This document shows, piece by piece, positions 1 to 64,000 of a DNA stretch of 64,000 bases (position 1 is the stretch's first letter; each line of letters starts with the position of its first letter). The notes under the pieces were generated by a model. That model did not search any database. It was not told the DNA's origin and worked only from the letters and a program-made list of their open reading frames with translations. The translations under genes were made by a program, and so were the position numbers. The stretch is from NCBI GenBank assembly GCA_963855995.1, contig OY979716.1:41935818-41999817 (forward strand). Direction: 5' to 3'. Source of the stretch: Muricea muricata. Taxonomy: Eukaryota > Cnidaria > Anthozoa > Malacalcyonacea > Plexauridae.

Positions 1-513
1 AATTTTCTCCCCCATGCCTCTCACCCTCGCCATCTGGTGCTGCCCTCATGCAACGTTTCCTGGACTCCTGCGAAACTCCTTGTACCCGACCAACCCAACT
101 CCGACTAGCTGAAATTTCGCCAGCCACCACTACTAGCCCTAACCCTAACTCTAGCTTTAACCCAAACCCTAAATCCTCCCTCTCATGGTTAACATCATCG
201 CCAACCCCGACCTCCACCGTCAAGCCCCACCGATCAGACCAAGACCAAGAGCAGCTGATTTTTTCTCCCCCACCATCGAATCCCTCCTGATGAATGACTC
301 CCCACAAACACCACCCCATGCCCTGACGCTTCACCACCCACCAGATGCCCAAGCCCCCTCATCAAAGACCCATCCTCACAACATTTTCCTTCCCAAAACC
401 TAGCCTCTACCCTCGAATCTTTCCGGCTCAAATATCAGTGTGAATTTGATGAACCAATTAACTTTGATACGTTTTCCACCCTCGCTGACTCGTTTGCACA
501 AGAAGCCCTCACT

Positions 514-2855
514 TTGGCTCGAGAGTTGACAAGCCAGCAACGACCTAAACCTACCCAAAGACGACCCGACCGGCTCAGTGCTAGACCGCCTATCGACAAC
601 CGCTGGCCAATGAACTCAGACGACTCGGCAGCACGCCGTCTCCAGCACCTCTATCGAATTTCAAAAAAGCGAGCCGCCCGGAAAATCTTTGGTGATGATA
701 GCCCCGGTTTTGATGGCACCACCGAAGACACCACCACTTTTTTCACCAACGTGTTTGGCCCCCGATCCTGCAACACGGATTCCCTCCAGGCAGAACTCAA
801 TGTCCACGTCCCTTCTGCTGATGTTGAGGAGACCCTATTTGACCCACCTAGCCCTGAAGAACTTGCCTCCAAACTCTGAACGATGTCCAACTCGGCTCCT
901 GGCAAAGATCGGATCAAATCCGCCACCTTCGCCTGCTCAACCCCAAGTGCTTCATTCTTGCCCAATTATTCCAACACTGTTTCACTGCTAAGGATGTCCC
1001 AGCATCGTGGAAGACTGCAACCACCATCCTGATTCATAAAAAAGAATCCACCACCGATCCTGCCAATTTTCGACCCATTGCACTCATAAGCTGCTTGTAC
1101 AAGCTGCTCATGGCTGTCTTGGCCAAACGAATGATCACGTTCTCCATTACCAATGACCTGCTCTCCAACGCCCAAAAGAGTGCCCGCCCCAGTGAAGGAT
1201 GCTATGAGCATGCCTTCATCCTCGAATCCATCCTGACTGATGCTCGCCGTCAACCACGTCCCTTGTGCCTCGCCTGGTTGGACATCCGAAACGCTTTTGG
1301 CAGCATCCCTCACAGCGCCCTGTCCACCACATGGGTTTCCCACCAGACCTGGTCCGAATGATAACGAATGTATACAATGGCGCCACCACCGAGGTCCTCA
1401 CTTCAACAGGCAAAACTTCTTCCATTCCCATCCACTCTGGTGTAAAGCAAGGATGCCCACTCAGCGCTATTTTGTTCAACCTGTTGCTGGAGCTGGTCAT
1501 CAGAAAGTGCATTTCCGCTGCAGCCCAATCCCATCGCGGTCCACTCAAACACCACGGCCTCAGCATCCCCATTCTCGCCTACGCAGATGACATCGTTCTG
1601 TTGGCCCGCAACCCGCAAGGCCTCCAGCACCTCTTAGACGCTGTCTCCTTGGCTGCCACCACCGTCAACCTGGAATTCCGCCCAGATAAATGTGCATCGC
1701 TGTGCCTCAACAAAACCGCTCCCCGGATCCAGGGACATGAATTCCTGGTCCAAGGCAATCCTATCCTTTCGCTAGCGAAAGAAGAGCATTACCATTACCA
1801 TTACCTTGGCGTCCCCATCGGGCTGATCCCAAACATAACCGAAATTTCCACCCTCGTCGACACCCTCTGTGATAAACTCAAGAAGATTTGCCAGTCCCTC
1901 CTCTGCCCTTGGCAAAAACTCGACGCCATACGCACGTTTGTCCAGTCTTGCCTTACCTATGCTCTACGCACCACCGACCCAACCAATACCTCTTTCCTTG
2001 TGTATCGTAAAGAGCTCCTTGCAACTGTCCGCTCGATATGCCACCTCCCCAACTGTGCCACCACCCACTATATCTTCGCGAGTAAGCAAGCTGGAGGCCT
2101 TGGATTAACCGACCTGTGCAAAGAGAACCATACACAAACAATTGTCCAAGCTCTCAAGATGCTGTCCTCCTTAGACCCTGTTGTCTCCACCATCGCCACC
2201 CAAGAGCTTCGTCAAACAGTCCGTTTTGCGACCCAAGCAGACCCGACCCCTGCTCTTTCCTCTGCTTTCCTGTCGAATCATGCTGACCGTCACTCGGAAT
2301 CTCTCCGAAGTCGAACCGGATCTGTTTGGACGCGAACCCGCCGGGCCACCAAATCAACACCAGAAACCCTTCCCCATCTTCTTTGCCATTGTCCCACCAA
2401 TATGACATCCATCACCGAGCGCCACGACAGGATAGTGGACTGCCTCACCAATGCCGTCCAATCTGGCACCATGTCAACCAACTAAACGGTCACCGACAGC
2501 AACTCCACTGTCCGCTCTGACATCGTTATTGAAGACAATGACAACGTAACTATCATCGACATCTGTTGCCCCTTTGATAACGGCGAGGAAGCCCTCGAGG
2601 AAGCTGCTGCTCGCAAAGAAGTATGAACATTTGAAAAACCACTTTGAGGCACAAGGCAAAATTTGCTCCGTATACGGTTTTGCGGTTGGCGCTCTCGGCT
2701 CATGGCATCACGGCAACGAACGTGTCTTTGCCGTCCTTGGAATGACAAATAGGTACAAAAACCTCTTCCGTAAGCTTTGTGTAACTGATGTCATCCAAGG
2801 CTCCTCCGATATCTATCGCAAGCACCTTGGCTGCGATGATATCTCCCATCTTTAA
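514..2855 (+). pseudogene. LINE reverse transcriptase / restriction-like endonuclease, broken
   Basis: The polyprotein copies an RNA template at a nicked target. Seen in order: the pre-RT linker (514-879); an 'APGKDR' motif just after a TGA at 877; RT pieces in two further frames ('LIHKKES', 'CLYKLL', then 'WLDIRNAFGSIPHS'); then a long open frame 1265-2485 with 'GVKQGCPLSAILFN' and the catalytic YADD box at 1580-1591. A CxC...H knuckle ('LLCHCP...ERHD') lies near 2380-2430. After an in-frame TAA at 2483 the same frame continues into the endonuclease signature ('RSDIVI', 'IIDICCPFDN'). A frameshift near 2625 leads to the last piece, 2574-2855 ('VGALGSWHHGNE', 'YRKHLG'). At least two stops and three frame changes make it dead. 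Assignment to NeSL versus a sister clade needs a tree. Confidence 0.8.
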
Positions 2856-2897
2856 GGATTTGACATTCTTATTTTTTCATCTTTAAGGATTTGACAG
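2849..2897 (+). repeat. Short direct repeat at LINE 3' end
   Basis: The words 'atctttaaggatttgaca' (2849-2866) and 'atctttaaggatttgaca' (from about 2880) are repeated about 31 bp apart, starting at the endonuclease stop codon. Short 3' tandem repeats instead of poly-A are known in several non-LTR families. It may be part of the element's 3' UTR. Confidence 0.5.
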
Positions 2898-2900
2898 TTT

Positions 2901-3327
2901 TATATCACCTCACACTTATGATTTTTCCGACTAGCGGACATGCGCACTTGTTTTTACTTTTAATTTGTGCTATCCCCAAGCACCTTATGATTTATCTTTT
3001 TTGCATTTACCTCTCTTAACTAAGGCCCTATGATACGAACGTGTCGTCAGCGCTCCACACGGACCCTGATCTCACGTCCCTCTGTCATAGCATACAATTA
3101 GGACTTCCCCCAACTTAGGATGCCACTATAAAATTGGTCGCGAACCGATTCAAATCTTGAGACTTCTCCTCTTCCTTGGGCGAATTTGTTTACTTCACCG
3201 TACAGTTCGGTTAACAGACAAGACTTATATTGACCGTCAAAGAAATCATCTGTTACTGAGTCCAAAAAATCGGACAGTACTAGTCATATTCCATCCCTGA
3301 CCCAAAGTAAACAACATTTGGCGAGTA
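2901..3327. other. Non-coding stretch between LINE and ORF remnants
   Basis: I see no gene in this 430-bp stretch. A 'ctataaaattgg' near 3127, followed by a pyrimidine-rich leader at about 3160, could be a TATA-type promoter for the ORF remnants that follow, but the match is weak. Confidence 0.4.
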
Positions 3328-3747
3328 TTGCGCCTGATAACATTCCTAATTCTGCAATCTCCATTACTGATCCTTCTAAACAGGAATCGTCGTCTAACAT
3401 TCCTGGTAAAACTTGTGTGTGATCCTTCTAATCAGGAATCGTCAACTTCCTCAAGTAAGACCAAAGAAACATCGATTACGCAAGTGACGTTGTCTGATCC
3501 CACCCTTAACAACACGGAACAACCAATTCATGATATTCAGTCTGTTCCTCAATCCATCAATGTTAATCACGTAACACAAGAATCATTGTTTCATCAGAAA
3601 TCTCCTCTGGACTCGTCTAATTCTGCTCAACTGATTCATGATAAGAGTGAGCCCTCTTGCATCACTGATCTTCCTTCTACTATTAACTCTCTCCCCTGGT
3701 TCATCCTCTACTACCAAAACCGTTGCACCTCCTTCCAGTGGCCCTAG
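3328..3747 (+). pseudogene. Ser/Thr-rich low-complexity ORF remnant
   Basis: This is an open frame of about 139 codons. Its middle is rich in Ser, Thr, Gln and Asn and looks intrinsically disordered. It has no recognisable domain. The Ser/Thr/Pro character continues in other frames towards 3950-4246, so 3328-4246 may be one decayed protein of an element (ORF1 or gag-like). I do not recognise the family. Confidence 0.35.
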
Positions 3748-3949
3748 TTTGTCAGCAACCACCGGTCAGCCTGTTGGCAATTCTGCGACACAACCTCATT
3801 CTGCCACCTAGATTAATTCCAAACTGCAAACCTGCAGTCAAAACCCACCTTCTACAGATAAAAAGAAAAAGAAGAAATCTGCACCTATTTCCCAAAATAC
3901 CAAACCCCTAAACCTGCCCGCGACCAATCTCCCGGCAACCTAACCCGCC

Positions 3950-4246
3950 ACTCCCACCCCCGACTCCATTGAAATCATTCCCACCCCCAGTAATTTTGTT
4001 ATCTCTGATAAGTCAAAAAATGGTGCCATCATAACCGAATGTGATCCCACATCCCCTAATTATTACCCTCAAGAGGATTCCTTTGAAGATTCCCCCTCTC
4101 CTTTACCTATTGGTCCTAATGGCATCCTGGATATTCATCTTCCGGCTGATAGAATGAACATACCTGGTAAATGTTGCCTTTGCCATGAAAAAGTCGATTC
4201 ATACAACGCCGATTACCATCTTTTGTGCTGTAAAGAAATCCCTTAA
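3950..4246 (+). pseudogene. Unrecognised ORF end with Cys/His finger
   Basis: A frame free of stops runs from about 3950 to a TAA at 4244-4246. It encodes proline-rich sequence ('PTPTPDSIEIIPTPS') followed by an acidic stretch and a finger-like end of the form C-C-x-x-C-H...H-x-x-C-C ('CCLCHEK...DYHLLCC'). A further acidic Asp/Asn/Glu-rich tail continues in frame after the TAA. This is compatible with a nucleic-acid-binding N-terminal protein of a retroelement, but the family is not identified. Confidence 0.4.
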
Positions 4247-4589
4247 GATGACATTGATGAACTAGTAAATCAACATGCGAGTGATAATTATGATTTTAAT
4301 GACATTAATGAGATAATTTATAATTAATATGAATTCGCGATAGACGATGCAACAGTATCTTTTATTTTCTGTACAGTAGACCTTTTTCGAGCTTTCTTAC
4401 ATGATTTGAATTGCATGCTGGACCGTAAAGCGTCCTATATATTTAAAAAGACTGATCTATTCGGGCAGCATCCTCATTTCAATATTCTTTATTATTCTTC
4501 GTAGTCTTTTTACTTCATGTTAGCACAATCATGTACTATTAACCCCTATGTATCTAGGATTTTTCTTTCTTCTATTATTACTTAACCAT
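4247..4589. other. Non-coding stretch before ISL2EU
   Basis: AT-rich sequence without a supportable gene. The target dinucleotide AT of the following transposon is at 4588-4589. Confidence 0.4.
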
Positions 4590-4606
4590 AGACAAATTTG
4601 GCTAAA

Positions 4607-6324
4607 ATGTCACGTGACTTGAATTGGGTGTTTACATCGCAAAATGTAATCACAATGGCAACTTCATGCTATTGTTGTGCAAATCACGTGGGTTGCTGCT
4701 CCTGTTTGTTTCATAACCAGGCAATTGGTTGGTCGAAATCTTTACGAAATTTTCCAAAAATTACTCCAGTTACCTGTTCTGAGTGGCTCAAATTTGGAGA
4801 AAAAAAGAACGCAGGAGAAAAAAGTTACAAATTCTTTCAAGAGGGCTATGTTTACGACATCTACACGAGTGTATCTGCGCCTGAACATTTTTACGCTAAA
4901 GCGCGCTGCTATCGGTCACTAAAGAAGAACGAAGAACCGCATTTTTCAACGATAATACTAAGGAAAAGTGATGACAGAGCGTCAGTTTATAGAGCACACT
5001 GTTCATGCAAAGCCGGTAGCGGTGGTCATTGTAATCACATATTTGCTCTTTTGTACCAGCTGAATGATTTCATGTGTTTAAATGTCATAGATATTCCAAG
5101 TGATTCTACGTGTACAAGTCGTCCCCAAACTTGGCATATCCCACGTTCTGCCTCCATTTGTCCTTTACCTGTAATGAGCACCCATCTTGCGTGTGCAGAA
5201 ACTGACAAACGTGAGAGAAAACGAAACCCAGTAAGCTGTAAATTATATGATGCTAGAGGTCATGATAACAAGAAAGCATTGACAAACAAGCGCGTGATGG
5301 ACGAAATTGAGTTCTTGAAAAACAAAAAACGCCACCACCCTTTTCATATTTGTTATGTGACCAAGAACCAGGGCTGCTGGTCAACACAGTGTTTGGAAAT
5401 GTACCCTTAGGTGCTTGCCTATCATATCAACTGCAAGACTTTGGGAGACCTAACACACGATTTTTCAAAAACTGCGGCGTTGAACGAAATTTTGACACCG
5501 AAAATGCATCACCAAATAACATTCAATTTCCTGATATTCCAATTACTCAAAACAATATGGAAACATTTAACATAGCAGAACTTAATATGCTGAATCAGTT
5601 GGGACTTTCCGATTTTTTTGCTCGTAATGTATTAATAGACATTGAAGAAGCACATAAATTAGAAAAACGAACAGTGTTACAGGGTGAATCTGAGGAATGG
5701 CTAAAACAGCACAAATATAAACTGACTGCCTCAAACTTTGGTAAAGTTTATTTCAGAAAACAATCGCCTTCAGAGTCTATGTTAAAGAGTATATTCACAC
5801 CAAGAGATTTGTCCAATGTTAAATCAATTTCACATGGAAAACAAAAAGAAACAGTTGCCAGAACTATCTATGCCAAAAAAATGCAGAAGGATGTACCAAA
5901 ATTTACAATATTTGATGCTGGAATCTCGGTTCATCCTTCATTTCCCTATCTAGGGGTCACTCCAGATGGGAAGGTGCTTGACCTATCTTCTGCTCAGACA
6001 TTTGGTCTGCTTGAAATAAAATGTCCGTTTTCAAAGCGAAATGAAACTTTGGAACAAGCAGTTGCGGATAAAGATTTTTACATTACAAAAACTGCTGACA
6101 AGTTTTGCCTCAAGGAAACACACGCATATTATGTACAAGTACAAGGGCAATTAGCTATTACAGGATTAACCTGGTGTGATTTTTGTGTGTTCTTATCCGA
6201 ATCTAATGAAATGTGTGTTCATAGAATCAATTTCGATGGAAACTTTTGGACTGATAAACTGCAGCCTACGCTAAAACAATTTTACCTAAATCATGGCTTA
6301 AAATTCATTGCTGGACAGACCTGA
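4607..6324 (+). pseudogene. SWIM zinc finger / YqaJ-type exonuclease of ISL2EU
   Basis: This is the accessory protein of ISL2EU, with a lambda-exonuclease-like (YqaJ) domain. The best start is ATG 4607; an upstream in-frame TTG lies inside the inverted repeat. First part (4607-5410): Cys-rich N-terminus, then a SWIM finger of the form CxC...CxH ('HCSCKAGSGGHCNH'). Second part (to 6324, another frame): 'HKYKLTASNFG', 'GKQKE', then the nuclease core 'LGVTPDG', 'LLEIKCP' (E-x-K) and 'YYVQVQGQL'. The catalytic Asp, Glu, Lys and Gln are all present. The frame changes once near 5345-5350, inside 'HHPFHI...CDQEPG'; without this single-base indel the protein would be complete. A very short intron is an alternative I consider unlikely. 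Confidence 0.85.
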
Positions 6325-6413
6325 ATGTCCAAATAAAACTTAAAGTTCTGTTTGGTATAGTTTTTTCTTGTATTGTCTTGTCACAGACTTTAAATAAAAT
6401 AACCTTGACATAA

Positions 6414-7948
6414 TCATTGCAGAACTGGATTTTGAAAGTTTGAAAGAATACATGAAACTGTGCATAGTTGATTAATACTTCCAAGCATAGTTATCGGAAT
6501 TACAGAATTGAATATACGATATCTTCGGATTTTTCCTATAGCTCGCTCAACATGAATCCTGTGCCTTACTGTAGTTTGTGTTTTGATACATCATCTTCTG
6601 TAAATCCAATCTTATCCTTCAAGAAGGGTGGAATATTTAGCTTCAGGCCCAGCACATTCAAATCCTCGTGAATATCAAATCCTTTGTCGGCCATAACTGA
6701 ATCACCCTTCAAAATCTCCCCAATGATAACTTTTTTCCTAAGAATTTCTAAGAAACCTGATTGTTGCACAATTTGTTTTTCATTTATTGATCCCTCGTAT
6801 AACTGGGAAACAAACATAACTCCCCCTTTTGGATCAACACCAATGAGGCACTTCAGTGTAGTATGAGATTTGTACATGCTATAACTTTCGCTATGTTTTT
6901 GCAAAGCACTGGGAACTTGAATTTTTAGTTCAGTAGCATCAATAATAATGACAGTGTCAGGATATTTCTCTAAAAATTCAGAAGGTGCATTTTGTAAAAT
7001 GACCTTTCTGTGAGGCCAAATTTTGAGGCTTCCCAGCCTGATATATAGGTAGTTAATCCAGGTAAGAAATATATTATTTACTGTTGCTTCCTTCATGCAA
7101 AACCTTTCAGCTAAATCTATAACGGATAAGCCCATTTTAAGCCTCATTAAGACAAAGAGAAACTCATTTTCAACAGATAGTTTATGGGCTGTTGGGCGAG
7201 TCATGGTTGACGAACTGCAGGCACTTTCGTCTTCGTCAACAGCTGTTTCTGTGTCCGATTCGCAGTTATCCTGTTGAAACAATGTTTCTGTGTCAATTGT
7301 TACGTCTTTTCTTGCGTGTGAATCCCAGTAAAGCAATCTTGTTCTGTCTAGATTTGGTAGTAAAAACTGCAGTGTGTTCATAAACTCGCCGTGCGAATTA
7401 AACCCAGTAAAATGATTGAATAACCATTCTTCTTTCTTTTGTGTCGTACATTTAGAAAGTAAATGAGATACTGAAAAACTATGCAAACATGGGATTCTGA
7501 CAAAATCTCCAAATAAATTTCCACAAACATCACTCTCATTAGTTTGCGTCTTGCGCGAAATAAGATTTATGTCGGTTGCATCGCCTTCCCCCTCCGATGC
7601 GCTATCAGTTGCTTCCTCGTTTTCGGTTCTATTCTTTTCCAGCTTTAACATAGCCGATGTCTTCTCTTTAGTCTTTAGTTTTTCCTTACTCCAAGCAAAT
7701 ACTGAAGGAACAGCAGTGCTTTTCAAGCGTCTTTTGGTCGAATATGGGTTAACAAAATCTTCATCCACAAAGTGTTCACTGCATATCCTAGTGTGCTTAT
7801 TTACGTTGAAATATCGAGGATCTCTCTTGATTTTTGTAATCCAGACAGACAAAAGAGTCGGCGAATTTATTGGCAATCCATGCCATGAAATATTCTTGCC
7901 AGCAGCGGAGCAATTGTAGCACTTTCCCACACAACAATAGTGAGGCAT
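6414..7948 (-). pseudogene. THAP-domain DDE transposase of ISL2EU
   Basis: This transposase should cut and join the element's ends. The start is ATG at 7948; the open frame upstream to 7999 lacks an ATG. The N-terminus is a THAP finger (C-x4-C near residues 5-10, then 'CSEHF' and the 'AVPSVF' box). A low-complexity Glu/Asp linker, a helix-turn-helix-like block ('LSVIDLAERFCMKEATVNNIF') and the IS5-type core follow: first Asp in 'IIDATELKI', second in 'MADKGFDI'. The main frame stops at 6566. One base out of phase it continues with 'HRIHVERAIG', which holds the catalytic Glu, and ends at TGA 6414-6416 ('NFQNPVLQ'). A single-base indel near 6570 therefore removes the last catalytic residue. Confidence 0.85.
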
Positions 7949-8184
7949 GTTGACTTTCGCTTTGTGATATTGGGTGCTTTGTTTACATTCTCTACCCAAT
8001 TCAAGTCACGTGACGCCCCTTCGGAAGTTAGCCAAATTTGTCTATTGTTGTATGTTTTGGAAAAAATTATAATAAAGATCTGTTCTTATCAGCTTAATAG
8101 ATTTGGCAGTGCTGCACTTGATCCAATCCTAGCTATCTATATATCAAATTGAATCTAAGGAGTTCAAGAATCTACTAGTCTGGT

Positions 8185-8920
8185 CATAGGCAGCCCAATT
8201 CAGTGTGTAGTTTCATATAGAGATCAGTGCGCACATAAACACACTTTGTAGTTTCTTAAATATAATTCCCTAAGGTTGGCAACTAAATCAATTACGAACA
8301 TACACCCCCCATGAAATAAAGCATAAATACACAAAGAAAACATAACGAATTCCAAAAAAAAACAAGACCAGTGTGTGGCTGGATAAATTTACTACCCTTG
8401 TGGTGAGTTTCTGTTTCGAAAACCACTTAAAAACGTTGTATACGGGTCAAAATTTTTAATGTTTTGTTAAATTTTATGGCTGTAACTATGCGGGATGCTC
8501 TCATCCTGCTACTGGAAAGAGTTTTAAATGACGAATCCGTGCAGCGATTGGCTTAACTATGAATTTTGACCAGCCAATTGCTGCACGGATTCGTCATTTA
8601 AAACTCTTTCCAGTAGCAGGATGAGGGCATCCCGCATAGTTACAGACGAGAAATCGGCAAAATACCTTTATATTTCGTTCAAATACGGACCGTTTAGTCC
8701 TAACAAGAAAAGTTGCTAACAGGTTAATAAAATTATCCTAGTTTATATTTGTGTTGTTTTTAAAGCTGTTTTCTTTCTGGTTTTGATAAACTACGGATTT
8801 ATTTCGTGTCGTGTATTTCAAAAAGTTCAAAGAGTTGCCAACCTTAGGAAATTAACTATATAAACTACGAAGTGTATTTCGTGCACACTGATCTCTATAT
8901 GAAAGTACACTCCGCCTATG
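8185..8920. mobile_element. Foldback/MITE with nested hairpin and 7-bp target duplication
   Basis: The ends are CATAGGC (8185) and GCCTATG (ending 8920). Imperfect inverted arms of about 100 bp reach to 'ctaaggttggcaact' and its complement. GTCTGGT lies directly outside both ends (8178-8184 and 8921-8927). In the centre, 8481-8553 and 8572-8644 form a second, nearly perfect hairpin (73-nt arms, about two mismatches, 18-nt loop). No ORF is present. The superfamily is not assigned; 7-8 bp duplications would fit hAT or a related group. Confidence 0.75.
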
Positions 8921-8939
8921 GTCTGGTTTATTTTTGGCG

Positions 8940-10607
8940 AGCGCCTTAACTTTGGCTTAATTTTGGTGTTTATTACTGGCTGTTTTCGTCACTCCTGGTC
9001 GAGTTTTACTGTCACCGATATTTCTGGTTATCTCTTGTTTCTCTCAGTGCTTTTTGGATAATTTGGCTTATTTTACTGGATCCTTTTTATCGCGTGGCAA
9101 TATGTGACTTGGACGGCGCTATTTCGTTTCGAAATTCCCGCCGTTCGGCGAATTTCGGCCACCATTTTTAAGTGTTACTATTTTTGGTTGTACGATTGTG
9201 TGTTGTAGTGTGATTATTTTTGCTCTTGGCTTACGATTTTTGGCCGAGGGGCGTGTTCTACTTGCATCTTGTTGGATACGAAGTTTGGGCCAATTTAGTT
9301 CAGTGCTTTTTGAATTCTCACCGGTGGAAAACCGTTACGCTATTCAGTGTTGCTTAGCAACACGGATTTGAATTCGTATATCGCCGTTGGTGCGGTTTTG
9401 CATGGAGTTTTGTACATTTTGTATATAGTTTCTGGTTTATCTACCTTGTTTTGTTATTTCCGCCTCATTTGGACGGTATTTTATTGGTTTTTTGGCTCAT
9501 TTTGTACATATCTTATATTCTTGCGAGTGTTTCCACTTGTGGTCTCACATTTCTTTATACTAGTGGTACCTTTTGGATCATATCTCTGCCCCTACTGGTC
9601 TGATTTCGCTCAAATTTCGTGTGGTGACGCATATTGGTGCCCTCGTTCCGAATTTGGTTATTTGGCGGTATTCTGCCCGTGTGACCGCTGACCGGGTTTT
9701 GGTTATTTACTTGTTCGATGGGCTGAGATATTAGAGTTTGCTGCTTACGCTGGTATTTGACGTGGTGTTCCACTCTATATTTACTCATTGATCTGCTGGA
9801 TATTTTTTAACTGGCCATGCCGATTTGTGCGGTTTGTTTTCGCACGTTTAAAACACGTGGAATGTTTAGCCCAACATCAGCGATTATATCATGAAGGCAA
9901 GCGTGTTATGAACAGCAACTTGCCCCCACTGAAGTTCACATTGACCTTCTTTGTAAATCAGGTGCGTCAGACTCTCTCGTGTCCAGTTTGTAACTTTAAG
10001 TGCGACCATTGCCAAAATGTCAGAGCTATTGGTACCCATTTTCAAAAAGCTCACCCGGCCTTTCAGTTATTCATCTCATACCATTGCCAATGGTGTAATG
10101 GCTACATCGATCCGGCTGAGATAGCGGTTCATGCTCATGGCCACGTTCAGAACCTGGCATTTGGAAAGCCGTTTTCCCCACCTCATCCCAGTATTAATCC
10201 GGAGGACAGTAGTCTTTCATTCGTGCATGATTGTGGTCACTCTGTTGACAATTGCCCTGGCTGTGATGGTACCAATTTGCCTGCAACCCAACCTGAATCC
10301 TCTCCAGTTTTCATCTCTACTGATATCGACGACGGTGCTGTTGATAATCTTGTGAACTGTGACCCACCTACGTCCTCCCCGTCTGCGGTTGTGGTCCCCC
10401 GTCTTACAAAGACATCCTTCTTTGCACCAGTTCTCCTATCCCAGATACCTTTGGCATCCAGCATACAATCCTCATCCTCAGGAGGATAGGACGAGCCAGG
10501 ACTCTTCGGATCACACAGTACAGCGCCACGGATGACGCCACGTTGCAAACGGTTCTTTGACAGACTTCGAGATCGAGCAGGGCGACGCACACCCTTAGTC
10601 GTTTACA
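8940..10607 (+). mobile_element. 5' fragment of a NeSL/R2-like LINE
   Basis: A long GT-rich leader (8940-9800, read as 5' UTR) precedes an ORF with multiple C2H2 fingers. The fragment stops abruptly at about 10607, where the duplicated segment of the next locus begins. N-terminal C2H2 fingers before the RT are typical of R2/NeSL-group elements. It could be the 5' half of the family whose 3' half is at 1-2900, but no overlapping sequence allows proof. Confidence 0.5.
9817..10489 (+). pseudogene. C2H2 zinc-finger N-terminal ORF of NeSL/R2-like element
   Basis: ATG 9817 opens 'MPICAVCFRTF', the first half of a C2H2 finger. Its His pair ('AQHQRLYH') is one frame away, so a single-base indel lies near 9862. 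The remaining frame runs to 10489 and contains 'CPVCNFKC...HFQKAH' and 'CQWCNGYIDPAEIAVHAHGH', two more C2H2-type fingers. It then passes into Ser/Pro/Asp-rich linker ending 'SSSSGG'. Fingers of this kind bind the target DNA in R2-type elements. No protease, RT or nuclease follows here. Confidence 0.6.
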
Positions 10608-12000
10608 TCACTTAGCTGGAAATCTTCTCTATGAACATTTGAAAGAACAAGGTATGCTTGATGACAGCACCATGTGTTTTGAAGAGTTAGAAGAAGCGTT
10701 CCAAGATCTGCACTATGCCAAATATTTAGAAGTCCTGCAATCATGTGACTGTACCGACTGCTGCTCTGTTGTGGAATTTGATGCCAGCAACGAGAGGTAT
10801 TACTGACAATTACCTGTATTATGTATAAGTTTTGCAGGGGTGGAAAAGTTCAAATTTAATTTCGCAGTCACGCTGAAGAAGCAAAATTTACATTAGGTCT
10901 TAGCAGCATGAAAATTAAGTTGCTTACGGATTTGTTGCCAAATTATATTTGTCCTTCAAATGCATTGCTCTTTGTCGAGAAATGGGAATAAAAAATCATC
11001 GTAAAAACTGTGAAACTGGCAAACACCTTCGTGCCTAAAACTACCTTCCAAAAAACGATAGAAAATAGTGCAATTGTGTGCCAAATGCAATTTGGCAAAA
11101 ACCGTTGCACAAATTCATGATGTGCATTCAGGTAATTTTAGATAAAATACACTTCGCCAGCTATCATTATTGCATTGAGCATGAAAATCGCGAAGAGTTT
11201 ACTATGGTTCGAATCAAGGACAGACTGCGTCACTGTACCAGCACAGATGTCATTGCGCAAAGTCTGAGGATGCAATTCGTTCAAGCCTGCAAAGATGGTA
11301 CCATTTCGCAGCTTCTTTGCCCCGTTTTAGCACACCAACCATTAATGTTGCGACACCAAGCAACGTCTGTGCTACGTCTGTCAAGTATCTAGTTCCGTAT
11401 CTTTGCAAAAGGAAGGTGGAAGATGCCATTCCAAATTCCTGGAAAATCTCGAAAGCAATTGCCAGTGAGAAAAACCTGCTACCGTTACGAAAGGAATCTC
11501 TTCATGTGTGCGACGGCAATACGTGTGAGATCAGATTGTCAGGCAGCGAACCGCCCAAGCTGGCGAATTTGGCAACTCACAGCAAGACGATCCTAATTCG
11601 TATGCTGAGTTCAGACAGCCTAGAGACCGAATATTCTGTCCGCATATACAAGCAGTCCAAACAGTTGACAACCTTTGCAACATGTTTGACAAGGCACATG
11701 GGAATTCAATGTCTGCACGCGGCTAGACAACTCGTGTTTGAAGCAAAAGCCGTTTTCCTGCATGTCGAAAGGGACTTTTGTGGGAGGCCATTCTTAGCAA
11801 AAGATGACCACGGACGAAGACTTGTCCACCTCTTCCTGGAGAACTCGGACAGTGTACAAGAAAACTTTGCAGAAATGCTTGCATTTTACACCATGGGCGT
11901 AGACGTCGGCATAAATCAAGCCATGAGGAGAGCTGTCGCTGATAGGAAAGGCATATTTAACCTTCCCCAAGAAGTCTTTACTTTCCCAAACCGGCCCTGG
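10608..12000 (+). repeat. Segmental duplication, copy 1
   Basis: The segment beginning 'gtttacatcacttagctgg' is repeated at 13527-14937 with about twenty single-base differences by eye plus two indels (11 extra bases near 11821-11831, and a loss of about 18 bases near 11885). The left breakpoint joins NeSL-like DNA at 10607. The right breakpoint is after 'aaccggccctgg'. Both copies are in the same orientation, about 2.9 kb apart. Confidence 0.9.
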
Positions 12001-12060
12001 GTCAAAAAACATACCACAATCCCGTTAACTGTTATCATTGGCAAAACCACTTTGATTTAG
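10608..12060 (+). pseudogene. Unrecognised gene, truncated upstream copy
   Basis: This copy lacks the promoter and first part of the gene. It begins inside the helical Leu/Glu-rich section (ending TGA 10804-10806 unless spliced at 'gag|gtatta'), continues with an open frame 11078-11392 and then a good 247-codon frame 11317-12060. The latter has no stop where copy 2 has one (CGA here, TGA there). It contains 'TINVATPSNVCATSVKYLVPYLCKRK' and 'HVERDFCGRPF'. Its last codons, after 'FPNRPW', are foreign sequence beyond the duplication. I do not recognise a domain. Confidence 0.5.
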
Positions 12061-12475
12061 AAATTCTATGGTAAAATTTTTATGCTTTTCAAGCAAAATA
12101 GGTGCTATAAAATGAATAAACTTAATTTTTTTAGAAAAACGTGCTCATTTTGATCACGTGATTTTTAGTCACATTCGTTGATATCTTTATTTTCCGAAAC
12201 TGGAGTGACTGTCGTGTAAAGAATTATCATGACGTAATGAAATTGAAAAGTATTTTTAGAAGGGGAATTACTCAAAGGGGAATTTCACCATCAATTCGTA
12301 ACAGCCTAGATGCGCAAAATTTTATAGATTTTCTACTACTCAAAACTAACAAAAGTACCAGACAAATCATATTGTCTCTATTTGCATGATTTCCAGAAAA
12401 AATACTTTGAAATTTTCGTAGTTTGCTTGTGCACATCGATTGCATCAGACATACAAGATTACATCATAGCGCACA
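12061..12475. other. Spacer upstream of the TATA box
   Basis: AT-rich, no gene seen. It is the presumed upstream promoter region of the gene that starts near 12501, as it is not part of the duplicated segment. Confidence 0.4.
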
Positions 12476-12484
12476 TATAAAAGG
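12476..12484 (+). promoter_or_regulatory. TATA box with initiator at about 12501
   Basis: TATAAAAGG is a strong TATA box. An initiator-like 'gcAgtcc' lies 25 bp further on (A at 12501), which is the usual spacing for RNA polymerase II core promoters. It precedes the open coding frame of the duplicated gene. Confidence 0.65.
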
Positions 12485-12500
12485 CCCCGTGCCAAAGTGC

Positions 12501-15303
12501 AGTCCTTCATATTGCCAATATTAATACCAGGCAGGAATGTCAGGGCTACGTTGAAAAATTTTTTTTATCTATCAAGAAAAACTTAGACGCCTTAGATGAC
12601 GAAAAATTGCTGCGAGGTTTCCAGGAGTCCATTAATAAGTTCTACACTTCATTGTTTGTGCAAAATTCCGGTAGGTCTTTTAATTTCCTAGCAGAGTTTT
12701 TAAAAATAGAACAACGCTGTCGATTTTGTCACACGAGTCCAAGAGCTAGTCTAAGCTGGTGCATTGTAGGAGATTTAATAGTGATAGTGCCTGAGCTCAC
12801 TAAAGTCATGTTTGTGATTAGTTCAACGATAATAATAATAATAATGTTTTTTAGGTTATTTTGAAAGAAGAGCGATCCAAACAGAGTTACTTATAGTGCC
12901 TGTTATTAGCGGCCAATCAGACCAACTCGAGCAGCAGCAAAGTGAAGCATCCACTAGTGCTTCACAAGACCAGGGGCAAGCACGGGGCCTTGGTAAGGGC
13001 CGGCCCGGCTGTGAGCGAGAGCCAGAAGTTATGAAGCGCCAAGAAAGGCGACGCGAAGAGCCCGTATTTACAAAGAGAAAGCGATCATTCTGCTCGGATG
13101 GCCAAGCGATGCCTCAACCACCGAAAAAGATCCTACGGGCCGTACAGCCAACATTGCAAACAACACCATCTCAGTCGCCTTCTTCAACGCCATCTGCGTC
13201 GCCTGCAAGATCCATTTCATCTGTCCAAGAGCTGCCTGAACCCGCTGAACGGCGAGAAAAACTTAAAGCACAGATATTTGAAAATCTAAAGAAGACTCAG
13301 GTGAAACTCATCCAGGACTCCTCCGGGAGCAAGCAAAGACACAGAGCCCAATGATTGAGAGCTAAATATTTTCTGGAGAGTCATGGACGAATGGCCAAAG
13401 CTCGACGAGAATTTAATAAAAAGCTTTTACAATTCTGGTGGTCTGAACTAGCGTCTGACCAGAAAACGTCACTGGAAGAGATAATATTACTACTGGTTCA
13501 GTTCCCAAAGGGTGTCAGCAACTGTTTACATCACTTAGCTGGAAATCTTCTCTATGAACATTTGAAAGAACAAGGTATGCTTGATGACAGCACCATGTGT
13601 TTTGAAGAGTTAGAAGAAGCGTTCCAAGATCTGCACTACGCCAAATATTTAGAAGTCCTGCAATCATGTGACTGTACCGACTGCTGCTCTGTTGTGGAAT
13701 TTGATGCCAGCTACGAGAGGTATTACTGACAATTACCTGTATTATGTATAAGTTTTGCAGGGGTGGAAAAGTTCAAATTTAATTTCGCGGTCACGCTGAA
13801 GAAGCAAAATTTACATTAGGTCTTAGCAGCATGAAAATTAAGTTGCTTACGGATTTGTTGCCAAATTATATTTGTCCTTCAAATGCATTGCTCTTTGTCG
13901 AGAAATGGGAATAAAAAATCATCGTAAAAACTGCGAAAATGGCAAACACCTTCGTGCCTAAAACTACCTTCCAAAAAACGATAGAAAATAGTGCAATTGT
14001 GTGCCAAATGCAATTTGGCAAAAACCGTTGCACAAATTCATGATGTGCATTCAGGTAATTTTAGATAAAATACACTTCGCCAGCTATCATTATTGCATTG
14101 AGCATGAAAATCGTGAAGAATTTACTATAGTTCGAATCAAGGACAGACTGCGTCACTGTACCAGCACAGATGTCATTGTGCAAAGTCTGAGGGTGCAATT
14201 CGTTCAAGCCTGCAAAGATGGTACCATTTCGCAGCTTCTTTGCCCCGATTTAGCACACCAACCATTAATGTTGCGACACCAAGCAACGTCTGTGCTACGT
14301 CTGTCAAGTATCTAGTTCCGTATCTTTGCAAAAGGAAGGTGGAAGATGCCATTCCAAATTTCTGGAAAATCTCGAAAGCAATTGCCAGTGAGAAAAACCT
14401 GCTACCGTTATGAAAGGAATCTCTTCATGTGTGCGACGGCAATACGTGTGAGATCAGATTGTCAGGCAGCGAACCGCCCAAGCTGGCGAATTTGGCAACT
14501 CACGGCAAGACGATCCTAATTCGTATGCTGAGTTCAGACAGCCTAGAGACCGAATATTCTGTCCGCATATACAAGCAGTCCAAACAGTTGACAACCTTTG
14601 CAACATGTTTGACAAGGCACATGGGAATTGAATGTCTGCACGCGGCTAGACAACTCGTGTTTGAAGCAAAAGCTGTTTTCCTGCATGTTGAAAGGGACTT
14701 TTGTGGGAGGCCATTCTTAGCAAAAGATGACCACGGACGAAGTCTTCCTGGAGAACTCGGACAGTGTACAAGAAAACTTTGCAGAAATGCTTGCATCGCG
14801 TGGGTTTACGCTTTCATTTTATACCATGGGCGTAGACGTTGGCATAAATCAAGCCATGAGGAGAGCTGTCGCTGATAGGAAAGACATATTTAACCTTCTC
14901 CAAGAAGTCTTTACTTTTCCAAACCGGCCCTGGGATTTACGAAAACTCGCTTTACAAGGCCAACTGAATGTCTACGACGAATGCCGAGAAATTCTTAACA
15001 AGCCTGCCGAACCCGAGCTCGCGTGGGTTCCCCAAGAAAACTGGCTCCATTCAAGAACGGTGAGGATGGAAGTATCCTGGACAGCCAAAGTACAGACAGT
15101 TCCTTTCCACGGATGGTTCCTAGCAAATTATTTTGGGAAAGTAGATGCTATGTAGCCCAAAGCACCATTCCAAACATCGGCCGCGGTCTCTTCCTCCTAC
15201 CACATAAAGACACGATTTCAGTGGGTGAACATTTGTGCCTCTATGCCAAAAACAGTACAACCATTGAGCAAATTATATTAATTGTATTTTTGATTGACAT
15301 CTG
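12501..15303 (+). pseudogene. Unrecognised multi-part gene with SET-like C-terminus (copy 2, with promoter)
   Basis: I do not recognise this gene. From the promoter onward it shows: a frame open from 12505 to about 12790 without ATG ('FLSIKKNLDALDDEKLLRGF', then 'CRFCHTSP'), with a probable intron from about 12765 to a 'ttttttag' near 12854; a Gln/Ser/Pro-rich linker (12896-13354) with basic 'KRKR'; after an in-frame TGA, a helical Leu-rich block (13355-13729) ending 'CDCTDCC'; a possible 41-nt intron (13713-13753); pieces 14001-14315, about 14260-14875 (TGA at 14411-14413) and 14727-15155; and finally 15023-15304, whose 'STIPNIGRGLF' resembles the start of a SET methyltransferase domain but is cut short. 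Several stops and frame changes suggest a pseudogene. Unusual splicing could explain some of them. Confidence 0.45.
13527..14937 (+). repeat. Segmental duplication, copy 2
   Basis: This is the downstream partner of 10608-12000. It is embedded in sequence that continues the gene on both sides (promoter and linker before, SET-like end after), so it is the more original location. Many differences between copies are C/T or G/A at CpG, including the CGA-to-TGA stop at 14411-14413. Confidence 0.9.
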
Positions 15304-15374
15304 AACTTTGAACCATTAATTTGCATAATGTGTAAAATCAACAAACATTAAATATTTAACTTGCTCAGTTGTGT

Positions 15375-15745
15375 CAAAGAGTAGAGACTACAAAGAGGGA
15401 CCACTTCATTCAAAAAAGCGTGAGGTGCTGTTGTCATGATACGTCATGGGCGCCATGTTCCTAGCCAGTGCCCTAAACAGAAGCATTTCCCCCGGTATTA
15501 GTAGCTATTTTTAATATTTCCGGGGAGAACGAGCTGCAATATTCGTCATGGGCGCCATGTTCCTAGCCAGTGCCCTGAACAGAGGAAGTCACCTCCCAGA
15601 AGTATTAAGAATGGCTACCAATACCAGGGGGAAATGCTTCTGTTTAGGGCACTGGCTAGGAACGTGGCGCCCATGACGTATCATGACGACAACACCTTAC
15701 GCTTTTTTGAATGAAGTGGTCCCTCTTTGTAGTCTCTACTCTTTG
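15375..15745. mobile_element. Palindromic MITE with 7-8 bp target duplication
   Basis: The arms CAAAGAGTAG... and ...CTACTCTTTG extend inward for more than 100 bp, including the blocks around 'gtcatgatacgtcatggg' and 'gggcactggctagg'. GTTGTGT flanks both ends (15368-15374 and 15746-15752). If the terminal C is counted as target, GTTGTGTC is an 8-bp duplication, as in hAT elements. There is no ORF. Confidence 0.8.
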
Positions 15746-15968
15746 GTTGTGTCTGGTATTTTCAGTGTCCAATGAGTCATATGAGCCTGTAGTGTGAATT
15801 ATGCTGTAGTACATTGCAGCCTTATACTTTCATCCTCAGGCACACAGGCACAATTAGGGCAGGGCTGGGCAGTGAAGTTGGAATGTCCAGAGAAAACCGA
15901 TGATTTTTGTTCTATTAGCTGGCTTGCTTTTAACTTTGACCCTTCTACGGTCCAAAGGTTTTCACCTC
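15746..15968. other. Short spacer, no gene
   Basis: I see nothing beyond the target duplication at its left edge. Confidence 0.3.
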
Positions 15969-16155
15969 TGGGGCCAGTTGTTCAAGAGCCGGTAGGCTTA
16001 ACCCTGGGCTGATGTAAAATTCAAATGAATATTTCAAGGAAGCTTCTCTACAAACTTGGAAATATTTCTTCGAAAATATTTTGTCTGCCTCAATAGTGGT
16101 TTTAGTTTCTGTGGGCCGAAATACAGTGGTTTAAACTTTAACCCAGGGTTAGTGC

Positions 16156-16299
16156 TGTAGTGTCCTTAGTTACAGTGTCGTATTACTTATTGCACCAATT
16201 ACCTTATGCTTGTATATAATAGTTAATACCACATTACATTATTATAGCACACTAAGTGTGTGCGTGTGTTCAATTCGAGGTTATGATATAAACACAACA
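16156..16299 (+). repeat. 5' LTR of Gypsy 1
   Basis: A 144-bp LTR starting TGTAGTGTCC and ending CACAACA. It is followed directly by a TGGCGACGAGGA stretch (after one T), the expected place of a primer-binding site; I do not assign the tRNA. Confidence 0.9.
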
Positions 16300-16494
16300 T
16301 CTGGCGACGAGGATACCTACACAAACAACGAAGTTCGCGAATCCATTGCTTCTTTACAACGTGCACCACCTCTGTAATCCAGTTATCTACTCAACAGCCC
16401 TTCGACGCAAGGAAATCACGGCAAATCCAGTGACAGACATTGCAATAAACATCGAGCACGAATCAACAGTGCAGCGCCACAACATTCAGTCCGT

Positions 16495-19400
16495 ATGGCT
16501 ACATCACTACCTGTTTTTTCCCCGTTTGACGTTCACCTCGACTCTATTGCTGGTCCACTTGGACCAAATGGCTCACTTGTTTTGAACGCTTAATTGTTGG
16601 CATGAATATAACCGATACTACCCAGAAAGGCCCAGATGTCGACGATATTTTTGAAACACTACCCGACACAGGTGAAGATAAAGACTACAAAGACTATATT
16701 TCGTTCCAAAAGTCAACACCGTTTACGAGGAATACCAATTTCGTCAGGCGAAACAGCGCTCAAATGAAAACCTAGCTTCGTACCATACCCGCCTTAGACA
16801 GCTCGCCAAACACTGCGGTTTTCGCCGACGTTGACAAAGAAATTCGCACACAAATCGTCTTCAGCTGCACTTCCCACAAGCTTAGACTATGTGCCCTTCG
16901 CGACGACCTCAGTCTTACAGCCCATCTCGAAGCTGGTCGCGTACATGAGATCACTGACCAACAAGCCAGAGACATTCAACATACCAATACTGACCAAATC
17001 GTCAATGCCCTTCCCTCGCGTCGCAAACTGTATCCTGTTCCCCCGGACCAGGCTGCTCCCGCCCCAGTCTTTTAACCATCAATGACCAACCACTCAATCT
17101 CTCTGTCGAAATTGCGGCGGACCGTTTCCCTATGTCTTTCCTGCCCTGCCAATGGGAAAACGTGTCGTTCCTGTGCAAAAAAAGGACATTTTGCCAAAGT
17201 TTGTCGTTCCAGACCCCAACAGCAGCGTCGTTTTGTTCAACAAATAGCTGATGATCCTGAGCAAGACCCTGCCTACACTTTCGTTATCCACTCCGAGCAG
17301 ACCGTCCTTAACACCTCCTCTCCATCCGGTGCGCCTCTTCTCCCCTCTCCATCTTGCCTCGTTCACATTGGTGGCCAGCCCATCTTTGTACTAGTCGACT
17401 CTGGTGCTTCTGCAAACCTGCTTGACGAAGCGACCTACAACTTCATCAACCACAACACGCAACTCCCTGCCATGCTACACCCTCCACCACCAAAATATAC
17501 TCCTATGGTTCCACCACCCCTTTACCTTTACTCGGAAGTTGGTCTACCTCTGTTCATTATAAGACCACAACCATTAGTGCAACGTTCCACATCACCAAAG
17601 GCAACAGCGGCAATCTTCTCAGTTGCGATACCTCCCAACAACTTTACCTAATAACCCTTAACGTTAATTCCACCATGTCTGGCCCCACCCATCCTCTACA
17701 CCTTCCCTCATCTGTTTGATGGCATTGGCCAGGTTAAAGGAAAAGAAATCAAGCTCCATATCTCGGACGCTGTAACTCCAAAGCACAACAACCACAACGC
17801 CGCATTCCTTTCCACGTACGCAAAGATGTTGAGCAAGAACTACAACGTCTCGAACAGCTCGATATCGTTGAAGCTGTCGACGGGCCAATGCCTTGGGTAA
17901 GCCCCATCGTGGTTGTACCCAAGAAATCAGGAGAAATACGTGTATGTGTCGACAATGCGTGAAGCAAACAAGGCAATCGGAAGGGAAAAGCACCTCATAC
18001 CAACCTTAGACGACCTCATCGCTGACTTGAACGGAGCGGCCGTTTTTAGCACACTTGATCTCGCTTCCGGTTACCACCAGCTAATCCTAGCCCCCGAAAG
18101 TCGTCACATCACCACTTTTAGCACCCACGTAGGGTTACGTCGATACAAGCGCCTGATGTTTGGTATCAACGCTGCATCCGAGATATTCCAGAACGCCATC
18201 GCTGAATTGCTTGCTGGACTACCTGGATGCAAGAATATCTCTGACGATATTATTGTGTATGGAAAAGACCAACGCTAACATGACCTCAACCTCCAAGCTG
18301 TCCTTCAACGCCTATCAGATTACAACGTACGCTTAAACAAGGACAAATGCCACTTCTCACAGTCCCAGGTATGTTTCTATGGTCACATCTTCAGCGCCAA
18401 AGAAGTCCAAGCCGATCCTGCGAAAATCAACTCCATCCAACAAGCCCGCGCCCCTCAAAACGTCAGCGAAGTTAAGTCTCTGCTTGGTCTGTCCCAATAT
18501 GTCTTCCGCTTCATCCCCAACTACTCAACCATCACCGCTCCACTTCGTGCTCTCACCCGAACTGACGCCGAGTGGAAATGGACGACCGATGAACAAACGT
18601 CTCTGAATAACCTGAAAGCTGCGCTAACGGGGCACAATGTAATGTCCTACTTTGATCAAAACAAGCCAACCGAAATTATCATCGAAGCCAGCCCTGTCGG
18701 TCTCGCTGCTCTTCTCGTTCAAGCTGCAAAAATCATCAGTTATGCCAGTGGCGCTTTATCCGACGTCGAAAGTCGTTACTTGCAGACGGAACGCGAAATG
18801 TTAGCCGTCGTTTGGGGAGTTGAACACTTTTATCTTTACGTCTACGGCTCACGCTTTCAGATCATCACGGATCACAAGCCACTTTTCGGCACCTTCAAGA
18901 CCCAGAAACCTGCAACACCGCGCATGGACCAATGGAAACTCCGACTCATGCCTTATAATTGCCAACTACAGTATCGCCCTCGGAAAGACAACCCTGCTGA
19001 CTTCATGAGCCGCCACCCCAAACCAGTAAATTCCATGAATGACACTGAGAACCTAGCTAAACTTTATGCTAATTATGTTTGCTCCAACGCCATTCCCAAA
19101 GCCATGACTCGTGCAGAGGTTAAACTTGAAACCAAGCTGGACCCTCTCCTCTAAAAAGTAGTCATGGCGATCTCTCTCAACAACTGGACCGACCCATCTG
19201 TCGAACGCTACCGCCGTTTCCAAGATGAATTGATGGTCTGTGACGAAGTTATCCTCCGTGGAAACCGTATTGTTCTCCCACAGTCCCTACACAATCGAGC
19301 CATTGAGTTAGCCCACCTTGGCCACCAAGGCATTGTTAAAACAAAGCAACTCCTATGCGAAAAGGTCTGGTTTCCAGATATTGATAAAATGGTTGAAACC

Positions 19401-20398
19401 ACCGTCAAGTTGTGTTTGAAGGAACGTCCTCACCCCCAGAGCCCCTGCAACCCTCCCCGCTCCCAGAGAAAGCTTGGACCAATGTAGCCGTTGATTTCGT
19501 TGGACCATTTCTCACAGGCGAATACCTGTTAGTCATGATTGATGAATACAGTCGTTACCCGGAAGTCGAAATCCTCACCACCACATCCGCGAAAGCCACA
19601 ATTTCAAAGCTTGATGCCATATTCTCCAGACAAGACATCCCTGAGACCCTGAAGTCAGACAATGGCCCTCCATTTAATGGCGACGAGTTTGCGAACTTTG
19701 CTAACCACCTTGGGTTTAAGCACCGTAAGATAACCCCATACTGGCCAAGAGCCAACGACAAGGCTGAACGCTTCATGAAAACTTTTGGAAAAGCAATTCG
19801 AGCTGCCACAGTTGAAGGTCAAAACTGGAAACAAGCCATGTATACCTTCCTTCGCCAGTATCGTGCCACTCCACATGGCGCCATCTCCGTATCCCCTAGC
19901 GAAGCACTCAACAATCGAAAGCTGAAAACCCACCTTCCAGACCCCCCACCAAGGCCAAACAACTCCGAGAAAGATGAGGAGATATGTAGTCGAGACGAAA
20001 AGAACAAATCAATCATGAAATCATACAGTGACAAACAAAATCGTGCCAAGCCGAACAACATCACTTCGGGTGACACTGCCCTCCTACGACAACCGAAATT
20101 GAACAAACTGTCCACACCATTTGACCCCGAGCCCTTCTGCGTTGTAGCAGTCAAGGACTCGATGATAACCGCAAGGAACAAGATCAGACCAGTAACGCGC
20201 AATTCCTCCTTCTTCAAGAAAATACCCCACCTCCCTGTCTACCTGGAAACGTCCGATGACAGCGACGACGACGACGACGAAAACCCACCTGTAACAACCA
20301 CCCAACTTCCACAACCACCTTCACCACTGCTGAGGAGATCCTCTCGACAACCAAGACAGCCGGAACGCTATGGTTATGCGAACATTAATGTAGCATAA
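16495..20398 (+). pseudogene. Gypsy 1 gag-pol, frameshifted
   Basis: Gag begins at ATG 16495 ('MATSLPVFSPFDVH') and continues in other frames ('NENLASYHTRLRQLAKHCGF'). A zinc knuckle C-x2-C-x4-H-x4-C is at about 17160-17205. The protease active site DSGAS is at 17397. RT: 'PWVSPIVVVPKKSG', then frame 17913-18278 with 'LDLASGYHQ' and the 'NISDDIIVYG' DD box. RNase H: 18642-19154 with 'TDHKPL'. Integrase: zinc-binding part from 19164, then frame 19412-20398 with catalytic Asp in 'VDFVGPF', Asp in 'SDNGP' and Glu in 'AERFMK'. The C-terminus is acidic (Asp run) and ends 'YANINVA'. At least five frame changes or stops inactivate it. Confidence 0.9.
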
Positions 20399-20491
20399 AG
20401 AAACAATACACACATTTTAAAGCATGTCCACTGACAATTACGAACTGATGATTGTCAATCGGTATTTTAGATTTTAAAGAAACATTTTATA

Positions 20492-20505
20492 AAGAAGGGG
20501 AGGGA
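20492..20505 (+). promoter_or_regulatory. Polypurine tract of Gypsy 1
   Basis: AAGAAGGGGAGGGA sits immediately before the 3' LTR and would prime plus-strand DNA synthesis. Confidence 0.9.
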
Positions 20506-20656
20506 TGTAGTGTCCTTAGTTACAGTGTCGTATTACTTATTGCACCAATTACCTTATGCTTGTATATAATAGTTATTTCTTAATGTCACATTACATTATT
20601 ATAGCACACTAAGTGCGTGCGTGTGTTCAATTCGAGGTTACAATATAAACGCAACA
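20506..20656 (+). repeat. 3' LTR of Gypsy 1
   Basis: A 151-bp LTR that differs from the 5' copy mainly by a 7-bp length difference near 'agttatttcttaatg' and a few substitutions. It ends CGCAACA and is followed by the target copy AGTGC. Confidence 0.9.
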
Positions 20657-20755
20657 AGTGCTAATTAATTAACCCAGCTTCCAACAGCCTGCCTCAAATT
20701 TCTGCGTCAGAGACCAAACTACGACACAGTCTGGATATTATTAGATAAGGCATGT

Positions 20756-22369
20756 TAATGTCCTCAACGGCTGTGTTATGTGTTGAGGTATTATGGTAAC
20801 GGTACACAAATAAAATACACACGGTTTATGGGGTTATGGAAGTGTGGGACAATTGCTCAGTGTATTTCTTTTTAATATATCTGCGAAGAGCTGGGTACTG
20901 AGGAGCTCCCAGGGCAAACACTCTTTGGAAAGCTGGGTCTTGGGGAAAGTCGATAAGGACAGACGCTGATTAACAGCTGGGTTCAAATCTGCCCAAGACA
21001 GACACTTTTACCGTGCGGATTTTGAGCTGGGCCTTGGAAAATAGTGATCAGGGAAATATTACTTATAATAACACTGATCTGGCTCAGTACTTATACTCAT
21101 ATGCAGGAATAAAAGTGATATTGTAAATAGGACTTGGCGTTATGCCAAATTTTGTAAAGAAAACGTGAGGTCTATGGTAAAATTGTGACTTCGTAACAGA
21201 GCAATTGCCTTCACAATCACACTACGAATGTGTGTGTGATCCCCACAGACCGAAATCGAGTGTTAAACAGATGTTTGTGCGAGTTTTAAGCTCTTGACGG
21301 TTGTGCAGAATACAAGTCGTTATATCCAAACACGAAACTTGAACAGCAACGGTTGGCATCACCAGATGGCGCCTTAAAGGAAAGGACAAAAGGCGAGGAA
21401 ATAGCGCTCTGCTGCGAGTCTACGATTACACTTAATGTATGAAATCGGTAATAAATAGAAAAATATGGCAAGCCAAAGAAACCCGCTTGTTTGGTTAGTT
21501 GTACAGAAATCCTAGCAACAGTGCATTATTACTCACAGTGGGCACGCTACACTAGAGCTATACCTTGCGTACCTTCTAAGGTCGCGTCGCAGAATAGCCA
21601 TATTCTTCATTTGCACAATGAGACACGCAGATGTGCAGTGAAATTCGATATGAATATAATATAATCAGTATATACAGCAACACTGAAATGTGAAGTATGG
21701 CATGATTATGCAAAATCGTTGACACAAAATAGACATTAAGAATTTTCCCAGTAAAAAACGATATAAACGGTTATCTTATTATATGGCTCATGATGTATTT
21801 CAGTTCACTAGGTTATCAACAGCACCGCGCTAAGTATGGGTCAGAATAAAGTGCGCAGGTTATGGCTAACATGTTTCAACTGCTACATGAGCTCTTGAGA
21901 TGCGCAAGGTTAATTGCTGAATATATCATATTAACGTGGCCGTCTGTTTAATTTGGCTGGATGGAATATAAACAAAATATCGCGCAATCTCATGTACAGA
22001 ATCTGTTGGAAGCAGATCTATATAAGATAGATTTGTGATTCCTCATTCGAGAGAGGCCATATAGGACTTGTAATGGAATGTGATATTGCCACTATAATCT
22101 CGTAGTAGTTTGAGATTTCGATCGCGTGCAGACGGTACAGTTCCACTCTACTATGAACTGTCGTGCTAACTAGGACGAATCGTCCCTATAACGAGGAAAC
22201 TGATTATTTATGAGTTTGTAGAAATAAGGAACAAACTCACTCGTTTTCCAGCTCATATCAGGAATAAAATCAGCGACAACTTTCGATGACCCAGGACATT
22301 CTAAGCTTCAGTATATTCTGTAGGCAACTGTGGCAATCCTTGCGTTGATATTATATTGGTTTTGAGTTT
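20756..22369. other. Gene-free stretch of 1.6 kb
   Basis: No coding signal. Words with 'agctggg' recur five times between 20888 and 21026, and a small inverted pair ('atcacacta...tgtgtgtgat') is near 21217-21240. I assign no function. Confidence 0.4.
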
Positions 22370-22526
22370 TGACTGTTTTAATTTCTGTGGGCCGAAATAC
22401 AGTGGTTTAAACTTTAACCCAGGGTTAGTGCTAATTAATTAACCCAGCTTCGAACAGCCTGCCTCAAATTTCTGCGCTAGGGACCAACCTACTACACTGT
22501 CTGGATATTATTAGATAAGGCATGTA
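22370..22526. repeat. Uninterrupted relative of the Gypsy 1 target
   Basis: It matches the sequence left of Gypsy 1 ('tttctgtgggccgaaatac', 'ggtttaaactttaacccagg') and, without interruption after 'gttagtgc', the sequence right of it up to 'gataaggcatgt'. It contains a single AGTGC and so represents the pre-insertion state. Confidence 0.9.
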
Positions 22527-23913
22527 TAACTCAATAAGAACGAAGACAATACAATGGAATGTTAAAACGTAGCCGCGAAGCCAGCCCAACAATTTGGCAT
22601 GCTATGAACTAAGGCCAAACACTTCCTCGTTTATAGAACAAATATTCAAAACTTGCGGAGCATACTTCCACATTGGCTGGTTGGCTTCGCTTCTACATTT
22701 TATCGTGAAAACAAATCGAACAAAACGTACCATCTTAGTTCGGCGTTCTAATCCAAAATATTGTCTTCAAAATGCTAACAACACGACCACGTGATCCCGA
22801 CCGTCAACAGCTAAGGCCCTTATGCGGCGATACCTGCTTGCGGGCTGTGTGTAACTGCAGTACGTTGAACTGGAGGAATATAGGTGATCTGAAGATGCTA
22901 CACTGGAGTAAGTATTTCTTCTGAGCTTAATTGTTCAACAGGAGTTAGCTTTCTATTTAGAACGAGCTAGGGGGCCCGCATGTTTGCAAGCTGGTGAACG
23001 CTCTGAACCGAGGTAGTGTAACGATCTGGATTGACATTTTGAGGTGATGAACACAGTACAATTAACTGGAGCGATATAGGTCACGCTTGGCATAAAATGC
23101 AGCAAATTCGGCCAAGTTGGACTGTCATTGCGTTCAGCGGTTTCGCCTATGAGCATAATAAAAATCCAAGATGATGCCGACCAGGAGTAAAGAATATTGA
23201 ACATTTAGGAGCTTATTTTTTATCTCATTTGTGGGACTCAAAACGTACCACCTCACAACTTCATCAAAAAACCAATAGTCTGAAAATTGCCACGATAGAT
23301 GATGCAATTTTGCATAGAATCTGGCCCTTTTGGCTAATTTTACATCATTGTATTTGTGTGAGTTGTGCTCTTATTTGGGAATATTGTATCATGATTTCCC
23401 CCCTGTCCATATTAATTTGTATTTATTGGTGTCATTTGCAAACATGTATGATATTCCTAATGCAAGAACAAGTTACCAGTACTGTAAGGTTTTCACAAGG
23501 TACACACATAGTGCAAATGTAATGTCCATATGCTTTGAAACAGCTCGACAAGTACATGCACTGTTGTTCAGGTGCCAATGTATCTGACTCTGCATGCATG
23601 GTGCCCAAAGAATGCATTATAGCTTGACCAGTTATATTCAGAGTAATTGATACTGGGGGGCACTTATTGTCATTGTAGTTCACAGTATTATATGAATAAA
23701 ATAAAATAAATTGCAATGTGTCTATACTCATAAGTTAGTTAATCTAGTTAAGTCACACAGATGAGAGTGGTGTCTAAGTATTTCAAGAAATTTACACTGT
23801 TTAGTGAGATGAAATTGGATGAATGTCTGATAAAACAAAGGTATGTTTGTCTTGCAAACAAGTATGAAGGAAACATAAGTAACAAACACAGCTTTGCTTT
23901 TCATAACATTCCC
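22527..23913. other. Gene-free stretch of 1.4 kb
   Basis: No supportable gene. A short inverted pair ('gtagccgcgaagccagccca' near 22569 and 'tggctggttggcttcgcttc' near 22675) may be a small MITE. The target copy TTCCC of Gypsy 2 is at 23909-23913. Confidence 0.4.
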
Positions 23914-24057
23914 TGCAATACGTTTACTTGTTTAACTAGGTCTGTTTAGCTCAAAATCACAGGACATACTGCCCATATATTTAGTACAATATCATACAAA
24001 AATAGATGATCACTTTGCATACATAATTTGCACAAGTAATTTACATAACATGTCACA
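23914..24057 (-). repeat. 3' LTR of Gypsy 2
   Basis: A 144-bp LTR, the left copy on the plus strand, adjoining TTCCC on its outer side and the polypurine tract on its inner side. Confidence 0.9.
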
Positions 24058-24074
24058 TCTTCCCTCTTTTTTTT
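24058..24074 (-). promoter_or_regulatory. Polypurine tract of Gypsy 2
   Basis: On the minus strand this reads as a run of A followed by GAGGGAAGA, directly before the 3' LTR. Confidence 0.85.
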
Positions 24075-24209
24075 GTTTCTCTGCTCTAAAAAAAACTAAG
24101 TTCAATAGACATACAAATAAGGTTTACATAAAGTTTTCACTATAAACTATTAAACTAAAGTGTATTATATATATATACTTAACTGTCCGCATATCTAATC
24201 TATGTGTAC

Positions 24210-25577
24210 TTAACTGTCCGTAAATCTAACTGGCTTCTTAACAACACGTCCACATCGAGTCTTCATGACTCTACTCAGTTCTGTGTCTTCTAGCTTACTT
24301 TTAGGATGTTTCTCTACTCCAGTGTTCTCAGCTGTTGATGTCTTCATACTTTCATAAGTCTTTAACAGGTGATTCCGATTTCTCCTATACAATGTACCAT
24401 TTGAACTGACTAAATACAAACGAGGCTCTGACAATGATTTCTCGACAATTGCTTCCTTCTTGAACCCTTTATCAGTTTTCAGACGAACAACATCACCTTG
24501 TTTCAAAACTTCTAATGGCTTTGCAGTTCTGTCATAAAACTTTTTCTGTTGTTTTTGATACTCTTCTAAACGAGCTTGAACACTGACTGGATTCGATGGT
24601 TTGAACGTTAACAAATGTTCCAATATGGGCAATTGACTTCTCGTTCTTCTTCCCATCAATCATTGAACAGGACTACCAACAGTCGCATCTCTAGACGTAT
24701 TTCTGAAGTTAAGGATAATGGGGATAAATAGGGATCTTCATTATCTCCTTTAGCTTTCTTGATAATTGATTTCGCTGTCTGGACTGCTCGTTCTGCAATT
24801 CCATTGCTCTTCGAATAACCTGGCCAACTCGTGGTGTGGCAAAACCCATACTTCAATGCAAAATTCTCAAACTCACGACTTTTGAATTGTGGACCATTAT
24901 CACTGATGAGATCTTCGAAAATTCCGTATCTGGCTATCTGAGATTTGATCTTGGAAATAACTGACTTCGAGGTTGTATCAGACAAATAGTCAAGTTCAAA
25001 GAACCCACTATAATAATCCACCAAAAGACGATAGGTTCTTCCATCTACTTTACTCCATGGTCGCTGTGGGTCTATGTGAGGATGTAAAGGTTCCTTTTGT
25101 TGTTGTTTCTTGTGAGCATTACAAATTTCACAAGTCTTCACCTCAGCTTCAATAGCCTGACTCATCTTTGCCCAGAACAAAACTTCTCTTGCTCTTCTTA
25201 CATGCTTCCGAACCAAAATGTCTTTGATGTATAGCTTTCAACATTTCAGCTCTCATAGATTCTGGAACAATGAGCCGATCTCCTTTGAATAGTAGATCAT
25301 CGCTTACACATATATATTCTTTAAAGTCCCAGTAACTGGCAACTGACTGGTCAACATCTTTAAGATGATCAGGCCATCCAAACTCAACGAAATTTCTCAG
25401 CTTCTTCAAAACTTCATCTTTCTGCGTGGCGTCTTTCAACTCTTGCAATTTATCATCACTGACAGGCAAAACAACATTAACCTCTAACTCTTCTTCCAAA
25501 TGGTCATTTGGCACTTCAGGAATATAAGCTCGACTTAACTGATCTGCTACAAAAAGTTCTGCTCCTTTCTTGTACAT
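24210..25577 (-). pseudogene. Gypsy 2 integrase region, frameshifted
   Basis: Three frames cover the integrase. 25577-25149 carries the linker after RNase H and 'AIHQRHFG', the start of the HHCC zinc domain. 25216-24656 carries its 'CEICNAHKK' Cys pair and the core, with Asp in 'ISDNGPQF' and Glu in 'GIAERAVQ'. 24659-24210 carries the C-terminal part ('MGRRTRSQLPIL', 'GDVVRLKT'). In the core the sequence passes directly from 'PWSKV' to 'DGRTYRLLVDYYS'. The few residues that normally hold the first catalytic Asp are missing, so the enzyme would be dead even without the frame breaks. Confidence 0.85.
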
Positions 25578-25589
25578 GACCTTTATGCT

Positions 25590-26873
25590 TTATCTTTGAA
25601 GCTTTAAAAGCATTTGTTGAAGTCGAAGAGGTGATTGACGAAGAGGCTTTTTAAAGATATTCTCCAGAGGCCTGTGATCCGTCTCAATCGTAACAGTTCT
25701 TCCATAAATGTAATCATGAAACTTATTGCATCCAAATACGATAGCAAGTAGCTCTTTCTCAATCTGTGCATACTTTTTCTGGCAGTTGGTTAAAGCTCTC
25801 GATGCATAGGCAACTGGTTGTCCCTCTTGAAGGCAAACAGCTCCTAAACCCGACATGCTGGCATCTACAGGCAGTGTTACGTTCTTTGAAACATCATAGT
25901 AACACAATACAGGTGGCTCTACACAGGCTTTCTTTATTTCATCATACGACTTTTGATGTTGTTCATACCAACACCATTCATTTTCTTGCTTCAATAACTC
26001 TCTAAGTGGACATGCCATGTCGGAAAGGTGAGGTATAAACTTTGCTAAGTACTGAACCATTCCAAGGAATCGCTGAAGATCTTTCTTATCTTTTGGAGTT
26101 GGCATCTGCAAAATCGCTTGGACTTTTTCAGGATCAGGTTTGAGACCCTCTGATGTTATCTTGTGTCCCATGTAATCAACAGTTGTGCATTTGATCTTGG
26201 TTTTTTCTTTCTTCAATTTAAGATTAATTTCACGAGCTCTGTTTAACACTCTGACAACTCTCTCATCATGCTCTTCCCCTGTCTTACCCCATACCAATAT
26301 GTCGTCCATAATTATTTCACAACCTTCTATGCTGTCGAACATCTGATGCATAGCTCGCTGAAATACTTCAGGTGCTGAAGAGATACCAAATGGGAGACTG
26401 TTAAATTTATAACGACCAAAAGGGGTATTGAATGTGGTCAAACAACTTGAGGCTTCATCAAATGTGGAGAAATACTTTGCTCCCGGGATTCTTGAAACGA
26501 CCTCTTCAACAGTCAGGAGAGGATAGTGTTCTCGAAGTACAGGTTCATTAAGACATCGAGGATCAATACACATTCTGAGTTTGTTCGGCTTCACAATCAT
26601 GACCATAGATGAAACCCACTCAGTTGGTTGCTCTACAGGCTTGATTACACCAATCTGCTGCATCCTGTCCAATTCTTCTTTAACTTTTACTCTCAATGTG
26701 ACAGGAACTCGGCGAGCAGGATCAATTACAGGCTTCACGGTTGGATCAACTCTAATGTGATACTGGACTGGTAAACATCCAAGTTTGCCATCAAACAAAT
26801 CGGAATAATCGTTGAATATATCTGCGCTGCTGACAACTGAACTAACATCAATGATTCGCTTCACCATGCACAT
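25590..26873 (-). pseudogene. Gypsy 2 reverse transcriptase / RNase H ORF (internal deletion)
   Basis: An open frame of 427 codons. RT motifs are seen in order: 'RRVPVTLRVKVKEELDRM', 'WVSSMVMIVKPN', 'RMCIDPRCLNEP', 'FSTFDEASS', 'TPFGRYKFNSLPFGI', and the DD box in 'IIMDDILVWG'. The connection 'QRFLGMVQYLAKFIP' and RNase H ('VDASMSGLGAV', 'TDHRPLENIF') follow. Between 'FSTFD' and 'EASS' about a dozen residues of motif A, normally around S-G-F-W, are absent in frame. The frame itself is intact to 25590, but this deletion should abolish polymerase activity. Confidence 0.9.
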
Positions 26874-26884
26874 AAGCTCACAAT

Positions 26885-27082
26885 CTAGTAACCAAGGATA
26901 GGTTTCACATCCTTTTGAGCGAATAAAAATAGAAGATTATACTTAGTGTTTTTGTAGTAACACTCGATAATTGCTTGTCCCACTGTTTGGACAGGTTTGT
27001 CACTATATGATATTAGCTTTGTATTCGATTTACTGACTTGTTGCTTTCCTTGGTTACATTTCGCTCCAGTATCTAACTTCAA
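26885..27082 (-). pseudogene. Gypsy 2 protease region
   Basis: A 65-codon frame with 'KLDTGAKCN', the DTGA active-site motif of a retropepsin, and a C-terminal 'PILGY' corresponding to the family's ILG motif. It lies between the zinc knuckles and RT, as expected. Confidence 0.75.
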
Positions 27083-28094
27083 TTTGAAGTCTTGAATACC
27101 AAGTGTTGTTCAAACTTTAATGTTGAATACCACTCATCATTTCGACTTTCTACGGCTTTGACTTGAGGAACATTCTCGGCCTTCGCACTTAGATTTTGAA
27201 CTTTGTACCAAGCTTCAGCAGTGGACACTTTATCAGGCATTGATGTTTCAAAAGTTCCGATAAATAACTCGTCATCATCAACTTCATATGTTGGTTGATT
27301 TGAACTTTGTTTTCCCTTCAAACAGGCTCGAGCAAAATGATTCTTTTTGCTGCAATTATGGCAGGTTTTGGCAAAAGCTGGACATTGTTTTGGCATATGT
27401 TTCCCACCACAATTTCGACATTTGTTAATCATTTTTGCCTCGATTGTTGCTCGTGACTGCTAGGATGAAACTGGTTTCTTTAGTTGTCTTTGTCTCCATT
27501 TGTCTCATCGTGATTCGTAACTTCGCAACGAGCTGACTTCATGGACGCCTTCGTTATCAGCAAGGTCTTTAACTTGCTGTTCAGACAATTCACTTGAACT
27601 ACAAACACAGGGCTTTTTCCAGCGTTAAACCCGTTTCTCGTAGGATTTTTCTTACCGCGTCACTTTGAATTCCACATACAATACGATCTTTGATAAGGTC
27701 TCTCTCGAGGTCACTGAATTCACATTTTCGCGCTATATTTTCAAATCAGTGACAAAAGAATTAATCGACTCTGACCGCCCCCTGCTTTCTTGTATGAAAT
27801 AAATGTCTTTCGAATGTTAAGTTTTTAAGCTGCATGCATAGTTCTTCAAACTTTTGCTTGAGAACATCCGGATCGTCTCTGTCTTCACCTTCGTCGAAAG
27901 TAAACGAATTGTATGGTTCTACTGCATCTTCACCCGCTAAGTTTAAAAGAATACTGGACCTTTCTTTCTTAGTCTTCGGCTATGTCCTGCGGCGACTATA
28001 TGTATATATCATAGTTTTGTTTAAATCGGCGCCAATTCTTGGCTACATTGCCTTTGAACGAAAGTCGAGTTGGCCTGGCAAACCCTTCAGCCAT
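27079..28094 (-). pseudogene. Gypsy 2 gag with two zinc knuckles
   Basis: Gag starts at ATG 28094 on the minus strand ('MAEGFARPTRLSFKGNVAKNW'), a motif common at the start of this type of Gypsy gag. It decays through several frames between 28060 and 27440. The nucleocapsid end is in frame 27432-27079 with two adjacent knuckles ('CRNCGGKHMPKQC' and 'CHNCSKKNHFARAC'). Confidence 0.8.
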
Positions 28095-28109
28095 TTGCAC
28101 TAGCAGCTA

Positions 28110-28126
28110 GCTTTCCGCTGCCACCA
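28110..28126 (-). promoter_or_regulatory. Primer-binding site of Gypsy 2
   Basis: On the minus strand TGGTGGCAGCGGAAAGC follows the 5' LTR directly. The TGG start matches a tRNA CCA end. The tRNA is not assigned. Confidence 0.75.
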
Positions 28127-28268
28127 TGTAATACGTTTACTTGTTTAACTAAGTCTGTTTAGCTCAAAATCACAGGACAGACTGCCCATATATTTAGTAC
28201 AACATCACAAAAATAGATGATCACTTTACATACATAATTTGCGTAAGTAATTTACATAACATGTCACA
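28127..28268 (-). repeat. 5' LTR of Gypsy 2
   Basis: A 142-bp LTR, the right copy on the plus strand, followed outside by the target copy TTCCC. Confidence 0.9.
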
Positions 28269-28273
28269 TTCCC

Positions 28274-31120
28274 CACCTATTTCCATAAAAAAGTATCCTC
28301 AACACAGTAGTGGATTAATTCATAGTACAACTTTTATTGAACTCTTTAATTCATAGTACAACTAACATGAAATTCTTAATTATTAACAGCATAAATACTA
28401 CACTAAACCAAAAGCTTGCATACAATACAGTACAATATCACAGATTTATTTCAAAATCAGTGACAAATTATATCACTAGATATACATAGTGTAAATTTTC
28501 AGTGTACTTGTTGTCCATCATATATAATTGCACCCGAAGACCTACAAAAAATATGTCAAGAGATAAGATACAAGTACAATATATTTTGAACAAGGTTGCA
28601 GGCTACATTCCCAATGAGATGAAAAAAAACCTTCCCTCTGTACCCCAGAGAAAACAAATATGTAATTACACACTTTTGAGAAGCTCACACCATTGATCCA
28701 CAGTTTCCCCTTTGGCGGGCAAAATTATCCAGTGTACAAAGCCTATTTAGACCACAGTGGGAGGTACTCCAGTTTAATGGGATAACCTGTAGCAGGGGTT
28801 ATGGACCATCAGTTACACATGGCAGTGTCAAAATTATACTCCCCATCCATAATACAATAAATAACTAAGATGCTGCCCTTCTTGGTGAATAAACATGATT
28901 GAATGTTGGCATATTAAAAAGCAGAGTAAACACCAGAGTCAGATAACAATGTAACTGGATGAGTTATTGCATTAATGACACCAGTTCCCCCTCCCCTCTC
29001 CCTCTAGAATGTAATAAATATCCTTCACATTAGAAAAGATCAATTAATATATCATGTATACCCATGCTATGCAGGTGGCATAAGCATCATATAGCTGGCT
29101 GACCTCTCTTTATTGTTTATGTTTCAAAATTGAATGTTTTCAAGCAAGTGTAATTAATCCAATGTAAAGAAAAATGATGATACAAGCAAATAGGATACCA
29201 AGCACATCTCAATTTCAACGTGTTTTGGTTGTCGCAAGACTTGAATGTCTTCAACAATTATTGTTTTGAAGCTATGATATTCTATACTAGGTATATTATT
29301 GCACATCTACACAATCCTTCACATTAGTAAAGAACTATTATGTGGTCTATTAAATTCTACCACACAATATACAAATAAGTAGTTGTACTCAAGATGCATG
29401 AAACAATATCTTATGTTATTACAGAATTTAGGTAGAAAAATACATGCATCTATTTATGAAAAGCTTTGTGTGTATGTAATCTTTGTTCCAAGATTATATA
29501 GGATGCACATAAATGATGATGTCAATTATACGATCATGTACTTTAAATAATAAACAAATTCAGTTATTTTAGCAAAATAAAAAGAAAAATAGAATTGAGG
29601 TACACACCTTTTCGTAAATATGTCCGTTTGTCTTGAATTGGCTTACTTTTCGCGAGTTTCTCTCTCACTAACGAAGGCAGAGTACATCGAATACCATTCC
29701 ATATTAAACTGCCACTTCGTGAGAATACACATTTCACCCCCAAATTCAACTGCTTATTTTACAGTGATGCGAAAGTAATCGAAAAAAATAAAACGATACG
29801 AATTTAAGTTATAATCACAGCTTTCTTTTGAATATCAAATCACCACATAATAACATAAAACAAATTTTCCTCAAGATAAACAACGCGGCACAATGCCGAA
29901 AATGCCTGAGAAAGGATGCGTTAGTTTGAGAAGGGATTAGAAGCAACATAAGTGAATTTGGTATCATTATGATCCCCTAAATCCCCTCTATTGATCCCAA
30001 TAATACTTGTTTGCATGCAGAGAATCCACAGCCACCCTCAATCGTTTTGAAGTGGCGCAAATTTCAAAAATTAATTTTGTTACCAGGCCCTGAAAAAACA
30101 CGCGCGCGGCCGTGAAAAAAAGTGTCACACTTGTGTTGGCCGGATTCGCTACATTTTATGCTAAGCGTGACTGATCTGAAGATTCTTACTGGAGTGAGGT
30201 AACATTACATAACTGTAGATTTTGCGTGTTGACGTCACGTAACTGGAAAACAGCCTCAAGGGTAACTTGTATCGGTGACATTTCTGTGCTCAGGTATATG
30301 TACCACAAAATACCATGGTATCACAGAATACCATTCTTATTAATTTTTGGTAAGTTCAAATAAAATTCCTTGTTTTTGATAGACTTCTTCTGCCAAATGC
30401 TCGCAAAATCAGAACGCTCGAAAATTAGTTTGCAAACCAACATAAATTATATTCATGCACAGTTGTACCAAGTGATACAAAATTTCTGCCTTTCAAGTAC
30501 GTAATTTTTGTTGCAAGTTTACATCGTAGCCCATTATTGATTTCTTGTACAGTTTTTCACAGCGTTTTTGACATTGGATAGAATCCTAATCTACCCCAGC
30601 ATACCAGTGTGGCAATAAATAAGCTATGGTTTTGGTCTTTCATGCTGTATGATAATACTGTGCAAATATTGCTACTTAATTTAGTGAAAGGTCAGTACAT
30701 ACTAAAATCTCAACATAATACCCAGTTTGAGTTCTTTTAGAGCAAAATTTGATTGCTCTGTGTTGGAACATAGAAAATTGGGTGGTATTCTGTGGTACCT
30801 ACACACACACATCTATATACTCAACCAAATGAATGAATTTGAAAGTTAGCTATTTTTCACAATATAATAGTTTGATAAGAAAATTGATGCAAATCGAAAT
30901 TACCCGTGCCCCCCCCCCAGACTAGTATCTTTGATTGAACTCTTGCTAAACACAATATACACAGAAAGTTTTCTCATTTATTTTGTGATAATTTTTACAA
31001 TGCCTTCCGTGAGTAATTTTCTACCATGCAAAGAAATCAGGGGACCCATGGCCTAACCAACATTTGCCAGGAAATACAGGAAATGAAAATCCTCCCAAGA
31101 ACAGAACAGAAAAGAACAGA
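28274..31120. other. Gene-free stretch of 2.8 kb
   Basis: AT-rich, no coding signal. Minor features: 'ttaattcatagtacaact' twice near 28315 and 28349, a perfect small palindrome 'taccatggta' near 30312, and a 10-base C run near 30910. Confidence 0.4.
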
Positions 31121-31500
31121 AAGAAGTAGAAATTGTCAAATTGCTCGCTCGCTTACCTTCCTCGATTTTTCATTCCAAATAACATAACTAATTTTTGCTT
31201 AATATCCTTTTAATTTGTAAAATTTTAAATCTTTTTTGTGGCAAAAATAACTTGTGGAAAAACAGAAAGTAGAAATTGTCAAATCACTTGCTCGCCCACC
31301 TCTACTTTTAATTTCAAATAACATGACTAACTTTTATTCATTGTACTTTTAATTTGTAAAATTTTAAATCTTTTTTGTGGCAAAAATAAATTGTGTTGTC
31401 ACAGAAAGTAGGAATTGTTAAATCGCGATTTTTCACTCCAAATAACATAACTAATTTTTACCATAAGCGCATGAAAAATATCCTTTGCTAAAGTTCTTAA
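31120..31500. repeat. Tandem repeat, about 141-bp unit, 2.7 copies
   Basis: 'agtagaaattgtcaaa' and its variant occur at 31125, 31268 and 31408. Each is followed by 'aataacat(a/g)actaa' and (twice) by 'ttttaaatcttttttgtggc'. The spacing is 143 and 140 bp. Units differ by several substitutions. Confidence 0.8.
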
Positions 31501-31503
31501 CTC

Positions 31504-32760
31504 TTAAGCTTTGTTCATCTGATTCCAAACACAATCGATTGGGAAAATAACCGACTTGGTTGATTCGGTCCACACACACTCTGGTTTTAGGCAATAAAAT
31601 TGCTCATCTTTTAAGCATTCCAGATGAATAAGATGGACCTCGTTTCGACTTTCACTATATCTAGCAATTTTTGCAAGGAAAAATTCGATGATTTCTTCAC
31701 TTGACACCGGATCTAACAAGGCTACTATGTTGCCCGGTCTAGGTTTTAATTCAAAATCATCGCTGTCATCCAAGTTTTCACCAACGGAATTATTCAAATT
31801 TTCACCTCCAACATCGGAAACGTTACTGAAAACATCTTGTGCAATTTTGTTGCGAATCATTAAACGAGCTGGGCAAACTTTTTTGTCGTTGCTTTCTTGA
31901 TACCTGACTGAGTGTTTCATTAGCAAGGCTAGGCTTTTCCTGATCGAACTATCTTTCGCATCATCCAAACTGTTGAAATAGGTTATTATGGAATGCATAA
32001 GTGCTGTCGTACTAGCTCAAATAGAAATTTCATGTTCAAACATCTCCCCTAAATATTCGCAAAAGACCCACTGCTGTCAAACGGCCCGCCATGTCTATTA
32101 CAGAAGAAAAAATCATGGCCACCGAGTAGTGAACTTCTAATTTTCAAGAACAATTTTAAATAGTGAACGAGATCTCTGTCATCTGATAAATCAATTTTAG
32201 TCGGACCGGCTGTTTTTGCTGTCTTGAAATCAAATTGCAGAACAACGACGCGCTCGTCTTCATAAAAAAACGATAAAATTTCCCGACTCGACAGTTGTGT
32301 AATCGAAAGCCATATTTTTCTCGCTTTCACAAACCAGTCTCATTGTTTGGAGTTCTTTGCTACGGCCTGGTATACCACAAACAAATTTGGCCAACAGAAT
32401 GAAATCATGCAGGTGGCGAATTTTTATCAGGGCAGCTGATTCGAAATACTTATCTCTCAGGCTTCTTAAGGTTTCTAAAACATGGGCAAAATAGAATTGT
32501 TTAGTAGACTTACTGGTCAGGCCTTCTTTCGAGCGTTTTGCAAGCACTGAACTTTCTCTTTGAAACTGGTGCTGAAAAGATTGATATGCCTCGATCACAG
32601 AGGAAAAAGACGAATTTAGGGAAGAATTACTTACTGCTATGTTAAATTTAACAACATTTATAGCTACGGTTATGTGTGCTACCAACGTGGAAGGCTTCAA
32701 TTTTCAACTGTCTCTCAGATGTTCTAAATAGTCCATGTATAAACTACTATTACTAAAAAG
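31504..32760 (-). pseudogene. Crypton-type tyrosine recombinase, broken
   Basis: Read on the minus strand, the N-terminal SAM-like core-binding part is 'LYMDYLEHLRDS' (then TGA) 'KLKPSTLVAH', frame 32700-32260. The catalytic part follows in frames 32330-32049 ('LVHYLKLFLKIR', 'FFFCNRHGGPF') and 31998-31504. A TGA-interrupted joint contains 'ASTTALMHSIITYFNSL', and then comes the box 'LMKHSVRYQESN', which holds the H-x-x-R of tyrosine recombinases. I do not see a Tyr where the nucleophile is expected just after 'QESN'. Recombinases like this occur alone in Cryptons and in related domesticated genes. Two frame changes and two stops make it a pseudogene. Confidence 0.65.
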
Positions 32761-34640
32761 AGACAATCGTAATTCTGTAATATTCTTAACGTTTTTGCAG
32801 TAATAAAGGAAACACAGAGTCCGGTCTCTTAATTTTCAAGAGTGGCTGTGGCAAATAGAGCGGTGGATTGCATTGGGTTGAGAGGACGTTCATAGAATTT
32901 TTGCAGGTCTTTAAGTTCGATTTTTAGTTCCTCGAAGCATTCTTTGATAGGTAACTGATATCTTTTACAAGCTGTATGTAACGGGTTTTGTTTCCAGCAT
33001 GCATTCAACCTCAGGTGTACTTGGCATTACTGGCGACTTTACTCATAGCATTTCTTTTTCGCTTTCCAAAGTGTCACTATAAACAGGTGGGAATTTCTCT
33101 TTGCTAGTCAGTAAATTGCAGGCGGTCGCAAAAAATTCTGCTAAAAATTGTCAAAATGAGCAAAAACAAGTTTTTGGGTTTCTTTTTTTGGAAGAAAACA
33201 GTAGATTTTCAAGAATTTTAATTTCTTTCTACGAAGGTTATGGGAAAGTGGGATGGATAAAAGACTTCTAAATGAAATCAGGCATTCATAAAGAATTAAT
33301 ATCTCTGACAAAATATGGATGAAATATAGTTTTTTTCATCCTTTGGACAGACGAAATTAAAACACTAAACACACGGTGGGTTTTTATTTTTCATGTCTTT
33401 CTACTCAGAAACACCTTAAGAAAGTTCATTTATGATTTAAAATCTTGAAAATACTTAGTGCAAAAATCGTGATTTTGCTGAAAATTGGAAAAAGAAAATA
33501 TTCAACTCAGAATTGTTCAAAATCTAGTCGAGTGCCTCAAAACGAAAGTATGTCTAAATCAATCTTCAAAGCTTTCTTACTGCATTAATCAAAGTATTTT
33601 TACGTAAAAATTCGGGTTGATAACGAAAACGGCACCACTGTCTAACATAGTCTGTATTAGACCCAATAGATACCTCTGAATATTCTACTAGAAATGGCAT
33701 GTTTTTGCCAACCCTGTTCGTTAAAGCATATTACATGAAAGACTGGAGTCTATTGATTCAGAAAATATGAATAGTTTTGAAATCATCCAAATATATTTCC
33801 TTCTCCCTTCACTTTAATACAGGGTGATTTATGGGGGTGAAGATCCACACAATAAAATCACAAAAATTAAAATACAGTCGAGTGCCTCAAAACGAAATAT
33901 GGTTAAAATTGTTGCTTGAAACCCATACTTTATTTTGGGAGATAATTTGTTCACCTAAAAATTCGGGTTAGGAGGAATTATTAGACATTTCCGTGGGAAT
34001 CTGTGGGAATTTGGATGTATAAGATTATGCAAAAGTTGCATTTTTGCTGCGAGCAAAGCGAGCAGCATTATATTCTTGACGGCACTCGATTTGAAAATAT
34101 TTATCATTCGAGATGATCTTCTGAATCCGCAATGTATTGGTCAATAGTGGTGTAGTAATCTTTCTAATACTCGATTTAAGAGGACTTAAGGATTTTTTCA
34201 TTGTTCAGCAGCGGGCGTTACAAAACTATAGCTATGCGCATGCACGAGTTTAGGGTAATGCAACTACTGTACTCTATACCTCGCAGCATTCCCTTTCTAT
34301 AGAAATTTCTAGTTATATTTTTTAGTCTCCGAACGTTCTCATACCCTCCTAGCCTTCTCAATAATTCAATAAATTAATAAAAACTTGGTTGGAAGAAAAA
34401 GCGAGGTCAAAAACCCACCTAAAACACTCAAAAATCGAATTGCTAAATTTACTCATCCCAAGTCTCTTTTCTGTTAGCTGTGCGAATTCTAGCACATGCT
34501 CAGACAAAATTCCCACCTTTTGTCACTATAAACAAAAAAATTCAGCGGTGGTAATTGTTTCAGCTGACGAACACGACTCAGTCGTTGCAACAGTTGGCCT
34601 AGCCTGTTTACTCGCATGAAATTCCATAAGGCGCTCTACT
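32761..34640. other. Gene-free stretch of 1.9 kb with a short repeated motif
   Basis: The minus-strand segment 33000-32810 still looks weakly coding ('ECFEELKIELKDLQKFYERP') and may be the upstream exon of the recombinase. 'gtcgagtgcctcaaaacgaaa' occurs at about 33524 and 33877, and 'ggcactcga' (inverse) near 34081. Otherwise nothing. Confidence 0.4.
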
Positions 34641-34645
34641 TCATC

Positions 34646-34984
34646 CTAAGAAATCAGCCGGAATGTTTCGCCTAGGCAAGCATTACTCCTTTTGAAATGA
34701 AATCTTTCTGCAGGTTCGCATGTTATTGTTGGAATTTTAAGTGAATGACACCAACTCCTAACCATAGATTTTGGTGTTTGGGGAAAGAGCTGTTGGCAAA
34801 CCTCGATAAAGCAGTATGGTTTGTCCTTTCCTCTTTCAACATAAGTCTGTCCATGGTTAACTATAAATTGTAAAAATAGAATGAAAAAGAATATAAGCAT
34901 GGCATTTGCATAGCCTTTTAGAACAGAAAACTCCACCAACCCTAACCTTAACCTAGGGTTACATATCACATATGCATTGTTCAA
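34646..34984 (-). CDS. Hypothetical ORF next to Harbinger transposase
   Basis: A minus-strand frame of 112 codons with a hydrophobic stretch near residues 28-45 and then 'SMVRSWCHSLKIPTITCEPAERFHFKRSN'. The second half looks like real coding sequence. The first half may be intronic. It lies divergent to the PIF/Harbinger transposase at 35104, so it could be an exon of an unrelated gene or of an element protein. No domain recognised. Confidence 0.3.
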   Translation of the reverse strand: MNNAYVICNPRLRLGLVEFSVLKGYANAMLIFFFILFLQFIVNHGQTYVERGKDKPYCFIEVCQQLFPQTPKSMVRSWCHSLKIPTITCEPAERFHFKRSNACLGETFRLIS

Positions 34985-35090
34985 AGCTGAGTTATCCTTA
35001 ACCCTAGGTTAAAGGTAGAGTTAAATTTAACCCTTCTCGCTAGGTAGGTTAAATCATTTAAACCTAGGTTAACATGTCAATTTACAAATA
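34920..35090. repeat. Repeated TTAACCTAGGTTAA-like words upstream of Harbinger gene
   Basis: Inverted and direct copies of 'aacctaggtt'/'ttaaccctaggttaa' occur at about 34949, 34998 and 35060. The same type of word occurs in the Harbinger-like repeats near 16140 and 22415. They probably are terminal or subterminal repeats bound by the element's DNA-binding protein. Confidence 0.45.
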
Positions 35091-35778
35091 AAAAAGCTAT
35101 AAAATGGCTGATAATTTTGCAGTAAATTTATTTCGCGTAATTTATCCTCGCCGTGAATGAGGATGCTGCCCATGGGGTTTCAAATATTGATGGTCTCAAT
35201 GATAGTGAGTTAAGGGCAAGATACAGGTTTGGTAGAAATTCAATAAATTATATCACAAACCTGCTTTACGAAGATTTAGTTCGTTATAGGCAGCGAGGCC
35301 ATGCACTGGAGCCAGAGCAGCAAGTCCTCATTGCTTTGAGGTTTTTCGCATCTGACAGTTTTCTCCAAGTTATAGGCGATAGTCTCGGGGTAAACAAGTC
35401 AACAGTATCGCGAACCGTAAAAGATGTATCTGTAGCACTCAACAGAAGGCAGCATCAGTTTATAAAATGGCCATCTAACGACGAATTTGATAGAATAAAA
35501 AACAATTTGTTTTTGCTGACTGGCTTTCCATCTGTCATTGGATGTGTTGATTGTACACACGTTAGAATCCAGGCGCCACACAGTAATGAGAACAATCTGC
35601 GACTTCAGCTCTAGCAACACGTGTAGTGTCACATGGTCAAGAAACTTGAAATGCGGACACTTTGCTGCAATTATTATACTTGATAAATAGGTGATCGCGC
35701 TACAATCAAAACTTTACCACTTTTTCTTTGCTAAATAAAAATAATTTGCATGTAGGTTCGTTGTTAACTACAAATATA

Positions 35779-36009
35779 ATGTCTGGAGGACAAAATACGG
35801 ATTTTAAGGCAATGAGCGTAGCCGCAATAAAGAAATATTTGCAAGAGCGTGGCGTAAGTGTAAATGGCTATCTGAAACCTGGTCTGGTTGAAATCGCAGT
35901 TGCGGTTGAAAAGATGATGTTACCCGTCGATCCCAACTTTGAAAGGGTAAACGATGCACATTCAACGAAGCAAAGATTAAATATTCATGATATTCAGATT
36001 ATATATTGA
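35779..36009 (+). CDS. SAP-like domain fragment, left arm
   Basis: ATG 35779 opens 'MSGGQNTDFKAMSVAAIKKYLQ'-type sequence; I read residues 10-45 as a SAP-like helix-loop-helix ('LQERGVSVNGYLKPGLVEIA'). SAP domains bind AT-rich DNA. It ends at the palindrome centre with 'IHDIQIIY', so it is a truncated head of a larger protein. Confidence 0.5.
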   Translation: MSGGQNTDFKAMSVAAIKKYLQERGVSVNGYLKPGLVEIAVAVEKMMLPVDPNFERVNDAHSTKQRLNIHDIQIIY

Positions 36010-36317
36010 TATATCAGGTGGTTAAAAATGTCGCAGAGTCCAAACGGCGGAGAGTTAATAAAATCGTTCTTTGTTTTCATTGTAAAAGGATCCTCAATCT
36101 GAATATCATGAATATTTAATCTTTGCTTCTTTGTATGTGCATCGTTTACCATTTCAAAGTTGGGTTCGACGGGTAACATCATCTTTTCAACCGCAACTGC
36201 GGTTTCAACCAGACCAGATTTCGGATAGCCATTTACACTTACGCCACGCTCTTGCAAATATTTCTTTATTGCGGCTACGCTCATTGCCGTGAAATCCGTA
36301 TTTTCTCCTCCAGACAT
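35994..36317 (-). CDS. SAP-like domain fragment, right arm
   Basis: This is the inverted twin of the left-arm ORF, from ATG 36317. It is about 90% identical by eye and extends about 30 residues further ('FINSPPFGLCDIFNHLIYQ') before stopping. The extension resembles the N-terminal region of SWIM/YqaJ-type accessory proteins of DNA transposons, but I cannot prove that from this fragment. Confidence 0.5.
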   Translation of the reverse strand: MSGGENTDFTAMSVAAIKKYLQERGVSVNGYPKSGLVETAVAVEKMMLPVEPNFEMVNDAHTKKQRLNIHDIQIEDPFTMKTKNDFINSPPFGLCDIFNHLIYQYII

Positions 36318-37224
36318 TATATTTGTAGTTAACAACGAACCTACATGCAAATTATTTTTATTTTTAATTATTTTTAAGTTTTGATTGTAGCGCGATCACC
36401 TATTTATCAAGTATAATAATTGCAGCAAAGTGTCCGCATTTCGAGTTTCTTGACCACGTGACACTACACGTGTTTCCAGAGCTGAAGTCGCAGATTACGT
36501 AAACAGAAAACGATACCACTTGATTAACGCTCAAGGAATTTGTGATTATGAAGGTACTTGAACTGAGAAATTCCTAATTATCAACAGTCTCTATCAACAA
36601 TTTAAATTGAATTAATTTGCTATTTTAGAAAAATACTCTCTGGGAGTGAAGGAGAGAACACAGGGGGGAGAAGACCAAAAATGTTTACATAAAATAACTA
36701 TGTTTTGGAAGTGGGAAAAACTAATTTCTACATTCTATTTTAGGAAAAGTCACAAATATAGCTCGGTGGCCAGGAAGTACTCATGATAGCCACGTCTTTT
36801 GAACCTCACAAATTTGTAACTATCTTAAAGACAACCATCGAAACCTAGAAGATGGCATTCTGCTTGGTGATAGTGGGTATGCATTGAAGTCCTATCTAAT
36901 GACCCTATATAATGATCCAACAACAACCAACCAGAGGGCATTCAATCGAGCTTACAGGAAAAAAGGGTCATTATTGAGCAAACCTTTGGATGATGGAAAA
37001 GGCGATTCCATCTTTTGCATTCAGAAATAAGAATGCAGCCAAAAAAGGTTTGTCAGCTAATTGGTACATGTGCAAAATTGCATAACATTGCAATTTCATT
37101 CAATGAGCCTATGGAAGACCTAGATGATGGTGATGATGATGACCAACCAGATGTCCAGGAATATCTAGGACTTGAGAATGGCCAGCTTGTCAGAGACCAC
37201 ATAACAAACATTTTCTTAACTTAA

Positions 37225-37765
37225 GTAATTAAGCTACATTGCACTCTAGTGTGCTCTTTTCATCACGGTTGCAATTGAGGCAGGTTAACTTTTTCGTCAC
37301 TATTCCAATCAAAGTAGGTCATTTGCTTTGCTAATGACCTACTTCACAAATAAGGAGACAAAGCATAGGCTAAGCCCACATAATGCAAAGCCTTGCGAGA
37401 GCAGAGGCTTACACTTACTTTTGCATGTTATAAGGTCAACCTACTCAACCCATTGATTCAACCCATAACAATTTATAGTTAAATGGTGAGACAGCAAATA
37501 TAAGTCGCTGTGATACACACAATTTTATTTATGTTGTATCCAAGCTGATACTGGATTGCAATAACCGTAATATTTGATGAATTTATATATACAATATAAA
37601 TAATTTTGAAACTACTATTGCATGTTAATATTAAATATGTTTAGCAAATTATTGTTTAATAGGCAGTTCAAATATGAACAATACACTACCGACAAATGTT
37701 AATTAAAGCAATTGTGAACGACACTTACAAGAGTGCTTAATAAATATATTGAATTAATAAAGCGT
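37225..37765. other. Spacer between convergent Harbinger genes
   Basis: AT-rich; no gene. It probably is the 3' UTR region of both element genes. Confidence 0.35.
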
Positions 37766-38093
37766 TATTCTTTCATAGGCCGGATTTGCATTTGGAGCTT
37801 TTCCTTTTTCAAGAGTAAGACCTTGCGACATCGAAGCACTTCGGCTTGTAATTTTAATACCTCTTGGTTTGCGATTCTTCACTGCTTTTCTTTCTTACTG
37901 GGGGGCAGGAAGAACAGGGGTAGCTCTTGCAGGTACAGGGAATGAATGAGGAATAAATATTTTTCCTGTGATAAGGATGGAGGTATTGGTCGCATATCAT
38001 CATCATCAGACTCCTCAGCGAATGGGTCAATAGTACCTTCAAGTGCAGCTGAAGCAGTCGCAAAGCATGATATTCTATTCAGCTCTTCTTAAT
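37766..38093 (-). pseudogene. Second Harbinger protein, C-terminal part (acidic region and leucine-rich coil)
   Basis: On the minus strand a frame from about 38088 encodes 'EELNRISCFATASAALEGTID', an acidic Asp run and 'RPIPPSL', stopping at TGA near 37877. In another frame the sequence continues as 'NQEVLKLQAEVLRCRKVLLLKK', a heptad-leucine coil ending 'RPMKE' before 37766. Autonomous Harbingers carry a transposase and a Myb/MADF-like partner with this sort of acidic and coiled-coil tail. Here only the tail is recognisable and it is frame-broken. Confidence 0.5.
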
Positions 38094-38250
38094 GACCCAA
38101 GCTGTTGAATAAAAGTAACATTTGAAAATGCAAAGTTTATGTGGGAGAAGGGGTTCTGGGGTAAGAAGACTCCAATTGTATAATGCGTGGCTTCATCCCT
38201 ACTCATGTCACATCCTATGCTGCACTGATTCTAAACTGAAAATGCTCTGT
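38092..38250. repeat. Direct repeat, copy 1 (about 155 bp)
   Basis: 'taatgacccaagctgttgaa' through 'gctgcactgattctaaactga' is repeated at 39193-39345 in the same orientation, with a few substitutions. The spacing is about 1.1 kb. Confidence 0.9.
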
Positions 38251-39192
38251 AATAAAGCCTTGCCAGGGGTGGCCAATCCCTGACGAAACCTGACCAAGAT
38301 AACAACACTTGGACAACGCTTAGGCCCCAACTTGTCCAGGGAGCATAAAAACTCCAATGAACAGTCCTTAACCTGACCAAGGGGCACTAGGCCCCTATGG
38401 ACAGTTCTCAGATAGATATTGTATATATGTGACGTATAGAGTTTAAGGGGCTGAAGTTGACATTTTAGAGACTTCATCCCGAACCACGTAATTTATTAAT
38501 AAAACCAACAAAATAACTTTCTTTTGTTTTTACATGATTCTATATAGTATGTATTATCTAATTATGATGTTAATCAGTGAATACTAGAAAATTAATCAAT
38601 GAGTTAACTACATTCGACCGTTCCCTTCCACTTGCCTTCATATATTTATCTACTCTTAAAACAGTGTTTTCGTTGACAGTATCGATATTCCATTTCTGTA
38701 TATTTTTCTTATATGTGGTATATCTACAGTAATGATACTATCGCAAGCTTTCTAATTTAAGTGATATAAGGCTTTTGAACGCATTGAAGGTAAACGTAAA
38801 AAGCGCCAGGCATTGAAAAAACAGTGGTGGGTGGGTGGGAAAATTTTCTTAAACAAGTTAACTGCACGAGTGCTAACTGTGAATGGTGGTCCTATGATGT
38901 GATCCACATAATATGCGTACCCTGTGCTGAACTGAGCCTTATCATTGGTTAATTCCCGTCCACACCTAAGGAGGTTTTACATGCCTATGCAATAACACGA
39001 GCATTTCAGGTGAAAGGCGCGCAGCTAGACCGAAGTTTAGGCTTTCAGCCATTATTATAACTCGATAAGATGAAACAGGATTATGTCATTGATGTAGTCA
39101 GAAGGAACTATCTTTTCGCACCTTTAACATAAAAGCTTACCTTCAACGTGTTGCCTCATTAACTTAAATTTATATAAGCTATAAATTTGCTT
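38251..39192. other. Gene-free stretch of 0.9 kb
   Basis: A loose inverted pair around 'cctgaccaagataacaacac' and 'aacctgaccaaggggcac' (38288-38390) is the only structure seen. Confidence 0.35.
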
Positions 39193-39345
39193 TAATGACC
39201 CAAGCTGTTGAATAAAAGTAACATTTGAAAATGGAAAGTTTATGTGGGAGAAGGGGTTCTGGGGTAAGAAGACTCCAATTGTATAATGCGTGGCTTTATC
39301 CCCACTCATGTCACATCCTATGCTGCACTGATTCTAAACTGACAA
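39193..39345. repeat. Direct repeat, copy 2 (about 155 bp)
   Basis: Partner of 38092-38250. The inverted-repeat element at 39354 follows directly. Confidence 0.9.
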
Positions 39346-39353
39346 TACTCTGT

Positions 39354-39657
39354 ATTATGCACAAGAGTTTAATTCACAAGCTTGACACCTCTGGGCCTGT
39401 GGGAATTGATCCTTTTGTACGGCAAAGCAAGTTAGAGAGTTGTTTACATCGTCTCGCTTTTTCGGAATGGGTAAGAGGTGGACTGATTCTAATGGTACCT
39501 TCACAGTTAATAGTTGATGTCACTCAATTTCTTGTTTTCAATTGGCGATCACAATCATCCAGGCTATGGCAGCGCTTGTTTCACCATGTTTTTGCCGTAC
39601 AAAAGGATGAATTCCCAGAGACCCAGAGGTGTCAAAAGCTTGCCTATTGTGCATAAT
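39354..39657. mobile_element. Small inverted-repeat element
   Basis: It starts ATTATGCACAA and ends with TTGTGCATAAT. The arms of about 70 bp contain 'agcttgacacctctgggcc' and 'ttgtacggcaaa' with their complements. No clear target duplication. Confidence 0.65.
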
Positions 39658-39961
39658 AATTACGTTTCAATTTTAGGGCAAATATAATTACTAAAATAAT
39701 GTATCGAGTATTTTTGAGACTTACTGCTTGCAAGGCTTCAAAACGAGTAAGATACTCACTTCCTCGATTTGAAAACCCCATTATTTCAGTCAACCAAATT
39801 GCTCTCCAGCGTAAGTCTTGGCTATATGCTTGTTTCAACATGTTTTTGCCGTACAAAAAATGAATTCCCAGAGGCCCAGAGGTGTCAAGCTTGTCTATTG
39901 TGCATAATAATTTCGTTCTAATTTTAGGGCATATATAATTACTAAAATACTGTATCGATTG
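39584..39961. repeat. Right-arm repeat, second partial copy of the small element
   Basis: The right arm and its flank (39584-39711, through 'attactaaaataatgtatcg') are repeated in the same direction at about 39836-39961 ('tttttgccgtacaaaa' to 'attactaaaatactgtatcg'). Confidence 0.7.
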
Positions 39962-40024
39962 TACATACATATATACATACATATATACATACATAGATAC
40001 ATACATATACACATACATATACAT
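39962..40024. repeat. Microsatellite (ACATACATAT)n
   Basis: Imperfect repeats of acatacatata/acatacatag, followed by a short (att)n run. Confidence 0.9.
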
Positions 40025-40761
40025 TATTATTATTATTTGCTTATTCCGTTTTAATCACTTTCACACGACTGCATGTGAGTTGTTTTTTGGCAAGAATAAA
40101 AATAACTTGGCATATTAAAAACATCGTTTTGCCCTTGTCTTCATTTTCAATATTTTTGGAAACTTTTGTTGTTAATTTTACAAATCGACTGTGCCTTAAT
40201 CGATATATTGAAGCTTATACTTTGCAATTCTGAGCAGCGAACGCAGACTGACAGCTAGCTATGCTTAACTCACTGTGCAAGCTGCTATATTTCACGAGTC
40301 AGTATTGTGTTTGATTTAGATTATGCAACTCAAGCAGAAACCAATTTGAAACAAATAAACTGTGTCAAAATTTAGCTCTAATAAGATGCCGAATGCCGCT
40401 AGAACCAACACTAATTTTTTTTAAAGCAGACTTAAATTTAAGTATAGTTTGAAGAAATAGATTGTCCCTTGTGTGAGCAGAATTTTTTTTTTCTCACTGG
40501 TCGTAATACCGGAATAGAATTTCTTAATATGTGTCAAATACAGATCTTGTGCTCAGTATTTCTCAAGATATCTCATGTGGGAAAGCAATCATATTTGTAT
40601 CGCATGTCTAAAACTGCATTAAAAGATATTCAGCTGATTAGATCAGGTAAGATTACAAGTAGTATAAGATGTGCCGGGTCTGGCGTTACTCCAATAACCG
40701 CCCCCACCCCATTTTTTGCCGGGCTTAAGAATTCCAAGATGGCGCCACTCAAAAAAAAATC

Positions 40762-42264
40762 CTAAAAAAATTTCCTAAGGAATTTTCCGCAAGTCCACTT
40801 CACCCGTTGTAACATGAAGTATTTCTCCAACTGCTTGAACATTTGAACCTGAAAGTGAGATAAACAATCAGCTAATTTGTTTCTAACGCCTGCAATATGT
40901 TTGGCTTTGAAAAGAATATTATTCTCGAGGCACACCAGGACTAGCTTATGGACAAATACCATTAAGGTCTTATCGCGGCAAGATTGCTTATTGATAACAT
41001 GCACGAGAGCCTTGTTGTAAGTAAAAAACAAAATTGACTGATTGTGCATTTTATCGCCCCACAGACATAAACTAAGAACGTTAGGAAGGAATTCTAAAAT
41101 AGCAATATTACGGTGTAGCCAACTAGGGGGCCAGCACCCATAGCACCATGAACTGCCGAAAACGGCGACATTCTTCATTGCGAAAGAACGAAATGCCGTT
41201 AAAAGACGACAAAAATGTAAGCCAAACATGTAAATCTTTCTTAACGTCAGAACGCAATCTAATATGGTGAGGTTTCATAACACCTTGCGTAAGATCGTAA
41301 AGACACCGCATAAAAGCAACCCCTGGCGCCACAACAGAAGCAGCAAAATTTAAAAGTCCAAGTAAGGACTGAAGCTCCTTAAGTTTAACTTTTTTACGAT
41401 GTAAAAAATCCTTAATGATATCAACACATTTAGCGATTTTGTCACGAGGTAGACGAGCTTCGCAACGAATTGTGTCGATTCCGGCAAATGTAAGAGTAGT
41501 GGAAGGACCGCATGTTTTATTTGGTGCTATGGGGACGCCCAATTGGCTGCACAATAAGATAAAGCGATTTAAATTTTGCTGACACTGAGCGTAGGTAAGT
41601 GATACAAACAGAAAATCGTTCAATAAATGGAGGAGTTCGTCGACTTCGAGTTTATGACGAGCAATCCATTCTATTGCCGTGCTAAACATTTCAAATGTCT
41701 TACATAAACTTTTCCTGTAAGTTTAGCCGAAACGCGCAAGTCTATGGGCAAACTTGAAGAAAGAAAAACTTGAGTCGGGACAACAGAATTTGCTACATTA
41801 GAAACAGGCAATAACTGAGCCACACCTGTAATTCGAGAGTGAGCCGCATTTATCGCGCTGTTTACCACGCTGGTCGTGTAATTGTCTGACAACTGTGACG
41901 GCAGTGGGTGCTGCACTGTGTCTTGGTTTTGTCGAGCTGCCAGCTGCTTGCTAACTTCGGTTGTTACTGCGGTAACGATAGACTCCATAAGTTCCTGCGT
42001 GGGGGGTACTGAAGGATTAGAATCAACAGTTGGTGGTGGTGCGACTTCAAGTAGTGGCTGGGGCTCACCCACACTCTGAGAAGCCAAGGTTGCATTACAT
42101 GTTGAAGTACGTCCGCTGCGTCGGGCAGGTGGATCTTCATCTGTAGCTTGAGCTGATCTGGCATGGTGGCCACGCTTGCGAGTCAAGGATTTTTTTGGTG
42201 GCATATGTTGATGTTGGGGCAGCTGGCAGAGCAGGAGATGCTGGAGTTTTTTCTGACTCAACAT
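40762..42264 (-). pseudogene. DIRS-type retroelement remnant (gag end, RT, RNase H)
   Basis: Minus strand. 42264-41671 is a gag-like ORF with basic/Ser-rich start, Pro-rich middle and 'VFLSSSLPIDLRVSAKLTGKV', a motif that ends the conserved part of DIRS gag. It then breaks off. 41689-41123 is the C-terminal half of a DIRS RT: 'FSTAIEWIARHKL', 'LLHLLNDFLFV' in place of the usual L-D-D-F, 'LGVPIAPNKT', 'TFAGIDTI' and 'LQSLLGLLNFA'. 41229-40762 is the RNase H ('FFTYNKALVHVINKQSC', 'KHIAGVRNKLADCLS') with the catalytic Asp and Glu replaced. The tyrosine recombinase is absent. The missing start of RT points to an internal deletion near 41700. Confidence 0.8.
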
Positions 42265-42267
42265 TGA

Positions 42268-42784
42268 AAGAAGGCCTTAACAACTAACTTTTTGGATCTA
42301 CCAGAAGCAAGTGCATTACCAGGAGTATCAACCAAGATATCACATAATGTTGTGGGGGATGATGCCTTCCCTTTAAAGATGTGATTGATGAAGCCCTTCC
42401 CTTATTGCAATTTGGACAAAGAGAAACGTATATTTAATTACAAATTGTCACGAGCATGCAGAGTTGTTGAAAATGCCTTTGGCGTTTTAGCCCACAGATG
42501 GAGAGTATTTTTAACAACCATTAAATCATCACCTGAGAAAGTCACTGGCATTATTTTTGCAGCCTGTTGTTTACACAATTTAATGATTGAAAAAAAACAA
42601 AGCAAGTTGCACATCAGCTGCAGACCTAGAGAATGCAGATCATACATTGATAAGAGAAACCTGGAGAAATAACCATGTTTTGAACAGCATACAGCCAACC
42701 ACCCTCCACAATGCATCAAGAGATGCAAAAACCCAAAGGGAACTTTTGACAAGTTACTTCAGTAACCACGGATCGGTACCTTGA
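42268..42784 (+). pseudogene. PIF/Harbinger transposase 2, C-terminal remnant
   Basis: It begins directly where the DIRS remnant ends. 'FLDLPEASALPG' and the second catalytic Asp in 'VVGDDAFPL' are followed by an in-frame TGA at 42382, then 'RIFNYKLSRACRVVENAFGVLAH' with the catalytic Glu, and 'GIIFAACCLHNLMI'. A shift into frame 42587-42784 brings the usual end 'NASRDAKTQRELLTSYF...GSVP'. The first half with the first Asp is missing. It is a different subfamily from copy 1. Confidence 0.85.
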
Positions 42785-42923
42785 CAACACAATATGGTTG
42801 TTCAGCCATGCTGTTTAAACAAGCATGTAAAATGTATATATGTAGACTTTCTGAAAATATGTATCATTAACTATATGGTTTTATACTTATAAATTGTTGC
42901 ATTAAATAAATAATTGAATTTCT

Positions 42924-43160
42924 TCAATACATACTAACCAAATCAATGTTTGAAATTGATGCCTGAGTTGCCACATGGGGGGCCAAAAACTGAAGTTTAT
43001 CAAGTAGCCATTGAGTGTGCTTTGTTGGGTTTTTTCTTGCACTTCTACTAGGTTGTGGCTTCTTAGCTTTACTAAAGCTGTTCCTCAGGGCCCTGATTTT
43101 AGCTTTGACCCACTCACCTAGAATGAATTTACACATATTTACCAACACATTCACCAACAC
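42924..43160 (-). pseudogene. MADF-domain partner of Harbinger 2, exon fragment
   Basis: The minus-strand frame contains 'VKAKIRALRNSFSKAKKPQPS', 'SARKNPTKHTQWLLDKLQFLAPHV', a pattern of the C-terminal half of MADF/Myb-like DNA-binding domains. It is convergent with the transposase, as is usual for the second Harbinger gene. Only one exon-like piece is visible and its N-terminal residues look like run-on. Confidence 0.6.
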
Positions 43161-43380
43161 AGTAGTTTTTCTGCCTAATTGTGTGGCAGTGGATTAAATC
43201 ACAATCTTTTTGATAAACCATTAAGAAATTTTAAATCTATGCATCACTTGAATGAGTGAGTGAGTGAACTTTTTAGCCTTTAATGAACCACATCATGGCA
43301 TCACCATGTGCTCGGTATAAAACTAATCTGGCTTTACACATGAAAATATCCAAGAAAAGAAGCTTTTTTGTCTTTCCGTT

Positions 43381-45423
43381 TTGACAGCTAGACGTGAAAA
43401 CATTGACCCGGATAAAGTAGTTTTTAATCTTTCCAAACGTGTTCTTTCTGCTCAAGAGAAATCCATCTTGGCTAGAGGGCTGAACTTTTCTATTTCACCA
43501 CGCAAACTTGATTATGTTGATTTTCTTGTATCATTTGAATTGTTACACAGAAATGTTTGTAAAGAAACAATCACGCGTGAATCTAAGATGATAAAGATTT
43601 TGTCAAAACACGATTAAAGAACATAGCTCTTTCTGGTTTACGCAACTACAATGCACGGCAATGTGTGTTTACAGCAGAGGAATTTAAAATCCTGAAGAAT
43701 TTGAAGAATTATAATTCAATTTTTGTCTTAAAATTAGATTAAGGAAATGGCATGGTCATATTAAACCGGGATGATTATTACTCTAAAATGGAAACGATAT
43801 TAAATGACACTAGTAAATTTAAGCTGCTTGAACAAGATCCTATTCAAATTACATTTAAGCGAGAAAACAAAGATAGACGTTTTTTGTCTAAACTTAAAGC
43901 AGATAACGTAATTAGTGATGAGTTATATAATAAGTTAGCTCCAACTGGATCAAGATGTGGTATATTATATGGTCTACCCAAAGTTCATAAGCCTTCTGTT
44001 CCACTTTGTCCTGTTTCATTTATTAATAGTGACTCTTTTCCACTCACTGAATTTCTGGTACCTTTACTATGTCCTATTTCCACCAACCAGTATACTACAC
44101 ATGACACATTTTCGTTTGTTAAGGAATTACTTCAACTAAAATTCGATAATGAAATTGTGATGGCTAGTTTTGATGTTACTTCACTGTTTACCAACATACC
44201 TTTGGATGAAACCATAGAAATTATTGCTTAACAACTTTTTCACAATCCCAAAATTTTTCATGGTTTTTTCGCGAGCCGAATTTATCAAACTTTTGAATTT
44301 AGCTGTAAAAAATTGTCACTTTCTATATTTAATGGAAAATTTTACGATCAGGTTGATGGTGTACCCATGGGTTCACCCCTTGGCCCGTTGCTAGCCAAGA
44401 TTTTCCTTTCTTTTCATGAAATAAGATGGCTCAAAGATTGTCCTGTGCATTTTAAACCATTGCACTATCATTGTTATGTTCATTATTCCTTCGTAGTTTT
44501 TCGATCACGTGACCATATCATTCCATTTCTTGAGTATTTAAATTCTAGACACCCTAATATTAAATTCACATACAAAATTGAAAAAGATCATTGTGTACCT
44601 TTTCTTGATGTAAATATTATGTTTTCTAATGGTATTTTCTCGACATCTGTTTACCGGAAGCCTACATTTACAAGTTTGTTTACTAATTTTGATAGTTTCA
44701 TTCCTATTTCCTACAAAAGAGATTTAATAAATACACTTTTATTTCATTATTTTAATATTTCATCCTCTTATGCCATCTTTCATGCTGAAGTTGAATAATT
44801 TAAAAAGATCATGAATTTAAATGGTTATCCAGAAAAGTTTTTGACAGAATTGTGAGATCCTTTTAAACAAAATATTTGAAAAGCCGTCATCTACTTCTGA
44901 GCCTATTGAGCCTAAAAGAATTGTTCTTTTCATGCTTCCTTTTTCAGGCCTACATTCCGTTCAAATTCGAAATCAAATTAATAAACTATTTTCCTCAGCT
45001 TATCCACATATTCAAATTTGTAGCATTTTTCGACCTATGCAAAGACGTTCGACTTTTTTCCGCTTTAAAGACCACATTCCTTTAAGCTTAAGATCGCGTA
45101 TTGTTTATAAATACAAGTGTCAATGCTGTAATGCATTGTGTCATTTGTGTGTTGGCGAAACCGTTTGCCATTTTCATAAGCACATTTCTGAACACATGGG
45201 AATTTCAGGCTCTACTGGTAAACCACTTTCAAAACCTCCTTTGTCTAACATTTTTGATCATCATCAGTCTTCTGGTCACCCTATCTCTCCTGATGATTTC
45301 TCCATTCTGTCCTCCTGCTCTTCATCTTTTGAACTTTTGTCAAGGGAAAGTTTACTTATCTCTAAACGTAAGCCTTCGCTTAATGCCAATCTTAGTTCTG
45401 TACCTTTAACCTTGTATAATTAA
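43381..45423 (+). pseudogene. Penelope-like element 1: reverse transcriptase and GIY-YIG endonuclease, dead
   Basis: Pieces in several frames: 43381-43617 ('VVFNLSKRVLSAQEKSILARGLNF'), a joint near 43700 ('LKNYNSIFVLKLD'), and 43752-44231 with RT ('SRCGILYGLPKVHK', motif A 'ASFDVTSLFTNIPL'). 44313-44798 has 'VDGVPMGSPLGPLLAKIF', then a motif C reading 'CYVHYSFVVF' where Y-V-D-D is expected, and 'VPFLDV'. The last piece, 44932-45423, holds the GIY-YIG-type nuclease ('YKYKCQCCNALCHLCVGET', 'HKHISEHMG'), with the YIG core changed. Loss of both motif C aspartates and several stops show long inactivity. Confidence 0.85.
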
Positions 45424-45572
45424 TCCTACCTTGCATGACCTTTGTATAGTAAACTGTAAATATGTCCTTAGTTTTGTTATTGCCTATTTTAAATCGGTAA
45501 CCATTTTTTGTAACCTTAGAATTTTGTGCTTTATATATAAGCTTTTGTACATATTACAATACCTTAATTGCT

Positions 45573-45607
45573 CTGAAGATGTTGCAAGTATAGCAGCAAA
45601 ACGTTAG
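45573..45607 (+). ncRNA. Hammerhead-like motif at the 3' end of Penelope-like element 1
   Basis: CTGAAGA, a 6-bp stem (TGTTGC/GCAGCA with one G-U), then AAACG, enclosed by GCT...AGC pairing. The layout stem - CTGANGA - stem - (G)AAAC is that of a minimal hammerhead, a type known in the terminal repeats of Penelope-like elements. Core bases differ from consensus, so activity is doubtful. Confidence 0.35.
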
Positions 45608-45639
45608 CTTCATTAAATATTTTTCAAAAAATTTGTTTT

Positions 45640-46043
45640 GTTCAGTTATGTTATGGCTCTATTTAAAGCTGTTGTCTGGGCTTTGATATTTCTAATGAAA
45701 TATTGCACTTGTTCGGGCAGGTTAGAGTGCCGTGCATTATAAAACATTTTCATTAAGCGTGAATTGTCCAAGATGAAGTTGTTCAATGCACCCAAGAAAC
45801 TAAAATTTAGACTATATCTTACATGTTGTTCCTAGTTTTTCGGCCATCTCTTGAAAGGCTTTATCCCGTAAATCACGATTCTTAAATTCAGAACAGCGCA
45901 CATCGAAAAGATCAGATAATCGGGCCAAATATCTGCTAATTTATCCTCAAGGATTGCTTCAGCCACTATTGAGTTGTTTGTCACCATCTTGAGTCAAATA
46001 TGTGATTCAACAGTCATGACCAACGCCCAGCCACTGAGGTATA
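45640..46043. other. Short gene-free stretch
   Basis: I see no gene or clear repeat here. Confidence 0.3.
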
Positions 46044-48915
46044 TTACTGGAGAACTTGCTCTTATCTTCCTTCAGTTAAGCAAGTGAAGCTGAAAAACTG
46101 GCAGATTTTGGTCCTTGCTGATGCCATCTCCATGACAACTGGTCCACTATTCTCATGCGAATTACCACTGACCAACCGCGGTCCTAATGATTTCACAGAC
46201 GCTTTCTTCTCCCGAAAACAAGTATAAATTCTACTTTAAATTTTGCTTGTTTTTCAAAAACAAATTTGCAGTTCAACAAATAGGTCAATTTTGTCTGGTG
46301 TATGGATGCCGTTGAAGAAAGACAAAAGAAAATTTTTTTTCTGACTGTGTTATAAAATTTGTCTCTACAAAGATGCCAAAGTATTGGATACTGCACAAAA
46401 ATTTATCGTAAATATAAAGCCGCAAAACATGTAAGTTTTACCTTGAGTTTTACTGTCTTTTTATAGTTTTATGCAGATACTTTAAAGCAGTTTTACTATA
46501 AGTTAAGAGCTGTTGAACTGGGTGAAGTGCAGTTTGTATACGAAATTGCATGGTACTACAGGAAATATTAAGGCACTATAAGCATAAAAGTAACACTGCA
46601 AATCATGTATTAGACAACTGTAAACTGCACCCCATTTAATAGTCTGTCTCTTGCTCTCATTGAAGATGTCATAATACAAATTCCCCTCATTTTATCTAGT
46701 AGAATGTCTGCACGCATACCATTATTGATTTCAAAGTGAATAATGGCAAGACAACCAGAAAATGACCACATATCAGAGTGAAACTGGGTTAAAATGCAGA
46801 GGCTACAATCTTACTATATTCTCAGCTTTGTGATTAGGAGAAGTTTCATATATACCTGCCAGCCCTGTTTATAAGGCACACCAAGTTAATGGTTAAATCC
46901 TGCTATAGTTAGATGTAAAGTCAAGCAAAACATATAAGGATTCTTTAGCAAGCATGCATGCAATTTTGCCTATTGTACGCCAAAGTCTGCCAAAACCAAT
47001 AAATTTCCCTCAGTAAAGTTGTTTGCCTACAAACTGACTGTCTGTAATTATTAGAATATGCAATACAAAATCTTTAAACAAAAAAAAATAATCATGGGTG
47101 TACAAAGTTGGGGTGAGGGAAATCTAAAACCAAGTTTCCAGACCTTTCTATGAGTTATCTTGAGGGAGGCGGGGGCATAATTTTCAATTTCCTGATATAA
47201 TTTCCTTGAGGGAATATGGAGCATTTCAGGAAATACTCAATGCAGTTTGCTGCTAATAGTACATGAAATGTTTGCCGTTATCATTGAATATTTTTATATT
47301 CAGGTAGGAAAGAATAAGATAGAGGTATTGACATGGGATGAACCAAATAGCATGTCATGTCTCATGATCCAGTGCAAATAATATTAACAAACCAAGACAA
47401 TTTTAGTGATGAAGCATCAAGTTTGTGGGAGGTTATTAAAGAGACATCTGACAGACAATAGAGAAATGTTATTTATTTGTTTATTAGTTATGTATATAAA
47501 TATATGCATTCAAGCTTTCGTAAAAATTTGCAATAGTTAATAATTACTTTTGAATATGAATAATGTATATTTAAAGTATATCAATATGAAAGTGTAATAA
47601 AATTCATGAACTGTAGTTTGCAACTTCTTTTTCAACCAAATTGGTGATGATCAATGGAACATGGATCTAAAAAAATACAGAGAACATACAAGAAATTTAA
47701 ACTCCAAGGGAAAGGTAATCATACATGCATGCATGCATGTATGTGAAACACACAACATTGCCATGTAGGGTTTTAGCAAGGCCAATGCGGATTGATGAAG
47801 CACAATATATAGGGTAATTTAGTAAAGGTATTTTAGGTCCACTTATGAATCATAAAATAAGAAGAAAATGAGAATGAGATTCTGAAAGCAATCAGTGAAA
47901 AATTAAACCACCAACTGCATACCCACTCTTACATATTCACTCAATACAAAATATTGGTACGTATAAACTGTGCCAGTTTGATTGAATAAGGATGTTCCTA
48001 CTTAGTTATGCAACAAGTCAAAGTATATCTAAAACAATAGTAAACACCCCAAAGATACAAGTCTTCACAGTCATATTAGTAGCTGGTCTAAATAATTTAA
48101 AACACATACAAATGTACACAGTAAAAAAAGTGACTAGTCCATATACTGATGCACAAAATACACTGCTTGTTTGCTTTAATTAATCGAGCAACTCCTCATA
48201 TTAAAAGCCTTACACACATACTTCTTGAGGTTCGGGTCCCGTATTTCAATAGCCACGAATAATAATTGCACATGAAAAATGATGACTTGAAAGATATTAG
48301 ATGAGAAAAAGCATGCAGAGATTGCTAAAATAATATAAACTATACAGAAAGCCGGCAAAACCCTGTGTTTCAGTCATAATGTCTGTACAAAACTGGAATT
48401 TGGAAAACTTGTGACTGGTTTTTAGATAAGATCTAGGTGTCTATACCATAACACCAATGTCATAATAGTCTCAAATGTAAAAGAAAATATTAAAAACATG
48501 ACAAAACACATACCTTCAATATGACATGAAAACTTGAAGATGCCAGAAAACAATCTTGCTCGCGTAAATTTTACTCGCAAACTTCTTGTCGTGTAAAGGA
48601 TTTATTGATCTATAACTTGGGTTTTTTACAGGAAATGGATTGTCAAAAGGACAACGCTAAAGTGCTGAACCAGCTTCGTTGAAACAAAAACTTGAAAAAA
48701 GCTAATATTTTTAAAGACAAAACCAGGGGCGCAGATATATATCTTATCTGTGCAGGGGGGTTGAAAATAGTAGTGGGCTCAAGAAACGAGCCTGGTCAGT
48801 GGTAATTCGCATGAGAATAGTGGACCAGTTGTCACGGAGATGGCATCAGCAAGGACCAAAATCTGCCATTTTTTCAACTTCACTTTTTATCCACAAGCAG
48901 GTTCTCCAGTAATAT
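46044..48915. mobile_element. Inverted-repeat element of 2.9 kb without genes
   Basis: The arms of about 130 bp start TATTACTGGAGAAC at 46044 and end with the complement at about 48915. They share 'gcagattttggtccttgctg', 'atgccatctcc' and 'actggtccactattctcatg'. The interior is AT-rich with no long ORF; near 47723 it has a (CATG)n palindromic run. A target duplication was not found. Superfamily unknown. Confidence 0.65.
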
Positions 48916-48935
48916 TATAGCTCAGTGCGCTCAGC

Positions 48936-49660
48936 TCATAATGCTAGTGTGCGCCGGGCTTTAATCATGTGTGGTCGGTTGCTTCTCTTCAGTTGCCAAA
49001 TGTATTTGGAAAGTTCGGGCTCGTTTTGGTATTTGATGTCATTGATGCATTTTGTGTGGTTGTGTAATCTTATGTTCAATTTGTTGGCTGTGACCCCGAT
49101 GTATGTTTTCATTTCGTTATTGACAGCTGTTGTTATTTCAGCTTTGTATACCACTTTGGCTTGAAGGCAACTGCCTTGCATTGAGTACTGGTTGTGGTTT
49201 CTGCAATTGCAGAGGCGTGAGTTGTTTGTGCGCTTAGTTGTGTTTTGCTTGGCGTGTTTCCTTAGTATAGTCTTGTTGTGTCGGTTGATGAAGCATTTCA
49301 TGTACTCGCTGCAGCTATATCTTATGCATACTGTGTGTCTGTTTAATATTTCATGTAGTTTGTTGTTGTGCGGGAAGTACCTGTAGATTAGTTTTAAGAA
49401 TTTGCATGCTATGTTGGTTTTTACATTTTTGCTAAAGGGGGGGTTATACCATATTACATTTGTTGCGTGTGCTTTTGCTAGTCTTTGGTTGTTTGTATTT
49501 TAGTTGTGCATTAAAGTTGCTTTGCGTCAAGGTGTCACTGTATGTAGGGGCTGCTTCATCAAAGGTTTCTTTATCACAGCACAGGGTATTGATTCGTGGG
49601 TTGGTGGAGTGGGGTAGCTCCGATATGAATGGAGGCGGATGGTTCATAGCTAGAAATTTA
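48936..49660 (-). pseudogene. Penelope-like element 2, endonuclease part
   Basis: From 49660 downward: 'NHPPPFISELP', 'RINTLCCDKETFDEAAPTY', a stop, 'NPPFSKNVKTNIACKFLKLI', then frame 49301-48936 with Cys-rich 'LCNCRN...SMQGSCLQAKVVYKA', the GIY-YIG-like 'KTYIGVTANKLNIRLHNHTK' and 'ELSKYIWQLKRSNRP'. This is the linker and nuclease of a Penelope-like element of a clade distinct from element 1. It starts just where the fragment at 56265-56975 ends. Confidence 0.8.
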
Positions 49661-49891
49661 AGCCCACATTTAAGCCTGCACATGCTAATATTTGAGTGAG
49701 CAAACTTCTATGTACGCATGCGTAGACGCTACAAATAATTCAATATGGCGAAGCAAACTTTATACCAAAGAGAGGCAAAACCGGAAAGTTTTGCCAAGAT
49801 ATTTTCAAAAAATAAAACAGAATTTAATGAAAAAAGCAAGAAAACTATTATTATATATAATATTATTACTATAATTATTCTATTTTTACAG

Positions 49892-52800
49892 CATAAGGAA
49901 TATCCAGGGTTGGTAGTTTGGCATATTAGAGGCAAAATAACTCGATTTTAGCTTCTTTTTTTCTTGCCTAGCCTCAAAACAAAAGTTTGGCTTTTTGGCT
50001 ACTTTTTGGCCTCTTTCTATTTCAAAGTAATGCCTGGAAAATTTTTCGATCTTAGTTTGATAATATATGTTTAATCGTCATAATAATGTAGGTATACTAA
50101 TTGTGATATTAAAGGCATTTAGTATTCATGAGGACTTTTAGTATATGAGGATCATAAAATAAATTAGTTGTGCTACGCAGTACTCTAGTCATCGCCCTGG
50201 TTGTAAAATAAAAGCTGAACAGTGTCAATGCCCAAAACTATTAGGAATAAGTTTGCGATAAATTTGGGCTTTTTAGCATTTATTTGGCCACATTAGTAAA
50301 ATTCATAGACATAGTAGGTCTAGATTGCTAACTCGTAGAATTGGAGGCGTGACCTGTATGATAAATCCAAGATGGCGCGGAAACCGGGCAAAAAAACTAT
50401 AAGACTCTACAGGGAAATCAATGTTTTTTGCAATTTAAAACGTCTCGTTGCTTGGAATCGCTTCGAATCAAATTTTTTGGAAACAACTAATTACTGTGGA
50501 AGTTTTGAGCACTATTTGTGTAATTTCTGCTGAATTTCTCGTGAAAATCTCGCTCGTGAAATGTGTTGTGAATTGGTCACTTACTTGGTCAGTTCGAGAC
50601 ATTTGTAGTCCAAAATATGTATTTTTGATCGGCTTTGGCCTCTTGGGTGTTATTGTGATCCTAAATTAAACAAAACGATGGAGCAAGATCTTCGTGTACA
50701 AATCGACTGTTTGCTTGATTTGTGTGGTGTGTGATACCTGATACGTTAGTAATATTTACTACATAGATACGACTTCAAGCCAACGTACTGTTTCGAACTT
50801 CAAAGACGGATAGGTTATCAAGTAAATATTGTCTGAATTATGTAATATGCATTATCAAAATATAATCGAAAACTGGTGCTACAGCTGCTAGTTTAGTTCC
50901 TGTGAATCGTGTGTGAAATGTGGGTAGAATTAACTGAACAGTCCACAGTTTAATGACCGAAATTTTTTTATTTGAATTCAAACTATATGTTTACTTTAAA
51001 ATTAACATAATGGTAAACTTTGGCATACTTTTGCATACACTGTACATAGAATGCAACATGCACCTGCTTGCTAGCTTGTGCAACATTGGAGCGAAGTGTG
51101 CGAACATGCGAGTATGGTAAAGCAATATTCTAATGCCCATTTGCTATATTCCAATGAACAATTAGTCGTGATTATAAAATCATTAATAATTCATGAAGAA
51201 ATCTGCACAAATCATCTCAAGACTCTACAGCGAAATCAATGTTTTTCGCAATTTAAAACGTCTCGTTGCTTGGAATCGCTTCGAATCAAATTTTTTGGAA
51301 ACAACTAATTACTGTGGAAGTTTTGAGCACTATTTGTGTAATTTCTGCTGAATTCCTCGTGAAAATCTCACTCGTGAAATGTGTTGTGAATTGGTCACTT
51401 ACTTGGTCAGTTCGAGACATTTGTAGTCCAAAATATGTATTTTTGATCGGCTTTGGCCTCTTGGGTGTTATTGTGATCCTAAATTAAACAAAACAATGGA
51501 GCAAAACGATGGAGCAAGATCTTCGTGTACAAATCGACTGTTTGCTTGATTTGTGTGGTGTGTGATACCTGATACGTTAGTAATATTTACTACATAGATA
51601 CGACTTCAAGCCAACGTACTGTTTCGAACTTCAAAGACGGATAGGTTATCAAGTAAATATTGTCTGAATTATGTAATATGCATTATCAAAATATAATCGA
51701 AAACTGGTGCTACAGCTGCTAGTTTAGTTCCTGTGAATCGTGTGTGAAATGTGGGTAGAATTAACTGAACAGTCCACAGTTTAATGACCGAAATTTTTTT
51801 ATTTGAATTCAAACTATATGTTTACTTTAAAATTAACATAATGGTAAACTTTGGCATACTTTTGCATACACTGTACATAGAATGCAACATGCACCTGCTT
51901 GCTAGCTTGTGCAACATTGGAGCGAAGTGTGCGAACATGCGAGTATGGTAAAGCAATATTCTAATGCCCATTTGCTATATTCCAATGAACAATTAGTCGT
52001 GATTATAAAATCATTAATAATTCATGAAGAAATCTGCACAAATCATCAGAAAATCTAGGCTAACCTGCCAACTGTGCTCATTATTGATAATGATAAATTG
52101 ATGATGATAAATTTATTTACTGAGTCTGAGGATCATCAACTAAACTGAACCCAGACCACCTGATTAGACTTGGTGAAAAGGATCTTTTATGCGCAAAATA
52201 AAACTTTTCAGTCTGGGTAGTTTGCACACACTCAACACAAATTTAACCTAATTAAGCGTGAAAGACATTGTATGAAGTGAACACAAATACCGTTAGAATA
52301 ATTTTCAAATTGGCAACGTCAAAAAATGTATCATCTTGCTACATAGATTCATTGACACACTGTGACACTGCATTACAGTGTATATGATTGTAAATGAAAA
52401 TCACACACCACACAAATCAAGCGAATAATCGATTTGTACGCGAACGTCTTGCTCCATCATTTTGTAAATGTTTGATTTAGGATACCTGTAGGTCACAATA
52501 ACACCCAAGAGGCCAAAGCCGGTCAAAAATACATATTTTGGACAACAAATGTCTCGAACTGACCAAGTGACCAATTCACAACACATTTCACGAGCGAGAT
52601 TTTCACGAGGAATTCAACAGAAATTATACAAATTGTGTTTAAAACTTCCGCAATAACTAGTTGTTGGGAAAAAATGTTGATTTAAAGCAATTCCAAGCAA
52701 CGAGACGTTTTAAATCGCGAAAGATGGATTTCCCTGTAGAGTCTTATAGTTTTTTGCCCGGTTCCCACGCCATCTTGGATTTATCTTACAGGTCACGCCT

Positions 52801-53027
52801 ATGCAATAGTAATTATACTATGAGTCAGCAATCTAGACCTACTATATCTATGGTAAAATTGTAGTTTGGCCTCTTTTGGAAGATTTTGGCCTCTTTTTGC
52901 ATAGCTATTTGGCTCCAAGCATGCGCAGGACCTACCAACCCTGGGAATATCTTATAAAATGGAAAGGGTATGACATGAGTATGTGCACATGGGAGCCAGA
53001 AGAAAATATATCAGAACCATTGATTGA
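49892..53027 (+). CDS. Chromodomain exon, split by a hAT-like insertion
   Basis: The exon consists of 49892-49904 and 52952-53027. It is preceded by a pyrimidine-rich acceptor ('tatttttacag') and followed by a consensus donor ('GTAAGA'). Without the insertion it reads 'HKEYLIKWKGYDM' followed by 'CTWEPEENISEPLI', the diagnostic core of a chromodomain (two aromatic-cage Trp, W-E-P-E-E-N). Chromodomains bind methylated histone tails. The flanking exons are not found. Since Gypsy chromodomains are not normally spliced, a cellular gene or retained paralogue is more likely. The insertion probably inactivates or exonises this exon. Confidence 0.75.
49905..52943. mobile_element. hAT-like non-autonomous element with 8-bp target duplication
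   Basis: The ends are CAGGGTTGGTAG (49905) and its complement (52943). A perfect 8-bp duplication GGAATATC flanks them (49897-49904 and 52944-52951). Both the CAGGG terminus and the 8-bp duplication are hAT hallmarks. Inverted arms of many hundred bp include 'gccaagatggcg'-type and 'gtaggtctagattgct' blocks. No transposase is encoded. The element contains a direct duplication (50401-52047). Confidence 0.9.
50401..52047. repeat. Direct tandem duplication inside the hAT-like element (about 820-bp unit)
   Basis: Unit 1 is 50401-51217; unit 2 is 51219-52047. They are nearly identical; unit 2 has a 12-bp insertion near 51490 and a handful of substitutions. A third, diverged and inverted copy of the first 370 bp is at 52395-52770, where it forms the right arm. 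Confidence 0.9.
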
Positions 53028-53760
53028 GTAAGAAAGCCATTCTAAATAGTTTTTGTTTAATGTTTCATATTCTGATGAACAGCTACATGTCATAAAATAC
53101 TTAAATACTGTATATGGTTATGTACATACTTTAAGCAAGTTTCAGTTGTAACACAAATTAAACATTGTTTTATCTCAAACAATATGCTTTTTAGGTCACT
53201 TTATAATAACTCCTAATAATGCATTTGACTCAATGTTTCAACAACAAACATTACATGTTGGGAAGCTATAGAACACATAACCTTCAACCTTTGCACCGAC
53301 CATGCGAACATGTGTTAGTTTGAACTGACATATTTAAATATTCATAACAAATAAAGATAGAGCTATGCATTAAACAAGGTGTCTTGCCTTATTGCTGTGC
53401 ACTTCTTGCCCTGTCTCCTGGCAAAAGATAGGATGATGGTTTCAGCACTAAGATTTCAAGCCAGAGAACATCCAGTGTCGTTGAGAGCGTCTAGCAGTTT
53501 ATCAGCCGACTTGGCTTTCACGTTGTCGAGTTTTTCAAAAGCATGTCATTCGCTTTTCGAGCGAACTTATCGTCATTCAAGTCAAACGCAGCTTCTAACT
53601 CCCTCGAAGTCGTATTCACTTATTTTAAAACACTGTCGAGTGTAAACTTACAACTCAATTTTACCTATGCAAACGCATATTAATTTTAGTTAGGCAGAAG
53701 TCAGCAAGTATATAGTGTAATCATATGCAATGCTAAATACTACGTTAGTTAATTTGGTTT
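53028..53760. other. Presumed intron of the chromodomain gene
   Basis: No supportable exon. 'gcatattaattttagtt(a/t)ggc' with 'agtcagcaa' occurs at 53676 and again at 54213, on the two sides of the next MITE. Confidence 0.35.
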
Positions 53761-54192
53761 CAATCTCGTAGCCAGAGCCCGCGATCCTCTGTGGAGGAAT
53801 CGTGAGGCTCTGGGAAAATGCATGTGAGAACAGGCCTTTGATTGGCTGCATGATAATTAGTCTTACCCATTCCCCCTCAGTTCTCTCCTCATGAAAATCT
53901 CCATCATTTAGAGCGTCGTGAAATGCCTTCACTGAATCGCTTTCAATGTGATCTGATGTTCTAGTACCCGGGCAAGAGTTCTTAAAAGAACTAGGGTCGT
54001 AATTCTTTTCAGCGTCATCGTTTTCCACTCTTTGCACAGCCGCCTTCTTTAACCAGATAAATAGTGCGCGCTTACCTAGTGTACTGGATCCGATAGTAAT
54101 GGAATGCAGTGAATTCCGTGCATTCTTTTGGGCTTTTTCCCAGAGCCTCACGATTCCTCCACAGAGGATCGCGAGCTCTGGCTACGAGATTG
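53761..54192. mobile_element. MITE with 9-bp target duplication, MULE-like
   Basis: Near-perfect 55-bp inverted repeats starting CAATCTCGTAGCCAGAGC and ending with the complement. ATTTGGTTT flanks both ends (53752-53760 and 54193-54201). A 9-bp duplication is typical of Mutator-like elements. No ORF of note. Confidence 0.85.
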
Positions 54193-54201
54193 ATTTGGTT
54201 T

Positions 54202-54519
54202 AGGCAGACTCTGCATATTAATTTTAGTTTGGCGGAAGTCAGCAAAACATGATGTTTTGGCCAATCAGAACTCCTGAATATTGCGTAAAGTTAGTTGCGT
54301 AAATATTGCATTTTTCCTAACTCGAGATCAGTTATAAAAACTGGACTGTCAATAAATACAGCAAAATTTTGCCTTAACTAAAGGTCAAGAGAGTAACTGG
54401 ACCGCCAACAAATGTAAAATATGTATTTCTGTATTATATTTAATTTTGGAGAGATAACTATTGCTAAAATTTTTAATTAGTGAAATTTTGAATATGTCAC
54501 GTGCGTAACTGGACTACCC
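54202..54519. other. Short gene-free stretch
   Basis: Words of the type 'gtaactggac' recur three times (about 54333-54515) in variants; nothing else seen. Confidence 0.3.
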
Positions 54520-54637
54520 CTAGATCCGCCCCTGCTCTCTAGAAAGTCTTAAAATATCTGAAAGCATGCTTTTGAAAACAACATATAAGATATTTATTAC
54601 TGCATATACTTTATCTTCCAAGAGCTTTCTCCTCTTC

Positions 54638-55222
54638 TCAAATCTCTTCCAAATCTTCATACTTGGACTTTGGACCAGGATCTCCTTGATTAATATGCAA
54701 GTCAAACTTCTGGCCATTAGGGTCTTTGACTGTGAGACTCTTCGTGGTTACTCCATATGATTCTAGAAACCACAATGCCCTTTCAGCTTTCATGGTCAGC
54801 TCCTTTAGTTTTCTGTCTTTGTCTTGGCCCAACATTTGATACCGTTTTGCTTTTATTTTCAAAAGAATCAGTACAAGAATGGCAAGACATTGAGTTTTTC
54901 AAGGTTATTCACATAGTCAACCAGAGTGGTGTTCTCCTCCTTCAACACACTCATTTCTTCCTTGTAATTTCTAAGGTCCTCTTTACATTTTTTTGCGCTT
55001 TCTTTTTCTTGCAACAACTGAGTAAAGTTCAGAATATCTCTTTTCAATATCGCATACTTCTTCACTGTCACTATCTTTCCTTGGCAGGCTCGGCCGGATA
55101 ACCGTGCTACAACAGACAGATATCTGGCGTATTTTCTGCAATAGCTGTATTTTTCTGTTACCACTTTTTCCATGGCAATCCCTTACAGCATTTAATGCTG
55201 CATCATGTATTTGTTTCTCCAA
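54638..55222 (-). pseudogene. Coiled-coil protein fragments of unknown function
   Basis: Minus-strand pieces in different frames. 55222-54983 begins 'MEKQIHDAALNAVRDCHGKSG'. 55173-54868 contains a Lys/Glu-rich coiled coil ('YKEEMSVLKEENTTLVDYVNNLE'). 54862-54638 has 'KAKRYQMLGQDKDRKLKELTMKAERALWFLESYGV' and a short acidic end. Order and composition suggest one protein broken by frameshifts or by unannotated introns. I do not recognise a named domain. It could belong to a transposon or to a cellular gene. Confidence 0.45.
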
Positions 55223-56264
55223 GGATGGGGTTTTGGCCTAACCAAATGGAAGCTCTACACTTTCTTCGATGAGCTTTGTATACGATACATCAGGTGATTT
55301 AAACATTAAACCATGCCAGTCCACAAATATTTTTTGGGGAATTTCCAAAACTAGGTAAGGCTTAGTGGACTTTAAACCTCTTCCCACCTCTGGCGCTTTA
55401 TTGGAATAGCATATTTGCGAATGAAGTTTAGGTTTTGTGGCTATATATATAAGCTTTGATGTTTGTAAAAACTTTCATACTCGTGGGGTCTTATAAATTT
55501 CCGGGGTAAATCTCGTGGGTGATTTTGTTCAATGTGATTGGTTTCCCAAAAGTGTTCTTGTTTCATCAGCCAATCACAAAAGCATCCACATGAGCAAATT
55601 CGCCACATGGAACACGAACTCAAAAGATTCATTGTGTGTGATACGTGTGTATAACTGTATAACGTCTGGCGACATGTGTTGTTGGAATTCAAAACAATTC
55701 CAAATATAAGTACAAAAAAACTTCAATTGCACCTTTTTCGTGTTGAAATACATTAAAATCTCGCAAAATTATGGCCGTTTTAAATCGTGGTTATCTCTCT
55801 AACGGACGAAAAACATCTGTATTTGCTGCTTCACTGTTATGTTTTAAATAGGACAAGTCAAAATGAGGTAGGATTAAATTTAAAAAATTGCACTGAAAAA
55901 CCTTAGACCTTAGCTGACTGATACAAATTTCGCATCTACATATTCTTGTAATTTTTTTGCTTCTGGACTTGTTTTTTTATGTGCAACGGCAGGTTGAACT
56001 GTGCTTGGTGTATAGGCAATTTAGGTGACAGTTGATAAGCAAATTTTCTCAGGGACAAGCGAGTTTTCACATTTGGCAAATAATACTTGGCGAGCAATTG
56101 TTTATCTTAACTACGATTTCATATCGGAAGAACATCCTCTCATTTCATGTTTTTTTTTAGCTTTTTTCCATAACCCGATATGTGCTCTATGTAAATAGTT
56201 ATCCAACAAAATTATTGCACAATCGCATGTCGTGAATTTCTGGCTATGTGGAAAACTGGTTGAT
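55223..56264. other. Gene-free stretch of 1 kb
   Basis: AT-rich. No gene or clear repeat seen. Confidence 0.35.
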
Positions 56265-56975
56265 GTAGGGTGGGTCATCGTTCGGTTTTCTGTAGGGTTT
56301 GTAGGAGCCGTTATTCAGGTCATTGTTCAGGTCCAGGAAGTTTGGGCGAAGTTGGTTAGTCAGTGCAGTTATTTTTAGTCTGAGATTGTCAAACACAGCA
56401 GTGAGTTATTTTCTTTCCCTATCACATAGTCTGCCAGATCTGGTATTAATCACTGCCAGGCCGTCATCACAGTACAATCCAATGCCTTTTCCAAAGCGAT
56501 CTTGTAAGATGTTGAGTATAAACAGCTCGATGAGTTTGCAAACTTCGGCTCTGTTGTAACTTCCCATGGTTACATCGAAAGTGTTGTCGAAATTCCGTTT
56601 GAACCATGCACGGTTTTGGTGGAACAGGAGTGATTTACAGATGTGTTTGATTACTGCCACGTTGCGGTCAGTGATGTTAGTGAATTGCTTCGCCCTCTAA
56701 GAGTTGCTCGGAAATAGATGGGTAGAAATCTACGATGTCAAAGGAAATAAACAATTTCCTTTATTTGTTGTCAATGGATGGGAACCAGGAGATGGTGTCA
56801 GTGGAGTTATGCCACTGGTTTACTTTGATGTGTGCTCTGATTTCATTGTTCATATTGCTCAGCATAGACTTACTGACTTTGCCTAGATTGCTTTTAGCGG
56901 GGTTGATAAGGCCGCATTTACGGTGGTTTTCGAAGTCTGTGCCTCAAATTGGAACATTTCTTCAGAAACATATAC
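56265..56975 (-). pseudogene. Penelope-like element 2, reverse transcriptase part
   Basis: On the minus strand, from 56975: 'LINPAKSNLGKVSKSMLSN', 'WHNSTDTISWF', a decayed joint near 56720, then frame 56660-56406 with 'LLFHQNRAWFKRN', 'FDVTMGSYNRAEVCKLI' and motif C 'GLYCDDGLAVI' (Y-x-D-D with Cys at x). It continues as 'NLRLKITA' and 'YKPYRKPNDDPPYI' to about 56265. Several stops. The domain order continues in the fragment at 49660-48936. Confidence 0.8.
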
Positions 56976-57099
56976 GTTCGCACGACATTTTGAATGGCTC
57001 GAACTTAATAAAATTTCTTGAAATTTTGAAGAGCAATAAAACACCTAACATATTTTCTACCAATGGACTCAAAATTACTTTTAAGCCTTAAAATTTTGT

Positions 57100-57737
57100 G
57101 CACAAGCCATTTTTAATGTGTTTCAAATTCTGCACACCCCTGGGTTTGAAACATTTAAATTTCAGAACATTTTCATTTATTCTGCACTGTAAGTACCCAA
57201 GCAATGTTTATTAATAAAAACTTCATACTTCAAGCCGCTTTGCGAGGTTGAGAGCCATTTCAAAATTGTCTACTTTTTTTATACACCCTGTAAAACTGCT
57301 ATTTGTTAAAATTAAAGAAAGAAAGATACTTGCGTATGCTACATTTGTAGTGCAAAAATATTTTTTTATTAGTAATAAAATATATTCAGACCACATCCGA
57401 GCAGGTATAACATATAAAAACATGCAATTCAATTGTGGCAAAATGCAGGTGGTGAAAAGCACATGTTTCCTATAAGCCCCTCACCCAAAAAGTTTGGAAA
57501 ACAAGCTCAGGCTGACAGTATGGGTGCTACCATTATGAGTCCCAAGTCCAAGCTGTGCTTTCCAATAGTGAAGAGACTGATGGATGGAACCAAGGGCCCC
57601 TTCACCATACGCAAAGCATGGCAGCATAGACACCACATTCTGCCACTAGTCTTTATTGTAGTTGTGAATGATAATGTACAACTGATTCAGATTGATAAGT
57701 TTTATTGCTGGCTAGAAGTGCTCAATCAAAGCTACAT
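57100..57737. other. Stretch with a weak ORF
   Basis: A plus-strand frame (57433-57876) includes 'MGATIMSPKSKLCFPIVKRLMDGTKGP' but runs into the inverted-repeat arm and has no recognisable domain. I do not call it a gene. Confidence 0.3.
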
Positions 57738-58323
57738 AACGAGGATAAACTTCAGGCAAACGTTTGCCTTACGGTCTTGCTTTAAACTGAAAGATGATAA
57801 CTCATTTACATTAGTTTCAACACAAACCAAAATACACAAATTAATCCTTCCACTCCCGGGCTCTCTAGCATGCTAGTGTCCGAGCCTTGTGACCTCGGAT
57901 GGGCGGTTAGAAGGTGGAAAGAAATATTATGTACTCACTTGAGCTCAAAACGACGGAGTTGAAACATTGCTTCGGTTGCGTTGATATGGCATCACAATGT
58001 AAACACCTTGTTCTCATCTTACATACGCCGGATTATCACTTTCTTGAATCAGTTTAAATACAGCAGCGTGTACAAGCATACTGCCTGTCAAGCCTAGTGT
58101 TCTTTGTATATATTCAGATCACGCAGTGAATTTATGTGTGAACTCTCAAGGCGACATGATCTTATTGTCAGCCAAGGTTACATGTGAAGAAGTGGAAGGA
58201 TTAATTTGTGTATTTTGGTTTGTGTTGAAACTAACGTAAATGAGTTATCATCTTTCAGTTTAAAGCAAGACCGTAAGGCAATGCACTTGCAAACGTTTGC
58301 CTGAAGTTGATCCTCGTTGGTTC
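57738..58323. mobile_element. Inverted-repeat element with arms of about 120 bp
   Basis: The left arm (57738-57857) and right arm (58193-58323) are inverted copies, including 'aacttcaggcaaacgtttgc' and 'caaaccaaaatacacaaatt'. The left arm lacks about 12 bp present on the right. No target duplication seen. The peptide 'RSCFKLKDDNSF' appears in both arms only because they are copies. Confidence 0.7.
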
Positions 58324-59450
58324 GAAAGTGTATTATTATTATTAAAGCTATATAAGCACTCAATAATCAACAATGATTTTTTTCCACCTGCTACATCCTT
58401 TTAAAAAGGAACTTGTACAGTACTGCTCAAAAGAAACCTAACACTGCGTTCTCGTTCCATTTGTGTTACAAAGCGTTCAAGGCGAAACTAGGAACGCGTT
58501 CCCTTTCTTTGGTGAAAACCACATTTTTGCATTGGAAAATCCTGACACCGAATGAAACCTAAGCTGCTGCAGGGTTTGGGAGTTGACAACTATGAATATT
58601 AGACTTCGTCCGGCAGCATATAATCTCAAATACTTTTAAAAAATTGTTTAAATAGCTTTGTTTTGCGTTTTTGTGTAAACTGTATATATAATTATAATTA
58701 TAATTATAATACAGGCACACAGGTCTGCTAGCTGCAAATGCATCAAAGGCATACATAGTCTGAGCATATGCACGAGCTGAAAATACAGTAGCTCTGAATT
58801 GATTGACAATAGTGCCAATGTGAAAAGATCTATTCCAATGATACGTTAAACAAACCTAAAACTACAACCTCAATGGTAATGAAAGACACGTTTATATGAT
58901 ATGATATTTACAACCGCACCGAAGGTTTTATGCAATATAGTATATATTTATTTTATGTATCGATTTTGTATTGCAGTCGGGGACTGACTTATACATATGA
59001 CATGTACTGTGGGTCAAAAACCGCTAGAGGAAAGAGGAGAATTAAAATACTTAATAATTTATATAACGCATGGATATTTTTGTCATCTCCGCTTGGACAA
59101 GAGCATCAAAATGTTTTGAAGTGTGATATTTTTGATAAAAGAACAACTGGAACAATGTGTCAGACTGTCAGTGCATTTGACTAATTCCTCAGAAACAAAT
59201 TGAATAGCCTATTCAACCCATGACCATTAGCGAAATGCATATAGCTGACTGTGTATGTTTTGTCTGATATTTCTTATCACACACCTGTATGTGATGCATA
59301 AAATAGTGTGATAGAATTATTTTGGTTCATGACTCATGCTGAAAGGCAATTACATAAAAAGCCTGGTGTGATTATGATGCACACTCTACAACTTTATTCG
59401 TCGGCGGTTGTTCAATTAGCTTTTGGGAAATTCGAAACTTTAGTAAATAC
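58324..59450. other. Gene-free stretch of 1.1 kb
   Basis: Contains an (ATAATT)n microsatellite near 58685-58712. No gene supported; the 84-codon frame at 58930 has no domain. Confidence 0.4.
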
Positions 59451-59867
59451 ATGATGGCTTATCGTGGATTACTCCATCAGCCAGCAAAGCGATTGCTGAT
59501 ATTTTTTAATGTCGATCAGACAACAGCTGATTTGGAGATGACAAAAGTAAAACATGTACTACGAGGTGACATGATCAAAGAAGGAGCAACTGTGCTTGTG
59601 GATTTTGGGAAGGAGGAGTTTGAAGCCAGTGTGGTGAAATTACATGGTAATCAATAAAAACTAAACTTACTGTATGTTTGAACATTTGCCCGTTTAACTA
59701 TTTGAATCGCTGGCGTATTAATGTTTTTATATGATCCTAGCATTCTACTAGAAGCAGAGACAGAGTTTTTGATTCAGATGTTTGGCGATGAGAACGATGA
59801 ATTCATTGACAAAGAAAATATGCCACCAAATACGCCAACTCCAGGGAAAAGGCCGATCAGCAAATAA
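59451..59867 (+). CDS. Small two-exon gene, 103 residues, unknown function
   Basis: Exon 1 is 59451-59646 from ATG ('MMAYRGLLHQPAKRLLIFFNVDQ'). Intron 59647-59751 (105 nt, gta...tag). Exon 2 is 59752-59867, ending TAA. Joined in phase (codon split G|AA) it gives 103 residues: a beta-rich N-terminal half ('GATVLVDFGKEEFEASVVKLHE') that resembles the small Tudor-like beta-barrel segment preceding BEN domains in some invertebrate proteins, and an acidic tail with 'DKENMPPNTPTPGKRPISK', a likely phosphorylation/degradation-type region. AATAAA overlaps the stop. Function unknown; the BEN-like reading is a guess. Confidence 0.55.
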
Positions 59868-60240
59868 AAAAATACAAAGAAGGCAAAATCCGTGTCGCCA
59901 AAGGGAGGAATAAAGCGAACCTAACCTGAAGAATCTGGACAATCAAAAGCAAAAAAACCAAAGAACGTACATGTGTAGTCCAAATTCTTTCAAATGGTAT
60001 TTATGTGCGTTAATGTACTGTCTGTAATTAAATAGGTAGATAATCCAAGTGAGAATATTATTATTTACAACTTTTAAAGGGCATTGGCAATAAAAAATTT
60101 TATTGTTTCATGCGAAAGAGCATGAAAAATTAAGCTAATTGGCCATTTACTGTAATAGACTATCTCTATTAGTTCCGAAGTTATTTGCAAAAATGTGCAA
60201 AATATAAACTGCTGATTCAGCAAAAGTTGTGACGTCACTA
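59868..60240. other. Spacer before the Tigger element
   Basis: Contains the presumed 3' UTR of the small gene. The TA target of the following element is at 60239-60240. Confidence 0.35.
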
Positions 60241-60304
60241 CAGTCGAACCCCGTTAATACGGTCACCAACGGGTCGAAATAATATGGCCGTATTAACGGG
60301 GTAA
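60241..60304. repeat. Left terminus and subterminal transposase-site repeats
   Basis: The terminal CAGTCGAACCCCGTTAATACGG is followed by an inward copy at 60286-60302 (GGCCGTATTAACGGGGT). The motif matches those at the right end and probably is the CENP-B-like transposase binding site. Confidence 0.7.
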
Positions 60305-60436
60305 TATCAAATTTCAATTGTGACATAAAAGCCATGTTAAAAAATTTATTTCAAAAGCACAGCAACAACACGATACCACAATACAATTAATAACTACATA
60401 AATCATAAAAAGTTTTAAGTAATGTTAACGAAACAC

Positions 60437-62070
60437 TCAGGATTTGGTAAAAAAATCAGTGACTTTTGATTGCCTTTTCTTTGTCTCCAGCCAATCATTC
60501 TGCGTTCGAAAAATCACTTTGGAAAGTTCGTTTGCCGTATCAATGTTTCCCTTTGACTGCAAAAACTGTAAAGCATCTTCAAGGTTTGCTACAGCTTCCT
60601 TATACGAAGATACTTTTAAACTTGCCACTGCAACTTCTTCCTCATCATAATCATCATTTGCATTGTTGTCATCATCGCTGTCGTTGATATCAATAGTTGC
60701 CTGGTTCACGTTCAAATCGCTAAAGAAACTGACTTCCCAATTGTCTGGTAATTCTTTGCAAACTGGTGGGTCATGGCACCCGGATACTGCTTCTTTAATG
60801 CCTATAGCGTTTACTCCACTCGCTTGATGGGCCATGTCCTCGACATTGCTAATTTCACTCTGAAGTTCAGCGAAAGGGTCAACATCACTGTTTGCCACCT
60901 CAAGGGCATTGAGTTCACCTTCTGAAGTAAGTATGCCCGCCTTGATGAAACATTTAACAACTGTTGATTCTGAAACATCGTTCCATGCCATCGCAGTCCA
61001 TCGCATTGCTTGCAAAACATCGATTGACTTACAAACTTCGAATGCAGAAGAACATTCATCGATTTTGCTAACTACGTGTGTCAACAAGCACCTGTAATAC
61101 TTGAGTTTAAATGCCTGTATTATTCCGAGATCAAGTGGCTGCAAGAGAGATGTGGTGTTTGCAGGTAGAAACACGACATTTATTTGGGTAAATTTCTCAT
61201 CCAGATCTTCGGGGTGACATGGGGCATTGTCCATAAGCAAGAGGATTCTTCGATTCTGGGTTTTCAAGCGGCGATTCAGATTACTGAGAATTTTTTCCAA
61301 TATTCCACCTTCCATCCACGCTTTACGTTGATTAAAATACTGGCATGGTAATGTCGATCTATCGGCAATCCCCTTAAGGCATCTTGGGTTAGCTGACTTG
61401 CCAACGACGATAGGCTTCTCTTTGCCACCCTTGGCATTCACGAAGAAAGCACAAGTCAGTCTCTCCTTAGATTTTTTCCCACCTGTACAATTATGGGATG
61501 AATCTGCTAGTGATTTATTCGGCAAAGCCCTGAAGAATTGACCAGTTTCATCCATATTCCAGATGTTTTCTGGTTCCCATCCTTGTAAGATGTCTGGAAG
61601 TCTTTCTTTCGAGGAGTCGACCGTGGTTTTGCTTACATCTCCCGCTTCGCCAGAAATAAATCTAGCCTTGATACCGTTCCTGTTCTTGAAGCGATCTAGC
61701 CATCCGTTTGATGCTTTAAATTCAGACGGGGCTACATCTAATGCTTTTGCAATTTGCAGGGCTTTTTCTTGTAGTATCAGACCAGATATAGGGATATTCT
61801 TGCTTCTCGCTTTACGAAACCATTCCAGTAATGCGCTGTCAATTTCAACATTCTTCCCTTGTCTTGATTGTTTTGTATCGCTGCTAGCGTTAGCTTCAAA
61901 AGCTGCCACAATCTCATCTCTCTTCAGTAAAATACGTTGAATTTGAGTTCTTCCACAACTAAATTTTTCCGCCAGTTTTCTTGTGCTTTCCTGGGAATTA
62001 GCATCACTAAATTTGATTACTTCATATCGCGTTTTCAAGTCAAGTTCTTGCCGTTTACTTTTGACGACAT
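60437..62070 (-). CDS. Tigger/pogo transposase (near-intact)
   Basis: An open frame of 533 codons (62038-60437) encodes a DDD transposase. The N-terminal helix-turn-helix is 'KTRYEVIKFSDAN...STRKLAEKFSCGRTQIQRIL', followed by a CENP-B-type second domain ('LLEWFRKARSKNIPISGLILQEKALQIA'). Catalytic Asp are at residue 163 (NMDETG), 270 (LLMDNAPCH) and 303 (LQPLDLGI), numbered from the TTG at 62038. The frame has no ATG at its start. ATG 62070 lies one base out of phase across an A4 run near 62058, so either one A was lost or the assembly is wrong. The C-terminus is acidic and ends 'RQSKVTDFFTKS', a PCNA-binding (PIP) box. Confidence 0.9.
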
Positions 62071-62532
62071 GACAAACGTAGCTAGCTCAAGACAAGAAAA
62101 ATTTTGAAACCATATACCTTTTTCACACTTTCTTACATTTGTACCATAGTAACTGACATTATTTTAGTGACAATCCCCCAAACATTTCCGACAACACACA
62201 AAGACTAGGAAACATTTCATTAGCTGTTATCATTCAGCACTGAAGCAAGTAAAAACCTGTCTGCGTTTCATGCGTTATGTCGGACCTAAGTTTTAACGAA
62301 ATCGAAGTTCCCTCTTGGATTCGTGGATACCACGCATACAAAGATTACTGGCAGATCAAGATTGGAGAAGTCCTGGACATAAGGCATGAGCCACAGAATG
62401 AGCAAGACAACAATGCTATTGCTGTGATAAAAGATGGGGAAGTAGTTGGCCATATACCAAAGGGCTTAGCGAGTACAAAACAAGGGACAGCCATTGTCAA
62501 GCATTTTCTAACGAAAACAGGCTGCAAAGCTG
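61908..62532. repeat. 625-bp tandem duplication, unit A
   Basis: It spans the first part of the transposase gene, the divergent promoter and the first 85 codons of the HIRAN gene. Only two differences from unit B are seen (61995 G versus 62620 A; 62053 G versus 62678 A). Confidence 0.95.
62071..62276. promoter_or_regulatory. Divergent promoter between transposase and HIRAN gene
   Basis: A 206-bp spacer between two divergent start codons. The same spacer is repeated at 62696-62901. No TATA box is clear. Confidence 0.5.
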
Positions 62533-62555
62533 ACAATCTCATCTCTCTTCAGTAA
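62277..62555 (+). pseudogene. HIRAN-domain gene, truncated duplicate
   Basis: Identical to the start of the full gene at 62902 through residue 85 ('KTGCKA'). It then runs into duplicated transposase sequence and stops after seven foreign residues ('DNLISLQ'). The duplication boundary, not a point mutation, broke it. The HIRAN core residues are still present, so a short product is possible. Confidence 0.85.
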
Positions 62556-63157
62556 AATACGTTGAATTTGAGTTCTTCCACAACTAAATTTTTCCGCCAG
62601 TTTTCTTGTGCTTTCCTGGAAATTAGCATCACTAAATTTGATTACTTCATATCGCGTTTTCAAGTCAAGTTCTTGCCATTTACTTTTGACGACATGACAA
62701 ACGTAGCTAGCTCAAGACAAGAAAAATTTTGAAACCATATACCTTTTTCACACTTTCTTACATTTGTACCATAGTAACTGACATTATTTTAGTGACAATC
62801 CCCCAAACATTTCCGACAACACACAAAGACTAGGAAACATTTCATTAGCTGTTATCATTCAGCACTGAAGCAAGTAAAAACCTGTCTGCGTTTCATGCGT
62901 TATGTCGGACCTAAGTTTTAACGAAATCGAAGTTCCCTCTTGGATTCGTGGATACCACGCATACAAAGATTACTGGCAGATCAAGATTGGAGAAGTCCTG
63001 GACATAAGGCATGAGCCACAGAATGAGCAAGACAACAATGCTATTGCTGTGATAAAAGATGGGGAAGTAGTTGGCCATATACCAAAGGGCTTAGCGAGTA
63101 CAAAACAAGGGACAGCCATTGTCAAGCATTTTCTAACGAAAACAGGCTGCAAAGCTG
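62533..63157. repeat. 625-bp tandem duplication, unit B
   Basis: Direct copy of 61908-62532. The junction near 62528-62533 has short homology ('agctg') between the HIRAN and transposase genes. Confidence 0.95.
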
Positions 63158-63369
63158 AAGTTAAGGTTGTTGGAAATGCTGTCAATCGCGGTGGTGGATA
63201 TGGTATGGAAGTCCCGTGCATCTATAAATTTCAGGCACAGAACATATACATCGAGTTGCTCAGGAAACTTTTGGACATTGATAATAATTTATCTGTCAGA
63301 TATGAAACAAGAAAAAGACACGCAGAACAGGAAGAAAATAAAAACAGTACTGAAGCTAAACGACGTTAA
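62902..63369 (+). CDS. Stand-alone HIRAN-domain protein
   Basis: An ATG-started protein of 155 residues. The HIRAN pattern is clear: 'VPSWIRGYHAYKDYW', 'IGEVLDIRHEPQNEQDNNAIAV', 'GEVVGHIPKGLAS'. The C-terminus is helical, with a Lys/Arg/Glu-rich end ('RKRHAEQEENKN...EAKRR') that may be nuclear-targeting. In HLTF, HIRAN binds 3' ends of single-stranded DNA. It also occurs alone in mobile elements and phages. Here it lies inside Tigger termini, divergent from the transposase, so it may act on transposon ends or repair intermediates (inference). Confidence 0.85.
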   Translation: MSDLSFNEIEVPSWIRGYHAYKDYWQIKIGEVLDIRHEPQNEQDNNAIAVIKDGEVVGHIPKGLASTKQGTAIVKHFLTKTGCKAEVKVVGNAVNRGGGYGMEVPCIYKFQAQNIYIELLRKLLDIDNNLSVRYETRKRHAEQEENKNSTEAKRR

Positions 63370-63534
63370 AAAACCTTGGGTTTTTCACTTTTAACTGAAG
63401 CCAATATGTAAAGTTTTAAATGCGTTACTTTTATAATAAGAATAAAATAAGTAACATGATATAACACGGATGTCATGGTCTACATCTATGTTTGGGGTCT
63501 TAAATTATGTTTCCGTCTGTCGACACATTTAGAA

Positions 63535-63727
63535 TGTCCGTATTAACGGGGTGATTTCATTAGTTTAGGACTCGGCAATGTGGCCATTGGCCGTATTAGC
63601 GGGGTGGCCGTATTAAAGGGGTAACTTTAATATAAAATGCATTGGTGTTTCGCCGGGACCAAAAAAAGGTGACCGTATTATCGAGATGACCGTATTATCG
63701 AGGTGGCCGTAAGGCGGGGTTCCACTG
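63535..63727. repeat. Right terminus with multiple subterminal repeats
   Basis: About six copies of a CCGTATTA(A/T/G)CG(G/A)GG motif lie between 63538 and the end (for example 63538, 63590, 63609, 63672, 63689, and the terminal GGCCGTAAGGCGGGG). The left end has two. Such arrays are candidate transposase or host-factor binding sites. Confidence 0.75.
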
Positions 63728-63729
63728 TA

Positions 63730-64000
63730 GTTGGGTAAGTAGGTTTAATAAATACATAAACGAGCATAGCTCAGTTATTATTCAATCAACCTCAACAAAA
63801 TTTTGCACATGGATACTACATGACAAGACGCATCAAAAAACATTTCTAATTTTGTTGCCAAGGTAACACTGCCCTCCCCAGGCCCCTAATACGAAATTTC
63901 TATAACTTGTTGTATTTATCCACATGGGCATTTTTTTCGAACAATGATCTTCCCATTGAACTTTAGGCATGCATATGTATAGCAGACAAACTTCTGATAT
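63730..64000. other. Right flank of the window
   Basis: No gene or repeat recognised. Confidence 0.3.

Follow-up and report, generated by a model that had tools for sequence, protein, structure and literature searches.

Positions 60241–63727 of the window (the whole 64-kb stretch of DNA analysed) hold a cut-and-paste transposon of pogo/Tigger type whose two genes are divergent. As proposed in the first-pass annotation, TA-flanked termini enclose a transposase gene and, in the opposite orientation, a HIRAN gene, and the reading of the locus as a two-gene pogo element fits the anatomy of this copy, in which both genes lie within one TA-flanked pair of termini. The anatomy of the element is known from this one copy only. 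Its features, in order along the window, are:

60239–60240, unstranded: left copy of the TA target site, directly outside the element end
60241–63727, unstranded: whole pogo/Tigger-type element, 3487 bp (2862 bp minus one tandem-duplication unit)
60241–60253, forward strand: left terminal inverted repeat, 13 bp, CAGTCGAACCCCG
60249–60301: two left-end copies of the motif CCGTATTANCGGGG, at 60249 (reverse strand, overlapping the terminus) and 60288 (forward strand)
60437–62086, reverse strand: transposase open frame, 549 codons, no internal stop
60449–60472, reverse strand: C-terminal PIP-like motif QSKVTDFF, putatively PCNA-binding
60947–61468, reverse strand: DDE_1 catalytic domain match, residues 191–364 of 533
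61130–61552, reverse strand: first to third putative catalytic Asp, DD32D (61550–61552, 61229–61231 and 61130–61132)
61661–61849, reverse strand: HTH_Tnp_Tc5 DNA-binding domain, residues 64–126 of 533, 68.7 bits (cut-off 22.2)
61908–62532, unstranded: tandem duplication, unit 1, 625 bp
62087–62276, unstranded: 190-bp stretch between the head-to-head genes, repeated at 62712–62901
62277–62555, forward strand: truncated HIRAN ORF in unit 1, 92 codons
62533–63157, unstranded: tandem duplication, unit 2, with 2 differences in 625 from unit 1
62902–63369, forward strand: intact HIRAN gene, 155 codons, ATG to stop
63538–63703, forward strand: five right-end copies of this motif, at 63538, 63591, 63608, 63673 and 63690
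63715–63727, reverse strand: right terminal inverted repeat, 13 bp, CAGTGGAACCCCG read on the other strand
63728–63729, unstranded: right copy of the TA target site, directly outside the element end

The 13-bp inverted repeats at the left and right termini are identical at 12/13 positions. The end motif CCGTATTANCGGGG has seven matches in the window at up to two mismatches, all 7/7 of them within the element (0.40 expected; maximum of 3 in 100 shuffles), and on sequence grounds these copies are probable transposase-binding sites.

In the 533-codon part of the transposase from 62038, Pfam recognises DDE_1 (E 2.5e-36) and HTH_Tnp_Tc5 (E 4.1e-19); CENP-B_N is below the Pfam cut-off (12.7 bits vs 21.2) and NCBIfam returned an IS630 match only, also sub-threshold. 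The first catalytic Asp is assigned tentatively, by a sequence motif. The sole PDB match is to CENP-B (1hlv), over residues 8–121 (E 2.8e-13). ‘Near-intact’, as the gene had been called, is a fair description of a frame without stops, though the first in-frame ATG is codon 178/549; none lies ahead of the first HTH, so this copy of the element may be defective, and the ATG at 62068–62070 is in a different frame. A PIP-like pattern occurred in the last 15 residues in 21/50000 protein shuffles and anywhere in the protein in 1215/50000; the motif of the transposase departs from the quoted consensus in having V in place of I/L/M. Among the interactors found for PCNA is the pogo transposase of the fly, whose PIP box is kept in Tigger (PMC5371812).

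In common with Tigger elements (pogo superfamily), this element has a duplicated TA target site, short terminal inverted repeats (13 bp; range 8–33 bp, PMC9219625), a DDE_1 domain with DD32D spacing (DD29-36D in PMC7386202), HTH_Tnp_Tc5, with CENP-B_N optional (PMC7386202), and a typical size, the 2862 bp that remain without one duplication unit fitting the usual ~2.8 kb (PMC9219625). Unlike them, it has a second, divergent gene (HIRAN) rather than a single transposase ORF, a trait that describes the surveyed Tigger elements and is no strict definition. The earlier statement that the transposase is normally all that a Tigger encodes is in line with a survey of 383 elements, the majority of whose complete members are single-ORF (PMC9219625). 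For pogo members, one or two transposase-encoding ORFs are described (PMC7386202). Tigger has been termed polyphyletic (PMC7325037). Placement in pogoR is also possible, since CENP-B, the sole PDB match, is listed as pogoR-derived and pogoR spans DD29-59D/E (PMC7386202).

The product of the forward-strand gene matches Pfam HIRAN (PF08797; residues 10–95, E 7.3e-11, 42.2 bits vs cut-off 24.7), which bears out the annotation of an intact 155-residue HIRAN protein opposite to the transposase. A frame of 155 codons was open by chance in 2/20000 first-order Markov sequences of the same composition, and GC content by codon position is alike in the HIRAN (51.6/32.9/38.7%) and transposase (48.6/37.7/38.3%) genes. 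The protein has no further Pfam domains at E up to 1 and no NCBIfam matches, PHROGs gave seven weak matches of unknown function (best E 1.4e-5), and a single-sequence AlphaFold model (mean pLDDT 43.3) was too poor for use. HLTF is matched only weakly (best E 0.24 over 40 residues); in this alignment, where HLTF residues are counted from Y93 and Y72 has no sure counterpart, the N91, D94, H110 and K113 positions are retained and N90 and Y93 are both replaced by Q, with Q40/N41 aligned with N90/N91. D94, H110 and K113 of HLTF presumably have roles at the DNA. HLTF stacks Y72 and Y93 against the dinucleotide it binds (PMC4666394). Recognition of 3′ ends by the HIRAN protein of the element is not to be assumed, since Rad5 HIRAN binds single-stranded DNA with blocked ends equally well (PMC7804152). 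DNA-end binding by the protein is plausible; it is probably nuclear, and it may bind 3′-ended single strands.

The 625-bp tandem duplication, overlooked in the first-pass annotation like the missing in-frame ATG ahead of the HTH and the PIP-like motif, doubles the inter-gene space and the 5′ ends of both genes. Each unit contains the transposase 5′ end, the intergenic stretch and the HIRAN 5′ end contiguously, so the two genes are neighbours in either unit. In unit 2, what adjoins the intact HIRAN gene is a 5′ transposase fragment and not the full transposase gene. The distance from the open transposase frame to the HIRAN ATG is 190 bp in both units, and this stretch is probably a promoter common to both genes. 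Both differences between the units are within transposase coding DNA, and the duplication therefore says nothing on selection on HIRAN. Near-identical tandem copies (2/625 differ) can come from misassembly, in which case mis-joined haplotypes or another repeat would be the source of both the 625-bp repeat and the HIRAN stretch, but the contiguous arrangement in both units, and the right-end motif array and terminus within 358 bp after the intact HIRAN gene, make such an artefact very improbable.

The longest exact repeat, inverted or direct, between the sequences before (62712–62901) and after (63370–63727) HIRAN is 10 bp. With bracketing exact repeats reaching only this length, a nested insertion around HIRAN was rejected as an obvious origin, and the gene, bracketed by no sizeable repeats, should move together with the element. 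For the longer imperfect inverted pairs spanning HIRAN or part of it (18–26 nt, 73–84%), an arm lies in DNA that codes for the transposase. Apart from the tandem duplication, tblastn of the 64-kb window revealed neither gene a second time (matches only at E 0.65 and 5.1). The main rival explanation is a one-off capture, by repair or transduplication, of a HIRAN gene from the host or another element into one Tigger copy, where it would ride along and contribute nothing to transposition. A single copy is all that was seen, and it has undergone recent internal rearrangement (the 625-bp duplication with 2 differences); the intact frame is also what any recent capture would show. However, just 190 bp lie between the open transposase frame and the HIRAN ATG in both units, the element has an ordinary length once one duplication unit is subtracted, sizeable junction repeats were not found flanking HIRAN, and the protein is distant from HLTF. 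We consider capture unlikely and HIRAN, on balance, rather more probably a functional second gene carried by the element.

The collections searched for relatives consist of viral, prokaryote, phage and plasmid sequence, and empty results from them thus say little on animals. For the HIRAN protein, 4 pattern stretches in viral_contigs and 40 in genome_contigs were obtained, with 0 confirmed in either, and HIRAN-like alignments gave 32 and 14 stretches in viral_contigs (0 confirmed each). The same was true of the transposase (8 pattern stretches in viral_contigs, 0 confirmed) and of its conserved catalytic stretch (45 and 78 in viral_contigs, 59 in genome_contigs, 0 confirmed each); DNA patterns of the terminus and of the end motif had 0 matches in viral_contigs. 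A tblastn search of plasmids and phages with the transposase gave no match at E up to 0.01. The equivalent HIRAN search returned 11 phage and 2 plasmid records (E 0.2–0.9), among which two AXL_1 entries are annotated as HIRAN and the rest are hypothetical or unannotated. A family search confirmed HIRAN in the AXL_1 record, and a HIRAN match was also present in 1/14 control genomes. Rfam (gathering) and tRNA scans found nothing in the window.

The stand-alone HIRAN of Stenotrophomonas phage AXL_1 is likewise a small protein above the Pfam cut-off (32% identity over 68 positions), but it is a phage gene with a database-wide E of only 0.3 and a different C-terminal tail. With HLTF and Rad5 the element protein shares the above-threshold Pfam HIRAN match, while differing in its weak similarity to HLTF, its length of 155 residues and its single Pfam domain, lacking the SNF2 translocase and RING domains of that family. 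Among transposons, ISL2EU (Harbinger-like) is also an animal DNA transposon with a transposase and a second DNA-acting gene (YqaJ exonuclease; PMC9179366), although the transposase family and accessory domain are both unrelated. One ISL2EU-like element is also present in the window, and transposon types of this sort suggest that the host is an animal. The TBE and Tec elements are, like this one, Tc1/mariner-related with extra ORFs, but their hosts are ciliates and the extra ORFs that are named encode a zinc-finger protein (TBE) or a site-specific recombinase (Tec) (PMC7325037). HIRAN has 0 occurrences in the main text of PMC7325037, and a ‘hiran’ word match in PMC9179366 proved to be an author name. 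Among the literature matches listed, none links HIRAN to a pogo/Tigger element, nor does any of those listed for ‘HIRAN domain’ with ‘transposable element’ link it to an animal transposon.

Cut-and-paste transposons need host repair for closure of the donor gap. Our best overall explanation, a two-gene element whose HIRAN protein handles the excision ends, is held tentatively, at somewhat less than an even chance. The termini and the repeated end motif would serve as recognition sites for the transposase, which would excise the element and, by analogy with pogo, may be tied to the replication clamp through its C-terminal PIP-like motif. In the excision intermediate, the HIRAN protein would sit on 3′ tails at the ends of the transposon and at the donor gap. 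Its presence there might prevent HLTF, a host remodeller, from removing the transposase-DNA complex or, alternatively, direct the donor gap to repair by copying. Isolated HLTF HIRAN (residues 1–180) inhibits removal of Cas9 from its cut by HLTF and is dominant negative on end resection, an effect much weaker with N90/N91 mutated (PMC11237066). An end-shield or decoy mechanism for the HIRAN protein of the element is the one we favour, but taken by itself it is less likely than not.

HIRAN could also be a genuine second gene of this family acting at another step, such as PCNA binding (as in Rad5), damping of repair signalling or target choice at replication forks. Rad5 HIRAN mediates PCNA interaction (PMC7804152), the transposase carries a PIP-like motif, and the transposition machinery of other elements has been linked to sliding clamps and replication forks (PMC5371812), all consistent with such a role, which we nonetheless rate as improbable. 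Within the preferred reading of HIRAN at excision ends, the boldest form would have a Tigger lineage encode a stand-alone HIRAN that acts naturally as a dominant-negative against host HLTF. This protein would guard the 3′ tails of the transposase complex left after cleavage, and a transposase with a PIP motif would couple excision to the clamp; this is a long shot. The HIRAN idea can be tested directly, because isolated HLTF HIRAN already has a reported dominant-negative effect at a nuclease-held break (PMC11237066). If true, an element with its own 3′-end or fork-sensing protein would be a transposon that interferes with donor-gap repair, and repeated copies of a HIRAN-bearing Tigger could seed stand-alone HIRAN genes in animal genomes.

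In this copy of the element, the transposase and HIRAN genes lie head to head inside one TA-flanked unit, which also contains a 625-bp tandem duplication:

60241–63727, pogo/Tigger-type element, termini CAGTCGAACCCCG and (other strand) CAGTGGAACCCCG
60437–62086, minus strand, transposase open frame, 549 codons without a stop
61908–62532, tandem duplication unit 1, 625 bp
62533–63157, tandem duplication unit 2, 2 differences from unit 1 in 625 bp
62902–63369, plus strand, HIRAN gene, 155 codons, Pfam HIRAN

The TA-flanked inverted termini described in the first-pass annotation are present (12/13 identical between opposite strands, TA immediately beyond both ends). Scanning the 64-kb window for the motif CCGTATTANCGGGG at ≤2 mismatches gave seven copies (chance expectation 0.40; maximum 3 among 100 shuffles), all within the element: five sit by the right end and two by the left, one of which overlaps the terminus there; these are putative transposase-binding sites.

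The part of the transposase frame starting at 62038 (533 codons) matches Pfam DDE_1 (E 2.5e-36) and HTH_Tnp_Tc5 (E 4.1e-19). At its N-terminus it also matches the DNA-binding domain of CENP-B, of known structure (1hlv, E 2.8e-13). The three putative catalytic Asp are separated by 106 and then 32 residues, the latter inside the DD29-36D range of Tigger (PMC7386202). Assignment to the pogo superfamily is firm, that to the Tigger clade specifically is not, because CENP-B itself is classed as pogoR-derived (PMC7386202). ‘Near-intact’, as the transposase had been described, holds for the open frame, but the earliest in-frame ATG is codon 178 (an ATG at 62,068–62,070 is out of frame), and this copy is therefore defective, joined by splicing to an upstream exon, or initiated at another site. 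The C-terminus, QSKVTDFF followed by three residues, resembles a PCNA-binding PIP box, with V at the I/L/M position of the quoted consensus Qxx[I/L/M]xxF[F/Y] (PMC5371812); shuffling the transposase gave the pattern in the last 15 residues in 21/50,000 cases (anywhere, 1215/50,000). Such a motif fits the family, since PCNA interactors include fly pogo transposase and Tigger conserves the PIP box (PMC5371812).

An intact 155-residue HIRAN protein opposite to the transposase was likewise borne out (Pfam HIRAN, 42.2 bits vs cut-off 24.7, residues 10–95), with a frame of this length open by chance in 2/20,000 Markov sequences. PDB matches at E ≤10 were to HLTF only and weak (five distinct sequences, E 0.24–0.33), and phage/plasmid sequences also gave weak matches. 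Aligned with HLTF HIRAN, the protein keeps the N of N91 and has Q in place of both N90 and Y93. By our own count it also retains D94, H110 and K113, which we take to be further DNA contacts of HLTF. Basic clusters in the tail (RKR at 137, KRR at 153) are possible nuclear signals.

Unit 1 of the duplication goes with the full transposase and a truncated HIRAN ORF (62277–62555), unit 2 with a transposase fragment and the intact HIRAN gene; the open transposase frame lies 190 bp from the HIRAN ATG in both. Less one unit, the element would be 2862 bp, close to the ~2.8 kb usual for Tigger (PMC9219625). The 358 bp 3′ of HIRAN hold the right-end motifs and terminus, and no exact repeat >10 bp was found between the stretches flanking the gene. 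A short common sequence, AAAGCTG, adjoins the breakpoints of the duplication (61908–63157), resembling repair by template switching, and the duplication could be a relic of interrupted gap repair.

Among the 383 Tigger elements of one survey, most of those that are complete have just one ORF (PMC9219625), in agreement with the earlier statement that these normally encode only a transposase and in contrast to the second gene here. A Tc1/mariner survey notes extra ORFs for TBE and Tec, and HIRAN is absent from its main text (PMC7325037). No pogo/Tigger element with HIRAN was found in the literature covered, mostly open-access and outside Repbase/Dfam; such a family may already be described. No relative was confirmed in viral_contigs or genome_contigs, nor by transposase searches of plasmid and phage collections; all are poor in animal DNA, and the empty searches are therefore no evidence of the family's absence elsewhere. 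ISL2EU, comprising a transposase and a YqaJ exonuclease, sets the precedent for an animal transposon whose transposase is accompanied by a second, DNA-processing gene product (PMC9179366), and an ISL2EU-like element lies in the same window:

4584–8049, ISL2EU-like two-gene transposon, matching inverted ends of 22 nt (95%) and 21 nt (100%)
5311–6324, plus strand, its YqaJ ORF
6566–8005, minus strand, its THAP + DDE_Tnp_4 transposase

This YqaJ ORF has two PIP-like motifs (QLGLSDFF and QPTLKQFY) and, with the Tigger transposase, is one of only two among 29 window stop-to-stop ORFs of ≥150 codons to carry any; whether ISL2EU nucleases are linked to PCNA may merit a check. Elsewhere, ORFs 11185–12060 and 14414–14875 have an almost identical protein stretch in common; Pfam gave no match at E ≤0.01 for either, and they are a repeat of some gene or element.

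Tc1/mariner-type excision leaves short 3′ overhangs. HIRAN of HLTF binds a 3′-OH end, and in isolation (residues 1–180) inhibits HLTF-driven Cas9 removal from its cut and is dominant negative on end resection, effects greatly weakened by N90/N91 mutation (PMC11237066); Y72 and Y93 of HLTF make stacking contacts with the bound dinucleotide (PMC4666394). In contrast, blocked ends do not impair ssDNA binding by Rad5 HIRAN, a domain that also mediates PCNA interaction (PMC7804152). On balance, HIRAN probably functions as a second gene of this element. Its protein could sit on the 3′ tails of the excision complex, where it would either keep off host HLTF as a decoy or shield, or bias gap repair; the shield mechanism itself is the favoured reading, held with low confidence.
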